Below, piece by piece: positions 1 through 64,000 of a stretch of 64,000 nucleotides of DNA (its first letter is position 1; each line of letters begins with the position of its first letter). This DNA comes from Winogradskyella vincentii (GTDB lineage Bacteria; Bacteroidota; Bacteroidia; Flavobacteriales; Flavobacteriaceae). The stretch spans positions 124,001 through 188,000 of the forward strand of contig NZ_JAIUJS010000002.1 in assembly GCF_020166345.1 (NCBI RefSeq), written 5' to 3'. Position numbers and translations under genes: made by a program. The notes below the pieces were generated by a model, which ran no database searches, was not told the origin of the DNA, and was given only the letters and a program-made list of their open reading frames with translations.

Positions 1-3000
1 CCCTGTGCCAGTAGAAGGTGTTCCTCCTGCGTCAACAGTCCAATTCAAATCATCTGCAGTAGATTGTGTCCAAGCACCTATCGAACCTTCAAATCCTTCT
101 GTATATGGATAAGTAGTGATACCTCCTGAACATCCTGTAGATGGTTCAGAAACATTCACAGTTCTTATAACTTCAGTTGCAGCGTTGCCAGCATTATCGC
201 TTACGTTATAAGCAATTTGATAAGTTCCAGCTGTGTTTGTATCCACACTACCTGTAATAACAATACTAGATGTTAAATCTCCATCAATATTATCTGTAGC
301 TGTGGCACCTTGCTCAGTATAAGTGTCACCTACTAATAAGTTAATAGTTGAAGCGCCTACCAAATTAATGACTGGTGGTGTTGTATCTGCAGCTACATTA
401 ACTGTTCTAGTAACTTGAGTAGCCGCGTTTCCTGAAGAGTCACTTACATTATAATTTACAAAATATGTACCTGCCACTGCTGTATTAACAGTTCCTGTAA
501 TTACAATATTTGCACTAATATCTCCGTCTAAATTATCAGTAGCTGTAGCTCCTTGTTCTGTATACGTATCGCCAATATTTAAATTTATTGGATTTGCTCC
601 TATTAAAGTAATTACAGGTGGTGTGGTATCTGGATTAACATTAACCGTTCTAGTAACTTCTGTTGCAGCATTTCCAGCAACATCACTTACATTATATGTA
701 ATTACATAAGATCCAACAATGTTGGTGTCTACTGTATCACCGCCTACAACAATACTTGAGGTTAGGTCACCATCTACATTATCTGATGCAGTAGCACCTT
801 GATCCGTATAAGAATCACCTAATTCTAAATTTATTGTTGATGCTCCAATTAATGTAATTACTGGTGGCGTCGTATCTGCAATCACATTAACTGTTCTTGT
901 AACTTCTGTAGCCGCATTACCAGCGGCGTCACTTACATTATAGGTAACAACATAAGTACCTGCAATATTGGTATTAACAGTATCGCCGCCAATTACAATA
1001 CTCGATGTTAAGTCACCATCTACATTATCAGTAGCCGTTGCACCCAATTCCGTATAAGTATCACCAACATTTAAATTAACATTAGAAGAACCATTTAAAG
1101 TAATAACAGGTGCCTCTGTATCTGGTCCATTACCTTCAATAATTATTGTATAATCTTCAACTTCACCATAAGTGAAACTATCACAAGGACCTGGTACTTG
1201 ATTATAACGCATTGTTACACGCATTCTTGTGGAATTTTCTACAGCACCCGATGGTACAGTAAAACTTCCACTAACAGAATTGGCTTGCGTATTACCTTGA
1301 GTAAATACTTGCTCACCAGCATCAGTAAAATCTCCATCTCTATTATAATCAATCCATACACCATAAGCTTCGTTATACACTGTTCCTGTCCATGTTGGTG
1401 TTATGGTAATAGTATATTGAGTATCTTTTGTGAGTGTGGTTGATATATTTGTAAAATCTGAATAGAATTGAGGTCCGGACGAATTATCAATTGTGTTCAA
1501 TTGTACACGACTAATATATTCATCATTTGTATTTGTACTTGCCGAGTTACAGTAATTCAATTGTACGTCTGTAGTAGTGAAATTTACTAAACCACTGTAA
1601 GCTGAAGTTGCTCCACCAGTACATGTACTTCTTACTTGAGCTTCATATTGTGTCAATGCAGTCAGACCTGATAATGAAGAAGAGATTCCTGTAACTGATT
1701 CAGTAGTCCAAGTAGATGTCCCTACTTCTCTATACCTTAAATCATAACTTGCACCAGGTACAGCATCCCAACTTAACGTAGCTGTTGTAGTTGCAACATT
1801 TGATGCTGCTAATCCGGTAGGTACGGTTGCATTACAGACAACTGGTGGACCAATTGTAAAGTTGGTGTTAGAAATATCGAAAAAGATATTATTTGCACCT
1901 TTTACCATAACTCTGTTCTGATTCCCTTGATTGTTAGGAACTACAATATCATGAGAACCATCGTTTGGTACTCCTGTAGCAAGTGCAATAGGATATGTGT
2001 CACCTCCATCTGTTGATAAAAATATATCAACATTAGCCGCATTTACGCCATTACCGGTTGTTCCGGCAACATCCCATGTCACGGTTTTGGTTGTTCCAGC
2101 ATCCCATGTTACATTAGTATTTGGTGAGTTAAGAACAAATGGGCCAGCGTTTGCAGTTACTGAAACTACCACATCATCGCTATTATTTGTTCCACCTCCA
2201 GCTTGGTTATCTCTAACTGTAAGTCGGAATGTTAAACTTCTTGAAACATTTGGTACAGCTTCCCATTGCCAAGACGTAGCTCCTGTTTTCACAGTCGATA
2301 ATCTTGGGAAATAACGTTTTGTATCTGTTGTTGGATTAAAAGATCTAAAAGCAGTACCTGATGTGTTATTCACGCTAGGGTTTGTTGTGGTAGGTGAACC
2401 AACATCAAATTGTTCCCAACAATATGTGAGTACGTCACCTGTATCTGCATCTGTGGCGCTTCCATCTAATACAAAGGGTGTCCCAGCTGGAATAGTATGA
2501 TTAGGTCCTGCATTTACAACAGGGACAGCATTACCTGTATTGGTATTTGTTTGACAAGACGTTGTTTTGATATAATCTGTTATTTGTTGTACTGAAGCAG
2601 CATGGAAATAAGGGTCACTATTAGATTGTACATCAGTTGCGCCTGTAATACCTGCATAACCCATTATGGTCGAACCACTACCTGGCTCCATTTGAGCACC
2701 AGTTCCCTCATTGCTGAAAGTAAACGTATGGTTTCCACCAAATTGGTGGCCCATTTCATGTGCTACATAATCAACATCAAAAGGATCTCCCTCGGGAGTC
2801 GTTAAAGAAGTCCATCCACTACCCTTTTGACCATTAACACATACACAACCTATACAACCCGCATTACCATTATTTTGAAGGTTTGCAAATAAGTGACCTA
2901 TATCATAGTTAGCTTCTCCTATAACACTTGTTAAAGTATTTTGTAGTTGAGAATTATAGTTACTAGTAGTATTTCCATAGGGATCACTTGAAGTGCTGGT

Positions 3001-3765
3001 ATAAATAACATCATCAGTATTTGCAATTAAAACCATAGTGACATTAAAATCAGTCTCATAGATCCCATTTACACGAGTCATAGTAGTATTAATTGCCGCA
3101 AGCGCTTGCGCTTTTGTCCCACCATGATATTGGGTATACTCTCCAGTAGCTGAAACCACCAATCTATATGTTCTTAAAATGGAATCGTCTGCATTTTTCA
3201 TTACTGCACCAGAACTTATAGAGTTATTTAGACGTTCTGTTACTTGGCATTCAAAATCATTATTAAAATCAATTCTATTTCGTCTATTAAAAACGATATA
3301 GTTGTTTGAGTTACGATCTACAGGTTCAATAAAGGTACTTGGACCGTTACCTGACAAGATCATACCATTAAATCCTTGTGGTGTAAGGCTAAATCGTATC
3401 CTTGATGATGCGTCATCAACTCCTTGACCTACATAAGACCTTATATCAGGATATCTTGACTGTAAATCAGGATCCATAACTGAGGCCTCCATGATTGCAA
3501 ATCGCTCTAATTTGCCTTCAGAATTTGGAAAGGATAATACAACATTTGAACTATTACGAGAATAATTCCTATCTGGTGCATTAACCAATGCTTGCCTTAA
3601 GGACTGAGCATCTAAACTAAAAGTTTGATAAGATTTTAATGATTGATGACTTGATTTTGTGATCGTGTTTGAGCTTAAATTCTGTTGTTGCCAAAACACC
3701 TTTGATTGTGACCACACGAGGGAGGTACTCATCGCGAAGATGAATAAAAGTAATTTTACTTTCAT
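1..3765 (-). CDS. Secreted modular metallopeptidase, M12B/reprolysin-like (C-terminus beyond window)
   Basis: Open for 1255 codons from ATG at 3765 to the window edge, so the C-terminus is missing. The N-terminus carries a signal peptide (MKVKLLLFIFAMSTSLVWSQ), then a propeptide-like region. A zinc site HEMGHQFGGNHT (HExxHxxGxxH, first His at residue 336) is followed by a Met-turn IMGYAGI, as in metzincins of the reprolysin type. Downstream, in order: Ig-like region, FN3 domain (about 643-737), GEVED domain ending in GEVEDYTIII (about 740-878), four DUF5011-type repeats (about 885-1208), and the start of a MAM-like domain (FEGSIGAWTQ) at the edge. Probably exported and sent on by the type IX system, but the sorting domain is not visible. 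The tail shares its FN3-GEVED part with the M14 protein next door. Secretion and peptidase class are secure; the substrate is unknown. Confidence 0.9.
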   Translation of the reverse strand, partial: MKVKLLLFIFAMSTSLVWSQSKVFWQQQNLSSNTITKSSHQSLKSYQTFSLDAQSLRQALVNAPDRNYSRNSSNVVLSFPNSEGKLERFAIMEASVMDPDLQSRYPDIRSYVGQGVDDASSRIRFSLTPQGFNGMILSGNGPSTFIEPVDRNSNNYIVFNRRNRIDFNNDFECQVTERLNNSISSGAVMKNADDSILRTYRLVVSATGEYTQYHGGTKAQALAAINTTMTRVNGIYETDFNVTMVLIANTDDVIYTSTSSDPYGNTTSNYNSQLQNTLTSVIGEANYDIGHLFANLQNNGNAGCIGCVCVNGQKGSGWTSLTTPEGDPFDVDYVAHEMGHQFGGNHTFTFSNEGTGAQMEPGSGSTIMGYAGITGATDVQSNSDPYFHAASVQQITDYIKTTSCQTNTNTGNAVPVVNAGPNHTIPAGTPFVLDGSATDADTGDVLTYCWEQFDVGSPTTTNPSVNNTSGTAFRSFNPTTDTKRYFPRLSTVKTGATSWQWEAVPNVSRSLTFRLTVRDNQAGGGTNNSDDVVVSVTANAGPFVLNSPNTNVTWDAGTTKTVTWDVAGTTGNGVNAANVDIFLSTDGGDTYPIALATGVPNDGSHDIVVPNNQGNQNRVMVKGANNIFFDISNTNFTIGPPVVCNATVPTGLAASNVATTTATLSWDAVPGASYDLRYREVGTSTWTTESVTGISSSLSGLTALTQYEAQVRSTCTGGATSAYSGLVNFTTTDVQLNYCNSASTNTNDEYISRVQLNTIDNSSGPQFYSDFTNISTTLTKDTQYTITITPTWTGTVYNEAYGVWIDYNRDGDFTDAGEQVFTQGNTQANSVSGSFTVPSGAVENSTRMRVTMRYNQVPGPCDSFTYGEVEDYTIIIEGNGPDTEAPVITLNGSSNVNLNVGDTYTELGATATDNVDGDLTSSIVIGGDTVNTNIAGTYVVTYNVSDAAGNAATEVTRTVNVIADTTPPVITLIGASTINLELGDSYTDQGATASDNVDGDLTSSIVVGGDTVDTNIVGSYVITYNVSDVAGNAATEVTRTVNVNPDTTPPVITLIGANPINLNIGDTYTEQGATATDNLDGDISANIVITGTVNTAVAGTYFVNYNVSDSSGNAATQVTRTVNVAADTTPPVINLVGASTINLLVGDTYTEQGATATDNIDGDLTSSIVITGSVDTNTAGTYQIAYNVSDNAGNAATEVIRTVNVSEPSTGCSGGITTYPYTEGFEGSIGAWTQSTADDLNWTVDAGGTPSTGTG
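141..1120 (-). repeat. Four tandem DUF5011-like Ig repeats (243-246 bases each)
   Basis: Four in-frame copies of an 81-82 residue unit inside the M12B-like peptidase. Each begins near DT(T/E)(P/A)PVI and ends near RTVNV, with the shared core GATATDN(V/I/L)DGD. The conserved sequence beginning gttct recurs at about 161, 404, 647 and 893, giving periods of 243, 243 and 246 bases. Such Ig-like repeats usually act as stalks or adhesion spacers. Confidence 0.9.
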
Positions 3766-3916
3766 AATGGTTAGGGTTTATAAATTTATTAATAGCATTC
3801 CGTTTCAAATTAGGAATTTTTTTTTACCCCTCAACAATTAAAAATAAATTTTAAGCCTATATTATTAATAATTGCGGAAAAACCGTAATGGTATGTCAGT
3901 TTTTACTTTCATATAA

Positions 3917-3950
3917 TAAAAAATGGCCTAAATTGTAGTTTAGGCCATTT
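3917..3950 (-). terminator. Intrinsic terminator of the M14 peptidase gene
   Basis: On the minus strand a stem AATGGCCTAAA / TTTAGGCCATT with a short loop is followed by a T-run (TTTTTTATTA). It lies just downstream of the stop codon at 3972. Confidence 0.8.
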
Positions 3951-3971
3951 CAAGTTATTGCTAACTTACAA

Positions 3972-6900
3972 CTATTTGATTATCAATTTTTTAGAAATAG
4001 TTGTTGTTTCGTTCTGCAATTTAACCAAATAAACTCCACTCATAAATCCAGCTGTATTAACCGTATTTATTGAGTTATTGGTCTCCAATGCTTTGCTAAG
4101 AATTTCTCTACCTTGTATATCATAAAGCGTTAGTATAGCTTTTTGGTTTAATTGACCTTTTATAATGATTCTCTCTAGGTCATTATCATTATATATATGT
4201 ACATGATCCAATGATGCTTCATTAGCAGATAACACATTTGAATTAAATCTAAGATAAAATCTACCAATATCAGACATATTAGTGTCTGCTGTAAATGTAT
4301 ATTCAGCATTATTTAAAAGAGTAAATGTGTTTTCTTGAGTATCCTCTAAAAATATGTCAAATGACGCACTTGATGAAGTCATTCTTATTGTCGCTTGCTC
4401 ACCTTGATTAAGATTTAATCCTACAGGAATTATGGCATTATTAGTTACGTCGCTAAATGCGATTGATTGTACAGCCATATCAGTTCCTTGATTATTGTCA
4501 ACTAACTCCGTGTAAATTGAGAAGTTAGATGGGGCACCGCCAAAATGTTCAGCATCATAACCCAAATCAAGACCTGTAGTTGCATTATCGGTAAAATATA
4601 ACTCTGTCTCAAAAGCATCATTGCTCTTTTCAATTTCAAAAACTGAGTTTGCAATTGTAGTAGCGTTATTACGACCTGCAATAAAATCATCTGAATTACC
4701 AGTGGACCTCATTGTTGAATTAAAAGTTATATTAACGTTTGATCCCGTTCTTGCCGACACAAAAAATCCTTGACCTGGTGCAATCAATGTACCTGGATTA
4801 GCATCAGAATATGCTAAATTCCATATTGCCCAATTACTTCCATTAGAATCGTCAGCATCATAACCATACACCGCAGCACTAAGTGGATCTAGCTCAGATA
4901 TGTTTGCAGTTAAAAAATCAGACAGTTTTATATATGATGTATAAGGATTACCAATTAAATTCCATTGTGTATAAGTTGTACCTGTTCGCTCAATTGGCAC
5001 TACAAGATTGCTAGTAGTAACTGCACCTGTAAATTCAAATGTACCATCATCAGTAGAAGCTGCTCGATAACCTTTACCTGCATCCAAAATTGCAGTTTCC
5101 GTATTGGAGTATACCATATACTGGTTTGATGGTTTTTCAAAATCACCAAATAAGAACAACGTCTGGGTGCCATTTGTAAATACATTGTTATTGTTTAATA
5201 AGAAATCTACAAATGACTCTCCACTTACAGGAGGTGCAATTAAATCGTTGTCATTTGTATTGGAATTTACATGACGATTATATTTAACATCTCCAATTAC
5301 ATTACCCGTTACTAATAAACTAGAAAACTCATTAGAATCTGAATTTAAAACTAAATCACCGTTTGTCGATACATTACCGTTTACGGTAATTGCATTTGCT
5401 TTATTTAAATTTAAAGTTGCGCCAGTATTTACTGTTAAATCGTTTACTTCAAAATTAGAATTTGCATTAAATGTACCATCCAGTATTAGAGCGTTAAAAG
5501 ATCCTGTGGTTCCATCTGGTGCATTTGGATACCATGTGCTATTGGTAAATAACATACCATCATAAAGGTATAAACTGTAGTCTTCTACTTCACCATAACT
5601 AAAATCCTCACAGGGATCGGTTTGTAAAGAGCCTGATCCATTAATATACTTCATTATCACTCTCATAGTTGTATTGCCTGTAACTGCGCCAGAAGGGACA
5701 GTAAAGGTACCTGAGATTGGCGTATTTTGGTTTGCGCCATCCTCCAATATCTTTTCTGAACTATCAAATACTCCGTTTTTATTAAAATCTATCCAAACTG
5801 AGACAGCTTCATTATAAACGTTGTTCCAGAATTTTGAAACTGATATACTATTCCCTGTACTTCCTACTTGTAAAGGGTCAAAGATATAAGATCCAGTAAA
5901 GTCCGAATAACCCGAAGATGTTCCACTACCGGAAGGAGAAGTGTCATTTGTAATTGAATTAACAGTAACACCTCCAATATATTCATCAGCAATACTTCCG
6001 CCACTTGCCGTACAATAGGTTAAATCTGTGGTTGTAAAGTTTTCAGAAGCTGTATAAGCTGAAGTTGCCGTAGTACATCTCGTTCTTACCTGCACTTCAT
6101 AGTCTGTAGTAGGAGTTAATCCACTCAATGCATAGCTTGGAGAAACCAAGTCTGTAACCTCTGTCCAAGTAGAAGATAAAACTTCTTTATATCTAATATC
6201 ATATGTAGCTGAAGGTATATTGTCCCAAGCTACATTAGCACTTGAATCCGTAATCCCACTAACAGCTAATCCTGTTGGAACAGTTGTAACACATGGAATT
6301 TGAATACTGATAATTTTAAAATCATCTATATAATAACCATCATTTGTTGTTGTATAACTCTCGTTAACATTAAGCGCATCCGTTCTAAAATTAAATCTAA
6401 TTTTCACATTATTAGAACTGAGTAATGATGCATAATTACCGTCTATAGTAATTTCTTCCATCACCCAATTATCCATGCGATCTCCATCATAAACTTCTCC
6501 TGAACTATTTGCTTGAAAATTAGCATATGAAGAACTTTTGTTGTCATGGCTTGTGGTTGCACTTGTAGCATTTGGTTTTGTATAATTTCCTTTTAAAGAA
6601 ACCCAATTGGTACCTCCATCTGGAGAGCCAAGGACCTCAACAAAATCATAATTACGTTCAATGTCCCATTTAGTGTAAAATTGAATCACAACTTCAGAAG
6701 AGCTAGAAAAATCATAGCTTGCCTTAGTAGTTAATCTTTTGGTTGCGTTACTAGAGTGTGTTCCTGTATATATAGCATCATTCCCAGAATATGCATCGGT
6801 AGATGTTTCTGTCCAACCATTCGTCTGATCCCATTCATCAGTTAAATTTTCAGTATCAGAATTATGACTTAAAAGTACTGTTGGTTGGTAATACTTTTCG

Positions 6901-8714
6901 TAATTCGCTTCATAAATAATACCATCATCATTTGAGAACTTTACGTTGTATTCAATTTTATCATTCGCCTGGATTGTTGGATCTAAATCCATGGTTGCTG
7001 TAACTTCAGTCTGATTTCTGAAGGTATTCGCGACAGGTGTAGTATTAATATCTATTCCTGTAACAGTTCCTGGTGATGTAATGTTTAATATGTTAGAAGA
7101 AATTGGTGTTACCGTAACAGTAAATCCACTTTGTGTTTGACCAATTCTTTCAATACCAAAATCCAATGGGACATTAGAAGTCGTTGTGATATCACTTTGC
7201 GTTAAATCATGAAGTTTAGCATACTTACCACCATAATAGGCAGTTGCTAATGAAATACGCATAGATCTTTTTGCAATAGGAACAATTGACGATCTTGCTG
7301 GCCAGAAGCCTTCTCCTCCATGTTCTGGAGTCGTGGCAATAATTGCCTGACTTAGTCCGGTAGAACCATTATTATCTGGCTCACCACCCATCATCCAATC
7401 ATCTGGCAAACCGTTGGACTCATAAAATATAGTTGCTCCGTATAAATAACGGTTATATCTGGTCATTTCTTCATGCCATCTATAATATTCGTCTTCTCTA
7501 TCTGTATTGGCACTAGGATCTCCACCATAAGGGTGAGGAACAGAATTTGCATATGAGTGATTCCATACTGCTGATTTAAAGTTTCTACTTTCAATAAAAT
7601 CTACCATTATCTGTGTCTCTGGCTCAGATTCTGCAGAAGGCCCTCTATAAGTTCCACTACTAGTAGTACCACTTGAACCAACATTGTTAAGGCCAAAATA
7701 ATAATCAAAGTTTCTGTTTAAATCTACTCCTCTATTTGGGTCTATTGTACCATTGGATAATGGTCTTAAATTCTTACGCTGCATTCCGCCACCACTTGGA
7801 TTAGTTTCTTCGTTATATCTTAAACCGTCTGGATTTACTACAGGAACAAAGTATAATTCATTATTATCAACTAATTCTTTGATTCCAGGATCTGTATTGT
7901 AGTTCTCAATAATATACCACATAAAGTAAATATTATTCATCAATGCACTCAACTCTCTTGAATGAATCATTGATGTATATAATATTTGTGGCTTTGTCCC
8001 TTCTGGTGTAGAGCTCTCATTACCAGTTATACGAATGTAATAAATGGATTGTGGATTCCATCTCGTTGATCCTGTCCCAGAATATGTTGAAGGTCCGTTA
8101 TTATGCTGATTTGTATAATTGTCCGTAGGATTTCCCCATGTTTTTTGCCCAGAGGAAGACGCATCTGATTTTACTGAAACTATATTTAAACCATTAGTTT
8201 GAGAATAGTTACGCATCGCATCCAGTTGTGCTTCAACTTCACTTATTGTTAAACAACCTCCCATAGTAAGTGTATTAACATCAGGAAAATTCTGTGGTTC
8301 AACAAAGTCTATTTCATCTTCACCTGTGTACTGAATTATATTGTCCATGACAATACTTGAAACTGAAGATTTTGAAATAGAAGTCCGAGATTTTGTTTTT
8401 GGCTTGAAACTAGATTTACCTGAGATCATATCCTGTTCTGCCCTTTGAACATAGAATTCTGAGATGTCATCTATCTGTAATTCATAGTTTACATTTATAC
8501 TGTTTAATTTGTTCAGTGCAGTTTCAGAAAGTTCTAAAATTAAGGACTCTCCTTCATGCTTCGCACCACAACTCAAATCGATACCTTGGGCACCTATTGA
8601 ATTAATTAATTGTTGATTAGGGTTAGAAATTTTTATTCGAGAATACTTCTCTTGAGAGTAAGAAGATTGAAGCGCTAATAAAAGCACCAACATTAAGTAG
8701 GTAAAATTTCTCAT
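3972..8714 (-). CDS. Secreted M14 zinc carboxypeptidase with FN3, GEVED and T9SS sorting domain
   Basis: This 1580-residue protein has a signal peptide (residues 1-20) and an M14 domain with HSRE (His251, Glu254) and NHSYAN (His386) as zinc ligands. VNPDG and GVDLNRNF are family signatures, and the TPEHGGEGFWP region holds the likely catalytic Glu. After a jelly-roll-like region come an FN3 domain (from about CVTTVPTGLAV), a GEVED domain ending GEVEDYSLYL, a long beta-rich region, and a C-terminal type A T9SS sorting domain ending in SKKLIIK. It should be exported by Sec, moved through the outer membrane by T9SS and attached or released, removing C-terminal residues from peptides. The gene is monocistronic, with its own terminator. 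Confidence 0.92.
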   Translation of the reverse strand: MRNFTYLMLVLLLALQSSYSQEKYSRIKISNPNQQLINSIGAQGIDLSCGAKHEGESLILELSETALNKLNSINVNYELQIDDISEFYVQRAEQDMISGKSSFKPKTKSRTSISKSSVSSIVMDNIIQYTGEDEIDFVEPQNFPDVNTLTMGGCLTISEVEAQLDAMRNYSQTNGLNIVSVKSDASSSGQKTWGNPTDNYTNQHNNGPSTYSGTGSTRWNPQSIYYIRITGNESSTPEGTKPQILYTSMIHSRELSALMNNIYFMWYIIENYNTDPGIKELVDNNELYFVPVVNPDGLRYNEETNPSGGGMQRKNLRPLSNGTIDPNRGVDLNRNFDYYFGLNNVGSSGTTSSGTYRGPSAESEPETQIMVDFIESRNFKSAVWNHSYANSVPHPYGGDPSANTDREDEYYRWHEEMTRYNRYLYGATIFYESNGLPDDWMMGGEPDNNGSTGLSQAIIATTPEHGGEGFWPARSSIVPIAKRSMRISLATAYYGGKYAKLHDLTQSDITTTSNVPLDFGIERIGQTQSGFTVTVTPISSNILNITSPGTVTGIDINTTPVANTFRNQTEVTATMDLDPTIQANDKIEYNVKFSNDDGIIYEANYEKYYQPTVLLSHNSDTENLTDEWDQTNGWTETSTDAYSGNDAIYTGTHSSNATKRLTTKASYDFSSSSEVVIQFYTKWDIERNYDFVEVLGSPDGGTNWVSLKGNYTKPNATSATTSHDNKSSSYANFQANSSGEVYDGDRMDNWVMEEITIDGNYASLLSSNNVKIRFNFRTDALNVNESYTTTNDGYYIDDFKIISIQIPCVTTVPTGLAVSGITDSSANVAWDNIPSATYDIRYKEVLSSTWTEVTDLVSPSYALSGLTPTTDYEVQVRTRCTTATSAYTASENFTTTDLTYCTASGGSIADEYIGGVTVNSITNDTSPSGSGTSSGYSDFTGSYIFDPLQVGSTGNSISVSKFWNNVYNEAVSVWIDFNKNGVFDSSEKILEDGANQNTPISGTFTVPSGAVTGNTTMRVIMKYINGSGSLQTDPCEDFSYGEVEDYSLYLYDGMLFTNSTWYPNAPDGTTGSFNALILDGTFNANSNFEVNDLTVNTGATLNLNKANAITVNGNVSTNGDLVLNSDSNEFSSLLVTGNVIGDVKYNRHVNSNTNDNDLIAPPVSGESFVDFLLNNNNVFTNGTQTLFLFGDFEKPSNQYMVYSNTETAILDAGKGYRAASTDDGTFEFTGAVTTSNLVVPIERTGTTYTQWNLIGNPYTSYIKLSDFLTANISELDPLSAAVYGYDADDSNGSNWAIWNLAYSDANPGTLIAPGQGFFVSARTGSNVNITFNSTMRSTGNSDDFIAGRNNATTIANSVFEIEKSNDAFETELYFTDNATTGLDLGYDAEHFGGAPSNFSIYTELVDNNQGTDMAVQSIAFSDVTNNAIIPVGLNLNQGEQATIRMTSSSASFDIFLEDTQENTFTLLNNAEYTFTADTNMSDIGRFYLRFNSNVLSANEASLDHVHIYNDNDLERIIIKGQLNQKAILTLYDIQGREILSKALETNNSINTVNTAGFMSGVYLVKLQNETTTISKKLIIK

Positions 8715-8935
8715 TAGTTTGGGGTTTGTAATGAAATTATTAGGAGGCTAATATATACTATTTTTTGAATTTTTATCCATAAAACGCATATTTATTCGAT
8801 GAAATGCAATGTAATAAAATTTTTGTTTTCATAATGTATTGTTTTTTAACCTTTTATGAAATTCTAAAAAATCTTGGATTTTGATCATATTCGTGTCAAT
8901 TTCAACAAATCTCTTCTGTATATTTACTTTTAATT

Positions 8936-10633
8936 ATGTCAAACACGCCAATAATTGAAGTTTCTAACTTGTCAGTCTCTATTTTTAGCAAGAATAAAGA
9001 GGTTTCAATACTTAATAACATAAGCTTTACGGTTAAAGCAAATTCTATTACTGCAGTAGTTGGTGAATCTGGGTCTGGAAAATCAATTACCTCACTTTCA
9101 ATCATGGGTTTGTTACCAAAGACAATTTCCAAAAACACTTCTGGATCAATAAAATTTAATGGAAATGAACTAACTGGGTTAAATGATAAAGAAATTCAAA
9201 ATGTCAGAGGTAATGAAATCGCAATGATTTTTCAAGAACCTATGAGTTCACTAAACCCATCTATGCGATGTGGTAAACAAGTTTTAGAAATTATACAACG
9301 ACATACTAAACTCAGTAAGTCAGAAATTAAAGAAGAAGTCATATCTCTATTTCAGAAAGTTAAACTTCCTCAACCAGAAAGGATTTATAAAGCTTATCCG
9401 CATGAAATTTCAGGTGGTCAAAAACAACGCGTAATGATAGCTATGGCTATAGCTTGTAACCCAAAGTTATTAATAGCAGATGAGCCTACAACCGCATTAG
9501 ATGTTACCGTCCAAAAAGATATACTTGAGCTTCTAAAAACTATCCAAAAGGAAACCAAAATGAGTATATTATTCATATCTCATGACTTATCATTGGTTTC
9601 TGAATTTGCAGATGAAGTCATTGTAATGTATAAAGGTAAAATTGTAGAAATAGGGAATACAAAAACAATCTTTAAATCACCTAAACATAATTATACCAAA
9701 GCTTTAATTGGCGCAAGGCCATCTACCGAAAAGCGGTTTAAAAAATTGCCAACTATTACTGACTTTATGGATAATAATATTGATAAAGAAGTGATTACAG
9801 ATTCTCAACGCCAAGAACAACATAAGATATTATATAGTCAGGCTCCTATCCTAGAAATCATAAACTTGGAAAAGGAATATTATTCAAAAGCTGGATGGTT
9901 TAATAAGCCTAATGCCTTTAAAGCTGTTAACGATGTAAGTTTTAAAGTTTTTCCTGGAGAAACAATAGGTTTAGTTGGTGAGTCTGGTTGCGGTAAATCT
10001 ACCTTAGGTAACGCAATACTTCAATTAGACAAAGCTACCTCTGGTACTATAAAATACAATGGAAAAGACATAACCAATTTAAGCAAGCAACAATTAAGGA
10101 AGTTAAGAAGAGAAATACAGATTATTTTTCAAGACCCATTTGCTTCACTGAATCCTAGAATTATGGTTGGTGATGCTATTATAGAGCCAATGGTAGTTCA
10201 TAATATAGGGGCTGATCATTCAGCAAGAAAAAAGAAGGTATTCGAAATTTTAAGTGCCGTTGGTCTTGATGAATCTAGCTATTATAAATACCCTCACGAA
10301 TTTTCTGGTGGCCAACGCCAACGCATTGGGATTGCAAGAACTATTGCATTGGAACCAAAATTAATTGTTTGCGATGAATCCGTTTCTGCATTGGATATAT
10401 CAGTTCAAGCCCAAGTATTAAATTTACTTAATAACTTAAAGGATCAGTTTCAATTTACATATATATTTATCTCACACGATTTGGCCGTAGTGAAATATAT
10501 GGCTGATCAACTTTTAGTAATGAATGCAGGTAAAATTGAAGAAAATGGTGATGCAGATGAAATTTTTAATAATCCTAAAAAAGACTACACAAAAAATTTA
10601 ATAGATTCTATTCCTAAGGGAATTATAAAATAA
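8936..10633 (+). CDS. Oligopeptide-type ABC transporter, fused double ATPase
   Basis: Two complete ABC ATPase domains lie in one 565-residue chain. The first has Walker A GESGSGKS, signature SGGQKQR and Walker B LLIADEPTTALD. The second has GESGCGKS, SGGQRQR and LIVCDESVSALD. This arrangement corresponds to a fusion of DppD- and DppF-like subunits, as in GsiA/YliA or YejF. It would power uptake (or export) of peptides, but no permease or binding protein is adjacent, so the partner subunits must be elsewhere. ATG at 8936 was chosen because it opens directly into the domain. A strong hairpin follows the stop. Confidence 0.9.
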   Translation: MSNTPIIEVSNLSVSIFSKNKEVSILNNISFTVKANSITAVVGESGSGKSITSLSIMGLLPKTISKNTSGSIKFNGNELTGLNDKEIQNVRGNEIAMIFQEPMSSLNPSMRCGKQVLEIIQRHTKLSKSEIKEEVISLFQKVKLPQPERIYKAYPHEISGGQKQRVMIAMAIACNPKLLIADEPTTALDVTVQKDILELLKTIQKETKMSILFISHDLSLVSEFADEVIVMYKGKIVEIGNTKTIFKSPKHNYTKALIGARPSTEKRFKKLPTITDFMDNNIDKEVITDSQRQEQHKILYSQAPILEIINLEKEYYSKAGWFNKPNAFKAVNDVSFKVFPGETIGLVGESGCGKSTLGNAILQLDKATSGTIKYNGKDITNLSKQQLRKLRREIQIIFQDPFASLNPRIMVGDAIIEPMVVHNIGADHSARKKKVFEILSAVGLDESSYYKYPHEFSGGQRQRIGIARTIALEPKLIVCDESVSALDISVQAQVLNLLNNLKDQFQFTYIFISHDLAVVKYMADQLLVMNAGKIEENGDADEIFNNPKKDYTKNLIDSIPKGIIK

Positions 10634-10645
10634 ATAGGTCTAAAT

Positions 10646-10692
10646 AAAAATTTTCATGCTAATTCCTTTCGGTTATAGCATGAAAATTTTCT
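10646..10692 (+). terminator. Strong hairpin terminator after the ABC ATPase
   Basis: The stem AAAATTTTCATGCTA / TAGCATGAAAATTTT lies 13 bases after the stop codon, with a loop of about 13 bases. The symmetric A/T flanks mean it could work in both directions. Confidence 0.75.
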
Positions 10693-11026
10693 TTGTTAAT
10701 TTTAAAACATTAGAGACTAACCTCATAGTGTTTTTAAAATTGGAAAACATGTAGTTTTCGGTTAAAGTAGGTTCTGGTAGATTATTTTTTTTCATAAGTT
10801 AAATTCATGATAAATTTGGGGCAAATCATAAATTAAGTTTATGGTAAACTTGGTTATTATTATTTGGGACTGCTAATATGAAACTAATTTTTAGAATATC
10901 AGTTTAAATACATTATTAATCGATAAAATACACTGTATTTTAACATTTTAAGAGGTTGTTGAGGATATTTCTTACATATTAATAATGAAACACATTGATT
11001 CTATACTACGGTTTTAACTCTAAATT
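10693..11026. other. Non-coding gap between two convergent genes
   Basis: An AT-rich stretch with no credible ORF. It contains two related 20-base imperfect direct repeats (10801-10820 and 10835-10854, 15 of 20 identical), each nearly palindromic (the second is AAGTTTA-TGG-TAAACTT). No clear terminator for the scoB side is visible. Confidence 0.5.
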
Positions 11027-11680
11027 CTATAGCACCATTTCAGGTACTTCACCTTCAACTATTAATTTTCCTTCTGTTGCGTCTTCTATCTGTTCCACTG
11101 AAACACCAGGCGCTCTTTCTAAAAGTTTAAAGCCTTCTGGCGTTACTTCAATTACTGCCAAATTTGTAACAATTTTTTTCACGCATCCCACTCCAGTCAA
11201 TGGCAATGTACATCGCTTTAATAGTTTTGAGGCTCCTGCCCTATTTGTGTGCATCATTGCAACAATAATATTTTCAGCACTCGCTACTAAATCCATAGCA
11301 CCACCCATGCCTTTAACCATTTTGCCTGGTATTTTCCAATTGGCTATGTCACCATTTTCTGCAACTTCCATTGCTCCAAGTATAGTAAGGTCAACGTGCT
11401 TTCCTCTAATCATTGAAAAACTCATGGCAGAATCAAAGAAACTAGCACCTGGTAAGGTTGTAATGGTTTGCTTACCAGCATTAATTATATCAGGATCTTC
11501 CTCTCCCTCAAACGGAAATGGTCCCATGCCAAGAACTCCGTTCTCACTTTGAAATTCAACTTCAATATCGTCTCTAACAAAATTGGCTACCAATGTAGGT
11601 ATCCCAATACCCAAATTAACATAGTACCCATTTTTAACTTCTTTAGCAATTCGCTTGGCTATTCCATTCTTATCTAACAT
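11027..11680 (-). CDS. scoB: 3-oxoacid CoA-transferase subunit B
   Basis: This 217-residue beta subunit of succinyl-CoA:3-ketoacid CoA-transferase has the SENG motif (Glu46 is the expected catalytic glutamate forming the CoA thioester) and the GMGPFPFEGEEDP region typical of the family. With ScoA it moves CoA from succinyl-CoA to acetoacetate or related acids for ketone-body or amino-acid breakdown. Its ATG starts one base after the scoA stop codon (TGA-T-ATG), so the two are translationally coupled. Length is normal. Confidence 0.95.
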   Translation of the reverse strand: MLDKNGIAKRIAKEVKNGYYVNLGIGIPTLVANFVRDDIEVEFQSENGVLGMGPFPFEGEEDPDIINAGKQTITTLPGASFFDSAMSFSMIRGKHVDLTILGAMEVAENGDIANWKIPGKMVKGMGGAMDLVASAENIIVAMMHTNRAGASKLLKRCTLPLTGVGCVKKIVTNLAVIEVTPEGFKLLERAPGVSVEQIEDATEGKLIVEGEVPEMVL

Positions 11681-11681
11681 A

Positions 11682-12383
11682 TCAATTGCGTTGTCTTACA
11701 GTTCGTTGTTCAATGCGTTTCTCATACAGTGCTCCTTGAAAAATTCTTTGGACAAAAATTCCTGGTATGTGTATTTGGTTTGGGTCTAACTCTCCTGCAG
11801 GAACTAATTCTTCCACCTCTGCTACAGTAATTTTTGCGGCACCACAGATATTAGGGTTAAAGTTTCTTGCTGTTCCCTTAAAAATTAAATTCCCAGCTGT
11901 ATCACCTTTCCAAGCTTTCACAAAACCGAAATCAGCTTTAAAGGCGTATTCCAATACATGCATTTTACCATCAAATTCTCTTACTTCCTTCCCTTCAGCT
12001 ACTTCAGTGCCATATCCCGCAGGTGTATAAAATGCAGGAAATCCAGCTTGTGCAGCCCTACACCTTTCTGCAAGAGTTCCTTGTGGTATAAGTTCAACCT
12101 CTAATTCCCCAGAAAGCATTTGGCGCTCAAACTCATCATTTTCTCCTACATAAGAAGATATCATCTTGTCAATTTGCTTTTGTTGAAGAAGAAGTCCTAA
12201 ACCAAAATCATCAACACCTGCATTGTTTGAAATACATGTTAAGCCTTTTACATTAAGTTTAACTAGTTGAGCAATGGAATTCTCTGGTATTCCCGAAAGA
12301 CCAAATCCACCTAAAATCAAGGTCATATTGTCTGAAACACCCTCTAAGGCTTCAATAACACCAGGTACTTTTTTGTTAATCAT
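11682..12383 (-). CDS. scoA: 3-oxoacid CoA-transferase subunit A
   Basis: This 233-residue alpha subunit has the glycine-rich [10 protein letters not shown] segment, [11 protein letters not shown], and the YVGEN and [21 protein letters not shown]-like region of the SCOT/AtoD family. It forms a heterotetramer with ScoB. It is the first gene of a two-gene minus-strand operon with a possible Bacteroidota promoter TAGTTTTG about 30 bases upstream of the ATG. The downstream ScoB carries the active-site glutamate. Confidence 0.95.
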
Positions 12384-12411
12384 GAAACATATTTTTATTA
12401 CATGAAAATTA

Positions 12412-12419
12412 CAAAACTA
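12412..12419 (-). promoter_or_regulatory. Probable -7 box of the scoAB promoter
   Basis: TAGTTTTG matches the Bacteroidota TAnnTTTG box and lies 29 bases before the scoA ATG. No TTG is seen at the -33 position, so support is moderate. Confidence 0.4.
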
Positions 12420-12466
12420 CGGTCTATTTTCACAGAAAAAAGAAACTAAAAAAAGATGAAAACGGT

Positions 12467-14821
12467 TTAAAAATCTGAGAAGTCTTCTATATCATCTTCT
12501 AGGTCTGTATCTTCAGGTTGGTCGTTCTTGGATACAACAGAACAATCCACATTTATAGACAATTCGGATGGTTTTTCAAATTCATCCTTAGAAACATTTA
12601 GAGATTCATCCGCATAGCAGGCCTTCATATATAATCCCCATATTGGTAATGCCATTGAAGCCCCTTGACCATAAGTGATCGTTTTAAAATGTGCAGCTCT
12701 ATCTTCTGCACCTACCCAAACACCTGTTACTAAATTTGGAACCATGCCCATAAACCAGCCGTCACTATGATTTTGAGTGGTACCTGTTTTACCTGCAATT
12801 GGGTTTGAAAATTCATAAGGATAACCTGTTATTATCTCTCTGTATTCTGCTCGCCATTTATCATAACCTTTTGTCCTAAGACGTGTGCCAGATCCTCCTT
12901 GAGTCACCCCTTCCATTAAGTTTACAGTTACATATGCAACTTCTTCACTCAAAACGTCCTTACTCTCTGGTGTGAACTGATAAAGTACAGTGCCATTTTT
13001 ATCCTCAATTCTAGTTACCATAACGGGTCTATTATAAACACCTTTATTAGCAAAGGTCGAGTATGCAGCCACCATTTCATAAACACTAATATCTGGTGTT
13101 CCTAATGCAATTGCTGGAACAGGTAAAATCTCTTGCTCAACCCCAAGTTTCTTAGCCATCTCAACAACAGGCTGAGGACCAATTTCATTCATAAGTCTTG
13201 CAGTTACAGTATTTGTAGAAGTTGCCAAAGCATCCTTTAATGTTTGTACACCTGAATAATTACCATTGTCATTTTCAACAGTCCATGGTTCAGGATTACC
13301 ATATTTCTCTGCCTCAATTGTAATTGGTGATCTAGGAAATGAATCACATGGTGAAATTTGCAATTGGTCTATAGCAGTAGCATAAACAAAGGGTTTAAAT
13401 GTTGAGCCTACTTGACGTTTTCCTTGCTTAACCATGTCATATTTAAAATGCCTGTAATCCATACCGCCTACCCATGCTTTAACATGACCAGTTTGCGGAT
13501 CCATAGACATCATTCCTGGTCTTAGAAAAGATTTATAATATCTCATAGAATCAATAGGCTTCATAATAGTATCTACTTCTCCAGGTTTTCCATCAATCCA
13601 TTTAAAAACAGTCATTTCTAAAGGTTCATAAAACGAAGCTTCTATTTCTTTGTCTGATTTGCCTTGTTTCTTTAGAATTCTCCAACGTTCTCCTCTACGC
13701 ATACCATCTCGTAGTAACTTGTCTATTTCTGATTTATCTAACTCCAAAAATGGTGCTGTTGGATTTCTCTTAGGTGTATTCTGATTATCAAACTCAGCTT
13801 GTAAACGCGGCATGTGTAATTCAACAGCCTTCTCGGCGTGCGTTTGCATTCGTGAATCTATAGTGGTAAACACCTTTAGACCATCACGGTATAAATCGTA
13901 CTTACTACCATCTGGTTTACGGTTCTTTTTATCATTCGCCCAATCCTTCATAAATGATCTCAAGTACTCCCTAAAATAAGTTGCAATTCCTTCTCTATGA
14001 GATTCTGGCGTATAGTTTAAATCTAATTCCGTTGCTTGTAATGAATCTTTGACCTCTTCAGAAATAAACTCATATTTATGAAGTTGCGCTAAAACTACAT
14101 TTCTTCTGTTTTTAACACCAACTGGATTCCTTCGTGGGTTATAAAGTGAAGAATTCTTGAACATACCCACTAACATGGCTGATTCTTTTAAGTCAAGATC
14201 TTGAGGTTCTTTTCCGAAATAGATTCTTGAAGCTGAACGAATACCATCACCATTATTTCCAAAATCATATATATTAAAATATTGTGCTATAATTTCTTCT
14301 TTGGTGTATTGTCGCTCTAGTCTTATTGCAATAATCCACTCTCTTACTTTTTGTAGCGCACGTTCAATTCTGTTTTTTGAAACTTGATCGGTAAACAGTT
14401 GTTTTGCCAATTGCTGGGAAATTGTACTTGCTCCACCTCCAGTACCAGCCTTAAATATAGCTCTTAAGGTACCTCTACCATCAATACCAGAATGATCATA
14501 AAATCTAATATCTTCTGTTGCTATTAAAGCATCTACCAGATGCTTAGGTAAATTCTCATATCCTACTGGTGTTCTATTATCATTAAAATAAAACTTTCCT
14601 AAAGTTTTACCATCTGAAGAAATAATTTCTGTTGCTAGGTTTGTTTCTGGGTTTTCTAATCTAGTGTGATCTGGCATTTCACCAAGCGCTCCCCATGAAG
14701 CTAAAAGAAACAATAAAATAAATGCCAGTATACCACTCGCAAATAATATCCAAAACCAGCGAATGTATTTTGAAAAGTCAACAGCTTTTGCTTTGTTAGT
14801 TGTCTCTTTCTTTTTTGCCAT
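12467..14821 (-). CDS. Bifunctional penicillin-binding protein 1A
   Basis: This 784-residue class A PBP has a cytoplasmic N-terminus and one membrane helix (about 20-42). The glycosyltransferase (GT51) domain has ATEDIRFYDHSGID (Glu103) and GGASTISQQLAKQLF. The transpeptidase domain has STFK (Ser473, Lys476), STN (535-537) and KTGTT (678-682). It polymerises and cross-links peptidoglycan on the periplasmic face. It starts 6 bases after gldH and is the last gene of the ricT-gldH-PBP operon. The C-terminal tail is acidic. All catalytic motifs are intact. Confidence 0.95.
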   Translation of the reverse strand: MAKKKETTNKAKAVDFSKYIRWFWILFASGILAFILLFLLASWGALGEMPDHTRLENPETNLATEIISSDGKTLGKFYFNDNRTPVGYENLPKHLVDALIATEDIRFYDHSGIDGRGTLRAIFKAGTGGGASTISQQLAKQLFTDQVSKNRIERALQKVREWIIAIRLERQYTKEEIIAQYFNIYDFGNNGDGIRSASRIYFGKEPQDLDLKESAMLVGMFKNSSLYNPRRNPVGVKNRRNVVLAQLHKYEFISEEVKDSLQATELDLNYTPESHREGIATYFREYLRSFMKDWANDKKNRKPDGSKYDLYRDGLKVFTTIDSRMQTHAEKAVELHMPRLQAEFDNQNTPKRNPTAPFLELDKSEIDKLLRDGMRRGERWRILKKQGKSDKEIEASFYEPLEMTVFKWIDGKPGEVDTIMKPIDSMRYYKSFLRPGMMSMDPQTGHVKAWVGGMDYRHFKYDMVKQGKRQVGSTFKPFVYATAIDQLQISPCDSFPRSPITIEAEKYGNPEPWTVENDNGNYSGVQTLKDALATSTNTVTARLMNEIGPQPVVEMAKKLGVEQEILPVPAIALGTPDISVYEMVAAYSTFANKGVYNRPVMVTRIEDKNGTVLYQFTPESKDVLSEEVAYVTVNLMEGVTQGGSGTRLRTKGYDKWRAEYREIITGYPYEFSNPIAGKTGTTQNHSDGWFMGMVPNLVTGVWVGAEDRAAHFKTITYGQGASMALPIWGLYMKACYADESLNVSKDEFEKPSELSINVDCSVVSKNDQPEDTDLEDDIEDFSDF

Positions 14822-14827
14822 AATAAT

Positions 14828-15328
14828 CTATTTTAAAGCATTTTCTACTCTAAATCCTATATCAGTAATTCCTTCGAGATTAGTAACTCCATTTACACTA
14901 CCATTCTCTCTCATTGCATGTTGAATATCTACCTTGTATTCTCCTTCTTCCGTGAATATGAATTGCTGATCATACCCTTTATACCAAAGTTTGTTTTCCT
15001 TAATATCGGTAAAACCTGTACCTAATAATTCTCCATTAGGTTTTGCCATTTTATACTCTAATGTATCTTTTAGTGTTTTTCCGTTAGGGTAATTTAACTC
15101 AACTATTAAATACAGATTGCTAAACTTATAATCATTTGTATTCCTTACATTAACAAATAGGTTGTAACTATTTATTGTATCTGGGGCTTGCATTGTGAAA
15201 CTTGCTAAGGAATCCTTGTGCCATTGATTTGGAACTGGCTTATAAACGTCATAAACCGCATTAGAATCACAACCTATGCATAAAAAACAAACTACAACTA
15301 ATAAGACATTACGAATTCTTTTTTGCAT
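14828..15328 (-). CDS. gldH: Gliding motility lipoprotein GldH
   Basis: This 166-residue lipoprotein has a signal peptide ending in a lipobox (FLCIGC, Cys at residue 20), then the GldH-like beta domain beginning SNAVYDVYKPVPNQWHKDS. GldH is needed for gliding in Flavobacterium johnsoniae, and its position between ricT and a class A PBP gene is as I recall from other flavobacteria. It overlaps the end of ricT by 20 bases, so translation is probably coupled. It is likely anchored in the periplasm or outer membrane. Confidence 0.88.
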   Translation of the reverse strand: MQKRIRNVLLVVVCFLCIGCDSNAVYDVYKPVPNQWHKDSLASFTMQAPDTINSYNLFVNVRNTNDYKFSNLYLIVELNYPNGKTLKDTLEYKMAKPNGELLGTGFTDIKENKLWYKGYDQQFIFTEEGEYKVDIQHAMRENGSVNGVTNLEGITDIGFRVENALK

Positions 15329-16493
15329 TTGTATTTTGGTTTCTATTTCGGTTTCGATTTCGTTTCTTCCTATTGTTTTTACGTTTCCTTTTTGATTTTG
15401 GATTATCGAAACGCGTTAAACTATCTTGACCAACAACGTTTTCAAACTCATTTTTAGTGTCTTGGATATGATCTGCTGCATATTCCTCAAGACTAGCAAC
15501 TTTTATTTTTTTCTTGTTTTTCTCAATTATTTCATTGGCCTGATCCGTAGTTATAACATGCCAATTCATCCACTCTCCTTCGTAAGCATACCACATTAAT
15601 CCTTTGAAAATATCTGTTTTTTGGCAAACGGCTGTACCTTTTTCGGTATAAAGCTTTGTGTCATTTTTAGGAAATGATTTTAAAGCATCTAAATAAGCAT
15701 CTAGTTCATAGTTAAGACAGCATTTTAGCTTTCCACATTGTCCTGCCAATTTCAAGGGGTTTAATGACAACTGCTGGTACCTTGCGGCTGAAGTGCTCAC
15801 TGATCTAAAATCCGTTAACCAAGTAGAACAACACAATTCGCGCCCACAAGAACCTATACCACCAAGTCTAGCAGCTTCCTGCCTAAATCCTACCTGACGC
15901 ATTTCTATACGCGTTCTAAATTCACGTGCAAATACCTTTATTAATTCTCTGAAATCCACACGTTCTTCTGCAGTATAGTAAAACGTTGCTTTACTTCCAT
16001 CACCTTGGTACTCTATATCAGAAATCTTCATTTTAAGGTTAAGGTCTATAGCAAACTGACGTGCCTTAACTTTCATTGGCTCTTCCTTGTCTCTAGATGC
16101 AGACCAAACATCAATGTCTTTTTGGGTAGCCTTTCGGTAGATTTTTAAAACAGACTCATCGTCATTAATGTCTACTTTTTTACGCTTCATTTGTACTCTA
16201 ACCAATTCACCAGTTAGAGTTACCATACCAACATCGTGACCTGACTTAGCCTGAGTAGCCACAATATCTCCAATACTTAATGTGAGATTTTCAGTGTTTT
16301 TGAAATATTGTTTTCTGCCATTTTTAAAACGAACTTCTACACCTTTAAAGGGTTCTTGTCCGTTGGGCAATGACATATTAGACAACCAATCAAAAACAGT
16401 AAGTTTATTGCAGCTGTCTGTACCGCAAGTTCCATTGTTTCTGCATCCTTTTGGTTGACCGTCTTTACCAGTTGAGCAACTGTTACAAGCCAT
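15309..16493 (-). CDS. ricT: PSP1-domain protein, RicT/YaaT-like
   Basis: This 394-residue cytoplasmic protein has a Cys-rich N-terminus (CNSCSTGKDG, CRNNGTCGTDSC) and a PSP1 domain in the centre. The hallmark cysteine pairs GSCGRELCC and GQCGKLKCC, known in the RicT (YaaT) family, are present. In Bacillus, Ric proteins form an Fe-S-containing complex affecting RNase Y. The role in Bacteroidota is not established. The C-terminal tail is very basic and Arg/Asn-rich (repeated RNRN), which may bind nucleic acid. It is the first gene of the operon with gldH and PBP1A. Confidence 0.8.
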   Translation of the reverse strand: MACNSCSTGKDGQPKGCRNNGTCGTDSCNKLTVFDWLSNMSLPNGQEPFKGVEVRFKNGRKQYFKNTENLTLSIGDIVATQAKSGHDVGMVTLTGELVRVQMKRKKVDINDDESVLKIYRKATQKDIDVWSASRDKEEPMKVKARQFAIDLNLKMKISDIEYQGDGSKATFYYTAEERVDFRELIKVFAREFRTRIEMRQVGFRQEAARLGGIGSCGRELCCSTWLTDFRSVSTSAARYQQLSLNPLKLAGQCGKLKCCLNYELDAYLDALKSFPKNDTKLYTEKGTAVCQKTDIFKGLMWYAYEGEWMNWHVITTDQANEIIEKNKKKIKVASLEEYAADHIQDTKNEFENVVGQDSLTRFDNPKSKRKRKNNRKKRNRNRNRNQNTNAKKNS

Positions 16494-16687
16494 AAAAAAT
16501 AATATATCTTAAGTCTAGATTTAAAACCTAGATGGAGGATTCATAATTAAAAAGTAAAGATAGTATTATTTATTTAGTAAATTAGAAGTGATATTCTCCT
16601 TATTTCTAATTGAGTAGTGGACGCATTTTTAATAAATGCTCACATTTTTTTGACCTTACGATGTAATAAAAATCAACCACTATAGAT

Positions 16688-18091
16688 ATGAAAACAATTA
16701 TTACTTTTTTAAGCTTGGTAATAGGATTAACATTTTGTTTTTCCCAGAGCCCTTTACAAGAACCTAATGGAGGTGAATACATTTTTAATCCACCACAGGA
16801 ATCCTGCCTAACTGACCAACAACGTACATTAATCGAACAAGAGACTTCTAGTGGAATTGCACTCCTAAAATCTCAAAATAGATTAGCCTACAATGAGGCT
16901 AACAGAGGTACACATCCTTTATTCATTTGGCCAGTACAAAAATCTAGTTCGTCATCATACAATGAAATCTATGGTGTTTCAAACTATGTAGACCATAATA
17001 CTTCATTTCCTGATCAGCTTACAGATTATAACTGCGGTGCCAGATCGTATGATACTACTAATGGCTATAACCATCAAGGCCTTGACGTTTATTCATGGCC
17101 GTTCGGGTGGTATTTGATGGATAATGATGAGGTTGAAATTATTGCTGGAGCACCTGGTCAAATCATTGCAAAAAACGATGGGAATTTTGATCGTAGCTGT
17201 GACTTTAGCACCACGACGCCTTGGAATGCTGTTTATATTCAACATAGCGATGGTAGTATTGCTTGGTATGGTCATCTAAAGAACGGTTCATTAACCTCAA
17301 AAAATATTGGCGATATGGTTAGTGAAGGCGAATTTTTGGGCGTTATGGGTAGTTCTGGTGTATCCACTGGCCCGCACTTGCATTTTGAGGTTTACACAGA
17401 TGCTAATTACACTCAATTGGTAGATCCATACGCTGGCACTTGCAATACCATGAATACTGAATCTTGGTGGCAAACTCAGAGACCATATAATAGTCCGGGC
17501 ATCAATGCTGTTATAACTCACTCAGCTCCGCCAGTTTTTAACGCATGCCCAACAACAGAAACTACAAACGAAAGTGATAGTTTTGATAATGCTGATAACA
17601 TTTACTTTGCTTTTTACCTGAGGGACCAAGTTGCTGGTTCTTCAATTAATCTAAAAATAACTAGGCCTGATAATTCAACTTTGTATAATTGGAATTTTGA
17701 TTTAAACAACGATTTTTATTCATCTTACTTCTACTGGAATTTTAGTGGTGTGTTTGCAATGAGTGGTGAATGGACTTGGGAGGCTACATATTTTGGAGAA
17801 ACAGTTTCTCATTCCTTTAACGTCGGTTCATTAAGCATTGATGAAGATTCTTCAGAAAGCACCTCAATATATCCAAACCCAGCAACTGATGTTTTGCAAA
17901 TTGACACTAATACAATCATTACAAATGCTAATATTATTGACGTTACAGGAAAGTCTATTTTAGCTATAAGCAATCAAAATTCAGTTGGCATTAAAAGTAT
18001 AGACCTGTCAAATATTGCCAAAGGGATGTACTTCTTGACGTTAAAAGGAGAATCTGGAGAAACCAAAATACATAGGTTTATTAAAAACTAA
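16688..18091 (+). CDS. Secreted M23 metallopeptidase with T9SS sorting domain
   Basis: This 467-residue protein has a signal peptide (about 1-19). The LytM/M23 domain has the full zinc set: NHQGLDV (His129, Asp133), a second motif WYGHL (His196) and HLHFE (His230, His232). A beta-rich region follows, then a C-terminal type A sorting domain starting IYPNPATDVLQI. It probably cleaves peptidoglycan cross-bridges or glycine-rich peptides outside the cell, possibly as a bacteriolytic enzyme. It stands alone between the ricT promoter region and a shared terminator. Confidence 0.9.
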   Translation: MKTIITFLSLVIGLTFCFSQSPLQEPNGGEYIFNPPQESCLTDQQRTLIEQETSSGIALLKSQNRLAYNEANRGTHPLFIWPVQKSSSSSYNEIYGVSNYVDHNTSFPDQLTDYNCGARSYDTTNGYNHQGLDVYSWPFGWYLMDNDEVEIIAGAPGQIIAKNDGNFDRSCDFSTTTPWNAVYIQHSDGSIAWYGHLKNGSLTSKNIGDMVSEGEFLGVMGSSGVSTGPHLHFEVYTDANYTQLVDPYAGTCNTMNTESWWQTQRPYNSPGINAVITHSAPPVFNACPTTETTNESDSFDNADNIYFAFYLRDQVAGSSINLKITRPDNSTLYNWNFDLNNDFYSSYFYWNFSGVFAMSGEWTWEATYFGETVSHSFNVGSLSIDEDSSESTSIYPNPATDVLQIDTNTIITNANIIDVTGKSILAISNQNSVGIKSIDLSNIAKGMYFLTLKGESGETKIHRFIKN

Positions 18092-18095
18092 TATT

Positions 18096-18126
18096 AAAAA
18101 AGGCTCTTTTTCAAGAGCCTTTTTTT
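18096..18126. terminator. Bidirectional terminator between the M23 peptidase and trhO
   Basis: AAAAAAGGCTCTT-TTTC-AAGAGCCTTTTTTT is symmetrical with A and T runs on both sides. It sits between two convergent genes and touches the trhO stop codon. Confidence 0.9.
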
Positions 18127-19192
18127 ATTGTGGTTTTAATGTATCAAAAATATTTCTCAAGTCCTTTTTAAAAGGCAGATGATCTGCCCTTCCCTTTTTG
18201 AAGATATCATTACTGTTGCCTTGTCCTTTTCGCATTGCTTTTTGCTCTTCATATGGCAGTTTAATAATCTCTTGACAGTTTGTTGAACAGCAATTGTCCA
18301 TTTTTTCTTTGCACTCATCACATTGAATAAATAATAAATGACAACCCTCGTTCGCACAATTTGTATGCAAATCAGCTGGTTTGCCACATTGATGACAATT
18401 TGCTATTACGTCATTACTTATTCGCTCTGATCGACGTTGGTCAAAGACAAAATTTTTACCAATAAACTTGTTGTCTAAACCTTTAGATTCAACCTGTCTG
18501 GCATAATTAATAATACCTCCTTCTAACTGATAAACATTTTTAAATCCCTTGTGCTTATAGTAGGCACTGGCCTTTTCACATCTAATTCCACCTGTACAAT
18601 ACATTACAAGCTTTTTGTCCTCCTTGTGTTCTTTTAAATCTTCTTCTATTAGGTCTAAGGACTCTCTAAACGTATCTACATCTGGAGTTACGGCATTTTT
18701 AAAATGGCCTATTTCACTTTCGTAGTGATTTCGCATATCTACCAATACCGTATCTGGATCTTCAATAAGCTCATTAAACTGCTCCGCATCTACATGTATT
18801 CCTTTATTTGTTACATCAAAGGAATCATCGTTTAAACCATCTGCTACAATTTTATGACGCACTTTTACCTTTAGTTTTAAAAAGGCAAAATTATCGTGCT
18901 CAATAGCAATGTTCAATCTTACATTTTCTAAAAAAGAAATGGTGTCAAGGTGGTTTTTAAACGCTTCAAAATTTTCTGCTGGCACAGAAAGTTGGGCATT
19001 TATACCTTCATTTGCGACATAAATTCTGCCTAGGACATCAAATTGGTCCCACGCTAAGAACAAGTGGTTTCTAAAAATTTCTGGATTGCCAATTTTGGCG
19101 TACTTATAGAAAGAGATTGTTAAGCGTTCTTTTCCCGCTTTTTCAATTAACTCCGCTCTTTCCTTAGCACTTAAGTTATTGTACAGTTGCAT
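18125..19192 (-). CDS. trhO: tRNA uridine(34) hydroxylase, rhodanese-like
   Basis: This 355-residue TrhO (YceA) family protein has an N-terminal acylphosphatase-like domain and a rhodanese domain with the active loop VMYCTGGIRCEKAS (Cys199). A C-terminal region is rich in Cys pairs (CHQCGKPADLHTNC, CDECKEKMDNCCSTNC), likely to bind zinc. TrhO makes 5-hydroxyuridine at the wobble position of some tRNAs using O2. It runs convergent to the M23 peptidase. Upstream lies the terminator of a separate minus-strand unit, so trhO should have its own promoter. Confidence 0.9.
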   Translation of the reverse strand: MQLYNNLSAKERAELIEKAGKERLTISFYKYAKIGNPEIFRNHLFLAWDQFDVLGRIYVANEGINAQLSVPAENFEAFKNHLDTISFLENVRLNIAIEHDNFAFLKLKVKVRHKIVADGLNDDSFDVTNKGIHVDAEQFNELIEDPDTVLVDMRNHYESEIGHFKNAVTPDVDTFRESLDLIEEDLKEHKEDKKLVMYCTGGIRCEKASAYYKHKGFKNVYQLEGGIINYARQVESKGLDNKFIGKNFVFDQRRSERISNDVIANCHQCGKPADLHTNCANEGCHLLFIQCDECKEKMDNCCSTNCQEIIKLPYEEQKAMRKGQGNSNDIFKKGRADHLPFKKDLRNIFDTLKPQ

Positions 19193-19254
19193 GCTATACT
19201 AATGTTTTAAGGTTAAAGAATAAAGCACAAAGGTAATTTTTTTCACTTAACGGC

Positions 19255-19289
19255 ATTAAAAAAGCACCTTAAAAGTATTAAAGTGCTTT
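19255..19289 (-). terminator. Terminator of the minus-strand unit upstream of recA
   Basis: On the minus strand AAAGCACTTT...AAGGTGCTTT forms a 10-position stem with one mismatch, followed directly by a T-rich run (TTTTTTAAT). No annotated gene on this strand ends here, which is the first hint of a small transcript. Confidence 0.7.
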
Positions 19290-19478
19290 CCTTAGATTAA
19301 CTAACTATAACTAAAACTAATTAAAAAGGTTAATCTACATCGGCTATCAGCTACCGTCTCAATACAGTAGCTGAAACACCTAATGCTTTGCTAACTTGGT
19401 TTATTTAAAAAGTAGAAAATTTTAAAAGACTTATCTCAACTTTTTAAAAGGCTTTCATAGCAATTATTTCCTTTTTCA
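19255..19478 (-). ncRNA. Candidate ECF-sigma-dependent small RNA (or tiny ORF) upstream of recA
   Basis: This is an approximately 220-base unit in the 386-base trhO-recA gap. It begins 6-7 bases after an ECF-type promoter (19484-19513) and ends in an intrinsic terminator. It contains a perfect 8-bp hairpin (TCAGCTAC 19347-19354 with GTAGCTGA 19367-19374). No ORF of normal size is present. The first ATG (19479) opens an 11-codon peptide, and the same frame holds two more short open stretches separated by stops. Because the predicted start of transcription falls on that ATG, a non-coding or leaderless product is likely. The evidence is positional and structural only. Confidence 0.5.
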
Positions 19479-19483
19479 TTTAG

Positions 19484-19513
19484 TAGATGTAAAAAGTGTA
19501 AAATGGTTGCGTC
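19484..19513 (-). promoter_or_regulatory. ECF-sigma-type promoter, minus strand
   Basis: Read on the minus strand it is GACGCAACC, then 15 bases, then CATCTA(CT). The spacing and both boxes match the element at 20626-20655 upstream of the ECF operon. It points away from recA into the candidate small RNA. Confidence 0.6.
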
Positions 19514-19519
19514 ATAAAA

Positions 19520-19549
19520 TTGAAATAATTAAAATAAGTGGTATTTTTG
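19520..19549 (+). promoter_or_regulatory. recA promoter (TTG-N19-TATTTTTG)
   Basis: TTG at 19520-19522 and TATTTTTG at 19542-19549, separated by exactly 19 bases, fit the Bacteroidota housekeeping consensus. The recA ATG is 30 bases downstream. No obvious LexA-like palindrome was found. Confidence 0.75.
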
Positions 19550-19578
19550 ATGTTCAATTAATTAAGAAAAACGTTTAG

Positions 19579-20583
19579 ATGAGTAGTGAAAAAGACGCAA
19601 AATTAAAAGCGCTAAAACTAACTTTAGATAAGTTAGACAAAGCTTATGGCAAGGGTACTGTAATGAAAATGAGTGATCAGGCAATAGAGGATGTAGATGC
19701 CATTTCTTCTGGTTCACTAGGATTGGATATTGCATTGGGTGTAGGAGGTTATCCAAGAGGAAGAGTAATTGAAATTTATGGCCCAGAATCATCTGGTAAA
19801 ACTACACTAACGTTACATGCTATCGCTGAAGCGCAAAAAGCAGGTGGAATTGCAGCCTTTATTGATGCAGAACATGCTTTTGATCGTTTTTATGCAGAAA
19901 AATTAGGTGTTGATTTAGAAAACCTTATCATATCTCAACCAGATAATGGTGAGCAAGCATTAGAGATTGCAGATAATCTTGTGCGTTCTGGTGCAATTGA
20001 TATTGTAGTAATTGATTCCGTTGCCGCACTTACACCAAAGAGTGAGATTGAAGGTGAAATGGGAGACTCAAAAATGGGATTACATGCGCGTTTAATGTCT
20101 CAGGCTTTAAGAAAGCTTACGGCATCAATTAGTAAAACAAACTGTACAATGATCTTCATTAACCAATTACGTGAAAAAATTGGTGTAATGTTTGGTAACC
20201 CTGAAACGACTACAGGTGGAAATGCACTGAAGTTTTATGCTTCTGTACGTTTAGATATAAGACGTTCTACACAAATAAAAGACAGCAACAGTAATGTTAT
20301 GGGTAATAAAACCCGTGTTAAGGTTGTAAAAAATAAGGTTGCGCCTCCATTTAGAACTGCTGAATTTGATATAATGTATGGCGAAGGAATTTCTAAAGTT
20401 GGTGAAGTACTAGATTTAGCGGTAGAACATGACATTGTGAAGAAGAGTGGATCATGGTTTAGCTACGAAGACACTAAACTTGGCCAAGGAAGAGATGCTG
20501 TAAAATCTCTGATAAAAGATAATCCGGATTTAATGGATGAACTAGAAGAAAAAGTGAGGGCGCTCATTAATGATTCTAAGTAA
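19579..20583 (+). CDS. recA: Recombinase RecA
   Basis: This 334-residue RecA has Walker A GPESSGKT (68-75), [10 protein letters not shown] as Walker B, the L1/L2 loops ([22 protein letters not shown] and [18 protein letters not shown] regions, both typical) and an acidic C-terminus. It forms filaments on single-stranded DNA for recombination and repair. It has its own promoter and terminator and lies between two outward-facing ECF-type promoters. It appears to be an independent transcription unit that merely separates them. Confidence 0.98.
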
Positions 20584-20589
20584 TATTTT

Positions 20590-20619
20590 AAAATCCTGAA
20601 AAATTTCAGGATTTTTTTG
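20590..20619 (+). terminator. recA terminator
   Basis: AAAATCCTGAAA-AATTTCAGGATTTTTTT lies 7 bases after the recA stop and ends in a T-run. Confidence 0.9.
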
Positions 20620-20625
20620 TTTTAG

Positions 20626-20655
20626 GACGCAACCCTTTTAGGTTTTTTGCATCTA
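20626..20655 (+). promoter_or_regulatory. ECF-sigma-type promoter of the lipoprotein-sigma-barrel operon
   Basis: GACGCAACC (20626-20634), a 15-base spacer, then CATCTA (20650-20655) followed by CT. The -35 core with AAC and a -10 containing TCTA are usual for ECF promoters. The lipoprotein ATG is 26 bases downstream of the -10 box. It is the near-twin of the minus-strand element at 19484-19513, which supports autoregulation by the sigma factor encoded here. Confidence 0.65.
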
Positions 20656-20681
20656 CTGTATGTAATTGATTAAAATTATTT

Positions 20682-21095
20682 ATGAAAAGGTTTGGTTTAA
20701 TAGCTGTGATACTGTTTTCATTTTTGTGCTCATGTAGTCTTGAGGATGAAGATGAACCGTCTTACTACCTTGAAGTAATGCCAATTGATTCTGTAGAAAT
20801 GCCAGAGGAATTTGTGTATGGTGAGACCTATGACATTCTATTAACCTATACGCGCCCTACATTTTGTTATGCGTTTAATAATTTTGCCTACGATATTGAT
20901 GGGCATGAGAGAACCATAGCGGTTGTTAACTCTGTATATACTAATCTTGATTGCGCACAGCAGTCTGGAGAAGTAACTGTAAGTTTTGAATTTTCTGTAA
21001 CAGGAACCGAAACCTACATATTTAAATTTTATCAGGGCAAAGATAGTAACGGACAAGACCAGTACTATTTGGTAGAAGTACCAGTAGTACAATAA
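20682..21095 (+). CDS. Unrecognised small lipoprotein, first gene of the ECF operon
   Basis: This 137-residue protein has a signal peptide and a lipobox-like LCSC near residue 17-18, followed by an acidic stretch (LEDEDEP). The +2 region is acidic, not a clear inner-membrane retention signal. The mature part looks like a single beta-sandwich and has two more cysteines (TFCYAF, NLDCAQ) that could form a disulfide. I do not recognise the family. Its place between the ECF promoter and the sigma gene suggests a role in sensing envelope state or as a target of the response. Function is inferred from context only. Confidence 0.75.
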   Translation: MKRFGLIAVILFSFLCSCSLEDEDEPSYYLEVMPIDSVEMPEEFVYGETYDILLTYTRPTFCYAFNNFAYDIDGHERTIAVVNSVYTNLDCAQQSGEVTVSFEFSVTGTETYIFKFYQGKDSNGQDQYYLVEVPVVQ

Positions 21096-21119
21096 TTATT
21101 AATTAATTACCGAAAAAAT

Positions 21120-21665
21120 GTGAGTTTAGATCAACTCATAAATAATTGTATAAAACAAGATGCTAAAGCACAAAGCCAATTATACAAGCAGTTTGCAAGT
21201 AAATTATTTTCGCTTTGTCTTAAGTATTCTAAAAACTATGCTGAAGCAGAGGATAATCTGCATGATGCATTTATAACTGTATTTAGTAAAATAGATCAGT
21301 ATAATAATAAAGGTTCTTTTGAAGGTTGGTTAAAACGAATTGCGATTAATACATCATTGCAACGCTATAGAGATAGTGCTGGCGTTTTTGACATTGTTAA
21401 TGAAGAACGAATAGAAGATGTAAGTGTTGATATTAATGATGGTGATGTTAGTATAGATTTTTTATTACAGATTATACAAGAATTGCCAGATCGCTATAGA
21501 TTGGTTTTTAATTTGTATGTATTAGATGGCTATTCACATGTGGAAATTAGCGAATTGATTAACATTTCAACCGGAACATCAAAATCTAACTTAGCGAGAG
21601 CTAGAATGATTTTAAAAGAAAAAATAGAAGATTATAAAGCGAATTTAAATTCGCGATCAATATAA
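21120..21665 (+). CDS. ECF-type RNA polymerase sigma factor
   Basis: This 181-residue sigma-70 family protein has a region 2 (about 20-85, with AEAEDNLHDAFITVFSKIDQY and GSFEGWLKRIAINTSL) and a region 4 (about 118-170, with LPDRYRLVFNLYVLDGYSHVEIS and TSKSNLARAR). It starts with GTG at 21120. The overlapping ATG at 21118 is immediately followed by a stop in its own frame. The stop lies one base before the next ATG, so it is probably coupled to the barrel protein. No classical ZAS anti-sigma is adjacent. The next gene's membrane-anchored N-terminus may fill that role. Confidence 0.92.
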   Translation: MSLDQLINNCIKQDAKAQSQLYKQFASKLFSLCLKYSKNYAEAEDNLHDAFITVFSKIDQYNNKGSFEGWLKRIAINTSLQRYRDSAGVFDIVNEERIEDVSVDINDGDVSIDFLLQIIQELPDRYRLVFNLYVLDGYSHVEISELINISTGTSKSNLARARMILKEKIEDYKANLNSRSI

Positions 21666-21666
21666 A

Positions 21667-23244
21667 ATGAGTAATAAGAAAAACATAGATAGACTTTTTC
21701 AAGAAAAGTTTAAGGATTTTGAAGTTACGCCTAATGATGCGGTTTGGGATCGCATTAGTGAAAGTTTGCCTAATAAAAAGAAGAAGCGCAGAGTAATTAT
21801 GTTATGGTGGCAAATAGGTGGCGTGGCTGCGGTTATTGCTTTATTATTAACTGTTGGCGTTTCAGTATTCAATAATAACCCAACAGAACATCAAAATACA
21901 CCTGTAGTAGACGTTGAAATTAAAGGAGAAGAAAATAATTCTGAATCTACAGAAGATGTGTCTGACGATAATACAAACGAGATTATCTCTAAGAAAGAAG
22001 AGCTGATTTCTACAGATGAAAATACCTCGAAAGTTGCTGATAATACAAATGAGAACGCTTCGGAATCTTCAAAAGAAGATGCTACTCAAAATACCAAGCA
22101 ACTAATTAATAATATTACTTCAGATAAACTACAGAAAACTAAGGTTGCTGATAATTCTAACAAGACATCTCAACAACCAGAGAAACCTAATTCTGTCAAT
22201 GAACTTTTAGATGTTGCAAACAACAAGTCATCAACAAAAGTTGCTTCAAATACTACCGATAATAATAAAGAGCAAATTGATAACTCAAGTGTCATTTCAA
22301 ATACTGAAATGAAAGATGTTGTTAAAAATGAATTAGAGAAATCTAAAAATGCGGTTGCTGAAAATAACACCAATGAAACCGGCGATAAGTTAAAAGACAA
22401 TTCAGCTTCAGGTGAGAAAAATGAAGATGCGGTTTCAATATTTGATGAGGTGAACAAACAATCTGTAGAAAATGCTATTGCAGAAAACGATAAAGCCAAT
22501 AATGAAAAAGAAAAGGATAAGCAAAACAGGTGGAGCATAGCGCCTAATGTTGCACCTGTTTATTTTAGTTCTTTAGGACAAGGCTCTCCTGTGCATAGTC
22601 AATTTAACGAAAACTCAAAGAGCAGTGATATTAATATGAGCTATGGTATTGCTGGTTCATACGCAATTACTGACAGGTTAAAAGTTAGAGCAGGTGTTAA
22701 TAGAGTAAATCTAAATTATACTACAGCAGATGTTATTGGATTTGTTGGTTCTGATGCTGTTTCTAGAGGTGTTAACGCACAATTAAGCAATGTAGATTTA
22801 AGTAACGGTGTACAATCTGTTTCCTTGGTTAGTACTTCTATGATTAATAGAGCGACAATGCCAGAGGCATTTAACACTCAATTTGTTGGTGATTTAGATC
22901 AAAGGTTTGGTTTTATTGAAGTACCATTTGAGTTAGAGTATAGATTATTAGATTCACGTTTTGGCGTTAACTTTATTGGTGGCTTTAGTACATTCTTCTT
23001 AAGTGAAAATGAAATATACGCAGATATCAATGGTAGTTCTACTCTCATTGGTGAGGCAAACAATATTAATAGCACAAGTTTTAGTGCAAACTTTGGATTA
23101 GGTTTAGATTATAGCCTGTCCAAAAAATGGAATTTTAATCTTGAACCAACGTTCAAGTATCAACTGAATACATTCAATAATACGTCTGGTAATTTTAGAC
23201 CATTCTTTATTGGAGTGTATACAGGATTAAGTTTTAAGTTTTAG
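21667..23244 (+). CDS. Trans-envelope protein: cytoplasmic head, TM helix, long linker, outer-membrane barrel
   Basis: This 525-residue protein follows the ECF sigma gene with a one-base gap. Residues 1-42 are cytoplasmic (DRLFQEKFKDFE...W..I pattern, seen in many flavobacterial membrane proteins) and end in a basic patch. One TM helix spans about 43-68. A linker of about 220 residues is rich in Asn, Lys, Ser, Glu, with recurring KVADN/KVASN-like units. Residues 289-525 look like an outer-membrane beta-barrel with alternating strands and a terminal Phe (SFKF). The layout could tie the inner to the outer membrane and pass a signal to the sigma factor. That mechanism is inference. Confidence 0.8.
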   Translation: MSNKKNIDRLFQEKFKDFEVTPNDAVWDRISESLPNKKKKRRVIMLWWQIGGVAAVIALLLTVGVSVFNNNPTEHQNTPVVDVEIKGEENNSESTEDVSDDNTNEIISKKEELISTDENTSKVADNTNENASESSKEDATQNTKQLINNITSDKLQKTKVADNSNKTSQQPEKPNSVNELLDVANNKSSTKVASNTTDNNKEQIDNSSVISNTEMKDVVKNELEKSKNAVAENNTNETGDKLKDNSASGEKNEDAVSIFDEVNKQSVENAIAENDKANNEKEKDKQNRWSIAPNVAPVYFSSLGQGSPVHSQFNENSKSSDINMSYGIAGSYAITDRLKVRAGVNRVNLNYTTADVIGFVGSDAVSRGVNAQLSNVDLSNGVQSVSLVSTSMINRATMPEAFNTQFVGDLDQRFGFIEVPFELEYRLLDSRFGVNFIGGFSTFFLSENEIYADINGSSTLIGEANNINSTSFSANFGLGLDYSLSKKWNFNLEPTFKYQLNTFNNTSGNFRPFFIGVYTGLSFKF

Positions 23245-23304
23245 GTAAATTTAAGTTAGGTTAGGTTATTGCAATACAGAAAGCAATGATGAATGCAATG
23301 ATGA

Positions 23305-23340
23305 CAAAAGCTACTCATGGTTAGGGTAGCTTTTATGTTT
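23305..23340. terminator. Hairpin between the barrel gene and plsC
   Basis: AAAAGCTAC-tcatggttaggg-TAGCTTTT lies between two convergent genes. The right arm overlaps the plsC stop codon. Confidence 0.6.
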
Positions 23341-24073
23341 TTAAAGGTTTATGTAACTCGTCCCAAATTATTTTTCTCGACTTTTCATTTAGTGCTTTAG
23401 TGTCTTCAATCGTTAAACCTTCTGTAGATAAAAATTCATGGATCCTTGCTCTCATCCTACCAGGACCTCCACTAAAAAAAGTATAAGAAAATCGTTTTTT
23501 GTTATCATAAAAGGTCATTGGCACTATTGGGATTTGGTGATTGATAGCCAATCTAAAAGCACCATCTTTAAAACTATCTAATACAACGTGCTCCTCAGGT
23601 ACTCCTCCTTCAGGGAAAATACAAATGCTCAGCCCTTGTTTTAGTCGCTTCTGGGCCCTCAAAAAAACCGCCTGTCTGCTTTTAGCGCTACTTCTATCTA
23701 CTAATATACAGGTACGCTTATAGAAAAAACCGAATAGCGGAATTTTAGCCAGTTCCTTTTTCCCCACAAAAACGAACGGATTCTTTACGGATACCAACAT
23801 TAACATAATATCAACCATTGAGGTATGATTGGCAATAAACATATAACTCTTTTTAGGTTCGGGTTTCTGATTTCTAATAATCTTGTAATTAAAACCCATT
23901 CCTATTAGAATAAACTTTGCCCAAAAACGTGCTAGTTTAAAGAAAAATGGATACCACTTTTCTCTCGAAATTGAAATAAGAAGAATTGGAAGCAATAGAA
24001 TAATTGGCAATGCAACAAGTACATAAAACCACACTCTATAAAAAATCCAAAATGGATACTTTATTATTGCCAT
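23333..24073 (-). CDS. plsC: 1-acyl-sn-glycerol-3-phosphate acyltransferase
   Basis: This 246-residue protein has an N-terminal membrane segment and the two acyltransferase motifs: NHTSMVD (82-88, the His-Asp catalytic pair) and FPEGG (153-157). It would convert lysophosphatidic acid to phosphatidic acid in the inner membrane. A TAGTTTTG box ends only 5 bases before the ATG, so the mRNA may have almost no leader. It is divergent from trpS. Confidence 0.9.
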   Translation of the reverse strand: MAIIKYPFWIFYRVWFYVLVALPIILLLPILLISISREKWYPFFFKLARFWAKFILIGMGFNYKIIRNQKPEPKKSYMFIANHTSMVDIMLMLVSVKNPFVFVGKKELAKIPLFGFFYKRTCILVDRSSAKSRQAVFLRAQKRLKQGLSICIFPEGGVPEEHVVLDSFKDGAFRLAINHQIPIVPMTFYDNKKRFSYTFFSGGPGRMRARIHEFLSTEGLTIEDTKALNEKSRKIIWDELHKPLKT

Positions 24074-24078
24074 AGCTT

Positions 24079-24086
24079 CAAAACTA
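24079..24086 (-). promoter_or_regulatory. Probable plsC -7 box
   Basis: TAGTTTTG fits TAnnTTTG. Its closeness to the ATG at 24073 implies a leaderless or near-leaderless mRNA. The -33 element is not clear. Confidence 0.4.
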
Positions 24087-24110
24087 ATTAAATAGTTCCT
24101 TTAAAAAAAT

Positions 24111-24118
24111 TATCTTTG
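24111..24118 (+). promoter_or_regulatory. Probable trpS -7 box
   Basis: TATCTTTG fits TAnnTTTG and lies 48 bases before the trpS ATG. The -33 position reads TAA, so support rests on the -7 box. Confidence 0.5.
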
Positions 24119-24166
24119 CTCTTCGTTTAACATTTAAAAGAAATCCTGCTAAAACAGGATGTTGAC

Positions 24167-25138
24167 ATGGCAAGAATACTAACAGGAATTCAGAGTACAG
24201 GAACACCACATTTGGGCAATATTTTAGGCGCTATTATCCCAGCTATTGAAAAAGCTAAGGATGAGGCAAATGACTCCTTTTTGTTTATTGCAGATCTTCA
24301 TTCTTTAACCCAAATTAAAGATGCTGAAGTATTACGCAGTAACACCTATTCTACAGCGGCAACTTGGTTAGCATTTGGCTTAGATATAGACAGCACTGTA
24401 TTTTACAGGCAAAGTGATGTGCCTCAGGTTACTGAGCTTGCATGGTATTTAAATTGTTTCTTCCCTTTTAAACGGTTAGAACTTGCCCATAGTTTTAAGG
24501 ATAAAGCAGATCGATTAGATGATGTAAATGGAGGGCTCTTTACATATCCTATGCTTATGGCGGCAGATATATTGTTGTACGACTCTGATATAATCCCTGT
24601 AGGTAAGGACCAGGAGCAACATATAGAAATGACGCGCGATGTTGCATCTCGTTTTCATGCTAAAATGGGTGGCGAAACTTTTGTTTTGCCAAAGGCAGAT
24701 ATTCAAAAGGACACAATGCTTATTCCTGGAACTGATGGTGCAAAAATGAGTAAGAGTAAAAACAACACCATTAATATTTTCTTACCTGAAAAGAAATTGC
24801 GAAAGCAAATAATGTCTATTAAAACAGATAGTACACCACTAGAAGACCCTAAAGACTGGTCTACTTGCAACTGTTTTGCTCTTTATAGTATTTTAGCCAA
24901 CGAAGCTGATGTCACAACTATGAAAGCAAATTACGAAGGTGGTAATTATGGATACGGTCATGCTAAACAAGCGTTGTTTGAACTCATAATTAATCGTTTT
25001 GCTGCACCTAGAGAACGGTATACATACTACATGGAAAATCTGAAGGAAATAGATGCGGCTTTGGCAAAAGGTGCCTCTAAAGCTAAAGAAGTGGCAGACT
25101 CTGTATTAAAGCGTGTTAGAGAAAAGGTAGGATATTAA
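24167..25138 (+). CDS. trpS: Tryptophanyl-tRNA synthetase
   Basis: This 323-residue class I aminoacyl-tRNA synthetase has the HIGH-like motif PHLGN (14-18) and KMSKS (193-197), plus the GKDQEQHIEMTRD segment typical of bacterial TrpRS. It charges tRNA-Trp with tryptophan. Length is normal. A 55-codon membrane-protein gene follows five bases after the stop and is probably co-transcribed. Confidence 0.97.
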   Translation: MARILTGIQSTGTPHLGNILGAIIPAIEKAKDEANDSFLFIADLHSLTQIKDAEVLRSNTYSTAATWLAFGLDIDSTVFYRQSDVPQVTELAWYLNCFFPFKRLELAHSFKDKADRLDDVNGGLFTYPMLMAADILLYDSDIIPVGKDQEQHIEMTRDVASRFHAKMGGETFVLPKADIQKDTMLIPGTDGAKMSKSKNNTINIFLPEKKLRKQIMSIKTDSTPLEDPKDWSTCNCFALYSILANEADVTTMKANYEGGNYGYGHAKQALFELIINRFAAPRERYTYYMENLKEIDAALAKGASKAKEVADSVLKRVREKVGY

Positions 25139-25143
25139 GCTAT

Positions 25144-25311
25144 ATGAAAAAAGAACTGATAAGTCCTTTACTTACAATCCTAGCCATGATTCTGCTAATT
25201 ATGTCTAGAATAATGGATGCTCAAAAAATGGATTGGCTGGCATATGCGGCCTTAGTAATTATAATAGCCAGTATTATTTATATAATTAAACTGATAAAAT
25301 CTTCTAAATGA
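25144..25311 (+). CDS. Small two-helix membrane protein (55 residues)
   Basis: ATG at 25144 and TGA at 25309. The product MKKELISPLLTILAMILLIM... has one hydrophobic helix at about 6-20 and a second at about 32-50, separated by SRIMDAQKMDW. It starts five bases after trpS, and its last 8 bases overlap the 3' end of dprA on the other strand. The composition (clean hydrophobic blocks, basic ends) argues for a real gene. I do not recognise a family. Confidence 0.6.
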   Translation: MKKELISPLLTILAMILLIMSRIMDAQKMDWLAYAALVIIIASIIYIIKLIKSSK

Positions 25312-26407
25312 CTTCAAATAATTTACCTGGCAAGGGCCTAATTACACCTTTCAGTTCCATATTCAGCAATAATCCTGCAATTTTATAGCTTGGGATATCA
25401 CAATCTACTGCGATAACATCTAATAATTCCTTGTCTTTGTCCTTTAAATAATTGTAGATGATTTTCTCATTATCATCTAATTCTACAAATAACTGTTTTT
25501 GTACTGTTGGTTTTTCATTAGTATCGAGTTGCCAATTTAATAAATAGGGCACGTCTAAAGGATCGGATAATAAATGTGCTCTCTGCTGTTTTATAAGATT
25601 ATTACAACCTACACTTTGACTATCTGTTGTTCTTCCTGGTACGGCAAATACATCTCTATTGTATGAGTTGGCAATATCTGCAGTGACTAAACTTCCGCCT
25701 TTTTCTGCTGATTCAATAACGATGGTTGCTTCAGACAAGCCAGCTATTATCCTATTACGCTTTAGGAAATTATTTCTATCAAAATTATCCGTACTCCAAA
25801 AATCAGTGTAGAACCCACCATGACGTTCAATATCGGCCACATATTTTTTATGAACCTTAGGGTATATCTGATTTAATCCATGAGCTAAGCAACCTATAGT
25901 TTGCAAATTGTGTTTTACTGCAGCTTTTTGAGCTGTGATATCTGTACCATAGGCAAAGCCAGACACTATTACAGGATTATATGGTGATAAGGTTTCAACT
26001 AATTTCTCACAAAATGCAATCCCGTTTGTAGTAATCTTACGAGTGCCAACAATACTAATTATGTATTGTTCCTTCAAGTTTATATTACCTGACTGAAACA
26101 AAACTATGGGACCATCTATACAATGCTTTAATCTTTCGGGATAAGAATCACTAGTAAAATAGTGAGTCTCAATATTATTATCTTTAATGAATTTGAGTTC
26201 ATACTCTGCCTCTTTAATGTGAACTGCATCAAAAAGCCCATCGATGGTAACCGTTCCTATACCATCTATTTTTAGAAGGCTAGACTTCTTTTCCTTTAAT
26301 ACTGCCTCCGCAGAACCACAATGATTTATGAGTTTCTTGGCCGTAGTTGCACCTATTTTTGGCACGTGTTGAAGCGCTAGAGTATAAATTAATTGTTGTT
26401 CGGTCAT
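25304..26407 (-). CDS. dprA: DNA-processing protein DprA
   Basis: This DprA/Smf family protein has an N-terminal helix-hairpin-helix-like region (HVPKIGATTAKKLI), a Rossmann-like core with VGTRKIT, VSGFAYGTDI and GCLAHGLNQIYP, and a C-terminal winged helix. It loads RecA on incoming single-stranded DNA during transformation. I chose ATG at 26407 (MTEQQLIYTLALQ), 367 residues, because the longer reading from 26521 adds 38 non-conserved residues and would run into the divergent gene at 26516. It implies at least part of a competence pathway. Confidence 0.92.
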   Translation of the reverse strand: MTEQQLIYTLALQHVPKIGATTAKKLINHCGSAEAVLKEKKSSLLKIDGIGTVTIDGLFDAVHIKEAEYELKFIKDNNIETHYFTSDSYPERLKHCIDGPIVLFQSGNINLKEQYIISIVGTRKITTNGIAFCEKLVETLSPYNPVIVSGFAYGTDITAQKAAVKHNLQTIGCLAHGLNQIYPKVHKKYVADIERHGGFYTDFWSTDNFDRNNFLKRNRIIAGLSEATIVIESAEKGGSLVTADIANSYNRDVFAVPGRTTDSQSVGCNNLIKQQRAHLLSDPLDVPYLLNWQLDTNEKPTVQKQLFVELDDNEKIIYNYLKDKDKELLDVIAVDCDIPSYKIAGLLLNMELKGVIRPLPGKLFEVI

Positions 26408-26500
26408 TGGTAAATTGCTGAATTGCAAAACGCAAGAAACTAAAATTTTCCGATGTTGATAACTATACTCCAACAAACTTTCATCAAAAACAAAAATTTT

Positions 26501-26508
26501 TAACTTTG
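26501..26508 (+). promoter_or_regulatory. Probable -7 box of the HU/SPOR gene
   Basis: TAACTTTG ends 7 bases before the ATG at 26516, so transcription would begin at or near the start codon, giving a leaderless mRNA. Confidence 0.45.
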
Positions 26509-26515
26509 TTTCTGT

Positions 26516-27454
26516 ATGCAACTAGAAACTTACATAAGTGATTTACTATACCGTTACGACTGTGTTACAGTCCCAGGTTTTGGTGCTTTTTTAACTAATC
26601 GTGTATCGGCAAAAATACATGAGTCTACACATACGTTTTATCCACCTAAAAAAGTATTGTCTTTTAACGAGCAGTTGCAAAGCAATGATGGTCTTATAGC
26701 TAATTACATTGCCGAGGTAGAAAAGATACCTTACAACAATGCGTTAAATAAAGTTTCTAAACAAGTGCGTTCAATTAAGTCTTATTTAATTGAAGGTGAA
26801 ACCATTCAGTTTGAGAATATTGGTGAGCTTATTTTAAATAGTGATGGAAAGATAGTTTTTGAGCCATCTAATCATATCAATTATTTAACTGATGCTTTCG
26901 GTTTATCACATTATTCTTCAGAATCAATAACTAGAGAAGTTTACAAGGAAAAGGCAGAAAAAGTTGAATCTGTTGCGCCAATTGCACTAACTCCAGAGAA
27001 ACGATCTAACACTAATTGGTTAAAGTATGCTGCTGCAGCGGTCTTGGTTTTAGGCTTAGGAGGCTATTTTGGTTATAACTATTATAATAATAGTATAGAA
27101 AACCATAACCAGATTGCCCAAGAAGAAGCAAATGCTCAATTAGATGCCAAGGTACAAGAAGCAACATTTGTAATCAGTAATCCTTTACCAGCTGCAACAC
27201 TCTCACTCGAAAAGCAAAGTGGTAATTACCATATTGTTGCAGGTGCTTTTAGAATTGAAGCTAATTCTATTAAAAAAGTAAACCAACTAAAAGCTAAAGG
27301 ATATAAGGCTAGAAAAATTGGTGTTAACCGATATGGACTGCATGAGGTGGTTTACTCAAGTTTTGAAACCAGAGCTGAAGCACAACGTGCGCTACGAAAA
27401 ATCCGCCGAGAACATAACCGCGACGCTTGGTTATTGATCAAGAAATTAGATTAA
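26516..27454 (+). CDS. HU-CCDC81 and SPOR domain protein
   Basis: This 312-residue inner-membrane protein begins with a HU-CCDC81-type domain (MQLETYISDLLYRYDCVTVPGFGAFLTN and a second half to about residue 145). A TM helix follows at about 171-190, then a periplasmic SPOR domain (YHIVAGAFR...VNRYGLHEVVYSSF). SPOR domains bind denuded glycan strands at division sites, and the HU-like part could bind nucleoid or itself. The combination is recurrent in Bacteroidota but not well studied. It is divergent from dprA. Confidence 0.85.
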   Translation: MQLETYISDLLYRYDCVTVPGFGAFLTNRVSAKIHESTHTFYPPKKVLSFNEQLQSNDGLIANYIAEVEKIPYNNALNKVSKQVRSIKSYLIEGETIQFENIGELILNSDGKIVFEPSNHINYLTDAFGLSHYSSESITREVYKEKAEKVESVAPIALTPEKRSNTNWLKYAAAAVLVLGLGGYFGYNYYNNSIENHNQIAQEEANAQLDAKVQEATFVISNPLPAATLSLEKQSGNYHIVAGAFRIEANSIKKVNQLKAKGYKARKIGVNRYGLHEVVYSSFETRAEAQRALRKIRREHNRDAWLLIKKLD

Positions 27455-27481
27455 GCTACTACTATTTAACTTTTAGCACCT

Positions 27482-27489
27482 TATCTTTG
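27482..27489 (+). promoter_or_regulatory. Probable -7 box of the acyl-CoA thioesterase gene
   Basis: TATCTTTG fits TAnnTTTG and lies 18 bases before the ATG at 27508. This supports that start over the longer reading. Confidence 0.5.
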
Positions 27490-27507
27490 CATAAATTTCG
27501 AAACTTT

Positions 27508-28017
27508 ATGCAACCCAAAACAGCATTTCAATCTAAAACTGTAGTTACGGACCTTGTTTTACCTAGTGAAACCAATCCTATTAACAACCTCTTTGGTGGT
27601 GAACTTCTTGCACGAATGGATAGAGCCGCAAGTATAGCCGCAAGACGCCACTCAAGACGTATCGTAGTGACTGCTTCTGTAAACCATGTTGCTTTTAACA
27701 GAGCTATTCCTTTAGGTAGTGTAGTCACTGTAGAGGCTAAAGTGTCTCGTGCTTTTACATCTTCTATGGAAGTCTATTTAGACGTTTGGATTGAAGACAG
27801 AGAATCTGGAGAATGCATAAAAGCAAATGAGGCTATTTATACCTTTGTTGCTGTAGACGAAACGGGAAGACCTATAAAAGTCCCTGAGTTGATTCCAGAA
27901 ACAGATCTCGAAAAAGAACGCTTTGATGGCGCATTGCGAAGAAAGCAATTAAGCCTTGTACTTGCCGGTAAGATGAAGCCACAAGATGCTACAGAGCTAA
28001 AAGCGATTTTTGAGTAG
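27508..28017 (+). CDS. Acyl-CoA thioesterase, hotdog fold
   Basis: This 169-residue YciA/Acot-type hotdog protein has N..N.FGGELL.RMD at its N-terminus (the helix with the catalytic Asp region), VTASVNHVAFNRAIPLGSVV, then a typical C-terminal tail. It hydrolyses acyl-CoA thioesters in the cytoplasm. The start at 27508 was chosen because the upstream 27 codons overlap the HU/SPOR gene and hold a TAnnTTTG promoter box. Confidence 0.9.
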   Translation: MQPKTAFQSKTVVTDLVLPSETNPINNLFGGELLARMDRAASIAARRHSRRIVVTASVNHVAFNRAIPLGSVVTVEAKVSRAFTSSMEVYLDVWIEDRESGECIKANEAIYTFVAVDETGRPIKVPELIPETDLEKERFDGALRRKQLSLVLAGKMKPQDATELKAIFE

Positions 28018-28069
28018 CTTTTAAACCTTTTTAATATTACTCAGTCTTATCATTAAACCAAATTTATTA

Positions 28070-28288
28070 ATGATGAGATACCTAGTTTATACTTTAGTTT
28101 TAGCTTTTGCGCTTAGCACTACTTCTTGCGCAAGACAAGTGGTTGTAAAACAACCAGCAACAGTAACGGTTGTAAAGAAATTACCAAGACAATATAAAAT
28201 TGTTCGTGTTAACGGCAAACGCTACTACGTTTTCAATGGTAGACACCATAGAAAAACCAAAAACGGTTTCGTAGTAGTCCGTCTCTAA
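28070..28288 (+). CDS. Small lipoprotein, DUF6515-like
   Basis: This 72-residue protein has a signal peptide and a lipobox (STTSC, Cys at residue 20). The basic mature part has VVKKLPRQYKIVRVNGKRYYVFNGRHHRK and a closing FVVVRL. The Tyr-rich NGKRYYVFNG pattern resembles DUF6515 proteins. Either of two adjacent ATG codons (28070 or 28073) could be used. It is probably anchored in the outer or inner membrane; function unknown. Confidence 0.7.
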   Translation: MMRYLVYTLVLAFALSTTSCARQVVVKQPATVTVVKKLPRQYKIVRVNGKRYYVFNGRHHRKTKNGFVVVRL

Positions 28289-28315
28289 ATTTTAGTTTGA
28301 GTTAGTTTAGTAGTT

Positions 28316-28349
28316 AAATTCCCTAGCGAAATGTTAGGGAATTTTTTTA
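28316..28349. terminator. Bidirectional terminator
   Basis: AAATTCCCTA-gcgaaatgt-TAGGGAATTTTTTT lies between the small lipoprotein gene and the convergent envC-like gene. Confidence 0.85.
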
Positions 28350-29570
28350 GTATTTAGCCAACCAAGGTTCTGGATTAATAACCTGATCGTTTTTATATAT
28401 TCTAAACCCAAGCAAGGTTTCTCCTTTAATTCTATTTGTAAAAACTTGACCAATGGCTTGTCCTGTGGTAACCTTATCTCCTTTCTTTACATATATCTTG
28501 GACATATTCATATAAACTGATAAATAATTACCGTGCCTTATCATCACTGCAGGATTTCCGTTTTTAACAACAAGTATCCCTGAAACCTCACCATTAAATA
28601 CAGACTTAACCTCCGCATTTTCTTCGGTAGCAATATAAATACTCTTATAGTTTTGGGTAACGGTATTATCAGTTAAAGAACGTTGTCTTCCAAACTTTCC
28701 TTTAATTACTCCTCTAGAAACTGGCCAACCCAATTTACCCTTGTTAGATTCAAAATTTGAGGCAAGTCTCCTAGCCTCAGGTGTCAATACAAATTTACCT
28801 GTTGATGTCTTTTTACCAGCTTTCTTATTAGAGGCCGCGATGGCTTCTTTAATGAGTCGGTCTATTTCTTTGTCTAACTCCCTTACTTCTTGTCTTTTCT
28901 TCTTGATCTGAGCGTTAAACTTGCTCATATCAGATTTTATAGACGCCATTAGTACCTCTCGGTTTTTTAGTTCATCTTCAAGCTTTCGTTTGGCAACTCT
29001 ATTTTCTTCAATTAACTTTTGTTTGTCCTTTTTTTGTTGCGTGAGTTTAATATTTAATTCTTGCAACTCTTCGGTCTTTGCTTTTATGGCTTCTCCTTGT
29101 TCCTTTTGGTAGTCTGTATATTGCTTGAGGTATTGTAAGCGCTTATAGGCTTGTTTAAAGTTTTCTGAAGACAATAAAAACATGATTCTGCTTTGCTCAG
29201 ATTTACTCTTATAAGATTTTACAATCATTGCGGCATAATCGTCTTTTAACTCTTGTAATTGCGCTCTCAGGCTTGTTATTTCCTTTTGATTAGAGTTTAT
29301 CTCACGCGTAAGTAAATTAGCCTGTTCATTGGTGATTCTTATTAGATTTTTTCTAACGCTAATTTTATAGTTAATATCTTCAATAAGGGTAATTACAGAT
29401 TTTTGTTCCTTTTTATTAGAAAATAATAAAGCATTAATTTGTTTTATTTCCCTGAGTTTCTGCTGTCTTTCTGCCTCTAATGCTTTTTGTTTTGCACTTT
29501 GAGCATGGGCAAAATTCATTGAAAGAAACAGGCTAAATAAGATAAAAAGATATGTGCGAGTGATAGTCAT
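28347..29570 (-). CDS. envC: EnvC-like murein hydrolase activator
   Basis: This 407-residue protein has a signal peptide (about 1-23), a long coiled coil (about 25-255, rich in K/E/Q) and a C-terminal LytM (M23) domain. The LytM domain lacks the zinc ligands: the usual HxxxD position reads NYKSIYI and the HxH position reads LGFRI. This matches EnvC/NlpD-type factors that activate amidases and do not cleave. It sits at the end of the flippase-dut-TPR-DUF4292 operon, and its ATG overlaps the DUF4292 stop codon (TAATG), implying coupling. Confidence 0.9.
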   Translation of the reverse strand: MTITRTYLFILFSLFLSMNFAHAQSAKQKALEAERQQKLREIKQINALLFSNKKEQKSVITLIEDINYKISVRKNLIRITNEQANLLTREINSNQKEITSLRAQLQELKDDYAAMIVKSYKSKSEQSRIMFLLSSENFKQAYKRLQYLKQYTDYQKEQGEAIKAKTEELQELNIKLTQQKKDKQKLIEENRVAKRKLEDELKNREVLMASIKSDMSKFNAQIKKKRQEVRELDKEIDRLIKEAIAASNKKAGKKTSTGKFVLTPEARRLASNFESNKGKLGWPVSRGVIKGKFGRQRSLTDNTVTQNYKSIYIATEENAEVKSVFNGEVSGILVVKNGNPAVMIRHGNYLSVYMNMSKIYVKKGDKVTTGQAIGQVFTNRIKGETLLGFRIYKNDQVINPEPWLAKY

Positions 29571-30361
29571 TATTTTATCACTATTTCTTTATAACCAGCG
29601 GGAATTTTAAATGGAAATCTAACTGCTTCGTTAATAGATACGGACTTAAATTCTAAGGATACACCAACCTCATCAGCATCTTCAACCGCAATAATTTTAA
29701 TATCCTTTGGAAGTATCTGAGATTTTACTTCTTGATAAGACGCATAATCGACTTGTAAAAATCGTTTTTTCAATTGTTGATACAATTGCAAACTATCCAT
29801 TTTAAAATGAGATGGATTGATGAGATAGAACAATTCTAAAAGGGCGTTTTGATCCTTTGGCTGTAGTGCATATGAGTTTTCTGAAACCTCAACCATATGT
29901 GGTTCTTCCTTTAAATTATAAATGGCCTGACCCAACAAAATATTCTGAACCTTATCAAAGTCTAATTCAACACCTACAAAGTCACTAAGCAAAGCGTAAT
30001 CGCCATCAAAATATTCATTGTCTTGTTTGTTATAGAATCTAACCTTGTCAGGAGTTATCATCATCCTTGCCAATCCTAACGGTGCACTTAACCAAATGGC
30101 CTTATCTTTTTCCATTCTATAGTTAAACGTAAGACCTTGTTCTTTTTGGCCTTGTCTTAGATCTATTCTAACCTTGGCTTGCATGGTCTTGAAATTAGCA
30201 TCCTTTTTTTGGTGCTGTTTAATTACCTGTTTCGCAGAAAGTTTGTCACTTGCCTCTCCTGAGGCAATAACACTTTTAGCTGACTTACAGCCAACTGCCG
30301 AAATAAATCCAACAACTAGTAAGATTATGGTAAAGTATCTATATGCTTGGGTAAATTTCAT
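29570..30361 (-). CDS. DUF4292 lipoprotein, LolA/LolB-like fold expected
   Basis: This 263-residue lipoprotein has the lipobox VGC (Cys at residue 25). The beta-rich body, with KTMQAKVRIDLRQGQ..LTFNYRMEKDKAIWLSAPLG, resembles DUF4292, which is distantly LolB-like. It may take part in lipoprotein or envelope handling. It sits between a TPR protein and EnvC and is coupled to both by abutting start and stop codons. Confidence 0.82.
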   Translation of the reverse strand: MKFTQAYRYFTIILLVVGFISAVGCKSAKSVIASGEASDKLSAKQVIKQHQKKDANFKTMQAKVRIDLRQGQKEQGLTFNYRMEKDKAIWLSAPLGLARMMITPDKVRFYNKQDNEYFDGDYALLSDFVGVELDFDKVQNILLGQAIYNLKEEPHMVEVSENSYALQPKDQNALLELFYLINPSHFKMDSLQLYQQLKKRFLQVDYASYQEVKSQILPKDIKIIAVEDADEVGVSLEFKSVSINEAVRFPFKIPAGYKEIVIK

Positions 30362-31723
30362 TTATTGTTGTGCTTTAATAGCTTGTGCCTTTTTAGCAAA
30401 CGTTTCTGATTTGGTAATATTATTCAAGGCCTTGTATGCTAAACTCAATTCTGAGTAAAAATCAGCTTCCATTTTTGGATTGTCTATTAAAAAATCTATA
30501 CCTGTTTCTAAACTTTCTATAGCTTCATTATTTTGACCTAATTGATTTTTGGCAACGCCATTTACCAAGTATAATATTGGTTGTGCAGGATACAATTCTA
30601 AGGCCTCATTGCTTTCTGCAACTACTGATTTATAATCTTTCATGTCTAGTTGTAAGAGCAATACATCCCTAATCAACTTAAAGTCATTAGGATCTTGTTT
30701 TAATGCTTCTTTAAAGTTTGCAAGTGCTTTAACTTTGTCTCCAGCCTTTAAATAATATTGACCTAAATCAGAATGTGTTTGAGCATCTTTATTATCATCT
30801 ACTTGTGAGGTTATCTCAACAAGATCTGCTTCATATTCTGGATTTTTTGAAACAAAACTCACAAAATCCTTAAGTACTTTTGCTTTTGCATCTGCATTAA
30901 TTTCTGGGCTATTCAGCGCAATCTTCACCGAATTAATAGCCTTGTCTACTTCTCCATCCTGTAAATAGAACTTGTATAAAGCCAAGTGAACAAACTTTGA
31001 ATCTGGCATAATGTTTAATAAATTCTTAGCTGCTTTATAGGCTTTCTTCTTATCACCAGTTTGGCTATATCTATATATTAATTTGAGATGATTCTCTTCA
31101 TTATTTGGATTATTAGCTATGCGTTGTTCTAAATTTTCAATTCGGTCATCTGCATTTCCTGTAATACTGTATATATCATTGCGCATTGCATCTCTTGCTT
31201 CGCTGAGACCATATTGTTCGTCTAGTTCATCTAATATATCTAACGCTTGTTTGTATTTTTTCTCTCTTACATACAAGGCTGCCAAATCCTCCTTATAATC
31301 AGGATGATATTTTACCAATTGCTTAATGGTTCTAATGGCATTATTGATGTCGTCTTGTTGAAAATAAACGTCATATAGTTCGTCTAAAAACCATTCGTTG
31401 TCAGGTTGCATGCTTACCGCTTTTTTTAAGGCATCTTCGGCAGCACCATAATTCTTAAGCTTGTTGTAATTTTTGCCAAGTTCAAAATAAATTACCGGTC
31501 GCTTACTGTCTAGGTTTAAACATTTTTGGAGCGCATCAACTGCTCTATCGTAATTTTCAATACCCTTTTGCTTTAGGGCTTCAAAAAAGTATTCTTGAAA
31601 TTCGTCTTCAACATTTCCTAAATCGTCATCGGGTCTTTTGTTAAAGTCTACTTGAGCAAAAGATATATGAGGCATTAAAAAAATACCGATTAGAAATATA
31701 AATATGTATTTAGCTGATTTCAC
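30362..31723 (-). CDS. TPR-repeat protein
   Basis: This 453-residue exported protein has a signal peptide (about 1-23) and about ten tetratricopeptide-type helical pairs (for example PVIYFELGKNYNKLKNYGAAEDALKKAV). It probably acts as a periplasmic scaffold. It starts 39 bases after the nucleotidyltransferase gene and stops directly before the DUF4292 ATG. The same set (nucleotidyltransferase, TPR, DUF4292, EnvC) recurs in flavobacteria as I recall it. Confidence 0.82.
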   Translation of the reverse strand: MKSAKYIFIFLIGIFLMPHISFAQVDFNKRPDDDLGNVEDEFQEYFFEALKQKGIENYDRAVDALQKCLNLDSKRPVIYFELGKNYNKLKNYGAAEDALKKAVSMQPDNEWFLDELYDVYFQQDDINNAIRTIKQLVKYHPDYKEDLAALYVREKKYKQALDILDELDEQYGLSEARDAMRNDIYSITGNADDRIENLEQRIANNPNNEENHLKLIYRYSQTGDKKKAYKAAKNLLNIMPDSKFVHLALYKFYLQDGEVDKAINSVKIALNSPEINADAKAKVLKDFVSFVSKNPEYEADLVEITSQVDDNKDAQTHSDLGQYYLKAGDKVKALANFKEALKQDPNDFKLIRDVLLLQLDMKDYKSVVAESNEALELYPAQPILYLVNGVAKNQLGQNNEAIESLETGIDFLIDNPKMEADFYSELSLAYKALNNITKSETFAKKAQAIKAQQ

Positions 31724-31762
31724 CTTTCATTTTGTCTAACATTAAAATGTAGACTTCAAATT

Positions 31763-32782
31763 TTATTCCATTGTAGTATAATCTCCAATACTAATTTTAG
31801 TAAACTCACCATTATACTTAACATGATTACCAATCATAGCTTCGTCTAAATTAGCGTTTATAATGGTTGTTTGGTTTTGAATTAAGCTATTTTTAACGCT
31901 ACTGTTTTCAATTATACAATCCGTACCAATAGAAACGTTTGGGCCAATAGTTGTATTGCGCAAAACAGTCCCTTTACCTATAAAACATGGCTTTATTACT
32001 GTAGAATTTTCTAGTACTACTGAATTATCTACTAGTTGCTCTTCCTTATCGACTTCTAAAAAAGCCAACATCTTTGAATTAGTTTCTAAAGTTACAGTCT
32101 TATTGCCACAGTCCATCCATTCATCAACAGCACCTGTTTTAAAAATTCTGCCGTCTGCCATCATACGCTTAATACCATCGTTTATTTGATATTCACCGCC
32201 GTTCATAACATTCTGGTCTAATACCTCTTGAAGTTTGTCCTTAAGAACAGAAACATCTTTAAAGTAATATATCCCAATAACTGCTTGGTCACTTACAAAA
32301 GATTGAGGCTTTTCTACGAGTTCAACTATGTTTTCATTACTATCTAACTTTACAACACCATATGCTTCTGGATTGTTAACACGTTTTGTCCATATAACAC
32401 TATCTGCTGAAGGGTCTAACTCAAAATCCGCTCTAATCAAGGTATCTGCATAAGCGATAACCGCAGGACCTGACAAGGATGGTTTTGCACTCATAATGGC
32501 ATGACCCGTACCTAAAGGTTGATCTTGTCTGTAAATCGAGGCCTTAGCACCTAAATCTTCAGCTAAAACAGTTAAGCTATCAACCACATCATCGCCAAAA
32601 AATGCTGGGTCACCCAATACGAATGCGATTTCTTCAATAGGTTGTTTCAAGACTTTAGCAATATCCTTTACTAAGCGATGGACAATAGGTTGCCCTGCAA
32701 CGGGTATTAAAGGTTTTGGAACTGTTAAACTGTGTGGTCTAAGACGTGAGCCTCGACCTGCCATTGGGACTATTATTTTCAT
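31763..32782 (-). CDS. Sugar-phosphate nucleotidyltransferase with beta-helix tail
   Basis: This 339-residue protein begins MKIIVPMAGRGSRLRPHSLT..PKPLIPVAGQP, the NTP-binding signature of the RmlA/GlmU/ManC-like group. The middle has the Mg-binding AYADTLI (D) and WTKRVNNPEAYGVV, and the C-terminus has hexapeptide-type repeats (for example NTTIGPNVSIGTDCIIENS) typical of a left-handed beta-helix. It makes an NDP-sugar for envelope glycans, but which sugar and which nucleotide cannot be read from sequence. Confidence 0.85.
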   Translation of the reverse strand: MKIIVPMAGRGSRLRPHSLTVPKPLIPVAGQPIVHRLVKDIAKVLKQPIEEIAFVLGDPAFFGDDVVDSLTVLAEDLGAKASIYRQDQPLGTGHAIMSAKPSLSGPAVIAYADTLIRADFELDPSADSVIWTKRVNNPEAYGVVKLDSNENIVELVEKPQSFVSDQAVIGIYYFKDVSVLKDKLQEVLDQNVMNGGEYQINDGIKRMMADGRIFKTGAVDEWMDCGNKTVTLETNSKMLAFLEVDKEEQLVDNSVVLENSTVIKPCFIGKGTVLRNTTIGPNVSIGTDCIIENSSVKNSLIQNQTTIINANLDEAMIGNHVKYNGEFTKISIGDYTTME

Positions 32783-32811
32783 TTTAGAATTTTTTTAATT
32801 TGATTGGTTGA

Positions 32812-33246
32812 TTATTTGGTACCGGTACTTCCAAAACCGCCTTCTCCTCTTTCAGTATCAGTAAGTGTTTCTGTCAACTCCCATTCTGCTCTCTCATGTT
32901 TGGCAATTACTAATTGCGCAATTCGTTCTCCGTTCTGAATAGTGAAATCTTCATTAGACAAATTCACCAAAATTACTCCTATTTCTCCTCTGTAATCTGC
33001 GTCGATAGTACCAGGTGCATTTAATACCGTAATTCCTTTTTTGGCCGCTAATCCACTGCGAGGCCTTACCTGTGCTTCATAACCAATGGGTAGTTCAATA
33101 AACAGTCCTGTACCAACTATGGTGCGTTCTAAAGGCTTTAATATTCTGGCTTCAGATAAACTTGCTCTTAAATCCATGCCAGCAGAGGCAATGGTTTCGT
33201 AATGTGGCAAGTCGTGCCTGGATTTATTTATAATTTTAATTTTCAT
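32812..33246 (-). CDS. dut: dUTP diphosphatase
   Basis: This 144-residue trimeric dUTPase has the five motifs: [31 protein letters not shown] and [10 protein letters not shown]. It hydrolyses dUTP to dUMP, keeping uracil out of DNA and feeding thymidylate synthesis. It sits three bases after the flippase gene in the envelope operon. Confidence 0.97.
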
Positions 33247-33249
33247 GAA

Positions 33250-34710
33250 TTATTGTTTTAAGATTTGTTTTAGTTGGTTCTTTTCCAACAAAATAACCAT
33301 TCCCAAAAATACAACTAACATTACAATTCCTATAACATAATTCTCTCGATATAGGTAAAATGACATGGCTGATAAACCAATTGAAACAGATAAATACAAT
33401 CCTATTTTTTTTAAGTTATAAGGTATTGGATAGTATTTTCTTCCAAAATAATAGGATAACATCATCATCGAAGCATAAGCGATAAGTGTCGCAATAGCAG
33501 AAGCTTTATAACTATAAGTCTTAATAAACATTAGATTAATAACTAGAGTTACAAGTGCACCAACTACAGAAATATAGGCGCCAAACTTTGTTCTGTCAGT
33601 TATCTTATACCATACTGATAGATTATGGTAAATTCCTAAACAGAAATTAGCTAATAGTATTATTGGCACAATCCACATGGCTTCCCAGTATGCCTCACTT
33701 CTAATTATAAATGGTTTTAAGACATCAGCAAATACAACTACTGTCAACAATATTATTGAGCCAAATGCCACGAAAAACTCTAGGATATTTGCATAGTTTT
33801 TTTGTGGGTTTTCAGATTTTGCATGACTGAAAAAATAGGGTTCTATTCCTAGACGATAAGCCGTTGCAAAAAGCGTCATAAACAAGGCTAATTTGTAACA
33901 TGCGGAATACATTCCTATTTCATTTTCTGCAATATCAGATGGTAATAACTCTTTTAATAGGATTCTGTCAAAGGTTTCATTAATTGAAAAGGCAATCCCT
34001 GCAATTAAAACTGGTAATGCATAACGCATCATTTGTTTCCATAAATTTCTATCAAATTTATATTTGAGCTTTATATAAAATGATGCCATTAAAACCAGTG
34101 TAAACGCACTAGCAACAAGGTTGGCTATAAAGATGTAACTAATCTCAAAATTAGGTCTGTAAATTGTTTCGAATAAACCACTTGTAGATGCAACATTTTT
34201 AAGTGCTAACAAGAAAAATAGGTTAAGACCAATATTAACACATACATTCACTATTTTAATAATGGCATATCGCGTTGGTTTTTCATTTGCTCTTAGCCAT
34301 GCAAATGGAATAATTACCAAGGCGTCTAAAAGTAATATCCAAATAACTAGGTTAATATATTTTACATCTATATCAATGAAATTGGAAATTCGATCCTGTA
34401 AAAGCAAGGCAATAACAAAAAACCCTAGTGACGAAATTAGTAATGAAACTGTCGAGGTACCAATTACCTTCTCCTTGTCTTCCTCCTTGTTAAAAAACCT
34501 GAAAAAGGCTGTTTCCATACCATAGGCCAATATGACATTAAATAAGACGAAGTATGAGAATATTACGGACACCTTCCCGTATTCAGCGGGACTTGATAAT
34601 ACCGCTTCACTAGTATATAATGGCACCAATAAAAAACTTAACATTCTTGGTAAGACTGTGGCCAAACCATAAATAAATGTTTGCTTAAAAAGTGATTTGA
34701 ATGCGCTCAA
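33250..34710 (-). CDS. Polysaccharide flippase, MOP/Wzx-like
   Basis: This 486-residue protein has about 12-14 membrane helices and the N-terminal FKSLFKQTFIYGLATVLPRMLSFLLVPLY pattern of oligosaccharide flippases. It probably moves lipid-linked glycans or a similar lipid across the inner membrane. It is the first gene of the flippase-dut-NTP-transferase-TPR-DUF4292-EnvC operon, with a TATTTTTG box about 22 bases before the ATG. Confidence 0.88.
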   Translation of the reverse strand: MSAFKSLFKQTFIYGLATVLPRMLSFLLVPLYTSEAVLSSPAEYGKVSVIFSYFVLFNVILAYGMETAFFRFFNKEEDKEKVIGTSTVSLLISSLGFFVIALLLQDRISNFIDIDVKYINLVIWILLLDALVIIPFAWLRANEKPTRYAIIKIVNVCVNIGLNLFFLLALKNVASTSGLFETIYRPNFEISYIFIANLVASAFTLVLMASFYIKLKYKFDRNLWKQMMRYALPVLIAGIAFSINETFDRILLKELLPSDIAENEIGMYSACYKLALFMTLFATAYRLGIEPYFFSHAKSENPQKNYANILEFFVAFGSIILLTVVVFADVLKPFIIRSEAYWEAMWIVPIILLANFCLGIYHNLSVWYKITDRTKFGAYISVVGALVTLVINLMFIKTYSYKASAIATLIAYASMMMLSYYFGRKYYPIPYNLKKIGLYLSVSIGLSAMSFYLYRENYVIGIVMLVVFLGMVILLEKNQLKQILKQ

Positions 34711-34731
34711 TTAGTCAATTATAAGGATGTC

Positions 34732-34739
34732 CAAAAATA
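34732..34739 (-). promoter_or_regulatory. Probable -7 box of the flippase operon
   Basis: TATTTTTG on the minus strand, 21 bases before the flippase ATG at 34710. No clear TTG is at -33. Confidence 0.4.
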
Positions 34740-34772
34740 TTAAATATATATTGACCATTGGTGATACACAAT

Positions 34773-34803
34773 AAAAAAGCTTCACTTATTTTAGCGAGGC
34801 TTA
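34773..34803 (-). terminator. Terminator of the lipoprotein gene at 34825
   Basis: On the minus strand AAGCCTCGCT-AAAATA-AGTGAAGCTT forms a 10-position stem with one mismatch, followed by TTTTTTAT. Confidence 0.7.
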
Positions 34804-34824
34804 TTGTATGCTATTTTTATTCTT

Positions 34825-35352
34825 CTAATTTTCATTATCATCATCTAAGGTTGCAAAGCTATTACCTTTTGGTCTTATATATAATGATGGCGCCCCATTT
34901 TCATAATAAGTCCCAGCATATTCTTTAGGTTGCTGTATTTTTATGTATTTGGTTTCATTATTTTCAATATAACTTACTACACACTCATTATCCTTAAGTA
35001 TAAATGGATATTGATCCGATTTATTATTTGGATTGAAAACATATGCTTTAGATTTATTTTTCAAAAGTGCAGCATAACGCCCTCCTCTTTCTACTAATTT
35101 GCCTTTTAAATTTCTGAAAAATACACTATCAATTTCAATGTAATCTGGTTTACTAACTATAGGTACAAAAATATTTACTCCTGTGCCACCGACATCAATA
35201 CCAGCATACCATTCTTGAAAATATACTTTATTAATTTTAAACTCAGTTTGTTGTTGGAATACTGTTGTTTCTTTTGGGCTTGCACATTGATATGATAGTA
35301 AAAACAACAATACGAAGCTTAGAGAAAAGAGTGGTTTAAATAACTTTTTCAT
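34825..35352 (-). CDS. Hypothetical lipoprotein
   Basis: This 175-residue protein has a signal peptide and a lipobox (LLSYQC, Cys at about residue 23). The mature part is beta-rich with conserved-looking segments such as KINKVYFQEWYAGIDVGGTGVN and YIKIQQPKEYAGTYYENG. I do not recognise a named family. It stands alone with its own terminator, between the flippase operon and the atp genes. Confidence 0.75.
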   Translation of the reverse strand: MKKLFKPLFSLSFVLLFLLSYQCASPKETTVFQQQTEFKINKVYFQEWYAGIDVGGTGVNIFVPIVSKPDYIEIDSVFFRNLKGKLVERGGRYAALLKNKSKAYVFNPNNKSDQYPFILKDNECVVSYIENNETKYIKIQQPKEYAGTYYENGAPSLYIRPKGNSFATLDDDNEN

Positions 35353-35457
35353 TACATAACTAGGTTAAGATTTGGGATGACAATATAATAAAAATATATA
35401 TTATCGGTAATTATTGCATTTCGTCGATAAAATACAAGATGATTTTGTATTGAAAAA

Positions 35458-35493
35458 CAAAAAACCCCAACTCAAAAGAGTTGGGGTTTTTTT
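35458..35493. terminator. Terminator of the ATP synthase operon
   Basis: AAAAAACCCCAACTC-TTTT-GAGTTGGGGTTTTTT, a nine-or-more base-pair stem with T-runs on both sides, lies 17 bases after the atpG stop. Confidence 0.95.
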
Positions 35494-35510
35494 ATGAATA
35501 AATGATATTT

Positions 35511-36371
35511 CTAATTATTTAAGGCTTCAGCTCCACCTACTATCTCAAGGATTTCATTAGTAATTGCAGCTTGACGTGCTTTGTTATATGTTAACTTAAG
35601 CTGATCTCTTAACTCTGTTGCATTATCTGTCGCTTTATGCATCGCTGTCATACGCGCACCATGCTCAGAAGCAAAAGAATCTCTAATTCCTTTAAATAAT
35701 TGAGTCTTTAAGGATTTAGGAATTAATGTCTCTACAATTTCTTGCTTAGAAGGTTCAAAGATATAATCTAAGTTATTACTTGCATCACTTTCTACAGGTA
35801 CAATTGGTAAAAATTGCTCTGTCATTATGATTTGAGTTGCAGCATTTTTAAAGCTGTTATACACTAATTCTACTTTATCAAATTCTGCATGAATAAACTT
35901 ATCCATGATCATCTCAGCAATTTCTGCAACATTTTCAAAAGTTAAGTCATCGAAGACTTCACTTTTATTTGCTATAACATTACCTGTTTTTGAAAAAGCA
36001 TCATTTGCTTTTTTCCCAATCGCTAAAACTGAAACATTCTTATCAGCATAAGTATCGCTCATAAGAGCATTTACTTCTTTGATAACATTTGAATTAAATG
36101 CACCACAAAGTCCTCTATTAGAAGTAATGGCAACAATTAATACATTGTTTACCTCTCTTTGGTCTGCAAATTTACTTCCGCTATCGGCATCTAAAGTCGC
36201 ACTTAAGCTCTGAAGCAACTCAGTTAACTTGTTAGAATATGGACGCATTGCAGTAATAGCATCTTGAGCCTTTTTTAACTTTGCAGCAGATACCATTTTC
36301 ATGGCACTGGTAATCTGCATCGTTGAAGACACCGATGATATTCTGTTACGTATTTCTTTTAAATTTGCCAT
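35511..36371 (-). CDS. atpG: ATP synthase gamma subunit
   Basis: This 286-residue gamma subunit has the N-terminal coiled coil (MANLKEIRNRISSVSSTMQITSAMKMVSAAKL), the NRGLCGAFN signature in the middle and the C-terminal helix ITNEILEIVGGAEAL. It forms the central shaft that turns within alpha3beta3. It is the last gene of the atp operon. The beta and epsilon genes are not in this window. Confidence 0.97.
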   Translation of the reverse strand: MANLKEIRNRISSVSSTMQITSAMKMVSAAKLKKAQDAITAMRPYSNKLTELLQSLSATLDADSGSKFADQREVNNVLIVAITSNRGLCGAFNSNVIKEVNALMSDTYADKNVSVLAIGKKANDAFSKTGNVIANKSEVFDDLTFENVAEIAEMIMDKFIHAEFDKVELVYNSFKNAATQIIMTEQFLPIVPVESDASNNLDYIFEPSKQEIVETLIPKSLKTQLFKGIRDSFASEHGARMTAMHKATDNATELRDQLKLTYNKARQAAITNEILEIVGGAEALNN

Positions 36372-36424
36372 TCTTTAGTTTATAAAGACTCCTTGCGTTA
36401 GCTCAGAGTGACATTTCTTTTTAT

Positions 36425-38005
36425 TTAAGCCTTAAACTTAGCAGATAAATCTTTTGCTACACTAGTTAATGTATCAATAACCTCGTCTGTTAATTTACCA
36501 GCTTTTAATGTATCTAAAACATCTCTATGCTTAGTATTTAAGAATTCGATGTAATCTCTTTCAAATTCTTTTACTTTCTCTACTGGTACCTCTCTTAATA
36601 GGTTTTTAGAACCAGCATAGATTATCGCTACCTGATCCTCAACTGTAAATGGATCATTTTGAGCTTGCTTTAAAATTTCAACATTACGTCTACCTTTTTC
36701 AATTACGTTAAGCGTTGCTGCATCAAGGTCAGAACCAAACTTAGCAAATGCTTCTAATTCACGGAATTGAGCTTGATCTAGTTTTAAAGTACCTGCTACT
36801 TTCTTCATAGATTTAATCTGAGCTGAACCACCTACACGTGATACTGAGATACCTACGTTAATTGCAGGACGTACACCAGAGTTGAATAAATCTGATTCTA
36901 AGAAAATCTGACCATCAGTAATAGAAATTACGTTTGTTGGGATATATGCAGATACGTCACCAGCTTGAGTCTCAATAATTGGTAAAGCTGTTAAAGAACC
37001 ACCACCTTTTACAAGCGGTCTCAATGATTCTGGTAAATCATTCATGTTCTTAGCAATACTATCATCATCAATAACCTTAGCTGCACGTTCTAATAATCTT
37101 GAGTGTAAGTAGAATACGTCACCAGGATACGCCTCACGTCCTGGAGGACGACGTAATAATAATGACACCTCACGATAAGCAACCGCTTGCTTAGACAAAT
37201 CATCATAAACAATTAAAGCTGGTCTACCAGTGTCTCTAAAATACTCACCAATTGCAGCACCTGCGAATGGTGCGTAAACTTGCATTGGAGCAGGATCTGA
37301 TGCGTTTGCTGCTACAATAACAGTATAGGCTAGTGCACCTTTATCTTCTAAGGTTTTAGCAATGTTTGCAACAGTTGAAGCTTTTTGACCTACGGCAACA
37401 TATACACAAAATACAGGCTCACCTGCATCATAAAATTCCTTTTGATTTAAAATAGTGTCAATACAAACAGTAGTCTTTCCTGTTTGACGGTCACCAATTA
37501 CCAACTCACGTTGACCTCTACCTACAGGAATCATAGCGTCTACAGATTTTATACCCGTTTGTAATGGTTCATCAACTGGTTGACGGAAAATTACACCTGG
37601 AGCTTTACGCTCTAATGGCATTTCGTATAATTCACCTCCTATTGGTCCTTTACCATCTATTGGGTTACCTAATGTATCAACTACACGACCAACCATTTCC
37701 TCACCTACTTTAATAGATGCAATTCGGTTAGTTCTTTTTACTGTAGCACCTTCCTTAATTTCTTTTGAAGGACCTAATAATACGATACCAACGTTATCTT
37801 CTTCAAGGTTAAGTACAATTCCTTCTAATCCACCTTCGAATTCTACTAATTCTCCGTATTGTGCATTAGAAAGTCCATAAGCACGTACAATACCATCACC
37901 AACAGTTAATACTGTTCCTACTTCGTCTAATGAAGCACCTGCTTCAAAACCTGAAAGTTGTTGTTTTAAGATTGCTGATATTTCAGCTGGTTTTACTTCT
38001 GCCAT
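36425..38005 (-). CDS. atpA: ATP synthase alpha subunit
   Basis: This 526-residue alpha subunit has Walker A GDRQTGKT (171-178), [12 protein letters not shown] and the highly conserved [23 protein letters not shown] signature. It binds nucleotide non-catalytically in the F1 ring. It is in the order delta-alpha-gamma typical of F-type operons. Confidence 0.98.
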
Positions 38006-38038
38006 TTTATTTTAGTCTTTAGCTACTACTGTAAGCTT

Positions 38039-38578
38039 TTAATTTAATGTGAATTCTCTTTTTAATTTATTCAATTTGTTGGCAATACTTGCATCATACT
38101 GTAAGTCACCAACTCGCAAAACGAATCCTCCTAAAATAGACTCGTCTACTGTATTAATTATCTCTGTTGATTTACCCGTGAGTTCCTTCACTTTAGCTAA
38201 AACTTTCTTTTCTAAGTCTTTAGTTAAAGGAGTTGCTGTGGTAACTTTTGCAACCTGAGTGTCTCTAAGTGCATCATATAAATGATTGTACTTGTTTGCC
38301 ACATCACCCAACAAAGCAATTCTCTTGTTTGTAATTAAGGTGTTAATCAAGTTTGTAGTTGCATTATTAGCGTCTCCATACACAGCCTTTAAAACCGACA
38401 ATTTATCTGAAGATCTAACCACAGGGCTTTGAAGCATTGCGCTTAAATCACTATTACTAGCAATTGCAGAAGCAATTTGCTTCATATCTGCATTGACTTT
38501 GTCAGCCACTTTATTGTCAGAGGCTAAACTAAGTACTGCTTTAGCATATCGTATTGCTGCTCTTGATCCTGCCATCAA
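38039..38578 (-). CDS. atpH: ATP synthase delta subunit
   Basis: This 179-residue delta subunit starts with RAAIRYAKAVLSLA and ends with ILGGFVLRVGDLQYDASIANKLNKLKREF, both family features. It links F1 to the peripheral stalk. It begins three bases after atpF. A second ATG at codon 2 is an equally possible start. Confidence 0.95.
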   Translation of the reverse strand: MMAGSRAAIRYAKAVLSLASDNKVADKVNADMKQIASAIASNSDLSAMLQSPVVRSSDKLSVLKAVYGDANNATTNLINTLITNKRIALLGDVANKYNHLYDALRDTQVAKVTTATPLTKDLEKKVLAKVKELTGKSTEIINTVDESILGGFVLRVGDLQYDASIANKLNKLKREFTLN

Positions 38579-38581
38579 TTA

Positions 38582-39076
38582 TTAATTTAAAGTCGTTTCA
38601 CCTAACATATTCTCAACAAGCTTTAACTGCTTGTCCTTGTTAGATAGTTCGTCACGGACAACTTTTTCTGCAATCTCAATAGATAGACCTGCAACATGGC
38701 TTTTCAATTCTGCCATTGCTGCCTTTTTCTCACTTTCAATTGCTGCTTGAGCTTGCTCTATCATTTTACTTGCTTGAGATTGAGCTTCGTCCTTTGCATC
38801 AGCAATCATCTTAGCTTTCATCTCACGAGCATCTTTTAGCATTGCCTCACGTTCTGCACGAGCTTCTTGTAAAATACGCTCGTTATCAGCTTGAAGATTT
38901 TCCATTTCCTGGCGCGCTTTTTCAGCAGAAGCTAAAGCATCCTTGATGCCTTCTTCTCTTTCACTAACCGCTCCTAAGATTGGGTTCCATGCAAATTTTC
39001 TTAATATAAAAAGTAGGACTAAAAACGTTATTAAAGTCCAAAAAACAAGTCCAAATTCTGGTGTAATTAAATCCAT
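38582..39076 (-). CDS. atpF: ATP synthase b subunit
   Basis: This 164-residue b subunit has one N-terminal TM helix (VFWTLITFLVLLFILRKF) and a long charged helix rich in Ala, Glu and Lys that forms the peripheral stalk. It lies between atpE and atpH as usual. Confidence 0.95.
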   Translation of the reverse strand: MDLITPEFGLVFWTLITFLVLLFILRKFAWNPILGAVSEREEGIKDALASAEKARQEMENLQADNERILQEARAEREAMLKDAREMKAKMIADAKDEAQSQASKMIEQAQAAIESEKKAAMAELKSHVAGLSIEIAEKVVRDELSNKDKQLKLVENMLGETTLN

Positions 39077-39147
39077 TCTATTCTATTTAAATAACTTAAA
39101 TTTTAAAAATACAGAAGCAACCAACCGTTACTTCTGTATTTTACTTT

Positions 39148-39372
<225 letters not shown>

Positions 39373-40476
39373 TTAATGATGTGCTTCTTCTGTTGCCATA
39401 CCAAAATATAAGGCTGACAAGATTGTAAATATATATGCTTGTATTGCTGTAACAACAATTTCAATAACAGTTATAAATAATGAAAATGCTACAGACACTG
39501 GTGCCATAGCCTCAGTCTTAAATACAAAGATTAAAGACATTAATGCCAAGATAATAACGTGGCCCGCTGTGATGTTTGCAAACAAACGAATCATTAGTGA
39601 TATTGGTTTTACAAACATTCCTATAATCTCTATAGGCATTAAAAATATTTTCATTGGTACAGGTACGCCTGGCATCCAGAAAATGTGTTGCCAATAATGC
39701 TTGTTACCACTAAATGTTGTAATTATAAAAGTGATAGCTGCCAAGGTAAATGTAAATGCGATATTACCACTTACATTCGCACCATTAAGTATTGGAATCA
39801 ATCCAAAAATATTATTGATCCATATAAAGAAAAATATGGTCAACAAATATGGCATGTATTTTTTGTACTTATGCTCTCCAATCATTGGCTTTGCTATCTC
39901 GTCTCTTACGAAAACAATAAGAGGCTCAACAAAACTTGCGATACCAGATGGTACATATTCATCAGATTTTTTATATCTGCGTGCGGCTGAAAGGAAAATC
40001 AATAACAATACAGCTATTGATACCCACATCATAAAAACATTTCTTGTAATTGATAGATCGAATTTTGGCCTATGAGCATTTGTAGGATGACCCTCTGCAT
40101 CAAAAGTCACTTCTGAGGCGCCTTCGTCCAGGACATACACTTTCTCATGAACATTTACGAAACGCTGCCCGTTTCTTTCTACTATCTCATGACCATGGTA
40201 ATCGTGGTGAAACGCAGATGATGAAAAAGTTGTTAATCCTTTGTCTGTATAAACAATGACAGGAAGAGGAATTGTAATATGAAATTCATTCTCCTTACCT
40301 TGGTTAAGGGTTGCGATGTGCATTCCGTAAGCATCCTTTACGTGATGCAAAATCATTTCTTTTGGGTCGAATTTTTCGTCGTCTCCTCCTTCTTTAGAGT
40401 CTCTAGCAAAACCAACTAAACTCACTGATAAAAACAGAACGGTTAGTGCTAAACGTTTAAAGGTGCTTAATGTCAT
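39373..40476 (-). CDS. atpB: ATP synthase a subunit with periplasmic N-terminal extension
   Basis: This 367-residue a subunit has a cleavable-type signal peptide (about 1-24) and about 110 extra residues before the first membrane helix, which is usual in Bacteroidota. The C-terminal core has the essential Arg in LMIRLFANITAGHVII and ends in ILSALYFGMATEEAHH. It forms the proton channel with the c ring. A near-perfect promoter lies upstream (40515-40544). Confidence 0.96.
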   Translation of the reverse strand: MTLSTFKRLALTVLFLSVSLVGFARDSKEGGDDEKFDPKEMILHHVKDAYGMHIATLNQGKENEFHITIPLPVIVYTDKGLTTFSSSAFHHDYHGHEIVERNGQRFVNVHEKVYVLDEGASEVTFDAEGHPTNAHRPKFDLSITRNVFMMWVSIAVLLLIFLSAARRYKKSDEYVPSGIASFVEPLIVFVRDEIAKPMIGEHKYKKYMPYLLTIFFFIWINNIFGLIPILNGANVSGNIAFTFTLAAITFIITTFSGNKHYWQHIFWMPGVPVPMKIFLMPIEIIGMFVKPISLMIRLFANITAGHVIILALMSLIFVFKTEAMAPVSVAFSLFITVIEIVVTAIQAYIFTILSALYFGMATEEAHH

Positions 40477-40514
40477 TCTTTACGGCTTTAAAATACCTTG
40501 TTTTAAATTCGCTG

Positions 40515-40544
40515 CAAATGTACACACATTATATGAATTGACAA
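40515..40544 (-). promoter_or_regulatory. Promoter of the atpBEFHAG operon (TTG-N19-TACATTTG)
   Basis: On the minus strand TTG (40544-40542), exactly 19 bases, then TACATTTG (40522-40515). This fits the Bacteroidota consensus and lies 39 bases before the atpB ATG. The core operon can therefore be transcribed apart from the upstream AtpZ/DUF6168 genes. Confidence 0.75.
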
Positions 40545-40550
40545 ACATTA

Positions 40551-40613
40551 TTTCACCCTTAATTTGTAAAGTTTTTTGTCTATAAAATCTATTGGTTTGC
40601 CTTAAGGGTGAAA
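40551..40613. repeat. 12-bp perfect inverted repeat just upstream of the atp promoter
   Basis: TTTCACCCTTAA at 40551-40562 and TTAAGGGTGAAA at 40602-40613, 39 bases apart. No T-run follows on the minus strand, so it is not a clear terminator. It ends 6 bases before the -33 box. Confidence 0.7.
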
Positions 40614-40622
40614 AAAGAAAAT

Positions 40623-41018
40623 TTAAGGCTTTTGCAGGAATCTCGTTAATGCAAAAACTTCAAAGAATAGATATAAAAAATATGGAATGAAAAAGTTGAA
40701 AACATCTGGTTGCTTATTTTCAAAACTTGAAAGTAATAATGGCAATAAAAAAAGAATAGCCAAAAACATTTTTAAAAATGTCATTACCATAAACAAATTA
40801 AAAATATCTTTTTTCCCAGATGAAAATCTATAGTTTATTACGGAATAAAGTATCAATGTAATAAATACATGGAAGGCGTAAATCTGCCAAACAGGAAAAA
40901 AGAAAATGATATCCTTAGCAAAATGATAGAGTAAATAACTGTGTACAGCAAATAATACTGCAGTCACACCAATTAATTGAAGTAAGAACACGCCTTGTCT
41001 TTTCTTAAACTCTCCCAT
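40623..41018 (-). CDS. Four-helix membrane protein in the AtpI position (DUF6168-like)
   Basis: This 131-residue protein has four hydrophobic helices (for example VFLLQLIGVTAVLFAVHSYLLYHF and IYAFHVFITLILYSVI). It lies between AtpZ and atpB, where AtpI is found in other bacteria, and has a similar size and topology. It resembles DUF6168 proteins of flavobacteria. It may help c-ring assembly, but that is inference. Confidence 0.8.
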   Translation of the reverse strand: MGEFKKRQGVFLLQLIGVTAVLFAVHSYLLYHFAKDIIFFFPVWQIYAFHVFITLILYSVINYRFSSGKKDIFNLFMVMTFLKMFLAILFLLPLLLSSFENKQPDVFNFFIPYFLYLFFEVFALTRFLQKP

Positions 41019-41032
41019 GATATATTAAACTG

Positions 41033-41278
41033 TTATTCTTTTGAAGATGCAATAATACGCCTTATTACATAAACAATAGATAAAATAACTCCTGCCAATG
41101 TTAAGCCTAAGGTATACAGGTTTTTTTCGTTTGGATATGCTTCATCTAATTTAATTCCAGCAAATGTTCCAACACCAATTATAGCCATCATCTGTATGAC
41201 CAAACCAGATAATCTTGCGTAAGAATTAAGCCTGTTTTTCTGGTCTTTGACTTGTTTGTTGTTGTTTGATAGGCTCAT
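41033..41278 (-). CDS. atpZ: AtpZ/AtpI family protein
   Basis: This 81-residue protein has two TM helices (LVIQMMAIIGVGTFAGIKLDEAYP and LYTLGLTLAGVILSIVYVIRRI), as in AtpZ-like proteins encoded before F0 genes. Related AtpZ-AtpI complexes move Mg2+/Ca2+ and assist ATP synthase in Bacillus. Its 5' end overlaps the bactofilin gene by 53 bases, so the exact start is uncertain. Confidence 0.85.
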   Translation of the reverse strand: MSLSNNNKQVKDQKNRLNSYARLSGLVIQMMAIIGVGTFAGIKLDEAYPNEKNLYTLGLTLAGVILSIVYVIRRIIASSKE

Positions 41279-41663
41279 TTGTAAGTGCTTTTACTGTACC
41301 TTTCATGCTACATGTTGCATTAAATGTTGCTCCTGGTTCTACAGCAAGTTTGCTAGTGTGTACTTCACCTTCTATATGTGCTGTTGATTTTAAGGACAGT
41401 GTTCCTGATAAAACAAGTTTGCCAGAAAATTTCCCTTCAAAATCAGCATTTTCTCCCTGTAAGGTACCCTTAACATATCCGGATTTTCCAACAACAACCT
41501 TTCCGGATGTTTTTACATTTCCATCAACTGTACCATCAATTCTAAAAGGACCTTGACTAGTTATATCTCCCACAATCTTAGTCCCATGCGCTATAATATT
41601 CTGTTGTGTGTTTGTTTCCATAGTTATATGTTTTTTAGATTTCTTAGCTTCTGAAGAAAACAT
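41226..41663 (-). CDS. Bactofilin
   Basis: This 145-residue protein has a short basic N-terminus and a bactofilin (DUF583) core made of beta-helix turns (IIAHGTKIVGDITSQGPFRIDGTVDGNVKTSGKVVVG pattern), then a Gln-rich tail. Bactofilins polymerise without nucleotide and shape the cell or place wall enzymes. It starts 12 bases after the sprE stop codon. Confidence 0.92.
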   Translation of the reverse strand: MFSSEAKKSKKHITMETNTQQNIIAHGTKIVGDITSQGPFRIDGTVDGNVKTSGKVVVGKSGYVKGTLQGENADFEGKFSGKLVLSGTLSLKSTAHIEGEVHTSKLAVEPGATFNATCSMKGTVKALTNEPIKQQQTSQRPEKQA

Positions 41664-41675
41664 AATTGTATGCGT

Positions 41676-44276
41676 TTATTGTTGTTCTAAATAAGTTTCT
41701 AAGTTTTTATGTCGTTGAATAATAGCATAATTTGGCGATGAAATAGGAAAGAATGGTTTGGTAATTTTTGGAGGGATTGGTCTTCCTCTTTTATCCTTTT
41801 CTTCTGTTTTAAGCAATTCTGCAAAGCCACGAGCTCCAGAAATACTTTTTAAACCGTGCACTACAACAAAAGTAGTGTTTTCGTCATACACGTCTCTGGA
41901 GGTTGTAAGGTCAAAATATTTTACTTTGGCAACTTCCTCGTTTAGAACTTTAATAAAATTATCTATATCTTCTCCAGAATCCTTATTAAATTGATAGATT
42001 ACGTTGAAGTTTTTAGAGGCGTCGTCTGCAATAAAATCTTTTTTAGCTAGGGAAGGTATGGCATTATCCATAATCTCTTGTGCTTTTTTACCCTCCTCTG
42101 TATTTGCATAAGTCAATGCAATAAAATTGATGGCTTCCTTGTATGCTTCAAAACCGAATAGCCTTCCCCTTGCTGACGCCTTCAGTATTTCAAATTTAGG
42201 AACGAAATCATCCCCTTCAAATTTTCTTATGTTCTCATCTGCCTCAGCAATTACCTCTGCATATTTTTGCTCATTAAACTTATTGTACAAATTCGTGTAA
42301 ATTGCTTCTGGGCTATTCTCGTCCTTAGCTAATTCAAGTTGAGGGTTTAACAAGATTTCAGCATATCTAGAATCGGGATAGTTTTCTACAATATCCTTCT
42401 TCATTGCCTCTGCCTTGCGATTTAAGCCAAGTTCTTCATAAATGCGGAACAAATTATATTTAGATGGCAATATTAAGCGTTCTTCTGGCTCGTTTTTTAA
42501 TAATGTCTCATATCTGGATTTTGCAAGACCCAACTCCTTGAATTTTTCTTTATAAATAACACCCAATTGATAATACGCGTAATTTCTTTCTTTGGCTATA
42601 CTATCTATTTCTTTTTGTTCAGTTGGTAATTGAGCAATGTAAAAATCTGGTGACAGAGTATTGTCCTTATCTTCTGAAGCAACGACTTCACTTTGCTCTG
42701 TATTGCTTATTCTTTTGCGTTGATCTGATAATCTCCAATTATCTTGTAATTGTCTATCTCCCCAAAGTTTTAGAAATTCATTCTTTCCATAAGCAACTGT
42801 GGTTGGGTTGTAGAAATAAAAACTGCTCTTATTTCCACCAATACTTCCAGGTATTCCGCCAGGGTTTTTATTAGAACCTAGTCGGTTATTTATTTTATTA
42901 TCTGCAATCTGAATATTACCAGAATTAGATTGCCTTTGAGACTGCTCTTTTTTTAATTTTTCTTCCTCTTCAGCTTTGACCTTAAGTATTTCAATATATT
43001 CAGCATAAAATGCTATTTGATCTTCCTCAGGTAAACTTACCATTTTCAGAATACTATCATTTACCTCAGCAATTCCTTCATAATAAATTACATCATCAAG
43101 GTTTTCGCGTTTGCGTTTTAATATCCTAAACTCCTTGGTCTTTGGTTCCATGGCCGCCATGGTACTATCATAATAAGCTCCAGCCGTTTTATAGCTGTTT
43201 TTATCAAAATACATATTGCCTAAGGTCTCGTAGTTTAGTGCTTTTAAATACTGATCTGTGGTTGTTTTCCTCAGAGACTTGTTATAATAAGCTTCAGCTA
43301 AACTGTCGGACATATTACCACGATGAAACTCAGCTATCCTATGATAAATCTTGTCTAAAAAAGGACGATTTTCACGGTTTTCTTCTAACTCCATTAAATA
43401 CTCCTGAAACGCTACTATATCTCCATTTAGCTCGTCAAAATTCTTAGACTTTTCTAAATGCGCATTTATATAAAATGCTCGAGGAACCTGACGATGCATT
43501 TCAATAATTTTGTCAAACTCCATATTGGCACTATCCTTTTTGCCAAATTCATTATATAATTGTCCTTTAATAAAAAGATAGCGCGCTCTTTCTCTTTTAA
43601 TCTTAGTGTTTTCTGCAGCAATTTCTAGCTGAGCCATGGCGCTATCCTTAGATTTGGTGTTGATATAAGCCTGCGAGAGAGTTGCGGTAGCGTCTGCTAA
43701 ATCTTGATCCTCAAGTTGTTCTTCCTCTAATAATCGCTTAAGTTTTTTAATAGCAATTTCATTATTGTCTAAGCGCATGTCTGCCTTTTCTCTCCAAATC
43801 TTTACTTGATTAATTTTATCGCTAGTTGGATATTTATTTAGGATATTATTAAAGGCTGCAAGTGCCGGAACGAAACGCTGATCATAATAACGAGCTTTAC
43901 CTAATAAAAGGTAAGCCTCATCAATTTGCGGGTTCTTCTCCTTGCCTTCTATGTTCATTCCATGAACTTGAACTGCTTTTATAGCCTTTTCTTCTGCTCT
44001 TTCAAAATCTGCATTTTTTGTTTGACCCGGAAGAAATATATCATCCTCTATACTCATTCGTTCAACAGGAAGTAGTTCCCAGAAATTCTCCGAATATGCG
44101 TCATTAACCGTTTCGATCCCACGATCTAAGGCAAGATTACCGTTGTAAAGCACATTGTATTTTGTGCCTAATGCATGAAAGTTCCTGTTGATAAACGTGT
44201 CTTTCTTACGAGAACAACTTTGGGTAATTATCGCAATACAAATAAGAGGTAGAAAGATTTTTATATAGGTCTTCAA
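41676..44276 (-). CDS. sprE: T9SS/gliding TPR lipoprotein SprE (PorW-like)
   Basis: This 866-residue lipoprotein has a lipobox (IITQSC, Cys at 21), N-terminal NRNFHALGTKYNVLYNGNLAL and many TPR-like helical pairs. A long central charged region (KAEEEEKLKKEQSQRQ) and the segment SSFYFYNPTTVAYGKNEFLKLWGDRQLQDNWR are typical of SprE/PorW. This protein is needed for T9SS function and gliding in F. johnsoniae and P. gingivalis. It could therefore serve the sorting-domain proteins seen in this window. It is the first gene of a run leading into bactofilin, AtpZ and the atp operon. Confidence 0.88.
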   Translation of the reverse strand: MKTYIKIFLPLICIAIITQSCSRKKDTFINRNFHALGTKYNVLYNGNLALDRGIETVNDAYSENFWELLPVERMSIEDDIFLPGQTKNADFERAEEKAIKAVQVHGMNIEGKEKNPQIDEAYLLLGKARYYDQRFVPALAAFNNILNKYPTSDKINQVKIWREKADMRLDNNEIAIKKLKRLLEEEQLEDQDLADATATLSQAYINTKSKDSAMAQLEIAAENTKIKRERARYLFIKGQLYNEFGKKDSANMEFDKIIEMHRQVPRAFYINAHLEKSKNFDELNGDIVAFQEYLMELEENRENRPFLDKIYHRIAEFHRGNMSDSLAEAYYNKSLRKTTTDQYLKALNYETLGNMYFDKNSYKTAGAYYDSTMAAMEPKTKEFRILKRKRENLDDVIYYEGIAEVNDSILKMVSLPEEDQIAFYAEYIEILKVKAEEEEKLKKEQSQRQSNSGNIQIADNKINNRLGSNKNPGGIPGSIGGNKSSFYFYNPTTVAYGKNEFLKLWGDRQLQDNWRLSDQRKRISNTEQSEVVASEDKDNTLSPDFYIAQLPTEQKEIDSIAKERNYAYYQLGVIYKEKFKELGLAKSRYETLLKNEPEERLILPSKYNLFRIYEELGLNRKAEAMKKDIVENYPDSRYAEILLNPQLELAKDENSPEAIYTNLYNKFNEQKYAEVIAEADENIRKFEGDDFVPKFEILKASARGRLFGFEAYKEAINFIALTYANTEEGKKAQEIMDNAIPSLAKKDFIADDASKNFNVIYQFNKDSGEDIDNFIKVLNEEVAKVKYFDLTTSRDVYDENTTFVVVHGLKSISGARGFAELLKTEEKDKRGRPIPPKITKPFFPISSPNYAIIQRHKNLETYLEQQ

Positions 44277-44405
44277 CGTTTATTCTATTTGATTAATAGA
44301 TAACTAAAATCTTGGGTGTTTAGTGTGCTATTTGGTAAAAATAAACATCTTTTTGAATTTATGGGGTTTTATATAGGTTTTTCAGAACTAGGAACCCGCT
44401 ATAAC

Positions 44406-44440
44406 TAAAAAACTCACAACATTAAAATGATATGAGTTTC
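44406..44440 (-). terminator. Terminator of the ABC exporter genes
   Basis: On the minus strand AAACTCA...TGAGTTTTTT (7-bp stem plus inner CAT/ATG pairing) follows the stop codon at 44462 and separates the ABC genes from sprE. Confidence 0.65.
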
Positions 44441-44461
44441 TTAATTGTTTATAATTAAATT

Positions 44462-45184
44462 CTACTCTTCCTCTTGGACAGGTTCAAGGTTGCCAGCAAA
44501 ATGAGCTTCAAGTTCTTTTAATGTTGCTGGATTAGTTTCTAAGTCTTTAATAATCTCACCCTTTTCTAATACAACGATACGCTCGCATACATCTGTAACA
44601 TGCATTAGATCATGACTAGATATCAATACGGTAACTCCTTGTTTTTCAGCCAAATCTTTGAGAATCTGTTTTAAACGGATTTGAGTCGTTGGATCTAAAT
44701 TTGCAAAGGGTTCGTCTAATATTATAACTTCAGGATTTCCAATTAAGGCAGCAACTATACCGGCTTTCTTCTGGTTACCCTTACTTAAGTCTCTTAAGTA
44801 TTTTTTCTTGCCTATAATTTCTCCATTAAAGAAATCTTCAAATTTTGACGTTAAAGCATCAATGTCTGCTTTATTTTGGCCTCGCAAATCACCAATAAAA
44901 TAGAAATATTCCTCCGGTGTTAAATAGCCTATTAAAAAACTCTCATCAATAAAGGACGAAGTGTAAGGTTTCCAGTCCTCGCTTTGGTCTACAATTATTT
45001 CTCCATTTGATATACTGCCTGTTGTAGGTTTTATTAAATCTAACAATAAGCTAAAATATGTGGTTTTACCTGCTCCATTATTTCCAACTAAACCAAAACT
45101 TTGGCCTTTTGGAATATTGAGCTCATCAATTTTAAGAACCGTAGTTCCATTATATGCTTTTGAAATGTCTTTTGTATATATCAT
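44462..45184 (-). CDS. ABC transporter ATP-binding protein
   Basis: This 240-residue ABC ATPase has Walker A GNNGAGKTT, signature LSKGNQKK and Walker B VIILDEPFANLD, with H-loop SSHDLMH. It follows its membrane partner with a 14-base gap and forms an ABC-2-type export system with it. The substrate is unknown. Confidence 0.92.
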   Translation of the reverse strand: MIYTKDISKAYNGTTVLKIDELNIPKGQSFGLVGNNGAGKTTYFSLLLDLIKPTTGSISNGEIIVDQSEDWKPYTSSFIDESFLIGYLTPEEYFYFIGDLRGQNKADIDALTSKFEDFFNGEIIGKKKYLRDLSKGNQKKAGIVAALIGNPEVIILDEPFANLDPTTQIRLKQILKDLAEKQGVTVLISSHDLMHVTDVCERIVVLEKGEIIKDLETNPATLKELEAHFAGNLEPVQEEE

Positions 45185-45198
45185 GGGTAGTCTTTGTA

Positions 45199-46677
45199 TT
45201 AATTATCTTGACTAAAAGCGTTAATCATTTTATATTTTGAATCTAGGTAGCGTTTAGTAATAATTCTCATTAATTTTTTATGAAAAACAATACCTGCTAT
45301 ACCTAAGAGAATTAGTGCTATTATACCTGTTTCAAATCCAATGAGCCAATTTAGTATAGCAAAAATTATCATTGGTAATATCATAAGTGGTAATCCGATT
45401 ATCCACTGTACGGCACCAGTGCCTTGATAATTAAATGCTGCTCTTTGATTGAGGTCTATTTTCTTTCTATTAAATGAACCGCCATATAACATAATGTGTG
45501 AGTTAACTCCTATATTGTATATGGCCGCTGCAAAATGAGCAACTAGAATTTTCCAACCAAAGTATACATAAGGAATACTCAGTACAAATATTATCGCTAC
45601 ACTTAAAACCATTAGTATGAATTTTGATCTCAAATATTGCTCGTACTTAATGTTTTGACTCATTAACATTTTGTAATAACCACTATCCCAAGCTGGTATA
45701 AATTGACCGAAATTTATTAGGAAAATACCTGTTACAAAGATTCCAATAAACGGAAATAACCATACCATGTCTCTATACATAGGCTGTGGGTAGAAAAATA
45801 AACCATAGAGCAGACCAATGAGCATAATCCATACCGATGATTTTGTTCTCTTATTTCTCCATATAAGTTTGAGATCTAATTGCATAAATGGAGCTATATC
45901 ACCAAAGCGTTTTGTCCAAGATAAATCTGCTGCTTTTACTTCAGTAATTTTGGATTTCAAGGAACTATCTAAAAACAATTTGTCCTTCAGAAGTTTAAAG
46001 TTAAAAGAATAACAAAGAGCAAGTATTGCTATTGGAACTAAAATAAAAATTGGGTTATTAGCTATACCTAAGAACGCATCTCCTAATAAGGATGTCATAG
46101 AAACAATTCCAAAAGCATCTAAACCATATAATGTGCCAACAAAAATTATTAATGGTAGAAACGAAAATTCTAGTTCTGCAGAAAATGCTTCAATAATAAA
46201 GTTTAAAAAATTACCGATTAACACTACAATTATCATTGTAAACATCCATGTTAATGCAGTTGATGTGCAGTAATCATTAACGATTAGCATAATACTGAAT
46301 GGTATTATGGCGAATAATGGCAAGAAATTAAAAAACGATAAGGCAGACTTCCCTAAAACATAATGAACCACAGTTGACCTTTTAATGGGCAGTGTTAATA
46401 ACGGTTTTACACTCATTACTGGCAGTTTTTGTAAGAAGAACCGCATCAATAGATCAATCATTATCCAAAAAAAAATAAATCCATTGGCAACAACAAATGG
46501 ATCTTGATCAGGAAATACTTTCTTGAGGATAGGCAAAAGCCCAAAGCCTAGAATTAAAAAGACAACTATAAAGTATAGTGCAAAAAATACTAGAAGTATA
46601 TTAAGCCCTAAGCTCTTTTGCCAATAGGAGGAGCGAAAATATTGTTTCCACTCTAAATTAATAAAATGCTTAATCAT
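45199..46677 (-). CDS. ABC-2-type membrane protein, DUF5687-like
   Basis: This 492-residue protein has about 12 hydrophobic helices and begins MIKHFINLEWKQYFRSSYWQKSLG, typical of DUF5687 permeases. It pairs with the ATPase that follows. Length and topology fit an ABC exporter. The substrate cannot be told from sequence. Confidence 0.88.
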   Translation of the reverse strand: MIKHFINLEWKQYFRSSYWQKSLGLNILLVFFALYFIVVFLILGFGLLPILKKVFPDQDPFVVANGFIFFWIMIDLLMRFFLQKLPVMSVKPLLTLPIKRSTVVHYVLGKSALSFFNFLPLFAIIPFSIMLIVNDYCTSTALTWMFTMIIVVLIGNFLNFIIEAFSAELEFSFLPLIIFVGTLYGLDAFGIVSMTSLLGDAFLGIANNPIFILVPIAILALCYSFNFKLLKDKLFLDSSLKSKITEVKAADLSWTKRFGDIAPFMQLDLKLIWRNKRTKSSVWIMLIGLLYGLFFYPQPMYRDMVWLFPFIGIFVTGIFLINFGQFIPAWDSGYYKMLMSQNIKYEQYLRSKFILMVLSVAIIFVLSIPYVYFGWKILVAHFAAAIYNIGVNSHIMLYGGSFNRKKIDLNQRAAFNYQGTGAVQWIIGLPLMILPMIIFAILNWLIGFETGIIALILLGIAGIVFHKKLMRIITKRYLDSKYKMINAFSQDN

Positions 46678-46759
46678 AGCTGTTTGGTTAGTTTTTTCTA
46701 TTAGTAAACTTAATTGTTAATTTGTTACAAACAAAGATTACTTTAATGTTAGGCTTCAT

Positions 46760-46767
46760 TATTTTTG
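46760..46767 (+). promoter_or_regulatory. Probable -7 box of the flavin/2Fe-2S reductase gene
   Basis: TATTTTTG fits TAnnTTTG and lies 15 bases before the ATG at 46783. The TTG codon at 46765 sits inside it and so cannot be the real start. Confidence 0.5.
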
Positions 46768-46782
46768 CAAAAAATTATTGCA

Positions 46783-47841
46783 ATGTCACAATTCCATCCA
46801 TTAAAAATTGAATCTATAAATAAAGTTACTGATAAGTCCGTGGCTATTACATTCGATGTGCCTGAAGACTTAAAAGACAACTTTATTTTTGAAGCAGGCC
46901 AATATATTACACTTCGTGCTAAGATTAACGGTGAAGAAATTAGAAGAGATTATTCAATATGTTCTTCTAAAAATAGCGGAAAATTAACTGTTGCGGTTAA
47001 ATCAGTTGAAGGTGGTTCATTTTCGGTCTACGCTAATAATGAATTAAATGCTGGAGATGTTATTGATGTTGCAGAACCAAATGGTCGTTTTGTGTTTGAA
47101 GCAAATAATGCTAAAACAAGAACTATTGTGGCCTTTGCTGCTGGAAGTGGTATAACACCTATTTTAAGTATTGCAAAAACACTTTTAGAAGATGAGCCAT
47201 TTAGCAATTTAATTTTAGTTTACGGGAATAAATCTTTAAGTGATGCCATGTTTTCTAATGACCTAATACAACTTAAGGAAACATACGGAAATCGATTTCA
47301 TGTTCACTTTATCTATAGTCAAACTCAGGAAGAAGACGCTCTTTTTGGCCGTATAGAAAAAAGTACAGTTAACCTTATTTTAAAAAATAAATATAAAGAC
47401 GTCACAATTGAAAAGTTCTACTTATGTGGTCCTGAACAAATGATACAAAGTGTTAAAGATGTTCTTTTGGAAAATAACATTAAAGAAAATGACATCCTAT
47501 TTGAATTGTTTACTGTGCCTGTTGAGTCGAATGAAAAATCAACTGTTTCTGTATCTGACGGTAATTCTAAAATAAAAGTAATTGTCGATGAAGAGGAGTT
47601 TGAATTTGAAATGTCTAAAAATCAAACTATTCTCGAAGCAACTTTAAAAAAGGATATTGATGCACCTTATTCATGCCAAGGTGGTATATGTAGTAGTTGT
47701 ATAGCCAGAGTTACAGAAGGCCAAACCGAAATGAGACAGAACAATATTTTAACCGATAATGAAGTAGCTGAAGGTTTGGTTTTAACTTGTCAAGCACATC
47801 CAACTTCTGATTCTGTTGTTGTTGACTATGACGATGTTTAG
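46783..47841 (+). CDS. Flavin reductase with C-terminal 2Fe-2S ferredoxin domain (PaaE/Fpr-like)
   Basis: This 352-residue protein has an FAD-binding barrel (RRDYSICSS), an NAD(P)-binding domain (GSGITPILSIAK, CGPEQMI) and a plant-type 2Fe-2S domain (CQGGICSSC...C). It passes electrons from NAD(P)H through FAD and the Fe-S cluster to an unknown partner, such as an oxygenase or desaturase. No oxygenase is adjacent. The start ATG at 46783 was chosen because the upstream TTG is in a promoter box. Confidence 0.9.
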   Translation: MSQFHPLKIESINKVTDKSVAITFDVPEDLKDNFIFEAGQYITLRAKINGEEIRRDYSICSSKNSGKLTVAVKSVEGGSFSVYANNELNAGDVIDVAEPNGRFVFEANNAKTRTIVAFAAGSGITPILSIAKTLLEDEPFSNLILVYGNKSLSDAMFSNDLIQLKETYGNRFHVHFIYSQTQEEDALFGRIEKSTVNLILKNKYKDVTIEKFYLCGPEQMIQSVKDVLLENNIKENDILFELFTVPVESNEKSTVSVSDGNSKIKVIVDEEEFEFEMSKNQTILEATLKKDIDAPYSCQGGICSSCIARVTEGQTEMRQNNILTDNEVAEGLVLTCQAHPTSDSVVVDYDDV

Positions 47842-48864
47842 TTAAGTATTCGAAATTGTAGACATTACCTTTTCGACTACTTTTTTTACAGATACACTCC
47901 CTGAACAATCCTCATATTCCTTTGGATATTTATTCCCATATATTGAAGTTGGTATTAAAGAATACTGTTCTCTATCAGCCAGCAACATGTTAGATTCTGA
48001 CTGATTAAATGAAGCAAAACCAGCAAATGGATGTGTAACTCCCCAAATGGTTATAACCTTAATACCAAACATCGCAGCCAAATGTGCATTTCCTGAATCC
48101 ATAGAAAGCATCACATCTAAATTAGATATTAAATTGAGCTCCTCCATAAATGATAATTTCCCAGCAACAGAAACAACATTTTCATATTTAGCAGATATCT
48201 CATTTAGTATTTGAATTTCATTTTTCCCTCCTCCAAATAAAAAAACTTGATTTTGCTTGGAAAGTTGTTCTATGACTTTCTCCATTTTATCCAAAGGATA
48301 CATTTTACCCTTGTGTGCTGCAAAAGGTGCAATTCCAACCATTGAATAATCTTGCCTTACCTGTTCTGAAATTTCCTTTGGTATTATTCGTTTCGAGGGA
48401 AACTTTGGCTTAGCTAAATCAATTGGATAACCTAACTTTTCAAACACATCAGCATATCTCTGGTGTGTAGTTTTTATCTGTTTAAATATTTTGCCAGCTA
48501 TTAATGCTTTCTTTTCAGCCCTGCCTTTATCTATTTGTTCAACTTTTTTACCAGCAAAAAAGAACTTAAGGATTTTACTGCGTAATACATTGTGTAAATC
48601 AGCAACTGCATCAAAACCTAGTAGCTTTAACTCTTTAGATAATTTATATAACCCCAAAAGGCCCTTGTGACGCACTTTTAAATCAGCGGAAAAAACTTCA
48701 ACATTATTTAGCCCTTCAAATAGAGGTTTAAAAAAACCTCTGGTTAAGACTGTAACTTTTAACTGTGGATATTTTTCAGTGAGAGCCCTAAGAACTGGAA
48801 CAGTCATAGCTACATCTCCCATAGCCGAAAACCTTATAAGAATTATGTGTTCTGGTTTTGGCAT
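47842..48864 (-). CDS. Glycosyltransferase family 9 (heptosyltransferase-like)
   Basis: This 340-residue protein starts with ILIRFSAMGDVAMTVPVLRALTEKYP and has IGIAPFAAHKGKMYP and LSMDSGNAHLAAMFGIKVITIWGVTHP. These are the N-terminal and C-terminal GT9 marks. It likely adds a heptose or related sugar to LPS core or another glycan. Its stop codon directly abuts the preceding convergent gene. It is followed upstream on the same strand by DUF4254. Confidence 0.9.
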   Translation of the reverse strand: MPKPEHIILIRFSAMGDVAMTVPVLRALTEKYPQLKVTVLTRGFFKPLFEGLNNVEVFSADLKVRHKGLLGLYKLSKELKLLGFDAVADLHNVLRSKILKFFFAGKKVEQIDKGRAEKKALIAGKIFKQIKTTHQRYADVFEKLGYPIDLAKPKFPSKRIIPKEISEQVRQDYSMVGIAPFAAHKGKMYPLDKMEKVIEQLSKQNQVFLFGGGKNEIQILNEISAKYENVVSVAGKLSFMEELNLISNLDVMLSMDSGNAHLAAMFGIKVITIWGVTHPFAGFASFNQSESNMLLADREQYSLIPTSIYGNKYPKEYEDCSGSVSVKKVVEKVMSTISNT

Positions 48865-48895
48865 ATTTGTATTACATGCAGTTGTAGTCGAGATA

Positions 48896-49504
48896 TTATT
48901 TCTGGCCTCTTAAAACAGGATTAAGCTCATCGTCATTGTACATTTTCATTTGCTTGTAAACTTTCATGTACTTATCTCCGTTGGCAATGTCTGTAAGTAA
49001 ATCGTCAATGGCCTTACTCAAATCGACTCTTTGTTCTAACAAAACATTTAATTTTTTCTCACAAGCCTCCTTGTGTGCCTCACTCGCATCTTCTCTAATA
49101 GTTTCTAAATGCATGTGATAAATTTTTAATGCAAGAATCGATAACCTGTCTATGGCCCACGCAGGACTTTCAGAATTTATTTTAGCATATGGCTTTACTT
49201 CAACATCATTAAACTTTTCCAAGAAGTAACTATCAATATACTCAACAGTATCGGTTCTATCCTGGTTAGATGCATCAATTTTTCGTTTTAATTCTAATGC
49301 GGAAACAGGATCTATATTCGGATCTCTAATGATATCTTCATATGCCCATTGCACGGTATCAATCCAACTTTTTCTATATAATAGGTGTGAAATTAAATCT
49401 TCATTTCTATCATATTTGTTAGTAAATGGCTGGTCTACAGTGTTTAAAACCTTGTAAGTTTTAATTACATCTTTAAAAATAGCATTAGCTTTATCTGAAA
49501 ACAT
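48896..49504 (-). CDS. DUF4254 protein
   Basis: This 202-residue helical protein has SHLLYRKSWIDTVQWAYEDIIRDPNIDP and WAIDRLSILALKIYHMHLE, which I associate with DUF4254. I chose ATG at 49504 (MFSDKANAIFKD) because a TATATTTG promoter box (49528-49535) lies between the longer start candidates (49558, 49588) and this one. Often beside GT9 genes in flavobacteria; role unknown. Confidence 0.85.
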   Translation of the reverse strand: MFSDKANAIFKDVIKTYKVLNTVDQPFTNKYDRNEDLISHLLYRKSWIDTVQWAYEDIIRDPNIDPVSALELKRKIDASNQDRTDTVEYIDSYFLEKFNDVEVKPYAKINSESPAWAIDRLSILALKIYHMHLETIREDASEAHKEACEKKLNVLLEQRVDLSKAIDDLLTDIANGDKYMKVYKQMKMYNDDELNPVLRGQK

Positions 49505-49527
49505 ATCTGTACTAATATTTGGATATG

Positions 49528-49535
49528 CAAATATA
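49528..49535 (-). promoter_or_regulatory. Probable -7 box of the DUF4254-GT9 pair
   Basis: TATATTTG fits TAnnTTTG. It decides the start of the DUF4254 gene by lying inside the longer reading. Confidence 0.5.
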
Positions 49536-49576
49536 GTTTGAATTATTAACTTAGCCATTACTGAAACAGTCTTAAA

Positions 49577-50236
49577 ATGCAAATACACAATCTCTCCGAA
49601 ACCCCTTCATTGTTAAATACTTTCATGTCTGAAATAAGAGATAAAAATATCCAAAAGGACAGTATGAGGTTTAGGAGAAATATTGAGCGTATTGGAGAAA
49701 TACTAGCCTATGAATTAAGCAAAGTTTTAAACTTTTCTCCTCAAAAAACAGAAACCCCTCTGGGAATTTCAAAAGAATATTTATACTCAAACGACATTGT
49801 CATTTGCTCTATTTTGAGAGCGGGATTACCACTTCACAGTGGGTTGTTGAATTATTTTGATAATGCAGAAAATGCTTTTATTTCAGCTTATAGAAAACAC
49901 AACGACGTTACTCATGATTTTGAAATCATTATTGAATATTTAACTTGCCCAGACTTAGAGGGTAAAACATTGTTAGTTGCAGATCCCATGTTAGCCACAG
50001 GTCAATCAATTTATGCCACTTTAGAAGCTCTTAAACCTTTTGGGACACCAAAGGAAACTCATATAATAAGCGTGATTGGTGCTAAAGATGGAGTGGCTTA
50101 TGTTGATAGCAAAGTGGATAACGATATTCATCTTTGGATTGCGTCTATAGATGAAGATCTAAATGAAAAAGGATATATCATACCTGGTTTAGGTGATGCA
50201 GGTGATTTGGCCTTTGGCAGTAAATTACAGAATTAA
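49577..50236 (+). CDS. upp: Uracil phosphoribosyltransferase
   Basis: This 219-residue UPRTase has LRAGLPLHSG and the PRPP-binding loop LVADPMLATGQS. It makes UMP from uracil and PRPP for pyrimidine salvage. It starts with ATG at 49577 and its last 12 bases overlap the convergent DUF6427 gene. Length is normal. Confidence 0.94.
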   Translation: MQIHNLSETPSLLNTFMSEIRDKNIQKDSMRFRRNIERIGEILAYELSKVLNFSPQKTETPLGISKEYLYSNDIVICSILRAGLPLHSGLLNYFDNAENAFISAYRKHNDVTHDFEIIIEYLTCPDLEGKTLLVADPMLATGQSIYATLEALKPFGTPKETHIISVIGAKDGVAYVDSKVDNDIHLWIASIDEDLNEKGYIIPGLGDAGDLAFGSKLQN

Positions 50237-51142
50237 ACCAATTATTGGTGTAGCTATTAAAGCACCAACAAAAACTTCCTTAAACCACTTTTCTGATATG
50301 GCCTCAATGTAATTACCTAAAATAATTGAAAACGGTGCCAACAAGAAAATAAATTCGCTACCATTTTTAGTGGGTGAAATTATACTTATTAAGATTGCAA
50401 TTATCGAAGCCCAAGCAATGAGATAGAAGGATGGTCTGTTTTTTTTATTCTTCTCAGATAATGACCTAAAATAGTAAATAACTGTCCAAACAAAAGAAGT
50501 AAACAAAACAGTTAGCTTCAAAATGTACTCACTACTATTGTATGCCGTATAATCTAAACTCGCGAAGCGTTCAAAATTTGATGGTCTTATAAACACATCG
50601 TATAATATGATATTGTACATCGATAAAAACATAGCGACAGTGGCTATGCCAACAAATGGGATGATAATATTCTTTAAGTCATTTTGAGAATAATAAATTA
50701 ACGCTACAATAATAATTGCAAAAAACAATATTGCCCAGAAATAAAAAAGTGTAGCAAGTGCTATCCAGAATGACGCATCAAATAATTTCTTTTTAATACT
50801 TTTCTTTGAGCTTAAACTAATTATTCTTCTCAAAGCAAAAACAATAAAAAGGTTAGCAAGTAGTAAATCCATATTGTTTAATATGTTTGGGAACAATGCA
50901 AGTAAGATCCCAAAAGCCATAATAGCATAACTATTTCTCTGTGTGAGGTTGTTTTTAGAAACAATGAAATCCACTAAAAAAACTAAAAAAACAATCAGAA
51001 GTAATTTAGATAGTATTTTTAAAATGCTCTCTGTGAAATTAAAAAGAGTGTTAAAATTTGCAATCACAAAAACCGTTATTACGAATACTAGGACTAGAAT
51101 AAAATTTATAGGCTTAGATTTATTAAAAACACTTGTAATCAT
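50225..51142 (-). CDS. Polytopic membrane protein, DUF6427-like
   Basis: This 305-residue protein has about eight to ten membrane helices (for example INFILVLVFVITVFVIANFNTLF and SFWIALATLFYFWAILFFAIIIVALIYY). It resembles DUF6427 proteins, which in flavobacteria lie next to upp. Function unknown. It is divergent from the DUF6341-like gene. Confidence 0.82.
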   Translation of the reverse strand: MITSVFNKSKPINFILVLVFVITVFVIANFNTLFNFTESILKILSKLLLIVFLVFLVDFIVSKNNLTQRNSYAIMAFGILLALFPNILNNMDLLLANLFIVFALRRIISLSSKKSIKKKLFDASFWIALATLFYFWAILFFAIIIVALIYYSQNDLKNIIIPFVGIATVAMFLSMYNIILYDVFIRPSNFERFASLDYTAYNSSEYILKLTVLFTSFVWTVIYYFRSLSEKNKKNRPSFYLIAWASIIAILISIISPTKNGSEFIFLLAPFSIILGNYIEAISEKWFKEVFVGALIATPIIGLIL

Positions 51143-51162
51143 TAACTCTTTTTGTATTTTTG
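51133..51162 (+). promoter_or_regulatory. Promoter of the DUF6341-like gene (TTG-N19-TATTTTTG)
   Basis: TTG at 51133-51135 and TATTTTTG at 51155-51162 with a 19-base spacer, 20 bases before the ATG. Confidence 0.72.
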
Positions 51163-51182
51163 CTTCGTAAATTTAAAAAGTT

Positions 51183-51410
51183 ATGAAGGATTTCTTTTAC
51201 GGAATAGAAGATTTATTTGTCAATGTACTATTTGCTCCATTTGATGCGTTAAGAGCATTAGAACTAGAAAGCTGGTTCTCTGCGAATATAATTTCTTGGA
51301 TATTTTCAATTATTGGCTTAGTTGCTTTTGTGTATTGGATGATGCAATTAGCTAAATACAATAGTAATAACGAGGAAGATAAAAGTGTAACTGCGCACTC
51401 TTATTTATAA
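51183..51410 (+). CDS. Small membrane protein, DUF6341-like
   Basis: This 75-residue protein has an amphipathic N-terminus (MKDFFYGIEDLFVNVLFAPFDALR) and one TM helix (WIFSIIGLVAFVYWMMQLA). It resembles the DUF6341 proteins that sit with DUF6427 and upp. Its 3' end overlaps purD by six bases. Function unknown. Confidence 0.82.
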   Translation: MKDFFYGIEDLFVNVLFAPFDALRALELESWFSANIISWIFSIIGLVAFVYWMMQLAKYNSNNEEDKSVTAHSYL

Positions 51411-52676
51411 ATCGAATCCAATATCCTTACGATAATTCATCTTATCAAAACATAATTTTTTTATGCTTTGGTAAGATTTTTTTACGGCGTCTTGATACGT
51501 ATTTCCAAATGAAGTTACTGCCATAACCCGACCACCTGAAGTTACTATTTTACCATCCGATTCTTTTGCACCTGCATGAAAGACTAATGAGTCTTTTACA
51601 TTTTCTAGACCAAAAATTTCTTTACCTTTTTCGTAGGCTTCAGGATATCCACCGGATACTAACATTACAGTTGTTGCCGCTCTTTCATCAATATCTAATT
51701 CAATATCTGAAAGGGTTTGCTTTGAAATCGCGTCGAATATCTTAACCAAATCTGTCTTTAACCTTGGCAAAACAACTTCTGTCTCCGGATCACCCATTCT
51801 GACATTATACTCAATTACTTTAGGTTCATCTCCAACTTTTATCAATCCAATAAATATAAATCCTTTGTAAGGTAATTTATCTTTTGCAAGCCCATCAACA
51901 GTTGGTTTTACAATCCTATCTTCAATCTTTTTGAGAAAGTCTTCTGTAGCAAATGGTACTGGTGAAATTGCGCCCATTCCGCCAGTGTTTAAACCTGTAT
52001 CTCCTTCGCCAATGCGTTTATAATCCTTTGCAGTTGGTAGTATTTTATAATCTTTACCATCAGTAAGCACAAAACAACTCAGTTCTATTCCGTCAAGAAA
52101 TTCTTCTATAACAACTTTGGTGCTTGCATCACCAAATTTAGCATCCACAAGCATTTGCTTTAATTCTAATTTGGCCTCATCCAAATCATCAAGAATTAAT
52201 ACACCTTTGCCAGCAGCTAAACCATCTGCTTTTAAAACGTATGGAGGATTTAATGTTTCTAGAAATTTATATCCATCTTCTACATTATCCTTTGTGAAAC
52301 TCTCATATGCTGCCGTGGGTATATTATGCCTCATCATAAATTCCTTAGCAAATTCTTTACTACCCTCTAATTCAGCAGCCGCTTTTTGTGGCCCAATAAC
52401 ACTAACATGCTTCAATTGTGCATCATTTATAAAGAAATCGTGAACGCCATGCACTAATGGATCTTCAGGGCCAACTACTACCAATTTCACATCGTGCTTT
52501 AGCACCTCATCCTTAATGGCTTCAAAATCTGTAACTCCAATATTCAAATTTGTAGCCACAGTGGATGTTCCTGAATTGCCAGGTGCAACAAATAAATTGT
52601 CGCAATGATCACTTTGAGCTATTTTCCATGCGAATGTATGCTCTCTTCCTCCCGAACCAAGTACTAAAATATTCAT
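51405..52676 (-). CDS. purD: Phosphoribosylamine-glycine ligase
   Basis: This ATP-grasp enzyme of purine synthesis begins MNILVLGSGGREH at ATG 52676 (423 residues). The longer reading from 52697 adds seven non-family residues. Key features are VVGPEDPLVHG, KADGLAAGKGV, GGMGAISPVP and NVRMGDPETEVVLPRL. It makes glycinamide ribonucleotide from phosphoribosylamine, glycine and ATP. A TATTTTTG box is 19 bases before the start. Confidence 0.97.
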   Translation of the reverse strand: MNILVLGSGGREHTFAWKIAQSDHCDNLFVAPGNSGTSTVATNLNIGVTDFEAIKDEVLKHDVKLVVVGPEDPLVHGVHDFFINDAQLKHVSVIGPQKAAAELEGSKEFAKEFMMRHNIPTAAYESFTKDNVEDGYKFLETLNPPYVLKADGLAAGKGVLILDDLDEAKLELKQMLVDAKFGDASTKVVIEEFLDGIELSCFVLTDGKDYKILPTAKDYKRIGEGDTGLNTGGMGAISPVPFATEDFLKKIEDRIVKPTVDGLAKDKLPYKGFIFIGLIKVGDEPKVIEYNVRMGDPETEVVLPRLKTDLVKIFDAISKQTLSDIELDIDERAATTVMLVSGGYPEAYEKGKEIFGLENVKDSLVFHAGAKESDGKIVTSGGRVMAVTSFGNTYQDAVKKSYQSIKKLCFDKMNYRKDIGFDL

Positions 52677-52694
52677 GCTGAAATTTTGTTTGGG

Positions 52695-52702
52695 CAAAAA
52701 TA
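52695..52702 (-). promoter_or_regulatory. Probable purD -7 box
   Basis: TATTTTTG on the minus strand, 18 bases before the ATG. A TTG lies 21 bases further upstream, slightly longer than the usual 19. Confidence 0.45.
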
Positions 52703-52761
52703 ATTGGTTTTAAGATTAAAAAACAATTAATTTACATAAACCTTAAACACCTGAAGGACAT

Positions 52762-54069
52762 TTGAGATTATTTGATATTTCTCTGAAATTAAATGGTTTT
52801 GAAATTGACAAAGCCAAAAAGGTTTTGGCTGAAATTCAAAAAAAATCAGACAGCGACTTTAAAACTTATGTCGATATCAAAAAACGGGAAATCCTAAAAC
52901 ATCATTTAGAGCATAATTCGTTTTATAAGGTATTTGGAAGGGATATCAATATTGAAGATTGGGCAACTGTGCCAATTATGACGAAGCGTCATTTGCAACA
53001 ACCTATTGAGAAAAGACTATCTCAAGGTTATACTCCTAAAAATGTATATCTTAATAAAACATCCGGAAGTTCTGGAGACCCATTCATTTTTGCGAAAGAC
53101 AAATGGTGTCATGCCATGACTTGGGCTGAGATAATAGATAGGTTCTCTTGGTACAACATTGATTTTAATAAGTCAAAACAAGCAAGGTTTTATGGGATTC
53201 CATTAGATAAGAGGGGATATTATAAAGAGCGTGTAAAAGATTTTTTTAGCAATCGATATCGATTCTCGATTTTTGATTTAAGCGATAATTCATTCGAGAA
53301 TACACTTAAAAAGTTTAAATCAACTTCATTTGAGTTTATTAATGGTTATACTAGCCCTATTGTTCAATTTGCAAAATTTTTAAAGAGAAAGGAGATTGTA
53401 TTAACAGATATATGCCCTAGTTTAAAGGTTTGTATTGTTACGTCTGAAATGTTGTTTGATATAGATAAAACTTTAATGGAAGCTCAATTTGGAATTCCTG
53501 TGGTAAACGAATATGGCGCATCCGAGCTTGATTTGATTGCATTTGAAAACCCAAAAGGTGATTGGGTTGTTAATACCGAAACAATTCTAGTTGAAATAGT
53601 TGATGCAGATGGAAATTTAGTGCCTCACGGAAAAGATGGTCGCGTAGTAATTACTTCATTTTATAATAAGGCACATCCTTTTATTAGATATGATATTGGT
53701 GATATAGGATCTTTGTCACAACAAAGTACAGAAAGGCAACCCGTCTTAGAAAAACTTACTGGTAGAACTAACGACATTGTAATTTTACCTAGTGGTAAAA
53801 AAGCTGCCGGATTAACATTTTACTATGTCACAAAAAGTGTAATTGAGAATGATGGTAATGTTATAGAGTTTATCATTGAACAATTAACAACAGACCATTT
53901 TATCATAAAATATCTGAGTAAAATTGAACTTACAAAAAATCAAAAAGAAAATATAAAAAACGAAATTGAACGTTATTTAGAACCTGGGCTTATTGTTGAT
54001 TTTGAAAAGGTCAGTAAGCTTCTACGCTCAAAAGCAGGGAAATTAAAACAATTCTCATCTAAGCTATAG
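52762..54069 (+). CDS. Adenylate-forming enzyme, CapK/PaaK-like
   Basis: This 435-residue protein has the ATP-binding loop KTSGSSGDPF, NEYGASELDLIAFE and RYDIGDIG, matching the phenylacetate-CoA ligase (PaaK) superfamily branch that includes CapK proteins of capsule clusters. It starts with TTG at 52762, behind AAGGA; no in-frame ATG lies between this codon and the upstream stop. In a polysaccharide cluster it may activate an acyl or amino-acid group for transfer to a sugar. The substrate is unknown. Confidence 0.82.
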   Translation: MRLFDISLKLNGFEIDKAKKVLAEIQKKSDSDFKTYVDIKKREILKHHLEHNSFYKVFGRDINIEDWATVPIMTKRHLQQPIEKRLSQGYTPKNVYLNKTSGSSGDPFIFAKDKWCHAMTWAEIIDRFSWYNIDFNKSKQARFYGIPLDKRGYYKERVKDFFSNRYRFSIFDLSDNSFENTLKKFKSTSFEFINGYTSPIVQFAKFLKRKEIVLTDICPSLKVCIVTSEMLFDIDKTLMEAQFGIPVVNEYGASELDLIAFENPKGDWVVNTETILVEIVDADGNLVPHGKDGRVVITSFYNKAHPFIRYDIGDIGSLSQQSTERQPVLEKLTGRTNDIVILPSGKKAAGLTFYYVTKSVIENDGNVIEFIIEQLTTDHFIIKYLSKIELTKNQKENIKNEIERYLEPGLIVDFEKVSKLLRSKAGKLKQFSSKL

Positions 54070-54832
54070 ATTTAATCAGTCTAGATTTTACAAAGAAGTG
54101 CTCATAGAAAAACAACAATAAATAAAAACATGATTTTACAAAATTGAATCTCAAGCCTTTTCTGTAAACATTAAAATTATGTTTTATTAAATTCACTTTA
54201 TTCGACGAAAGCGAATTGTCTGATTTTCTATAATACGCGATAGTCTCTGAAATACCATGAGCCGGTTTTTGACTTCTTTTTAAAGCTTCAATCCACAATA
54301 ACCAATCTTGTCTTTTTTTTAAATCCTTAGTGTAAATTTTACCTAGGTTTTTACAGTTATAGATACCTGTAAGATTACCAATGTAATTAGCTTTGAGTAG
54401 CTTATTATAAGTTAAAACTGGTAATGTGTGGACTTTAATATTTAGAGGATTGCTTTTTGAATCTACCATCTCATAACTACCAAAACATACGTCTATATTT
54501 TTCTCGTTTAATGCCTGTATTTGAATTTCTAGTTTGGTTTTGTGCCATAAATCATCTGCATCTAAAAAAGCAATATATTCCCCTTTTGCCATTTTAGACC
54601 CATAGTTTCTTGCTTCAGCCGCGCCCTTATTTGAAGAAAATTCAGAATATTTAATTCGCTCGTCTTGCTCCACAAACTTTTTGACAAGATTAGAACTATT
54701 ATCAGACGAAGCGTCGTTTACCAATAACAGCTCCCAATTAGTGTAGGTTTGATTTAAAACACTTTGAATGGTTTCTTCAATGACCTTCTCCTTATTAAAT
54801 ATTGGAGTCACTATTGAGACAAGCTGATCCAT
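54059..54832 (-). CDS. Glycosyltransferase family 2
   Basis: This 257-residue GT-A enzyme starts VSIVTPIFNKEKVIEETIQSVLNQTYTNWELLLVND and has GAAEARNYG and FLDADDLWH (the DxD motif). It adds a sugar from an NDP-sugar in the cytoplasm during surface polysaccharide assembly. Its end overlaps the convergent CapK-like gene by 11 bases. Confidence 0.92.
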   Translation of the reverse strand: MDQLVSIVTPIFNKEKVIEETIQSVLNQTYTNWELLLVNDASSDNSSNLVKKFVEQDERIKYSEFSSNKGAAEARNYGSKMAKGEYIAFLDADDLWHKTKLEIQIQALNEKNIDVCFGSYEMVDSKSNPLNIKVHTLPVLTYNKLLKANYIGNLTGIYNCKNLGKIYTKDLKKRQDWLLWIEALKRSQKPAHGISETIAYYRKSDNSLSSNKVNLIKHNFNVYRKGLRFNFVKSCFYLLLFFYEHFFVKSRLIKSIA

Positions 54833-54842
54833 TTATACCTTC

Positions 54843-56252
54843 TTAATAAGCCTTTTCATCGCCTTTTATAATATTGAGGATTGTTTGAATAATTATTTTG
54901 ATGTCTAATAATAAAGTCCAGTTCTCAATATAGAAAATATCATATTTGATTCTATTAACAATATCTTTATCTAACTTGATTTCTCCTCTATAACCCTTTA
55001 TTTGTGCTAATCCGGTAATGCCTGGTTTAACATTGTGTCTAAAAATGAAATTGTATTTGTTGATTTTTTTAGAATAGTTCTCCGTATATGACAGCATGTG
55101 AGGTCTAGGGCCCACTACACTCATATCCCCTAAAAATACATTAATAAACTGAGGCAATTCGTCCAAACTGGTTTTTCTCAGAAATTTACCAATCTTTGTT
55201 ACTCTTGAATCACTTTCTTTAACATAAGTGCCCTCAATCTCTTCAGTAATTTTCATTGATCTGTATTTATAACAATTAAAGACTCTATAATTTATACCTG
55301 TTCGTTGATGTTTATAGTATAAAGGGCCTTTTGATTCTAATTTTATTAAAATAAATAAGATTACAGATAACCAAGAAAGAACAAGAACAATAACAAGTAG
55401 CGAAAAAATAATATCAAATAGTCTTTTTATTGCCTTATTTATGTCATCATTTAATGCAACACCTTGTATTGTTAAGACCGGAATGTAATTATAATAGTCT
55501 GTTTTTAACCTTTTGGTAAAGAGCTTATTTGTATTGGGTATAAACTTGATATTACAATGTTTCAGATTAGCTAATCTAACATATTCATTAATCTCTTTTT
55601 CACTTAGTTCGTCTATTGCACAATAAATTTCATCTACATAGTCATTGTTTTCTAAAAAATTAAAACTGTCATTTATATTTCCTTTAGATTCTTCCCCACC
55701 TGAATTATTAAAAACCCCAATTATATTATAGCCCAGTTCCTTTTGTTTTGTAAATATTTTTTTTAATTCCACAACTGACTCCCCACTACCAATTACCATA
55801 ATATTTCTGAGATTACCTTTAAAATAAACTCTAATTGATTTAAGGGTATAATAACTTAAAAGCTTAATAGCCCCTATAAACAAAAAAACATGTAGTAAAT
55901 ATTTTAGAGTTACAAATGCCTCTATATCCACACTCCTGAATACCCCAACAAAAGCAAAAACAATTATTGCAAAAGCAATAAATTGCTTTATAATCAATGA
56001 CAATAATTTTAGTAAAGAAGTATATCTATATACCTTATAAAATTTTAACAAATACGATGAGAGCAACCACAACGTAATTGAATAGACTAGAAAAAGTAAA
56101 TTCTTATTGTTTAAAAAATCCGACTCGAAAAAGTATAGCCCTTGGTTGTTTAAATTAAGTAGTAAATACGCGGCCACATTAACAACTAAAAGATCATAAA
56201 TTATTAATACGGGTCTTAGAATCCATGAAAAACGCCCACGTATAAACTCCAT
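54843..56252 (-). CDS. Polyprenyl glycosylphosphotransferase, WcaJ/WbaP-like (copy 1)
   Basis: This 469-residue protein has four to five N-terminal membrane helices, a CoA-binding-like domain (NIMVIGSGESVVELKKIF) and a C-terminal sugar-transferase domain. That domain has KRLFDIIFSL, YKYRSM, the conserved KTSLDELPQFINVFLGDMSVVGPRP and GLAQIKGYRG. It transfers the first sugar-phosphate to undecaprenyl phosphate, starting each repeat unit. A paralog lies immediately upstream. Confidence 0.93.
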   Translation of the reverse strand: MEFIRGRFSWILRPVLIIYDLLVVNVAAYLLLNLNNQGLYFFESDFLNNKNLLFLVYSITLWLLSSYLLKFYKVYRYTSLLKLLSLIIKQFIAFAIIVFAFVGVFRSVDIEAFVTLKYLLHVFLFIGAIKLLSYYTLKSIRVYFKGNLRNIMVIGSGESVVELKKIFTKQKELGYNIIGVFNNSGGEESKGNINDSFNFLENNDYVDEIYCAIDELSEKEINEYVRLANLKHCNIKFIPNTNKLFTKRLKTDYYNYIPVLTIQGVALNDDINKAIKRLFDIIFSLLVIVLVLSWLSVILFILIKLESKGPLYYKHQRTGINYRVFNCYKYRSMKITEEIEGTYVKESDSRVTKIGKFLRKTSLDELPQFINVFLGDMSVVGPRPHMLSYTENYSKKINKYNFIFRHNVKPGITGLAQIKGYRGEIKLDKDIVNRIKYDIFYIENWTLLLDIKIIIQTILNIIKGDEKAY

Positions 56253-56308
56253 TTAGACAATTAGTTTACTTTATCTGAGAGGTGTAAATTCTGCTCCTCT
56301 TTAAATTA

Positions 56309-57655
56309 TTAATATGCTTTTTCTTCTCCTTCAAGAACGTTTAATACTGTTCTTATGATAATTTTTAGATCTAGAGCCCAAGACCAATTTTCAACATAAA
56401 ATATGTCATACTTAATTCGATTTTGCATATCCATATCTGTTTCGATATTGCCTCTATACCCACTAACTTGCGCTAATCCTGTAATTCCTGGTTTAATGGT
56501 ATGCCTTACCATAAACTTATTTATCTTGTTTTTATAATCATTCGTATGACTTAATAACATTGGTCTTGGTCCAACAACAGACATACTACCGAATAATACA
56601 TTAAAAAATTGTGGAAGCTCATCAATACTCGTCCTTCTAATAAATTTTCCAACTTTTGTAACCCTCATATCATTCTTAGAGGCCTGCTTTGTGTCAGATT
56701 CTTTATTTGCCATCATAGACCGGAATTTATAACAAGCGAATAAATTAAAATCTGCCCCATGTCTCAATTGCTTGAAAAAAATTGGCCCTTTAGACTCCAG
56801 TCTAATTATAATTGCTAAAATTGGGGTAAACCATGAAAGTAAAAATATGATAACGAACAAAGAAAATATAACATCAAACAACCTCTTGGCATATCTATTT
56901 ATATTCGATTTTAAAGGGATTTCACTTAATGAAAGAATTGGTATTATATCATAATTCTCAAACCTTAGCTTTTTAGAAAAAATATATTTATCGTCAGGTA
57001 TGAACTTAAGTGTTTTTAGGTTGTTGTCAGCAAAGTAAATAAGCTTAGAAACTTGTTCGTTTGTTAGTTCTTTTATAGAGCAATATATTTCGTCAATATA
57101 GTTTTGTTCAATAAATGTAATGCTTTCAGAAATACCTCCTAATTTATCAGAATCATTTTTATCTGTAAAAAACCCAATAAACTTGTAGCCATAGCTAGGC
57201 TCATTATTAAAGAGGTCTTTTAATCTTTCTGTAGATTTGTTTTTTCCTAATATAACAACCCTATTAAACTCACCTCCTGTCACAATCCTGTATTTTCTGA
57301 AGAAATGGTGAAGAATTGTTCTCCACAAATTAAACAAGAATAGTATTGCAATGTAGAATAAGAAAATTTGCTGAAAACTAACTTTTGAATCAGTTACATA
57401 ATAAAATGCGAAAATTAGCAGAACAAATACTGAAATCTGTTTTGATAACAGGAATAAGATATTGATAATTTTGCTGAACCTGTAAACTTGGGAATAAGAA
57501 AAGAAAAAAAACAAAAACACCCAGAACGAACCAAAAAACAACAGGTCTAACCAATTTTTAGTTAAAAAAACATAAGATAATACTAGGATTACTATTAAAT
57601 CTAGGATAAACAACGCTGGTCTTATCCATCTAGAATAGCGCTTGTTATAAATCAT
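56309..57655 (-). CDS. Polyprenyl glycosylphosphotransferase, WcaJ/WbaP-like (copy 2)
   Basis: This 448-residue protein has the same layout as the next gene downstream: N-terminal helices, a middle domain (RVVILGKNKSTERLKDLF) and the transferase domain with KRLFDVIFSL, YKFRSM, RTSIDELPQFFNVLFGSMSVVGPRP and GLAQVSGYRG. The two genes are tandem paralogs. Both ends read DLKIIIQT/RT(I/V)LN(I/V) and finish EKAY. Two initiating enzymes may act on different sugars or be redundant. Confidence 0.93.
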   Translation of the reverse strand: MIYNKRYSRWIRPALFILDLIVILVLSYVFLTKNWLDLLFFGSFWVFLFFFFSYSQVYRFSKIINILFLLSKQISVFVLLIFAFYYVTDSKVSFQQIFLFYIAILFLFNLWRTILHHFFRKYRIVTGGEFNRVVILGKNKSTERLKDLFNNEPSYGYKFIGFFTDKNDSDKLGGISESITFIEQNYIDEIYCSIKELTNEQVSKLIYFADNNLKTLKFIPDDKYIFSKKLRFENYDIIPILSLSEIPLKSNINRYAKRLFDVIFSLFVIIFLLSWFTPILAIIIRLESKGPIFFKQLRHGADFNLFACYKFRSMMANKESDTKQASKNDMRVTKVGKFIRRTSIDELPQFFNVLFGSMSVVGPRPMLLSHTNDYKNKINKFMVRHTIKPGITGLAQVSGYRGNIETDMDMQNRIKYDIFYVENWSWALDLKIIIRTVLNVLEGEEKAY

Positions 57656-57746
57656 TCTTTTATTCTAATTTTAGAATGCGTAAAGATAGTTTAATATATT
57701 AAAAAACTTATACAGAAACAGTCATATAACAGTCAATTTGATATTA

Positions 57747-58877
57747 TTATGCTAACTGATGATATATGCCTTCCAAATTTGTGATATTTTTATTTAAATT
57801 GAAGCTGTCATTGAACAATTGATATGAGTTTTTTTCAAAGGTTGTTCTGTTTTCCTTGGACTCGTATAGAGAAATGATTTTTTCAGCAAAATTCACATGA
57901 TCATTTTCATTAACTAAATATCCGTTATAGTTTTCTATAACTAAATCTTTATTGCCGTCACAATTTGTTGCAATAATTGCTTTAGAAAGTGACAAAGCTT
58001 CAATTATTGCATATGGTAAACCTTCGTACCTCGCTGTAGAAAGGTAAAATTTCGCCTTTGATACGATGTGGAAAATTCGTTCACGTTCAGTCCAATTAAT
58101 CAATGTTGTGTTTTTTTCTAGTCCATATTTTTTAATTAACGCTTTAACATTTTCAGTATTTGGACTAACCACCCCAATCCCCATAATTACCAAGTGAATA
58201 TTGGGTATTTGATCTCTTACAAGTTTCAATGACTCAATCATCATTTCTATATTCTTTTGATAAGAGGGGCGTCCTACGGTACAAATAAAGTTATCTGGAA
58301 GGTTATAACTCGATAAATTTTTAAACTCTGGGTTTAACTTTATTGGCTCAATGCAATTGTTAAAAAGTAAGGTTTTGTCTTTTGTGTACTTTATTTCTTT
58401 AACCCCTCTTTCTAATTCAGATTCTGAAGATGCCAACAAGTATGAATTTTTACCCTTCACTAACCTTTCTATTAATACAAATATTTTACGCTTAAATGGA
58501 GATTCTGCACTTAAAAATGAATAGGCCTGAGGTGTGTGAAGAATTGGGATTGACCTAAAGAAAAAACCTAGTACATTACCAATGACACCTCCTTTGGCAC
58601 TATGTGCGTGGATTATACTTGGCTTTTCTGCTTTAATGATTTTTTTGGCTTTAAATATAGATTTAAGATCTTTTATAAAGCTAATTTCTCTTTCAATAGG
58701 AAGAAAGTATTCTTTTACTTTATTATTGTCCCTGTCGTAAAAATCCGTATTGTCCTTTCTTCCGTGTATTACGATATTTTCAAACTTTGACGGGTCAATA
58801 TTGTTTATAATCATTCTTAGTGATGTATCTACACCACCGACTGAATGAAGTATATGGATTATTTTTATTCTACTCAT
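57747..58877 (-). CDS. Glycosyltransferase family 4
   Basis: This 376-residue GT-B enzyme starts KIIHILHSVGGVDTSLRMIINN and has HAHSAKGGVIG, VGRPSYQKNIEMMIESLKLV and the C-terminal EGLPYAIIEALSLSKAIIATNCDGNKDLV (E-x7-E motif). It likely builds the repeat unit on the cytoplasmic side. It overlaps the Wzy-like gene by eight bases. Confidence 0.92.
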   Translation of the reverse strand: MSRIKIIHILHSVGGVDTSLRMIINNIDPSKFENIVIHGRKDNTDFYDRDNNKVKEYFLPIEREISFIKDLKSIFKAKKIIKAEKPSIIHAHSAKGGVIGNVLGFFFRSIPILHTPQAYSFLSAESPFKRKIFVLIERLVKGKNSYLLASSESELERGVKEIKYTKDKTLLFNNCIEPIKLNPEFKNLSSYNLPDNFICTVGRPSYQKNIEMMIESLKLVRDQIPNIHLVIMGIGVVSPNTENVKALIKKYGLEKNTTLINWTERERIFHIVSKAKFYLSTARYEGLPYAIIEALSLSKAIIATNCDGNKDLVIENYNGYLVNENDHVNFAEKIISLYESKENRTTFEKNSYQLFNDSFNLNKNITNLEGIYHQLA

Positions 58878-60069
58878 TTATCTTTTCAATTTCTCGATTA
58901 TGAAGTCCTAAAACGACTATAATTAATCCGGTCAAATATACACCGATTTGCCTGTGAAATACATTTTCTATTAGCATATAAAAAACTAATACCAACAAAA
59001 CGCTTAATAAATCAGAATCCTTTTTATTTTGTTTGAACAATAAAAAAATGAGGCCCAGAAAAAGGGATAAACCAATTATTCCCTTACTTAGAAATAAATC
59101 TAAATATTGGTTATGTGAATTAAAACGTCTATTTAAAAAGTAATCTAGTTTCTTTTTTTTATTAATGTAGTTATTATAGCAGTTATTCAAGGATTGTTGT
59201 GTTTGAAGAAATCCATTCCCAATTAAAAACTTGTTTTCAGCCGAAACAGCAATTTCATAACCACAACTCCAGATTACAAATCTGGGTTCCCATGCTTTTA
59301 TCTTTTCAAATAAATTCACCTCATTACTGTTGTACAAGAATCTTTTATAAAAGTTTTGATTTAAAACAAGGAAAACCGTTAATACTACAATTCCAAAACC
59401 TGTGAGCATTAAAGCTTTTTTTCTACTAGTAAAACTGAAAATCTTAATAAAACAAATTATTAAGCTTAATAGCATCGCCATTCTTGAAACAACGAGAAAA
59501 ATCATAAATAAACTAAAAATCACGTTAGCTATCATGGCTTTTTTTAGCCTATTGTTCAATGCCATTAGTTTAAATGAAAAAGCAATGCCTAAACAATTTA
59601 AAATACCCGAATATAATCTTTCAACAAATAGGATGTCGTTAATTTCATTACCTGTCGCTATTTCAAATGTGCCGCTTTGCAATATATGCATACCAAGCCC
59701 CAGCAAGGATATTAGATTGCCAAGAATTATTGACAGCACAAAAGCTATCATCATTCCTTCTTTTTGTTTTATTGGTATAGAAAGAATTAAAATTGGGAAA
59801 ATTAATAATAGTTTCTTTATAACATAGATATCATTTGAAAAACTAGAAGACATAAATGATGTAAGGCCAATGACAATTACAAATAAAAATGTATACAGAT
59901 ATATATTATTGTTTCGAATTTTGAAAATCAACTTTTTTTCTGCAAATGGTAATAAAATAGTTAGCGCAATTAATAACAGATTTGGAACAGCCCTTACATC
60001 ATCCTCATAAGGAATGACAAATACAAGAGCGTAGAAAAGAAATTGGTATATTTTGTTTAAAGAATTCAA
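58870..60069 (-). CDS. Wzy/O-antigen ligase-like membrane protein (copy 1)
   Basis: This polytopic protein has about ten to twelve membrane helices and the large loop (NRRFNSHNQYLDLFLSKGIIGLSLFLGLIF) of the Wzy_C family. It polymerises or ligates glycan at the periplasmic face. I chose TTG at 60069 as the start (399 residues): its TTGA overlaps the stop codon of the preceding glycosyltransferase, the usual form of coupling. A longer ATG reading at 60162 would overlap that gene by 97 bases, and its extra residues look non-functional. Confidence 0.82.
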   Translation of the reverse strand: MNSLNKIYQFLFYALVFVIPYEDDVRAVPNLLLIALTILLPFAEKKLIFKIRNNNIYLYTFLFVIVIGLTSFMSSSFSNDIYVIKKLLLIFPILILSIPIKQKEGMMIAFVLSIILGNLISLLGLGMHILQSGTFEIATGNEINDILFVERLYSGILNCLGIAFSFKLMALNNRLKKAMIANVIFSLFMIFLVVSRMAMLLSLIICFIKIFSFTSRKKALMLTGFGIVVLTVFLVLNQNFYKRFLYNSNEVNLFEKIKAWEPRFVIWSCGYEIAVSAENKFLIGNGFLQTQQSLNNCYNNYINKKKKLDYFLNRRFNSHNQYLDLFLSKGIIGLSLFLGLIFLLFKQNKKDSDLLSVLLVLVFYMLIENVFHRQIGVYLTGLIIVVLGLHNREIEKINE

Positions 60070-60875
60070 TTCTTTGAAAATAGTTTTTTCAGTTTTGTTG
60101 TAAATTTTCTTGATACAAATAATAAGCTTACATTTCTCAGTAAACCATAAACAGGGTACCATCCAAAATAAAAATTGTCTAAAATTATTCTTATTCTGCT
60201 TTTTACTTGAATTTTCCTTTTAGAAGATGATATTGAGTCTTCGTCAATCACATAATCAAGAAGAAATTCGGGGTAGTTTTCTGATTTAAATTTGTTAATA
60301 ACTTTAAAAAAGAATGCATAATCTTCAGCAGCCTCAAACCGTGTTGGATAATAACCTATTTCTTGCATAAGTTGAGATCTAAAAACAACTGTGGGATGCA
60401 CAAACATGCTATTTAGATACATTTTCTTTTTTATTTCTTTATAGGTTTGTGGGTGTTTTAAATGATATAGATGTTTGCCTTTTGTATCAATTATATTAAC
60501 CCAAGTGCCCAACAAGTACAAATTAGGGTCTTCATTCATTAATTGAAGCTGTTTTTTGAATTTGTCTTTCTTACAAATATCACCACAATCCAATCTCCCA
60601 ATATAAGCGTAATTGTGTTTCTCTATCTCCTTCAGACCAAAATTAAGAGCTCGTTCAATCCCAACATTGGAATCAAGATCTAAAAACCTTATCTCTCCAC
60701 ACCTATAACAATCTATAATTTCTTCCTTATTAAATTGTGATTTTGTGCTTCCGTCGTCTACAATTAAAATATCAACTTTTTCTTCACTTTCATTAATAGA
60801 TGATAGAGACGCCTTTAATCCCTCGGGATTATTATAATGCGGTATGAGAACAATTATACTAGCTTGTTTTTTCAA
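60066..60875 (-). CDS. Glycosyltransferase family 2
   Basis: This 269-residue GT-A enzyme starts ASIIVLIPHYNNPEGLKASLSSINES and has ILIVDDGST and YIGRLDCGDIC, a DxD variant. The C-terminus carries a membrane-associating amphipathic tail. It overlaps the next upstream gene by 17 bases and is coupled to the following Wzy-like gene. Confidence 0.9.
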   Translation of the reverse strand: MKKQASIIVLIPHYNNPEGLKASLSSINESEEKVDILIVDDGSTKSQFNKEEIIDCYRCGEIRFLDLDSNVGIERALNFGLKEIEKHNYAYIGRLDCGDICKKDKFKKQLQLMNEDPNLYLLGTWVNIIDTKGKHLYHLKHPQTYKEIKKKMYLNSMFVHPTVVFRSQLMQEIGYYPTRFEAAEDYAFFFKVINKFKSENYPEFLLDYVIDEDSISSSKRKIQVKSRIRIILDNFYFGWYPVYGLLRNVSLLFVSRKFTTKLKKLFSKN

Positions 60876-62259
60876 TATTTATTTGTTTCTGCTTTTGATA
60901 AGCAATTAATAGCGCAAGGCATAGCCAAAACCCATAAATTCTAAAGGTATCCATCTTAAGCCAATTAAATATATAACCTGCCATAGATATGGTAATTATA
61001 AATCCTAGAACCCTGAAATCGCCCTTTCTCACAAACGTCATATTATAACAACACAATAGTATGCTTACAAGAAATAGTACAAATATGCCCAATCCTATTA
61101 TTCCTGTCTCTGAAAGCAATCTTAAATACATATTGTAGCCTGGCGGGAAACTTGGTTCATCTTCATTGAGATATCTCCAGCTAAACTCCCAATTGTTTTC
61201 AGTTGCCCAATCTGGGTATTTCTCCTTTGATTCAAAAGCCTGTAAACCAAAACCAACTCCCCTAATGGGGTTTTCTTTAAAAACCTCAAATAATGCATAT
61301 TGAATCCCAAATCTAGTTTTATTTGAGTTTGCGTGAACATTGTCTTCTAATTCAAAAGAGTTTAATTCATCATAAACATACTCAGTTGCTGTACTGCCGA
61401 AAAAAACCACGACAAAGGCAAATGAAAAAGCTGTAGTTAAGAATATATTTACAAATAATCGATTGAATTTTCTGTCCTTTAAAATATAAAGAATGAAAAT
61501 AAAGATTTGAACAATAATTATAAAAAACCCAGCTCTAGAACCAGATAAAAATGAAAACAAAACAACCAATAAAGCTGGAACAAACCGTTTAATTCCTTTG
61601 TCAGTAATAATATAGCTAAACATCCAACCACTGGCTGTTATTAAATATGTTGCAAGTGCAGGGGGTTCAAAAGTAACAGACGATATTCTATAAGTTCTCT
61701 GGTCTATGAGTACATCCGTAAATGGTAGATAATTAAATAAATAAAGTGTTTCTCTTAATGAATCTACTTTAAATTCAACTATCAAATATTCAATACTCCC
61801 ATATATGACCACAATCATTAAGGAATATAAAATCACTTTGCGAATTCTAAAAACAATTTTAAGTAAAGATTTGTGATTCAGTGCATTATAAAAGGTGAGG
61901 AATAGAATTATTGATGATATGATGAGCGCCATATACTGCCTTAAAAACCTCACAACACCTGATGTTTTCTTAAAATAATAAGAAAACATATCAAAGGAGT
62001 TAAGCACCACGGTAAGGAGTGCCCATAAAAGAAATATTATTAATAATTGAAATAAACTGTTTTTATACGGAACCTTTAACCTTCCTGAAAGCAATATAAA
62101 GAGAAAGGCCACAAGAAAAAACAGTACACAAGAATCCCTGTCAAATTCACCTAGCAATCCCAGACCCCTAAAAGAATTAAAGGGCAGAAAAAAAACGCCC
62201 AATAAAACTAACGAGAGGATAAAATTTTCAATGTTATATCTTTTGGTTAAGGAATTCAT
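60859..62259 (-). CDS. Wzy/O-antigen ligase-like membrane protein (copy 2)
   Basis: This 466-residue protein has about eleven membrane helices, SGSRAGFFIIIVQIFIF and a periplasmic loop with NPIRGVGFGLQAFESKEKYPDWATENNWEFSWRYLNED, then LLSETGIIGLGIFVLFL. These fit the Wzy/ligase family. With copy 1 it implies one polymerase and one ligase, or two polymerases for different glycans. It sits six bases after the first sulfotransferase. Confidence 0.88.
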   Translation of the reverse strand: MNSLTKRYNIENFILSLVLLGVFFLPFNSFRGLGLLGEFDRDSCVLFFLVAFLFILLSGRLKVPYKNSLFQLLIIFLLWALLTVVLNSFDMFSYYFKKTSGVVRFLRQYMALIISSIILFLTFYNALNHKSLLKIVFRIRKVILYSLMIVVIYGSIEYLIVEFKVDSLRETLYLFNYLPFTDVLIDQRTYRISSVTFEPPALATYLITASGWMFSYIITDKGIKRFVPALLVVLFSFLSGSRAGFFIIIVQIFIFILYILKDRKFNRLFVNIFLTTAFSFAFVVVFFGSTATEYVYDELNSFELEDNVHANSNKTRFGIQYALFEVFKENPIRGVGFGLQAFESKEKYPDWATENNWEFSWRYLNEDEPSFPPGYNMYLRLLSETGIIGLGIFVLFLVSILLCCYNMTFVRKGDFRVLGFIITISMAGYIFNWLKMDTFRIYGFWLCLALLIAYQKQKQINIEKTS

Positions 62260-62265
62260 TAATAT

Positions 62266-63174
62266 TTAATATTTCCATTGTTCAAGATTAATACCCAAGT
62301 ATTTTTCTAATTGTTCAATGTCCTTCTTAAAGTTCAAATATAGCTTGTTTTGTACTCGTCTGTCAATTTGTATTTTTTGTAGATTCGATTCCTGTACTTT
62401 GCCTTTGGCTTTTAATGCAAGCTTTTCACCTAGTATTTTTTTTAAAATAGACTTTAACCAGGATTTTCTAGTCAAAAATTTATTTATCAATTTGTTTTTT
62501 GGTCTTCCAGATTTATTAAATCTGTCCATACTAAAATCATGTGCATGTTCTACCTTCAAAAATGATAGAACCTCATTAACTGATTCTTTACTGTTTTTAA
62601 CGAAGTCTTCAAATATTAATATCTTAACTTCAGAAAACGCCTCCTTAAATGCCTTTACTGGTTCATAATATAGACCTCCTTTAACATAACCCCAGATACA
62701 TTCATAACCATTGTTTAACCGTTCTTCTTCTTTTAAAAGCCCGTCTTCAAAGGATAGGGTTTCACGTTCTTCTCTAATTAAATGAGAATATGCTGAGATT
62801 GCCCTTTTTACCGGATCCCTTAGCATGATAACTATTCTTGGATCTCCAAACTCATCCTTTATTCTATTTATAGTATGTTCATAATAATAAATAGTATCGG
62901 TACTGGCCTCTCCAATTGCTATAAATTCTTCAGCTTCCTTAAATAATTGACGATACGATTCAGCTGTTTTCACAGCAATTTTTTTGGGTCTAAAGTCACC
63001 CGGGCCTTTATAACCCTGTTCTGATAGAATATCATATGTTAAGTATCTCGGTTCTTTGTTTTTGCTTATAAAAATTTTTGGATTCTCATCAAGATACTTA
63101 ACCAAAGAAGTTGTACCACATTTTGCTACACCAACAATTAAGAAATTAGGAAGGTTGCTCTTGTTCGAAATCAT
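62266..63174 (-). CDS. Sulfotransferase (PAPS-dependent)
   Basis: This protein has the 5'-phosphosulfate loop FLIVGVAKCGTTSL (about residues 11-24) and the 3'-phosphate motif RDPVKRAISAYSH, then a C-terminal helical part. It would move sulfate from PAPS to a sugar hydroxyl. I chose ATG at 63174 (302 residues), four bases after the upstream stop; the 63213 reading overlaps that gene by 35 bases. It is the tandem partner of the next gene and implies sulfated polysaccharide. Confidence 0.9.
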   Translation of the reverse strand: MISNKSNLPNFLIVGVAKCGTTSLVKYLDENPKIFISKNKEPRYLTYDILSEQGYKGPGDFRPKKIAVKTAESYRQLFKEAEEFIAIGEASTDTIYYYEHTINRIKDEFGDPRIVIMLRDPVKRAISAYSHLIREERETLSFEDGLLKEEERLNNGYECIWGYVKGGLYYEPVKAFKEAFSEVKILIFEDFVKNSKESVNEVLSFLKVEHAHDFSMDRFNKSGRPKNKLINKFLTRKSWLKSILKKILGEKLALKAKGKVQESNLQKIQIDRRVQNKLYLNFKKDIEQLEKYLGINLEQWKY

Positions 63175-63178
63175 TGAA

Positions 63179-64000
63179 TTAATTTTTTTGAAATTTAGGG
63201 TTCCAGTCGTCAATATTAATCTGAAATTCCTGGTTAAGCTTTATTACTTGCTCTTTTAAAAGATCTACCAAATAGTCTTCTGAATCTTTATCAATAGACG
63301 GAGTGGGTTTTTTATATTTACTAATCATTTTTTGTTTAATGTGCTTCATCCATGGCGTTATGGGCACGACTTTTTTTATAAAACTTCGTAAACTACTTTG
63401 TTTAAAGAAAAACCTTGTGATCAGATTTTCTTCAAAAACCCCACCCGGGTTATATCTTTTTTCAAGATTACCTGGCAAATAATTTGAATCAACTTCAAGA
63501 AATTCATAAACACTTTTAAGTACATCTGTCGCTTTTTTATTTAAATCTTCTGTTTTTACTATTAAGACGTCCTTAAATTCATTATTGAAAGCCTTAATTT
63601 TATCATAATACATAGAATTAAAAGAGTAATACCAAAAGTCAGAATACTTGAGTTTCTTTCTTTGATCCTCCTGTTTTAAGGCTTCATAAAAACTCTGTTT
63701 TTCACGCGATTCTCTAACCAAATGAAGGTAGTTTGAAAACGCTCTCTTTATCGGGTCACGAACAATAATGATAATCTTTACTTCATCACCTAGTTTTTCT
63801 TTAATTTTATCAATACATTCCGGATAATTAATATACGAAGGTGAAACCTCTCCGATTACCCTTTCGTTTTTCACATTCTTAAACTTCTTTTGGTATTCAG
63901 AAAAACTACTAATGTTAAATTGATTCACCTTATTATCCTGTGGCCCCTCATTTAATTGCGATAATTTTTCATTTGTAAAATAATGCAATTCCTTCTGGGT
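63179..64000 (-). CDS. Sulfotransferase (PAPS-dependent), N-terminus beyond window
   Basis: This ORF is open to the window edge. The visible part begins TQKELHYF, matching the KExxYF region of the neighbouring sulfotransferase, and contains VRDPIKRAFSNYLH (3'-phosphate site). The PAPS 5'-loop is beyond the edge. The TTG codon at 63988 codes for Leu within the protein and is not a start. It is a paralog of the downstream gene and completes a two-gene sulfotransferase set. Confidence 0.88.
   Translation of the reverse strand, partial: TQKELHYFTNEKLSQLNEGPQDNKVNQFNISSFSEYQKKFKNVKNERVIGEVSPSYINYPECIDKIKEKLGDEVKIIIIVRDPIKRAFSNYLHLVRESREKQSFYEALKQEDQRKKLKYSDFWYYSFNSMYYDKIKAFNNEFKDVLIVKTEDLNKKATDVLKSVYEFLEVDSNYLPGNLEKRYNPGGVFEENLITRFFFKQSSLRSFIKKVVPITPWMKHIKQKMISKYKKPTPSIDKDSEDYLVDLLKEQVIKLNQEFQINIDDWNPKFQKN

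What the first reader, a model, noticed from the sequence alone, without database searches (positions are those of the whole stretch)
19484..20655. Two matched ECF-type promoters flank recA and point outward
The minus strand at 19513-19484 and the plus strand at 20626-20655 both read GACGCAACC, then a 15-base spacer after GCAACC, then CATCTACT. Over about 40 bases they agree at roughly 32 positions. One stands before the operon that encodes an ECF sigma factor. ECF promoters usually have an AAC core at -35 and are often autoregulated. So this looks like the motif of that sigma factor, with a second target on the other side of recA.
Basis: partly seen in the sequence, partly recalled or inferred. 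Interest (0 to 1): 0.8.

Follow-up and report, generated by a model that had tools for sequence, protein, structure and literature searches.

The report
Stress promoter pair and structured RNA
Two matching DNA switches on either side of the repair gene recA in a marine Winogradskyella look like targets of one cell-envelope stress factor: one turns on the factor's own genes, the other a structured small RNA whose relatives in sister genera still encode a tiny protein.

Summary
ACGCAACC-N15-CATCTA occurs in 60 of 60 genus genomes, with 1 reversed-control match in all. The 81 sites away from recA that I examined all precede an ORF with a signal-peptide-like start, against 15 of 49 window ORFs. 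Across 149 family genomes the motif is present in 49 of 52 with a close orthologue of this sigma factor and in 0 of 23 without one.

The plus site heads the lipoprotein / ECF sigma / anti-sigma operon; the anti-sigma protein has the layout of a Dma-type protein spanning both membranes.

The new part is the minus site. It appears to serve neither recA nor trhO, but a separate ~220-nt transcript ending in a hairpin and T-run. It folds strongly (z -5.5) and shows compensatory changes; a model of its core finds a strong match in 58 of 60 genus genomes. In sister genera the same transcript carries a 28-30 aa ORF ending KADGG; the window's clade lost it, once on the tree, but kept promoter, 5' block and hairpins.

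Most likely: an ECF-dependent small RNA derived from a small-protein mRNA. No expression data; targets unknown.

The parts
20626..20655 (+). ECF-type promoter of the lipoprotein / sigma / anti-sigma operon: GACGCAACC-N15-CATCTA
   Evidence: of 70 recA loci 62 have the site and 7 a one-base -10 variant, L107 has none
19484..19513 (-). ECF-type promoter of the small structured transcript
   Evidence: conserved
19257..19479 (-). Predicted ~220-nt small RNA (start inferred from the -10 box, end from the terminator); no conserved ORF in this clade
19454..19480 (-). Conserved 5' block AATGAAAAAGGAAATAATTGCTATGAA, unpaired in the predicted fold except six bases near its 3' end; candidate pairing region
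   Evidence: mean majority fraction 0.94 against 0.54 in the middle, 30 sequences; fold
19348..19373 (-). Hairpin H2 of the RNA
   Evidence: 9 of 9 pairs show changes on both sides
19293..19337 (-). Hairpin H3 of the RNA
   Evidence: weaker: 81.5-84.8% of cells paired
19257..19290 (-). Intrinsic terminator of the RNA (stem plus T-run)
   Evidence: the simple scanner did not flag it
20682..21095 (+). Lipoprotein-like gene, 137 aa, first gene of the operon
   Evidence: no Pfam family at E <= 0.001, none with an E-value under 0.1 for the window protein
21120..21665 (+). ECF sigma factor (regions 2 and 4), Das-like
21667..23244 (+). Dma-like anti-sigma: short N-terminal segment, one TM helix near residues 50-68, polar tether, C-terminal outer-membrane barrel
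19579..20583 (+). recA, lies between the two promoters; own housekeeping-like box TATTTTTG at 19542-19549
18125..19192 (-). trhO; own TACCTTTG box at 19235-19228, between the RNA terminator and the gene
   Evidence: box consensus TAnnTTTG from PMC9723704

Best explanation
The two boxes are promoters of one autoregulated ECF sigma factor of the Das/Dma type. When the envelope-spanning anti-sigma protein senses outer-membrane trouble (inferred from its layout and from Bacteroides work), the sigma factor is freed and transcribes (1) its own lipoprotein-sigma-anti-sigma operon from the plus site, (2) a handful of genes for exported proteins elsewhere, and (3) from the minus site a separate ~220-nt transcript that ends before trhO. 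In the window's clade that transcript is a non-coding, structured small RNA; in sister genera its homologue also encodes a 28-30 aa peptide ending KADGG. The RNA most likely acts by base pairing, perhaps through its conserved 5' block, as the RNA arm of the envelope response. Shown by sequence comparison: motif, co-occurrence with the sigma gene, RNA structure, ORF loss. Inferred: start sites, sigma specificity, RNA abundance, target pairing.
For: Motif in 60 of 60 genus genomes, 1 reversed-control match in all. 81 of 81 examined sites precede a signal-peptide-like ORF, against 15 of 49 window ORFs. Co-occurrence with the sigma orthologue 49/52, 37/65, 5/9 and 0/23 genomes by falling similarity, Spearman 0.67. 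A motif or variant lies upstream of the sigma operon in 4 of 6 loci away from recA. RNA: z -5.5, 0 of 200 shuffles as stable; cells with two-sided changes 72 against 22.8 in shuffles, 0 of 500; covariance model above 50 bits in 58 of 60 genus genomes. Terminator and a separate trhO box. RNA separable from trhO in L110 and from recA in L076, L078, L079. All 47 KADGG-type ORFs found have the promoter 25-253 nt upstream. ORF loss is one change on the tree, support 97.
Against: No transcript, start site or mutant data. Rfam: nothing reaches gathering score. The simple terminator scan did not flag the RNA's terminator. Duplex search of the 5' block against 49 window genes was negative: best -12.9, while 30 shuffled seeds averaged about -16 for their best. 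Part of the covariance model's score is the terminator: about 40-bit matches occur elsewhere and on the opposite strand. In the covariation tests one of five measures was weaker: two-sided pairs 25 of 500 shuffles, further pair types 383 of 500 in the coding lineages. Other ECF sigma factors could share the motif: one search finds 3 matches in the own genome at E <= 1e-20, this gene included. L124 has neither RNA nor minus site; L114 and L136 keep promoter, 5' block and terminator but not the ORF.
Confidence: 0.77

Rival explanations
1. The minus promoter drives trhO: the structured stretch is only its leader, perhaps an attenuator, so that the envelope stress factor controls tRNA hydroxylation.
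For: The RNA usually lies next to trhO and stays with it when recA is separated (L076, L078, L079). In Flavobacterium psychrophilum an ECF-type promoter (motif SM6) precedes a rhodanese gene annotated YceA (PMC9723704); that YceA equals TrhO is recalled.
Against: A terminator and a separate TAnnTTTG box lie between RNA and trhO. In L110 the RNA is beside recA while a 698-aa ORF separates it from trhO. SM6 is described with a CGT -10 box, unlike the CATCTA here, though CGTCTA variants occur.
Confidence: 0.15
2. The transcript is essentially a small-protein mRNA; the Winogradskyella version is a decaying relic without function.
For: 47 KADGG-type ORFs (37 distinct peptides), all behind the promoter; third codon positions vary most over 28 distinct 30-aa ORFs (25 loci were found by a KADGG pattern, so the last codons are biased). 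The ORF was lost once in this clade.
Against: After the loss the clade keeps promoter, 5' block (0.94) and hairpins with compensatory changes and the RNA in 58 of 60 genus genomes. A relic would drift like the middle segment (0.54). Helix H2 is also kept inside the ORF in the coding lineages, with two-sided changes at 3 of 6 pairs.
Confidence: 0.12
3. Another ECF sigma factor of the same genome reads these promoters, and the sigma gene next door is only one of its targets.
For: Three matches at E <= 1e-20 in the own genome, this gene included; overlapping ECF promoter use is discussed for F. psychrophilum (PMC9723704).
Against: Motif counts follow the similarity of this orthologue, 0 of 23 genomes without it, and a motif lies upstream of its operon in 4 of 6 loci away from recA. 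The paralogues were not tested in the same way.
Confidence: 0.12

Closest known systems
Das/Dma (ECF21) sigma / dual membrane-spanning anti-sigma systems of Bacteroides (PMC13088901, passages; Pardue 2024, not held)
   Same: ECF sigma beside an anti-sigma protein with N-terminal domain, TM helix, long tether and C-terminal barrel; dma2 lies in a three-gene operon; Das2 activity raises its own operon and changes polysaccharide utilization (SusC/SusD-type) genes.
   Different: Here a lipoprotein-like gene without NigD match in Pfam leads the operon. A conserved promoter motif, exported-protein targets and an RNA target are predicted; the words 'motif' and 'small RNA' occur 0 times in that paper's main text.
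Sigma/anti-sigma pair induced by BcpT toxin in Phocaeicola vulgatus (PMC9308784, passages)
   Same: Periplasm-spanning anti-sigma with outer-membrane barrel; small regulon; envelope stress as likely signal.
   Different: Different bacterial group; no small RNA in the passages I saw.
Pos19, RpoE-dependent coding sRNA of Rhodobacter sphaeroides (PMC5036791, abstract)
   Same: ECF-dependent 219-nt RNA with a small ORF; regulation is kept when translation of the ORF is abolished.
   Different: Different phylum and no sequence comparison made; there a 150-nt ORF is translated, here the ORF is absent in the window's clade.
F. psychrophilum Rfp11 and the SM6 promoters (PMC9723704, section 15 part 1, abstract and passages)
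   Same: An sRNA and a rhodanese gene among ECF-type promoter targets in a flavobacterium.
   Different: SM6 is described with a CGT -10 box; the two start sites lie far apart (49622 and 182564); homology of Rfp11 to this RNA could not be tested.

Membership tests
Das/Dma (ECF21) sigma/anti-sigma pair | ECF sigma factor with regions 2 and 4 | tested here: met
   PF04542 and PF08281 above cut-off
Das/Dma (ECF21) sigma/anti-sigma pair | ECF21 group assignment | not tested
   No ECF-group model was used
Das/Dma (ECF21) sigma/anti-sigma pair | Adjacent protein with N-terminal segment, one TM helix and long tether | tested here: met
   Hydropathy peak at residues 50-68; linker 73-285 rich in N, D, S, T, K, E
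Das/Dma (ECF21) sigma/anti-sigma pair | C-terminal outer-membrane beta-barrel | tested here: inconclusive
   OMP_b-brl in 23 of 29 orthologues at E <= 0.01; window protein 24.5 bits, under the 28.7 cut-off; structure prediction not obtained
Das/Dma (ECF21) sigma/anti-sigma pair | N-terminal domain binds the sigma factor | not testable with these tools
   Needs binding or genetics
Das/Dma (ECF21) sigma/anti-sigma pair | NigD-like target (reported for Dma1, not Dma2; not defining) | tested here: not met
   19 lipoprotein orthologues: no NigD family in Pfam at E <= 1
ECF-dependent small RNA | Own promoter of the ECF type | tested here: met
   By sequence:
ECF-dependent small RNA | Own terminator, separate from neighbouring gene | tested here: met
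   By sequence; not flagged by the simple scan
ECF-dependent small RNA | No conserved ORF | tested here: met
   30 RNAs of the window's clade share no ORF
ECF-dependent small RNA | Conserved RNA structure | tested here: met
ECF-dependent small RNA | Expressed under control of the sigma factor | not testable with these tools
   No expression data
ECF-dependent small RNA | Pairs with target mRNAs | tested here: inconclusive
   Only 49 window genes examined, no hit beyond chance
Dual-function (coding) small RNA, as Pos19 | Small conserved ORF inside the RNA | tested here: not met
   Absent in the window; present in 47 homologous loci
Any Rfam family | Gathering score reached | tested here: not met

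The most novel reading that the evidence does not exclude
An envelope-stress ECF system of the Dma type has an RNA arm. Its transcript began as a dual RNA encoding a 28-30 aa KADGG peptide and, within Winogradskyella, lost the ORF while keeping the stress promoter, 5' block, hairpins and terminator: a bacterial mRNA that turned into a regulatory RNA under the same control.
Probability: 0.5. Interest if true: 0.82.

Novelty: new variant of a known kind. Interest (0 to 1): 0.68.

Why it matters
Sigma-E-type responses of Proteobacteria pair a sigma factor with small RNAs that curb outer-membrane proteins (recalled). For the Dma-type systems of Bacteroidota, where the anti-sigma protein itself spans the envelope, no such RNA arm turned up in my searches (an open-access library only, key papers not held). 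The locus gives a promoter motif and predicted targets for a sigma factor found across much of the Flavobacteriaceae. It also offers a case of an mRNA that seems to have become a non-coding RNA, with living coding and non-coding relatives to compare.

Tried and rejected
Rejected: that the sites serve recA (they point away from it; recA has its own TATTTTTG box). Rejected: chance repeat. Rejected as unlikely: minus site as plain trhO promoter. Rejected: a conserved ORF in the RNA of the window's clade.

Led nowhere: Rfam; Pfam and NCBIfam for the KADGG peptides; Pfam for the lipoprotein; duplex target scan; Winogradskyella small-RNA papers (listing only); promoter literature on ECF21 (the EcfO, Pardue and Casas-Pastor papers are not held). 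Structure predictions of the anti-sigma and the lipoprotein failed.

A bias I had to set aside: 25 loci (L143-L167) were found with a pattern spelling KADGG, so the codon statistics of the last codons are not independent. In the subset found through the sigma gene (18 sequences) CKADGG is almost invariant at DNA level too, so protein and RNA constraint cannot be told apart there.

Full report
Where it is. The window is 33.5% G+C; its nearest named relatives are Winogradskyella (97% identical sigma protein in L063). recA (19579-20583, plus) lies between trhO (18125-19192, minus) and an operon of a lipoprotein-like gene, an ECF sigma factor and a Dma-like anti-sigma protein (20682-23244, plus).

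The observation. Both boxes are present at the stated places with a 15-nt spacer. In the window the extended pattern hits nothing else even with 3 mismatches. In the own genome GCAACC-N14..17-CATCTA occurs 6 times, reversed control 0. The informative form is longer: with AC in front, 3 exact sites remain, the pair and L006, the last 19 nt before a 155-aa exported protein. Of the 157 one- and two-mismatch matches, 26 were fetched and examined. The two with AC in front and GCAACC intact also precede signal-peptide-like ORFs: L010 (-10 box CGTCTA, 194 aa) and L016 (-10 box TATCTT, start as in the TonB-receptor-like group below). None of the other 24 precedes such an ORF within 200 nt.

A real promoter motif. 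ACGCAACC-N15-CATCTA is in 60 of 60 genus genomes, 1 reversed-control match in all; in 91 of 149 family genomes; and, with spacer 14-16, in 1 of 104 genomes of other families of the order. From the places printed I fetched 80 outside the recA region, in 31 genomes. Not fetched: three at contig edges (G328:C8, G019:C6, G310:C14), G322:C43, G322:C123, G009:C4, G328:C11:610387, sites that I took for the recA pair or the RNA, and everything beyond the printed list. With L006 these are 81. All 81 are followed by an ORF, 62 at 4-54 nt and 19 at 118-154 nt (the 19 form one group, recognised as SusC/RagA-like from recall), and all 81 ORFs start with a signal-peptide-like segment by a crude rule of mine, against 15 of 49 window ORFs.

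Which sigma factor. In 149 family genomes the motif is present in 49 of 52 with a close orthologue of this sigma factor, 37 of 65 with a middling one, 5 of 9 with a weak one and 0 of 23 with none or a very weak one. Six loci have the sigma operon away from recA or on a short contig. In four of them a motif or variant lies upstream: Aquimarina L141 and Dokdonia L139 with a GTCTA -10 box, Tenacibaculum L137 and Polaribacter L138 787 and 1264 nt up; not in L140 or L142. This is correlation, not proof.

Conservation at recA. One search gave 80 loci, the best of 106 relatives. Of 70 with recA and upstream DNA, 62 have GCAAC-N16-CATCTA after recA and 52 before it on the minus strand, within 200 nt. 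One search shows one-base -10 variants for 7 of the 8 plus misses (L107 is the exception) and for 5 of the 6 minus misses with trhO nearby (L124 is the exception). In L076, L078 and L079 the minus site stands with trhO, away from recA. In nine loci trhO was not in the fetched flank, so the minus site could not be judged there.

The minus transcript. Downstream of the minus site come a conserved 5' block, hairpins and a terminator, then a TAnnTTTG box before trhO. The window's RNA folds at -64.6 kcal/mol, z -5.5. In 28 homologues of the window's clade (of 30; L091 and L095 left out as short), helix H2 shows two-sided changes at 9 of 9 pairs; overall 72 cells with two-sided changes against 22.8 +/- 5.6 in shuffles, and sliding the partner by 1-3 columns drops pairing from 92% to 34-55%; the count of two-sided pairs alone is less striking, 25 of 500 shuffles reaching it. 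A covariance model of the 3' core finds one strong match (over 50 bits) in 58 of 60 genus genomes, many of them close to or the same as the training species; the two others are 75% and 79% complete. Of 33 named sources it finds the locus in 24; it misses L114, L124, L133, L136 and the five loci tested whose sigma operon is elsewhere. In 149 family genomes 38 match at E <= 1e-4; of the 26 with 48.8 bits or more, 19 lie beside a printed exact motif, 5 have the promoter (G197 as a one-base variant), G127 was not printed and G121 has no exact motif. Rfam has no family for it at gathering score.

A lost small ORF. In sister genera and in three Winogradskyella (L110, L111, L130) the RNA carries an ORF of 28 or 30 codons, consensus MKFFKK......LGVSVAV..NS.CKADGG (35 of 37 distinct peptides aligned); in L133 my script took a later start (23 codons, ending CKVDGG). 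I found 47 such ORFs, 37 distinct, all with the promoter (relaxed pattern) 25-253 nt upstream. No Pfam or NCBIfam model fits. Helix H2 also exists inside the ORF and shows two-sided changes at 3 of 6 pairs; four of five measures exceed all shuffles, further pair types do not. In 30 RNAs of the window's clade there is no shared ORF. On a sigma+recA tree of 70 rows the change from ORF to no ORF occurs once, support 97; 35 rows were labelled no ORF (30, 5 read), 23 ORF, 12 unlabelled, among them L114, L124 and L136; quick method, SH-aLRT only. L114 and L136 look like further losses with a shortened RNA. After the loss the 5' block stayed at 0.94 mean majority fraction, the middle at 0.54.

How it probably works. 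The anti-sigma protein has the layout described for Dma proteins (PMC13088901, passages): N-terminal segment, one helix, polar tether, barrel domain. The barrel is supported in 23 of 29 orthologues but below Pfam's cut-off for the window protein. By analogy with Das/Dma, and with the toxin-induced pair of P. vulgatus (PMC9308784, passages), release of the sigma factor on envelope stress would raise the operon, a few exported proteins and the RNA. The RNA's role is inferred: the conserved 5' block looks like a pairing region, but a scan of 49 window genes found nothing.

Novelty. The sigma/anti-sigma pair belongs to a known kind. The promoter motif, the exported-protein regulon and the RNA with its ORF loss were not found in print by my searches (open-access library only; key papers not held). 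An sRNA (Rfp11) and a rhodanese gene under an ECF-type motif in F. psychrophilum (PMC9723704, section 15 part 1, abstract and passages) and Pos19 (PMC5036791, abstract) are the nearest precedents seen.

Noticed in passing
recA-flanking site pairs of L118, L119, L125, L127, L128 and others; window 19484-19513 and 20626-20655: In 20 non-Winogradskyella genomes the 15-nt spacers of the two sites resemble each other within a genome more than between genomes (11.65 against 10.44 matches; none of 20,000 shuffles and none of 5,000 as high), while the 20-nt flanks do not; in Winogradskyella no such effect. Short-tract gene conversion between the inverted copies is a possible cause; relatedness is not fully controlled.
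   Followed up: partly
L203, L205, L208 and 16 further loci; own genome L016: 19 of 81 motif sites precede the same TonB-receptor-like gene with a leader of 118-154 nt, unlike the short leaders elsewhere. A long leader could hold a regulatory site.
   Followed up: no
L077:1688-3175 and L096:2393-3160, minus strand: Exported-protein-like genes lying between recA and the RNA have their own copy of the motif core upstream.
   Followed up: no
A2 columns 67-76 and 126-134 (L110-L166): In coding lineages the stretch AACGAGTTAGTC after the ORF is almost invariant although its loop varies; reason unknown.
   Followed up: no
window 16688-18091, plus: 467-aa protein with an exported start and a C-terminal segment like a type IX secretion sorting tail (recalled pattern).
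   Followed up: no
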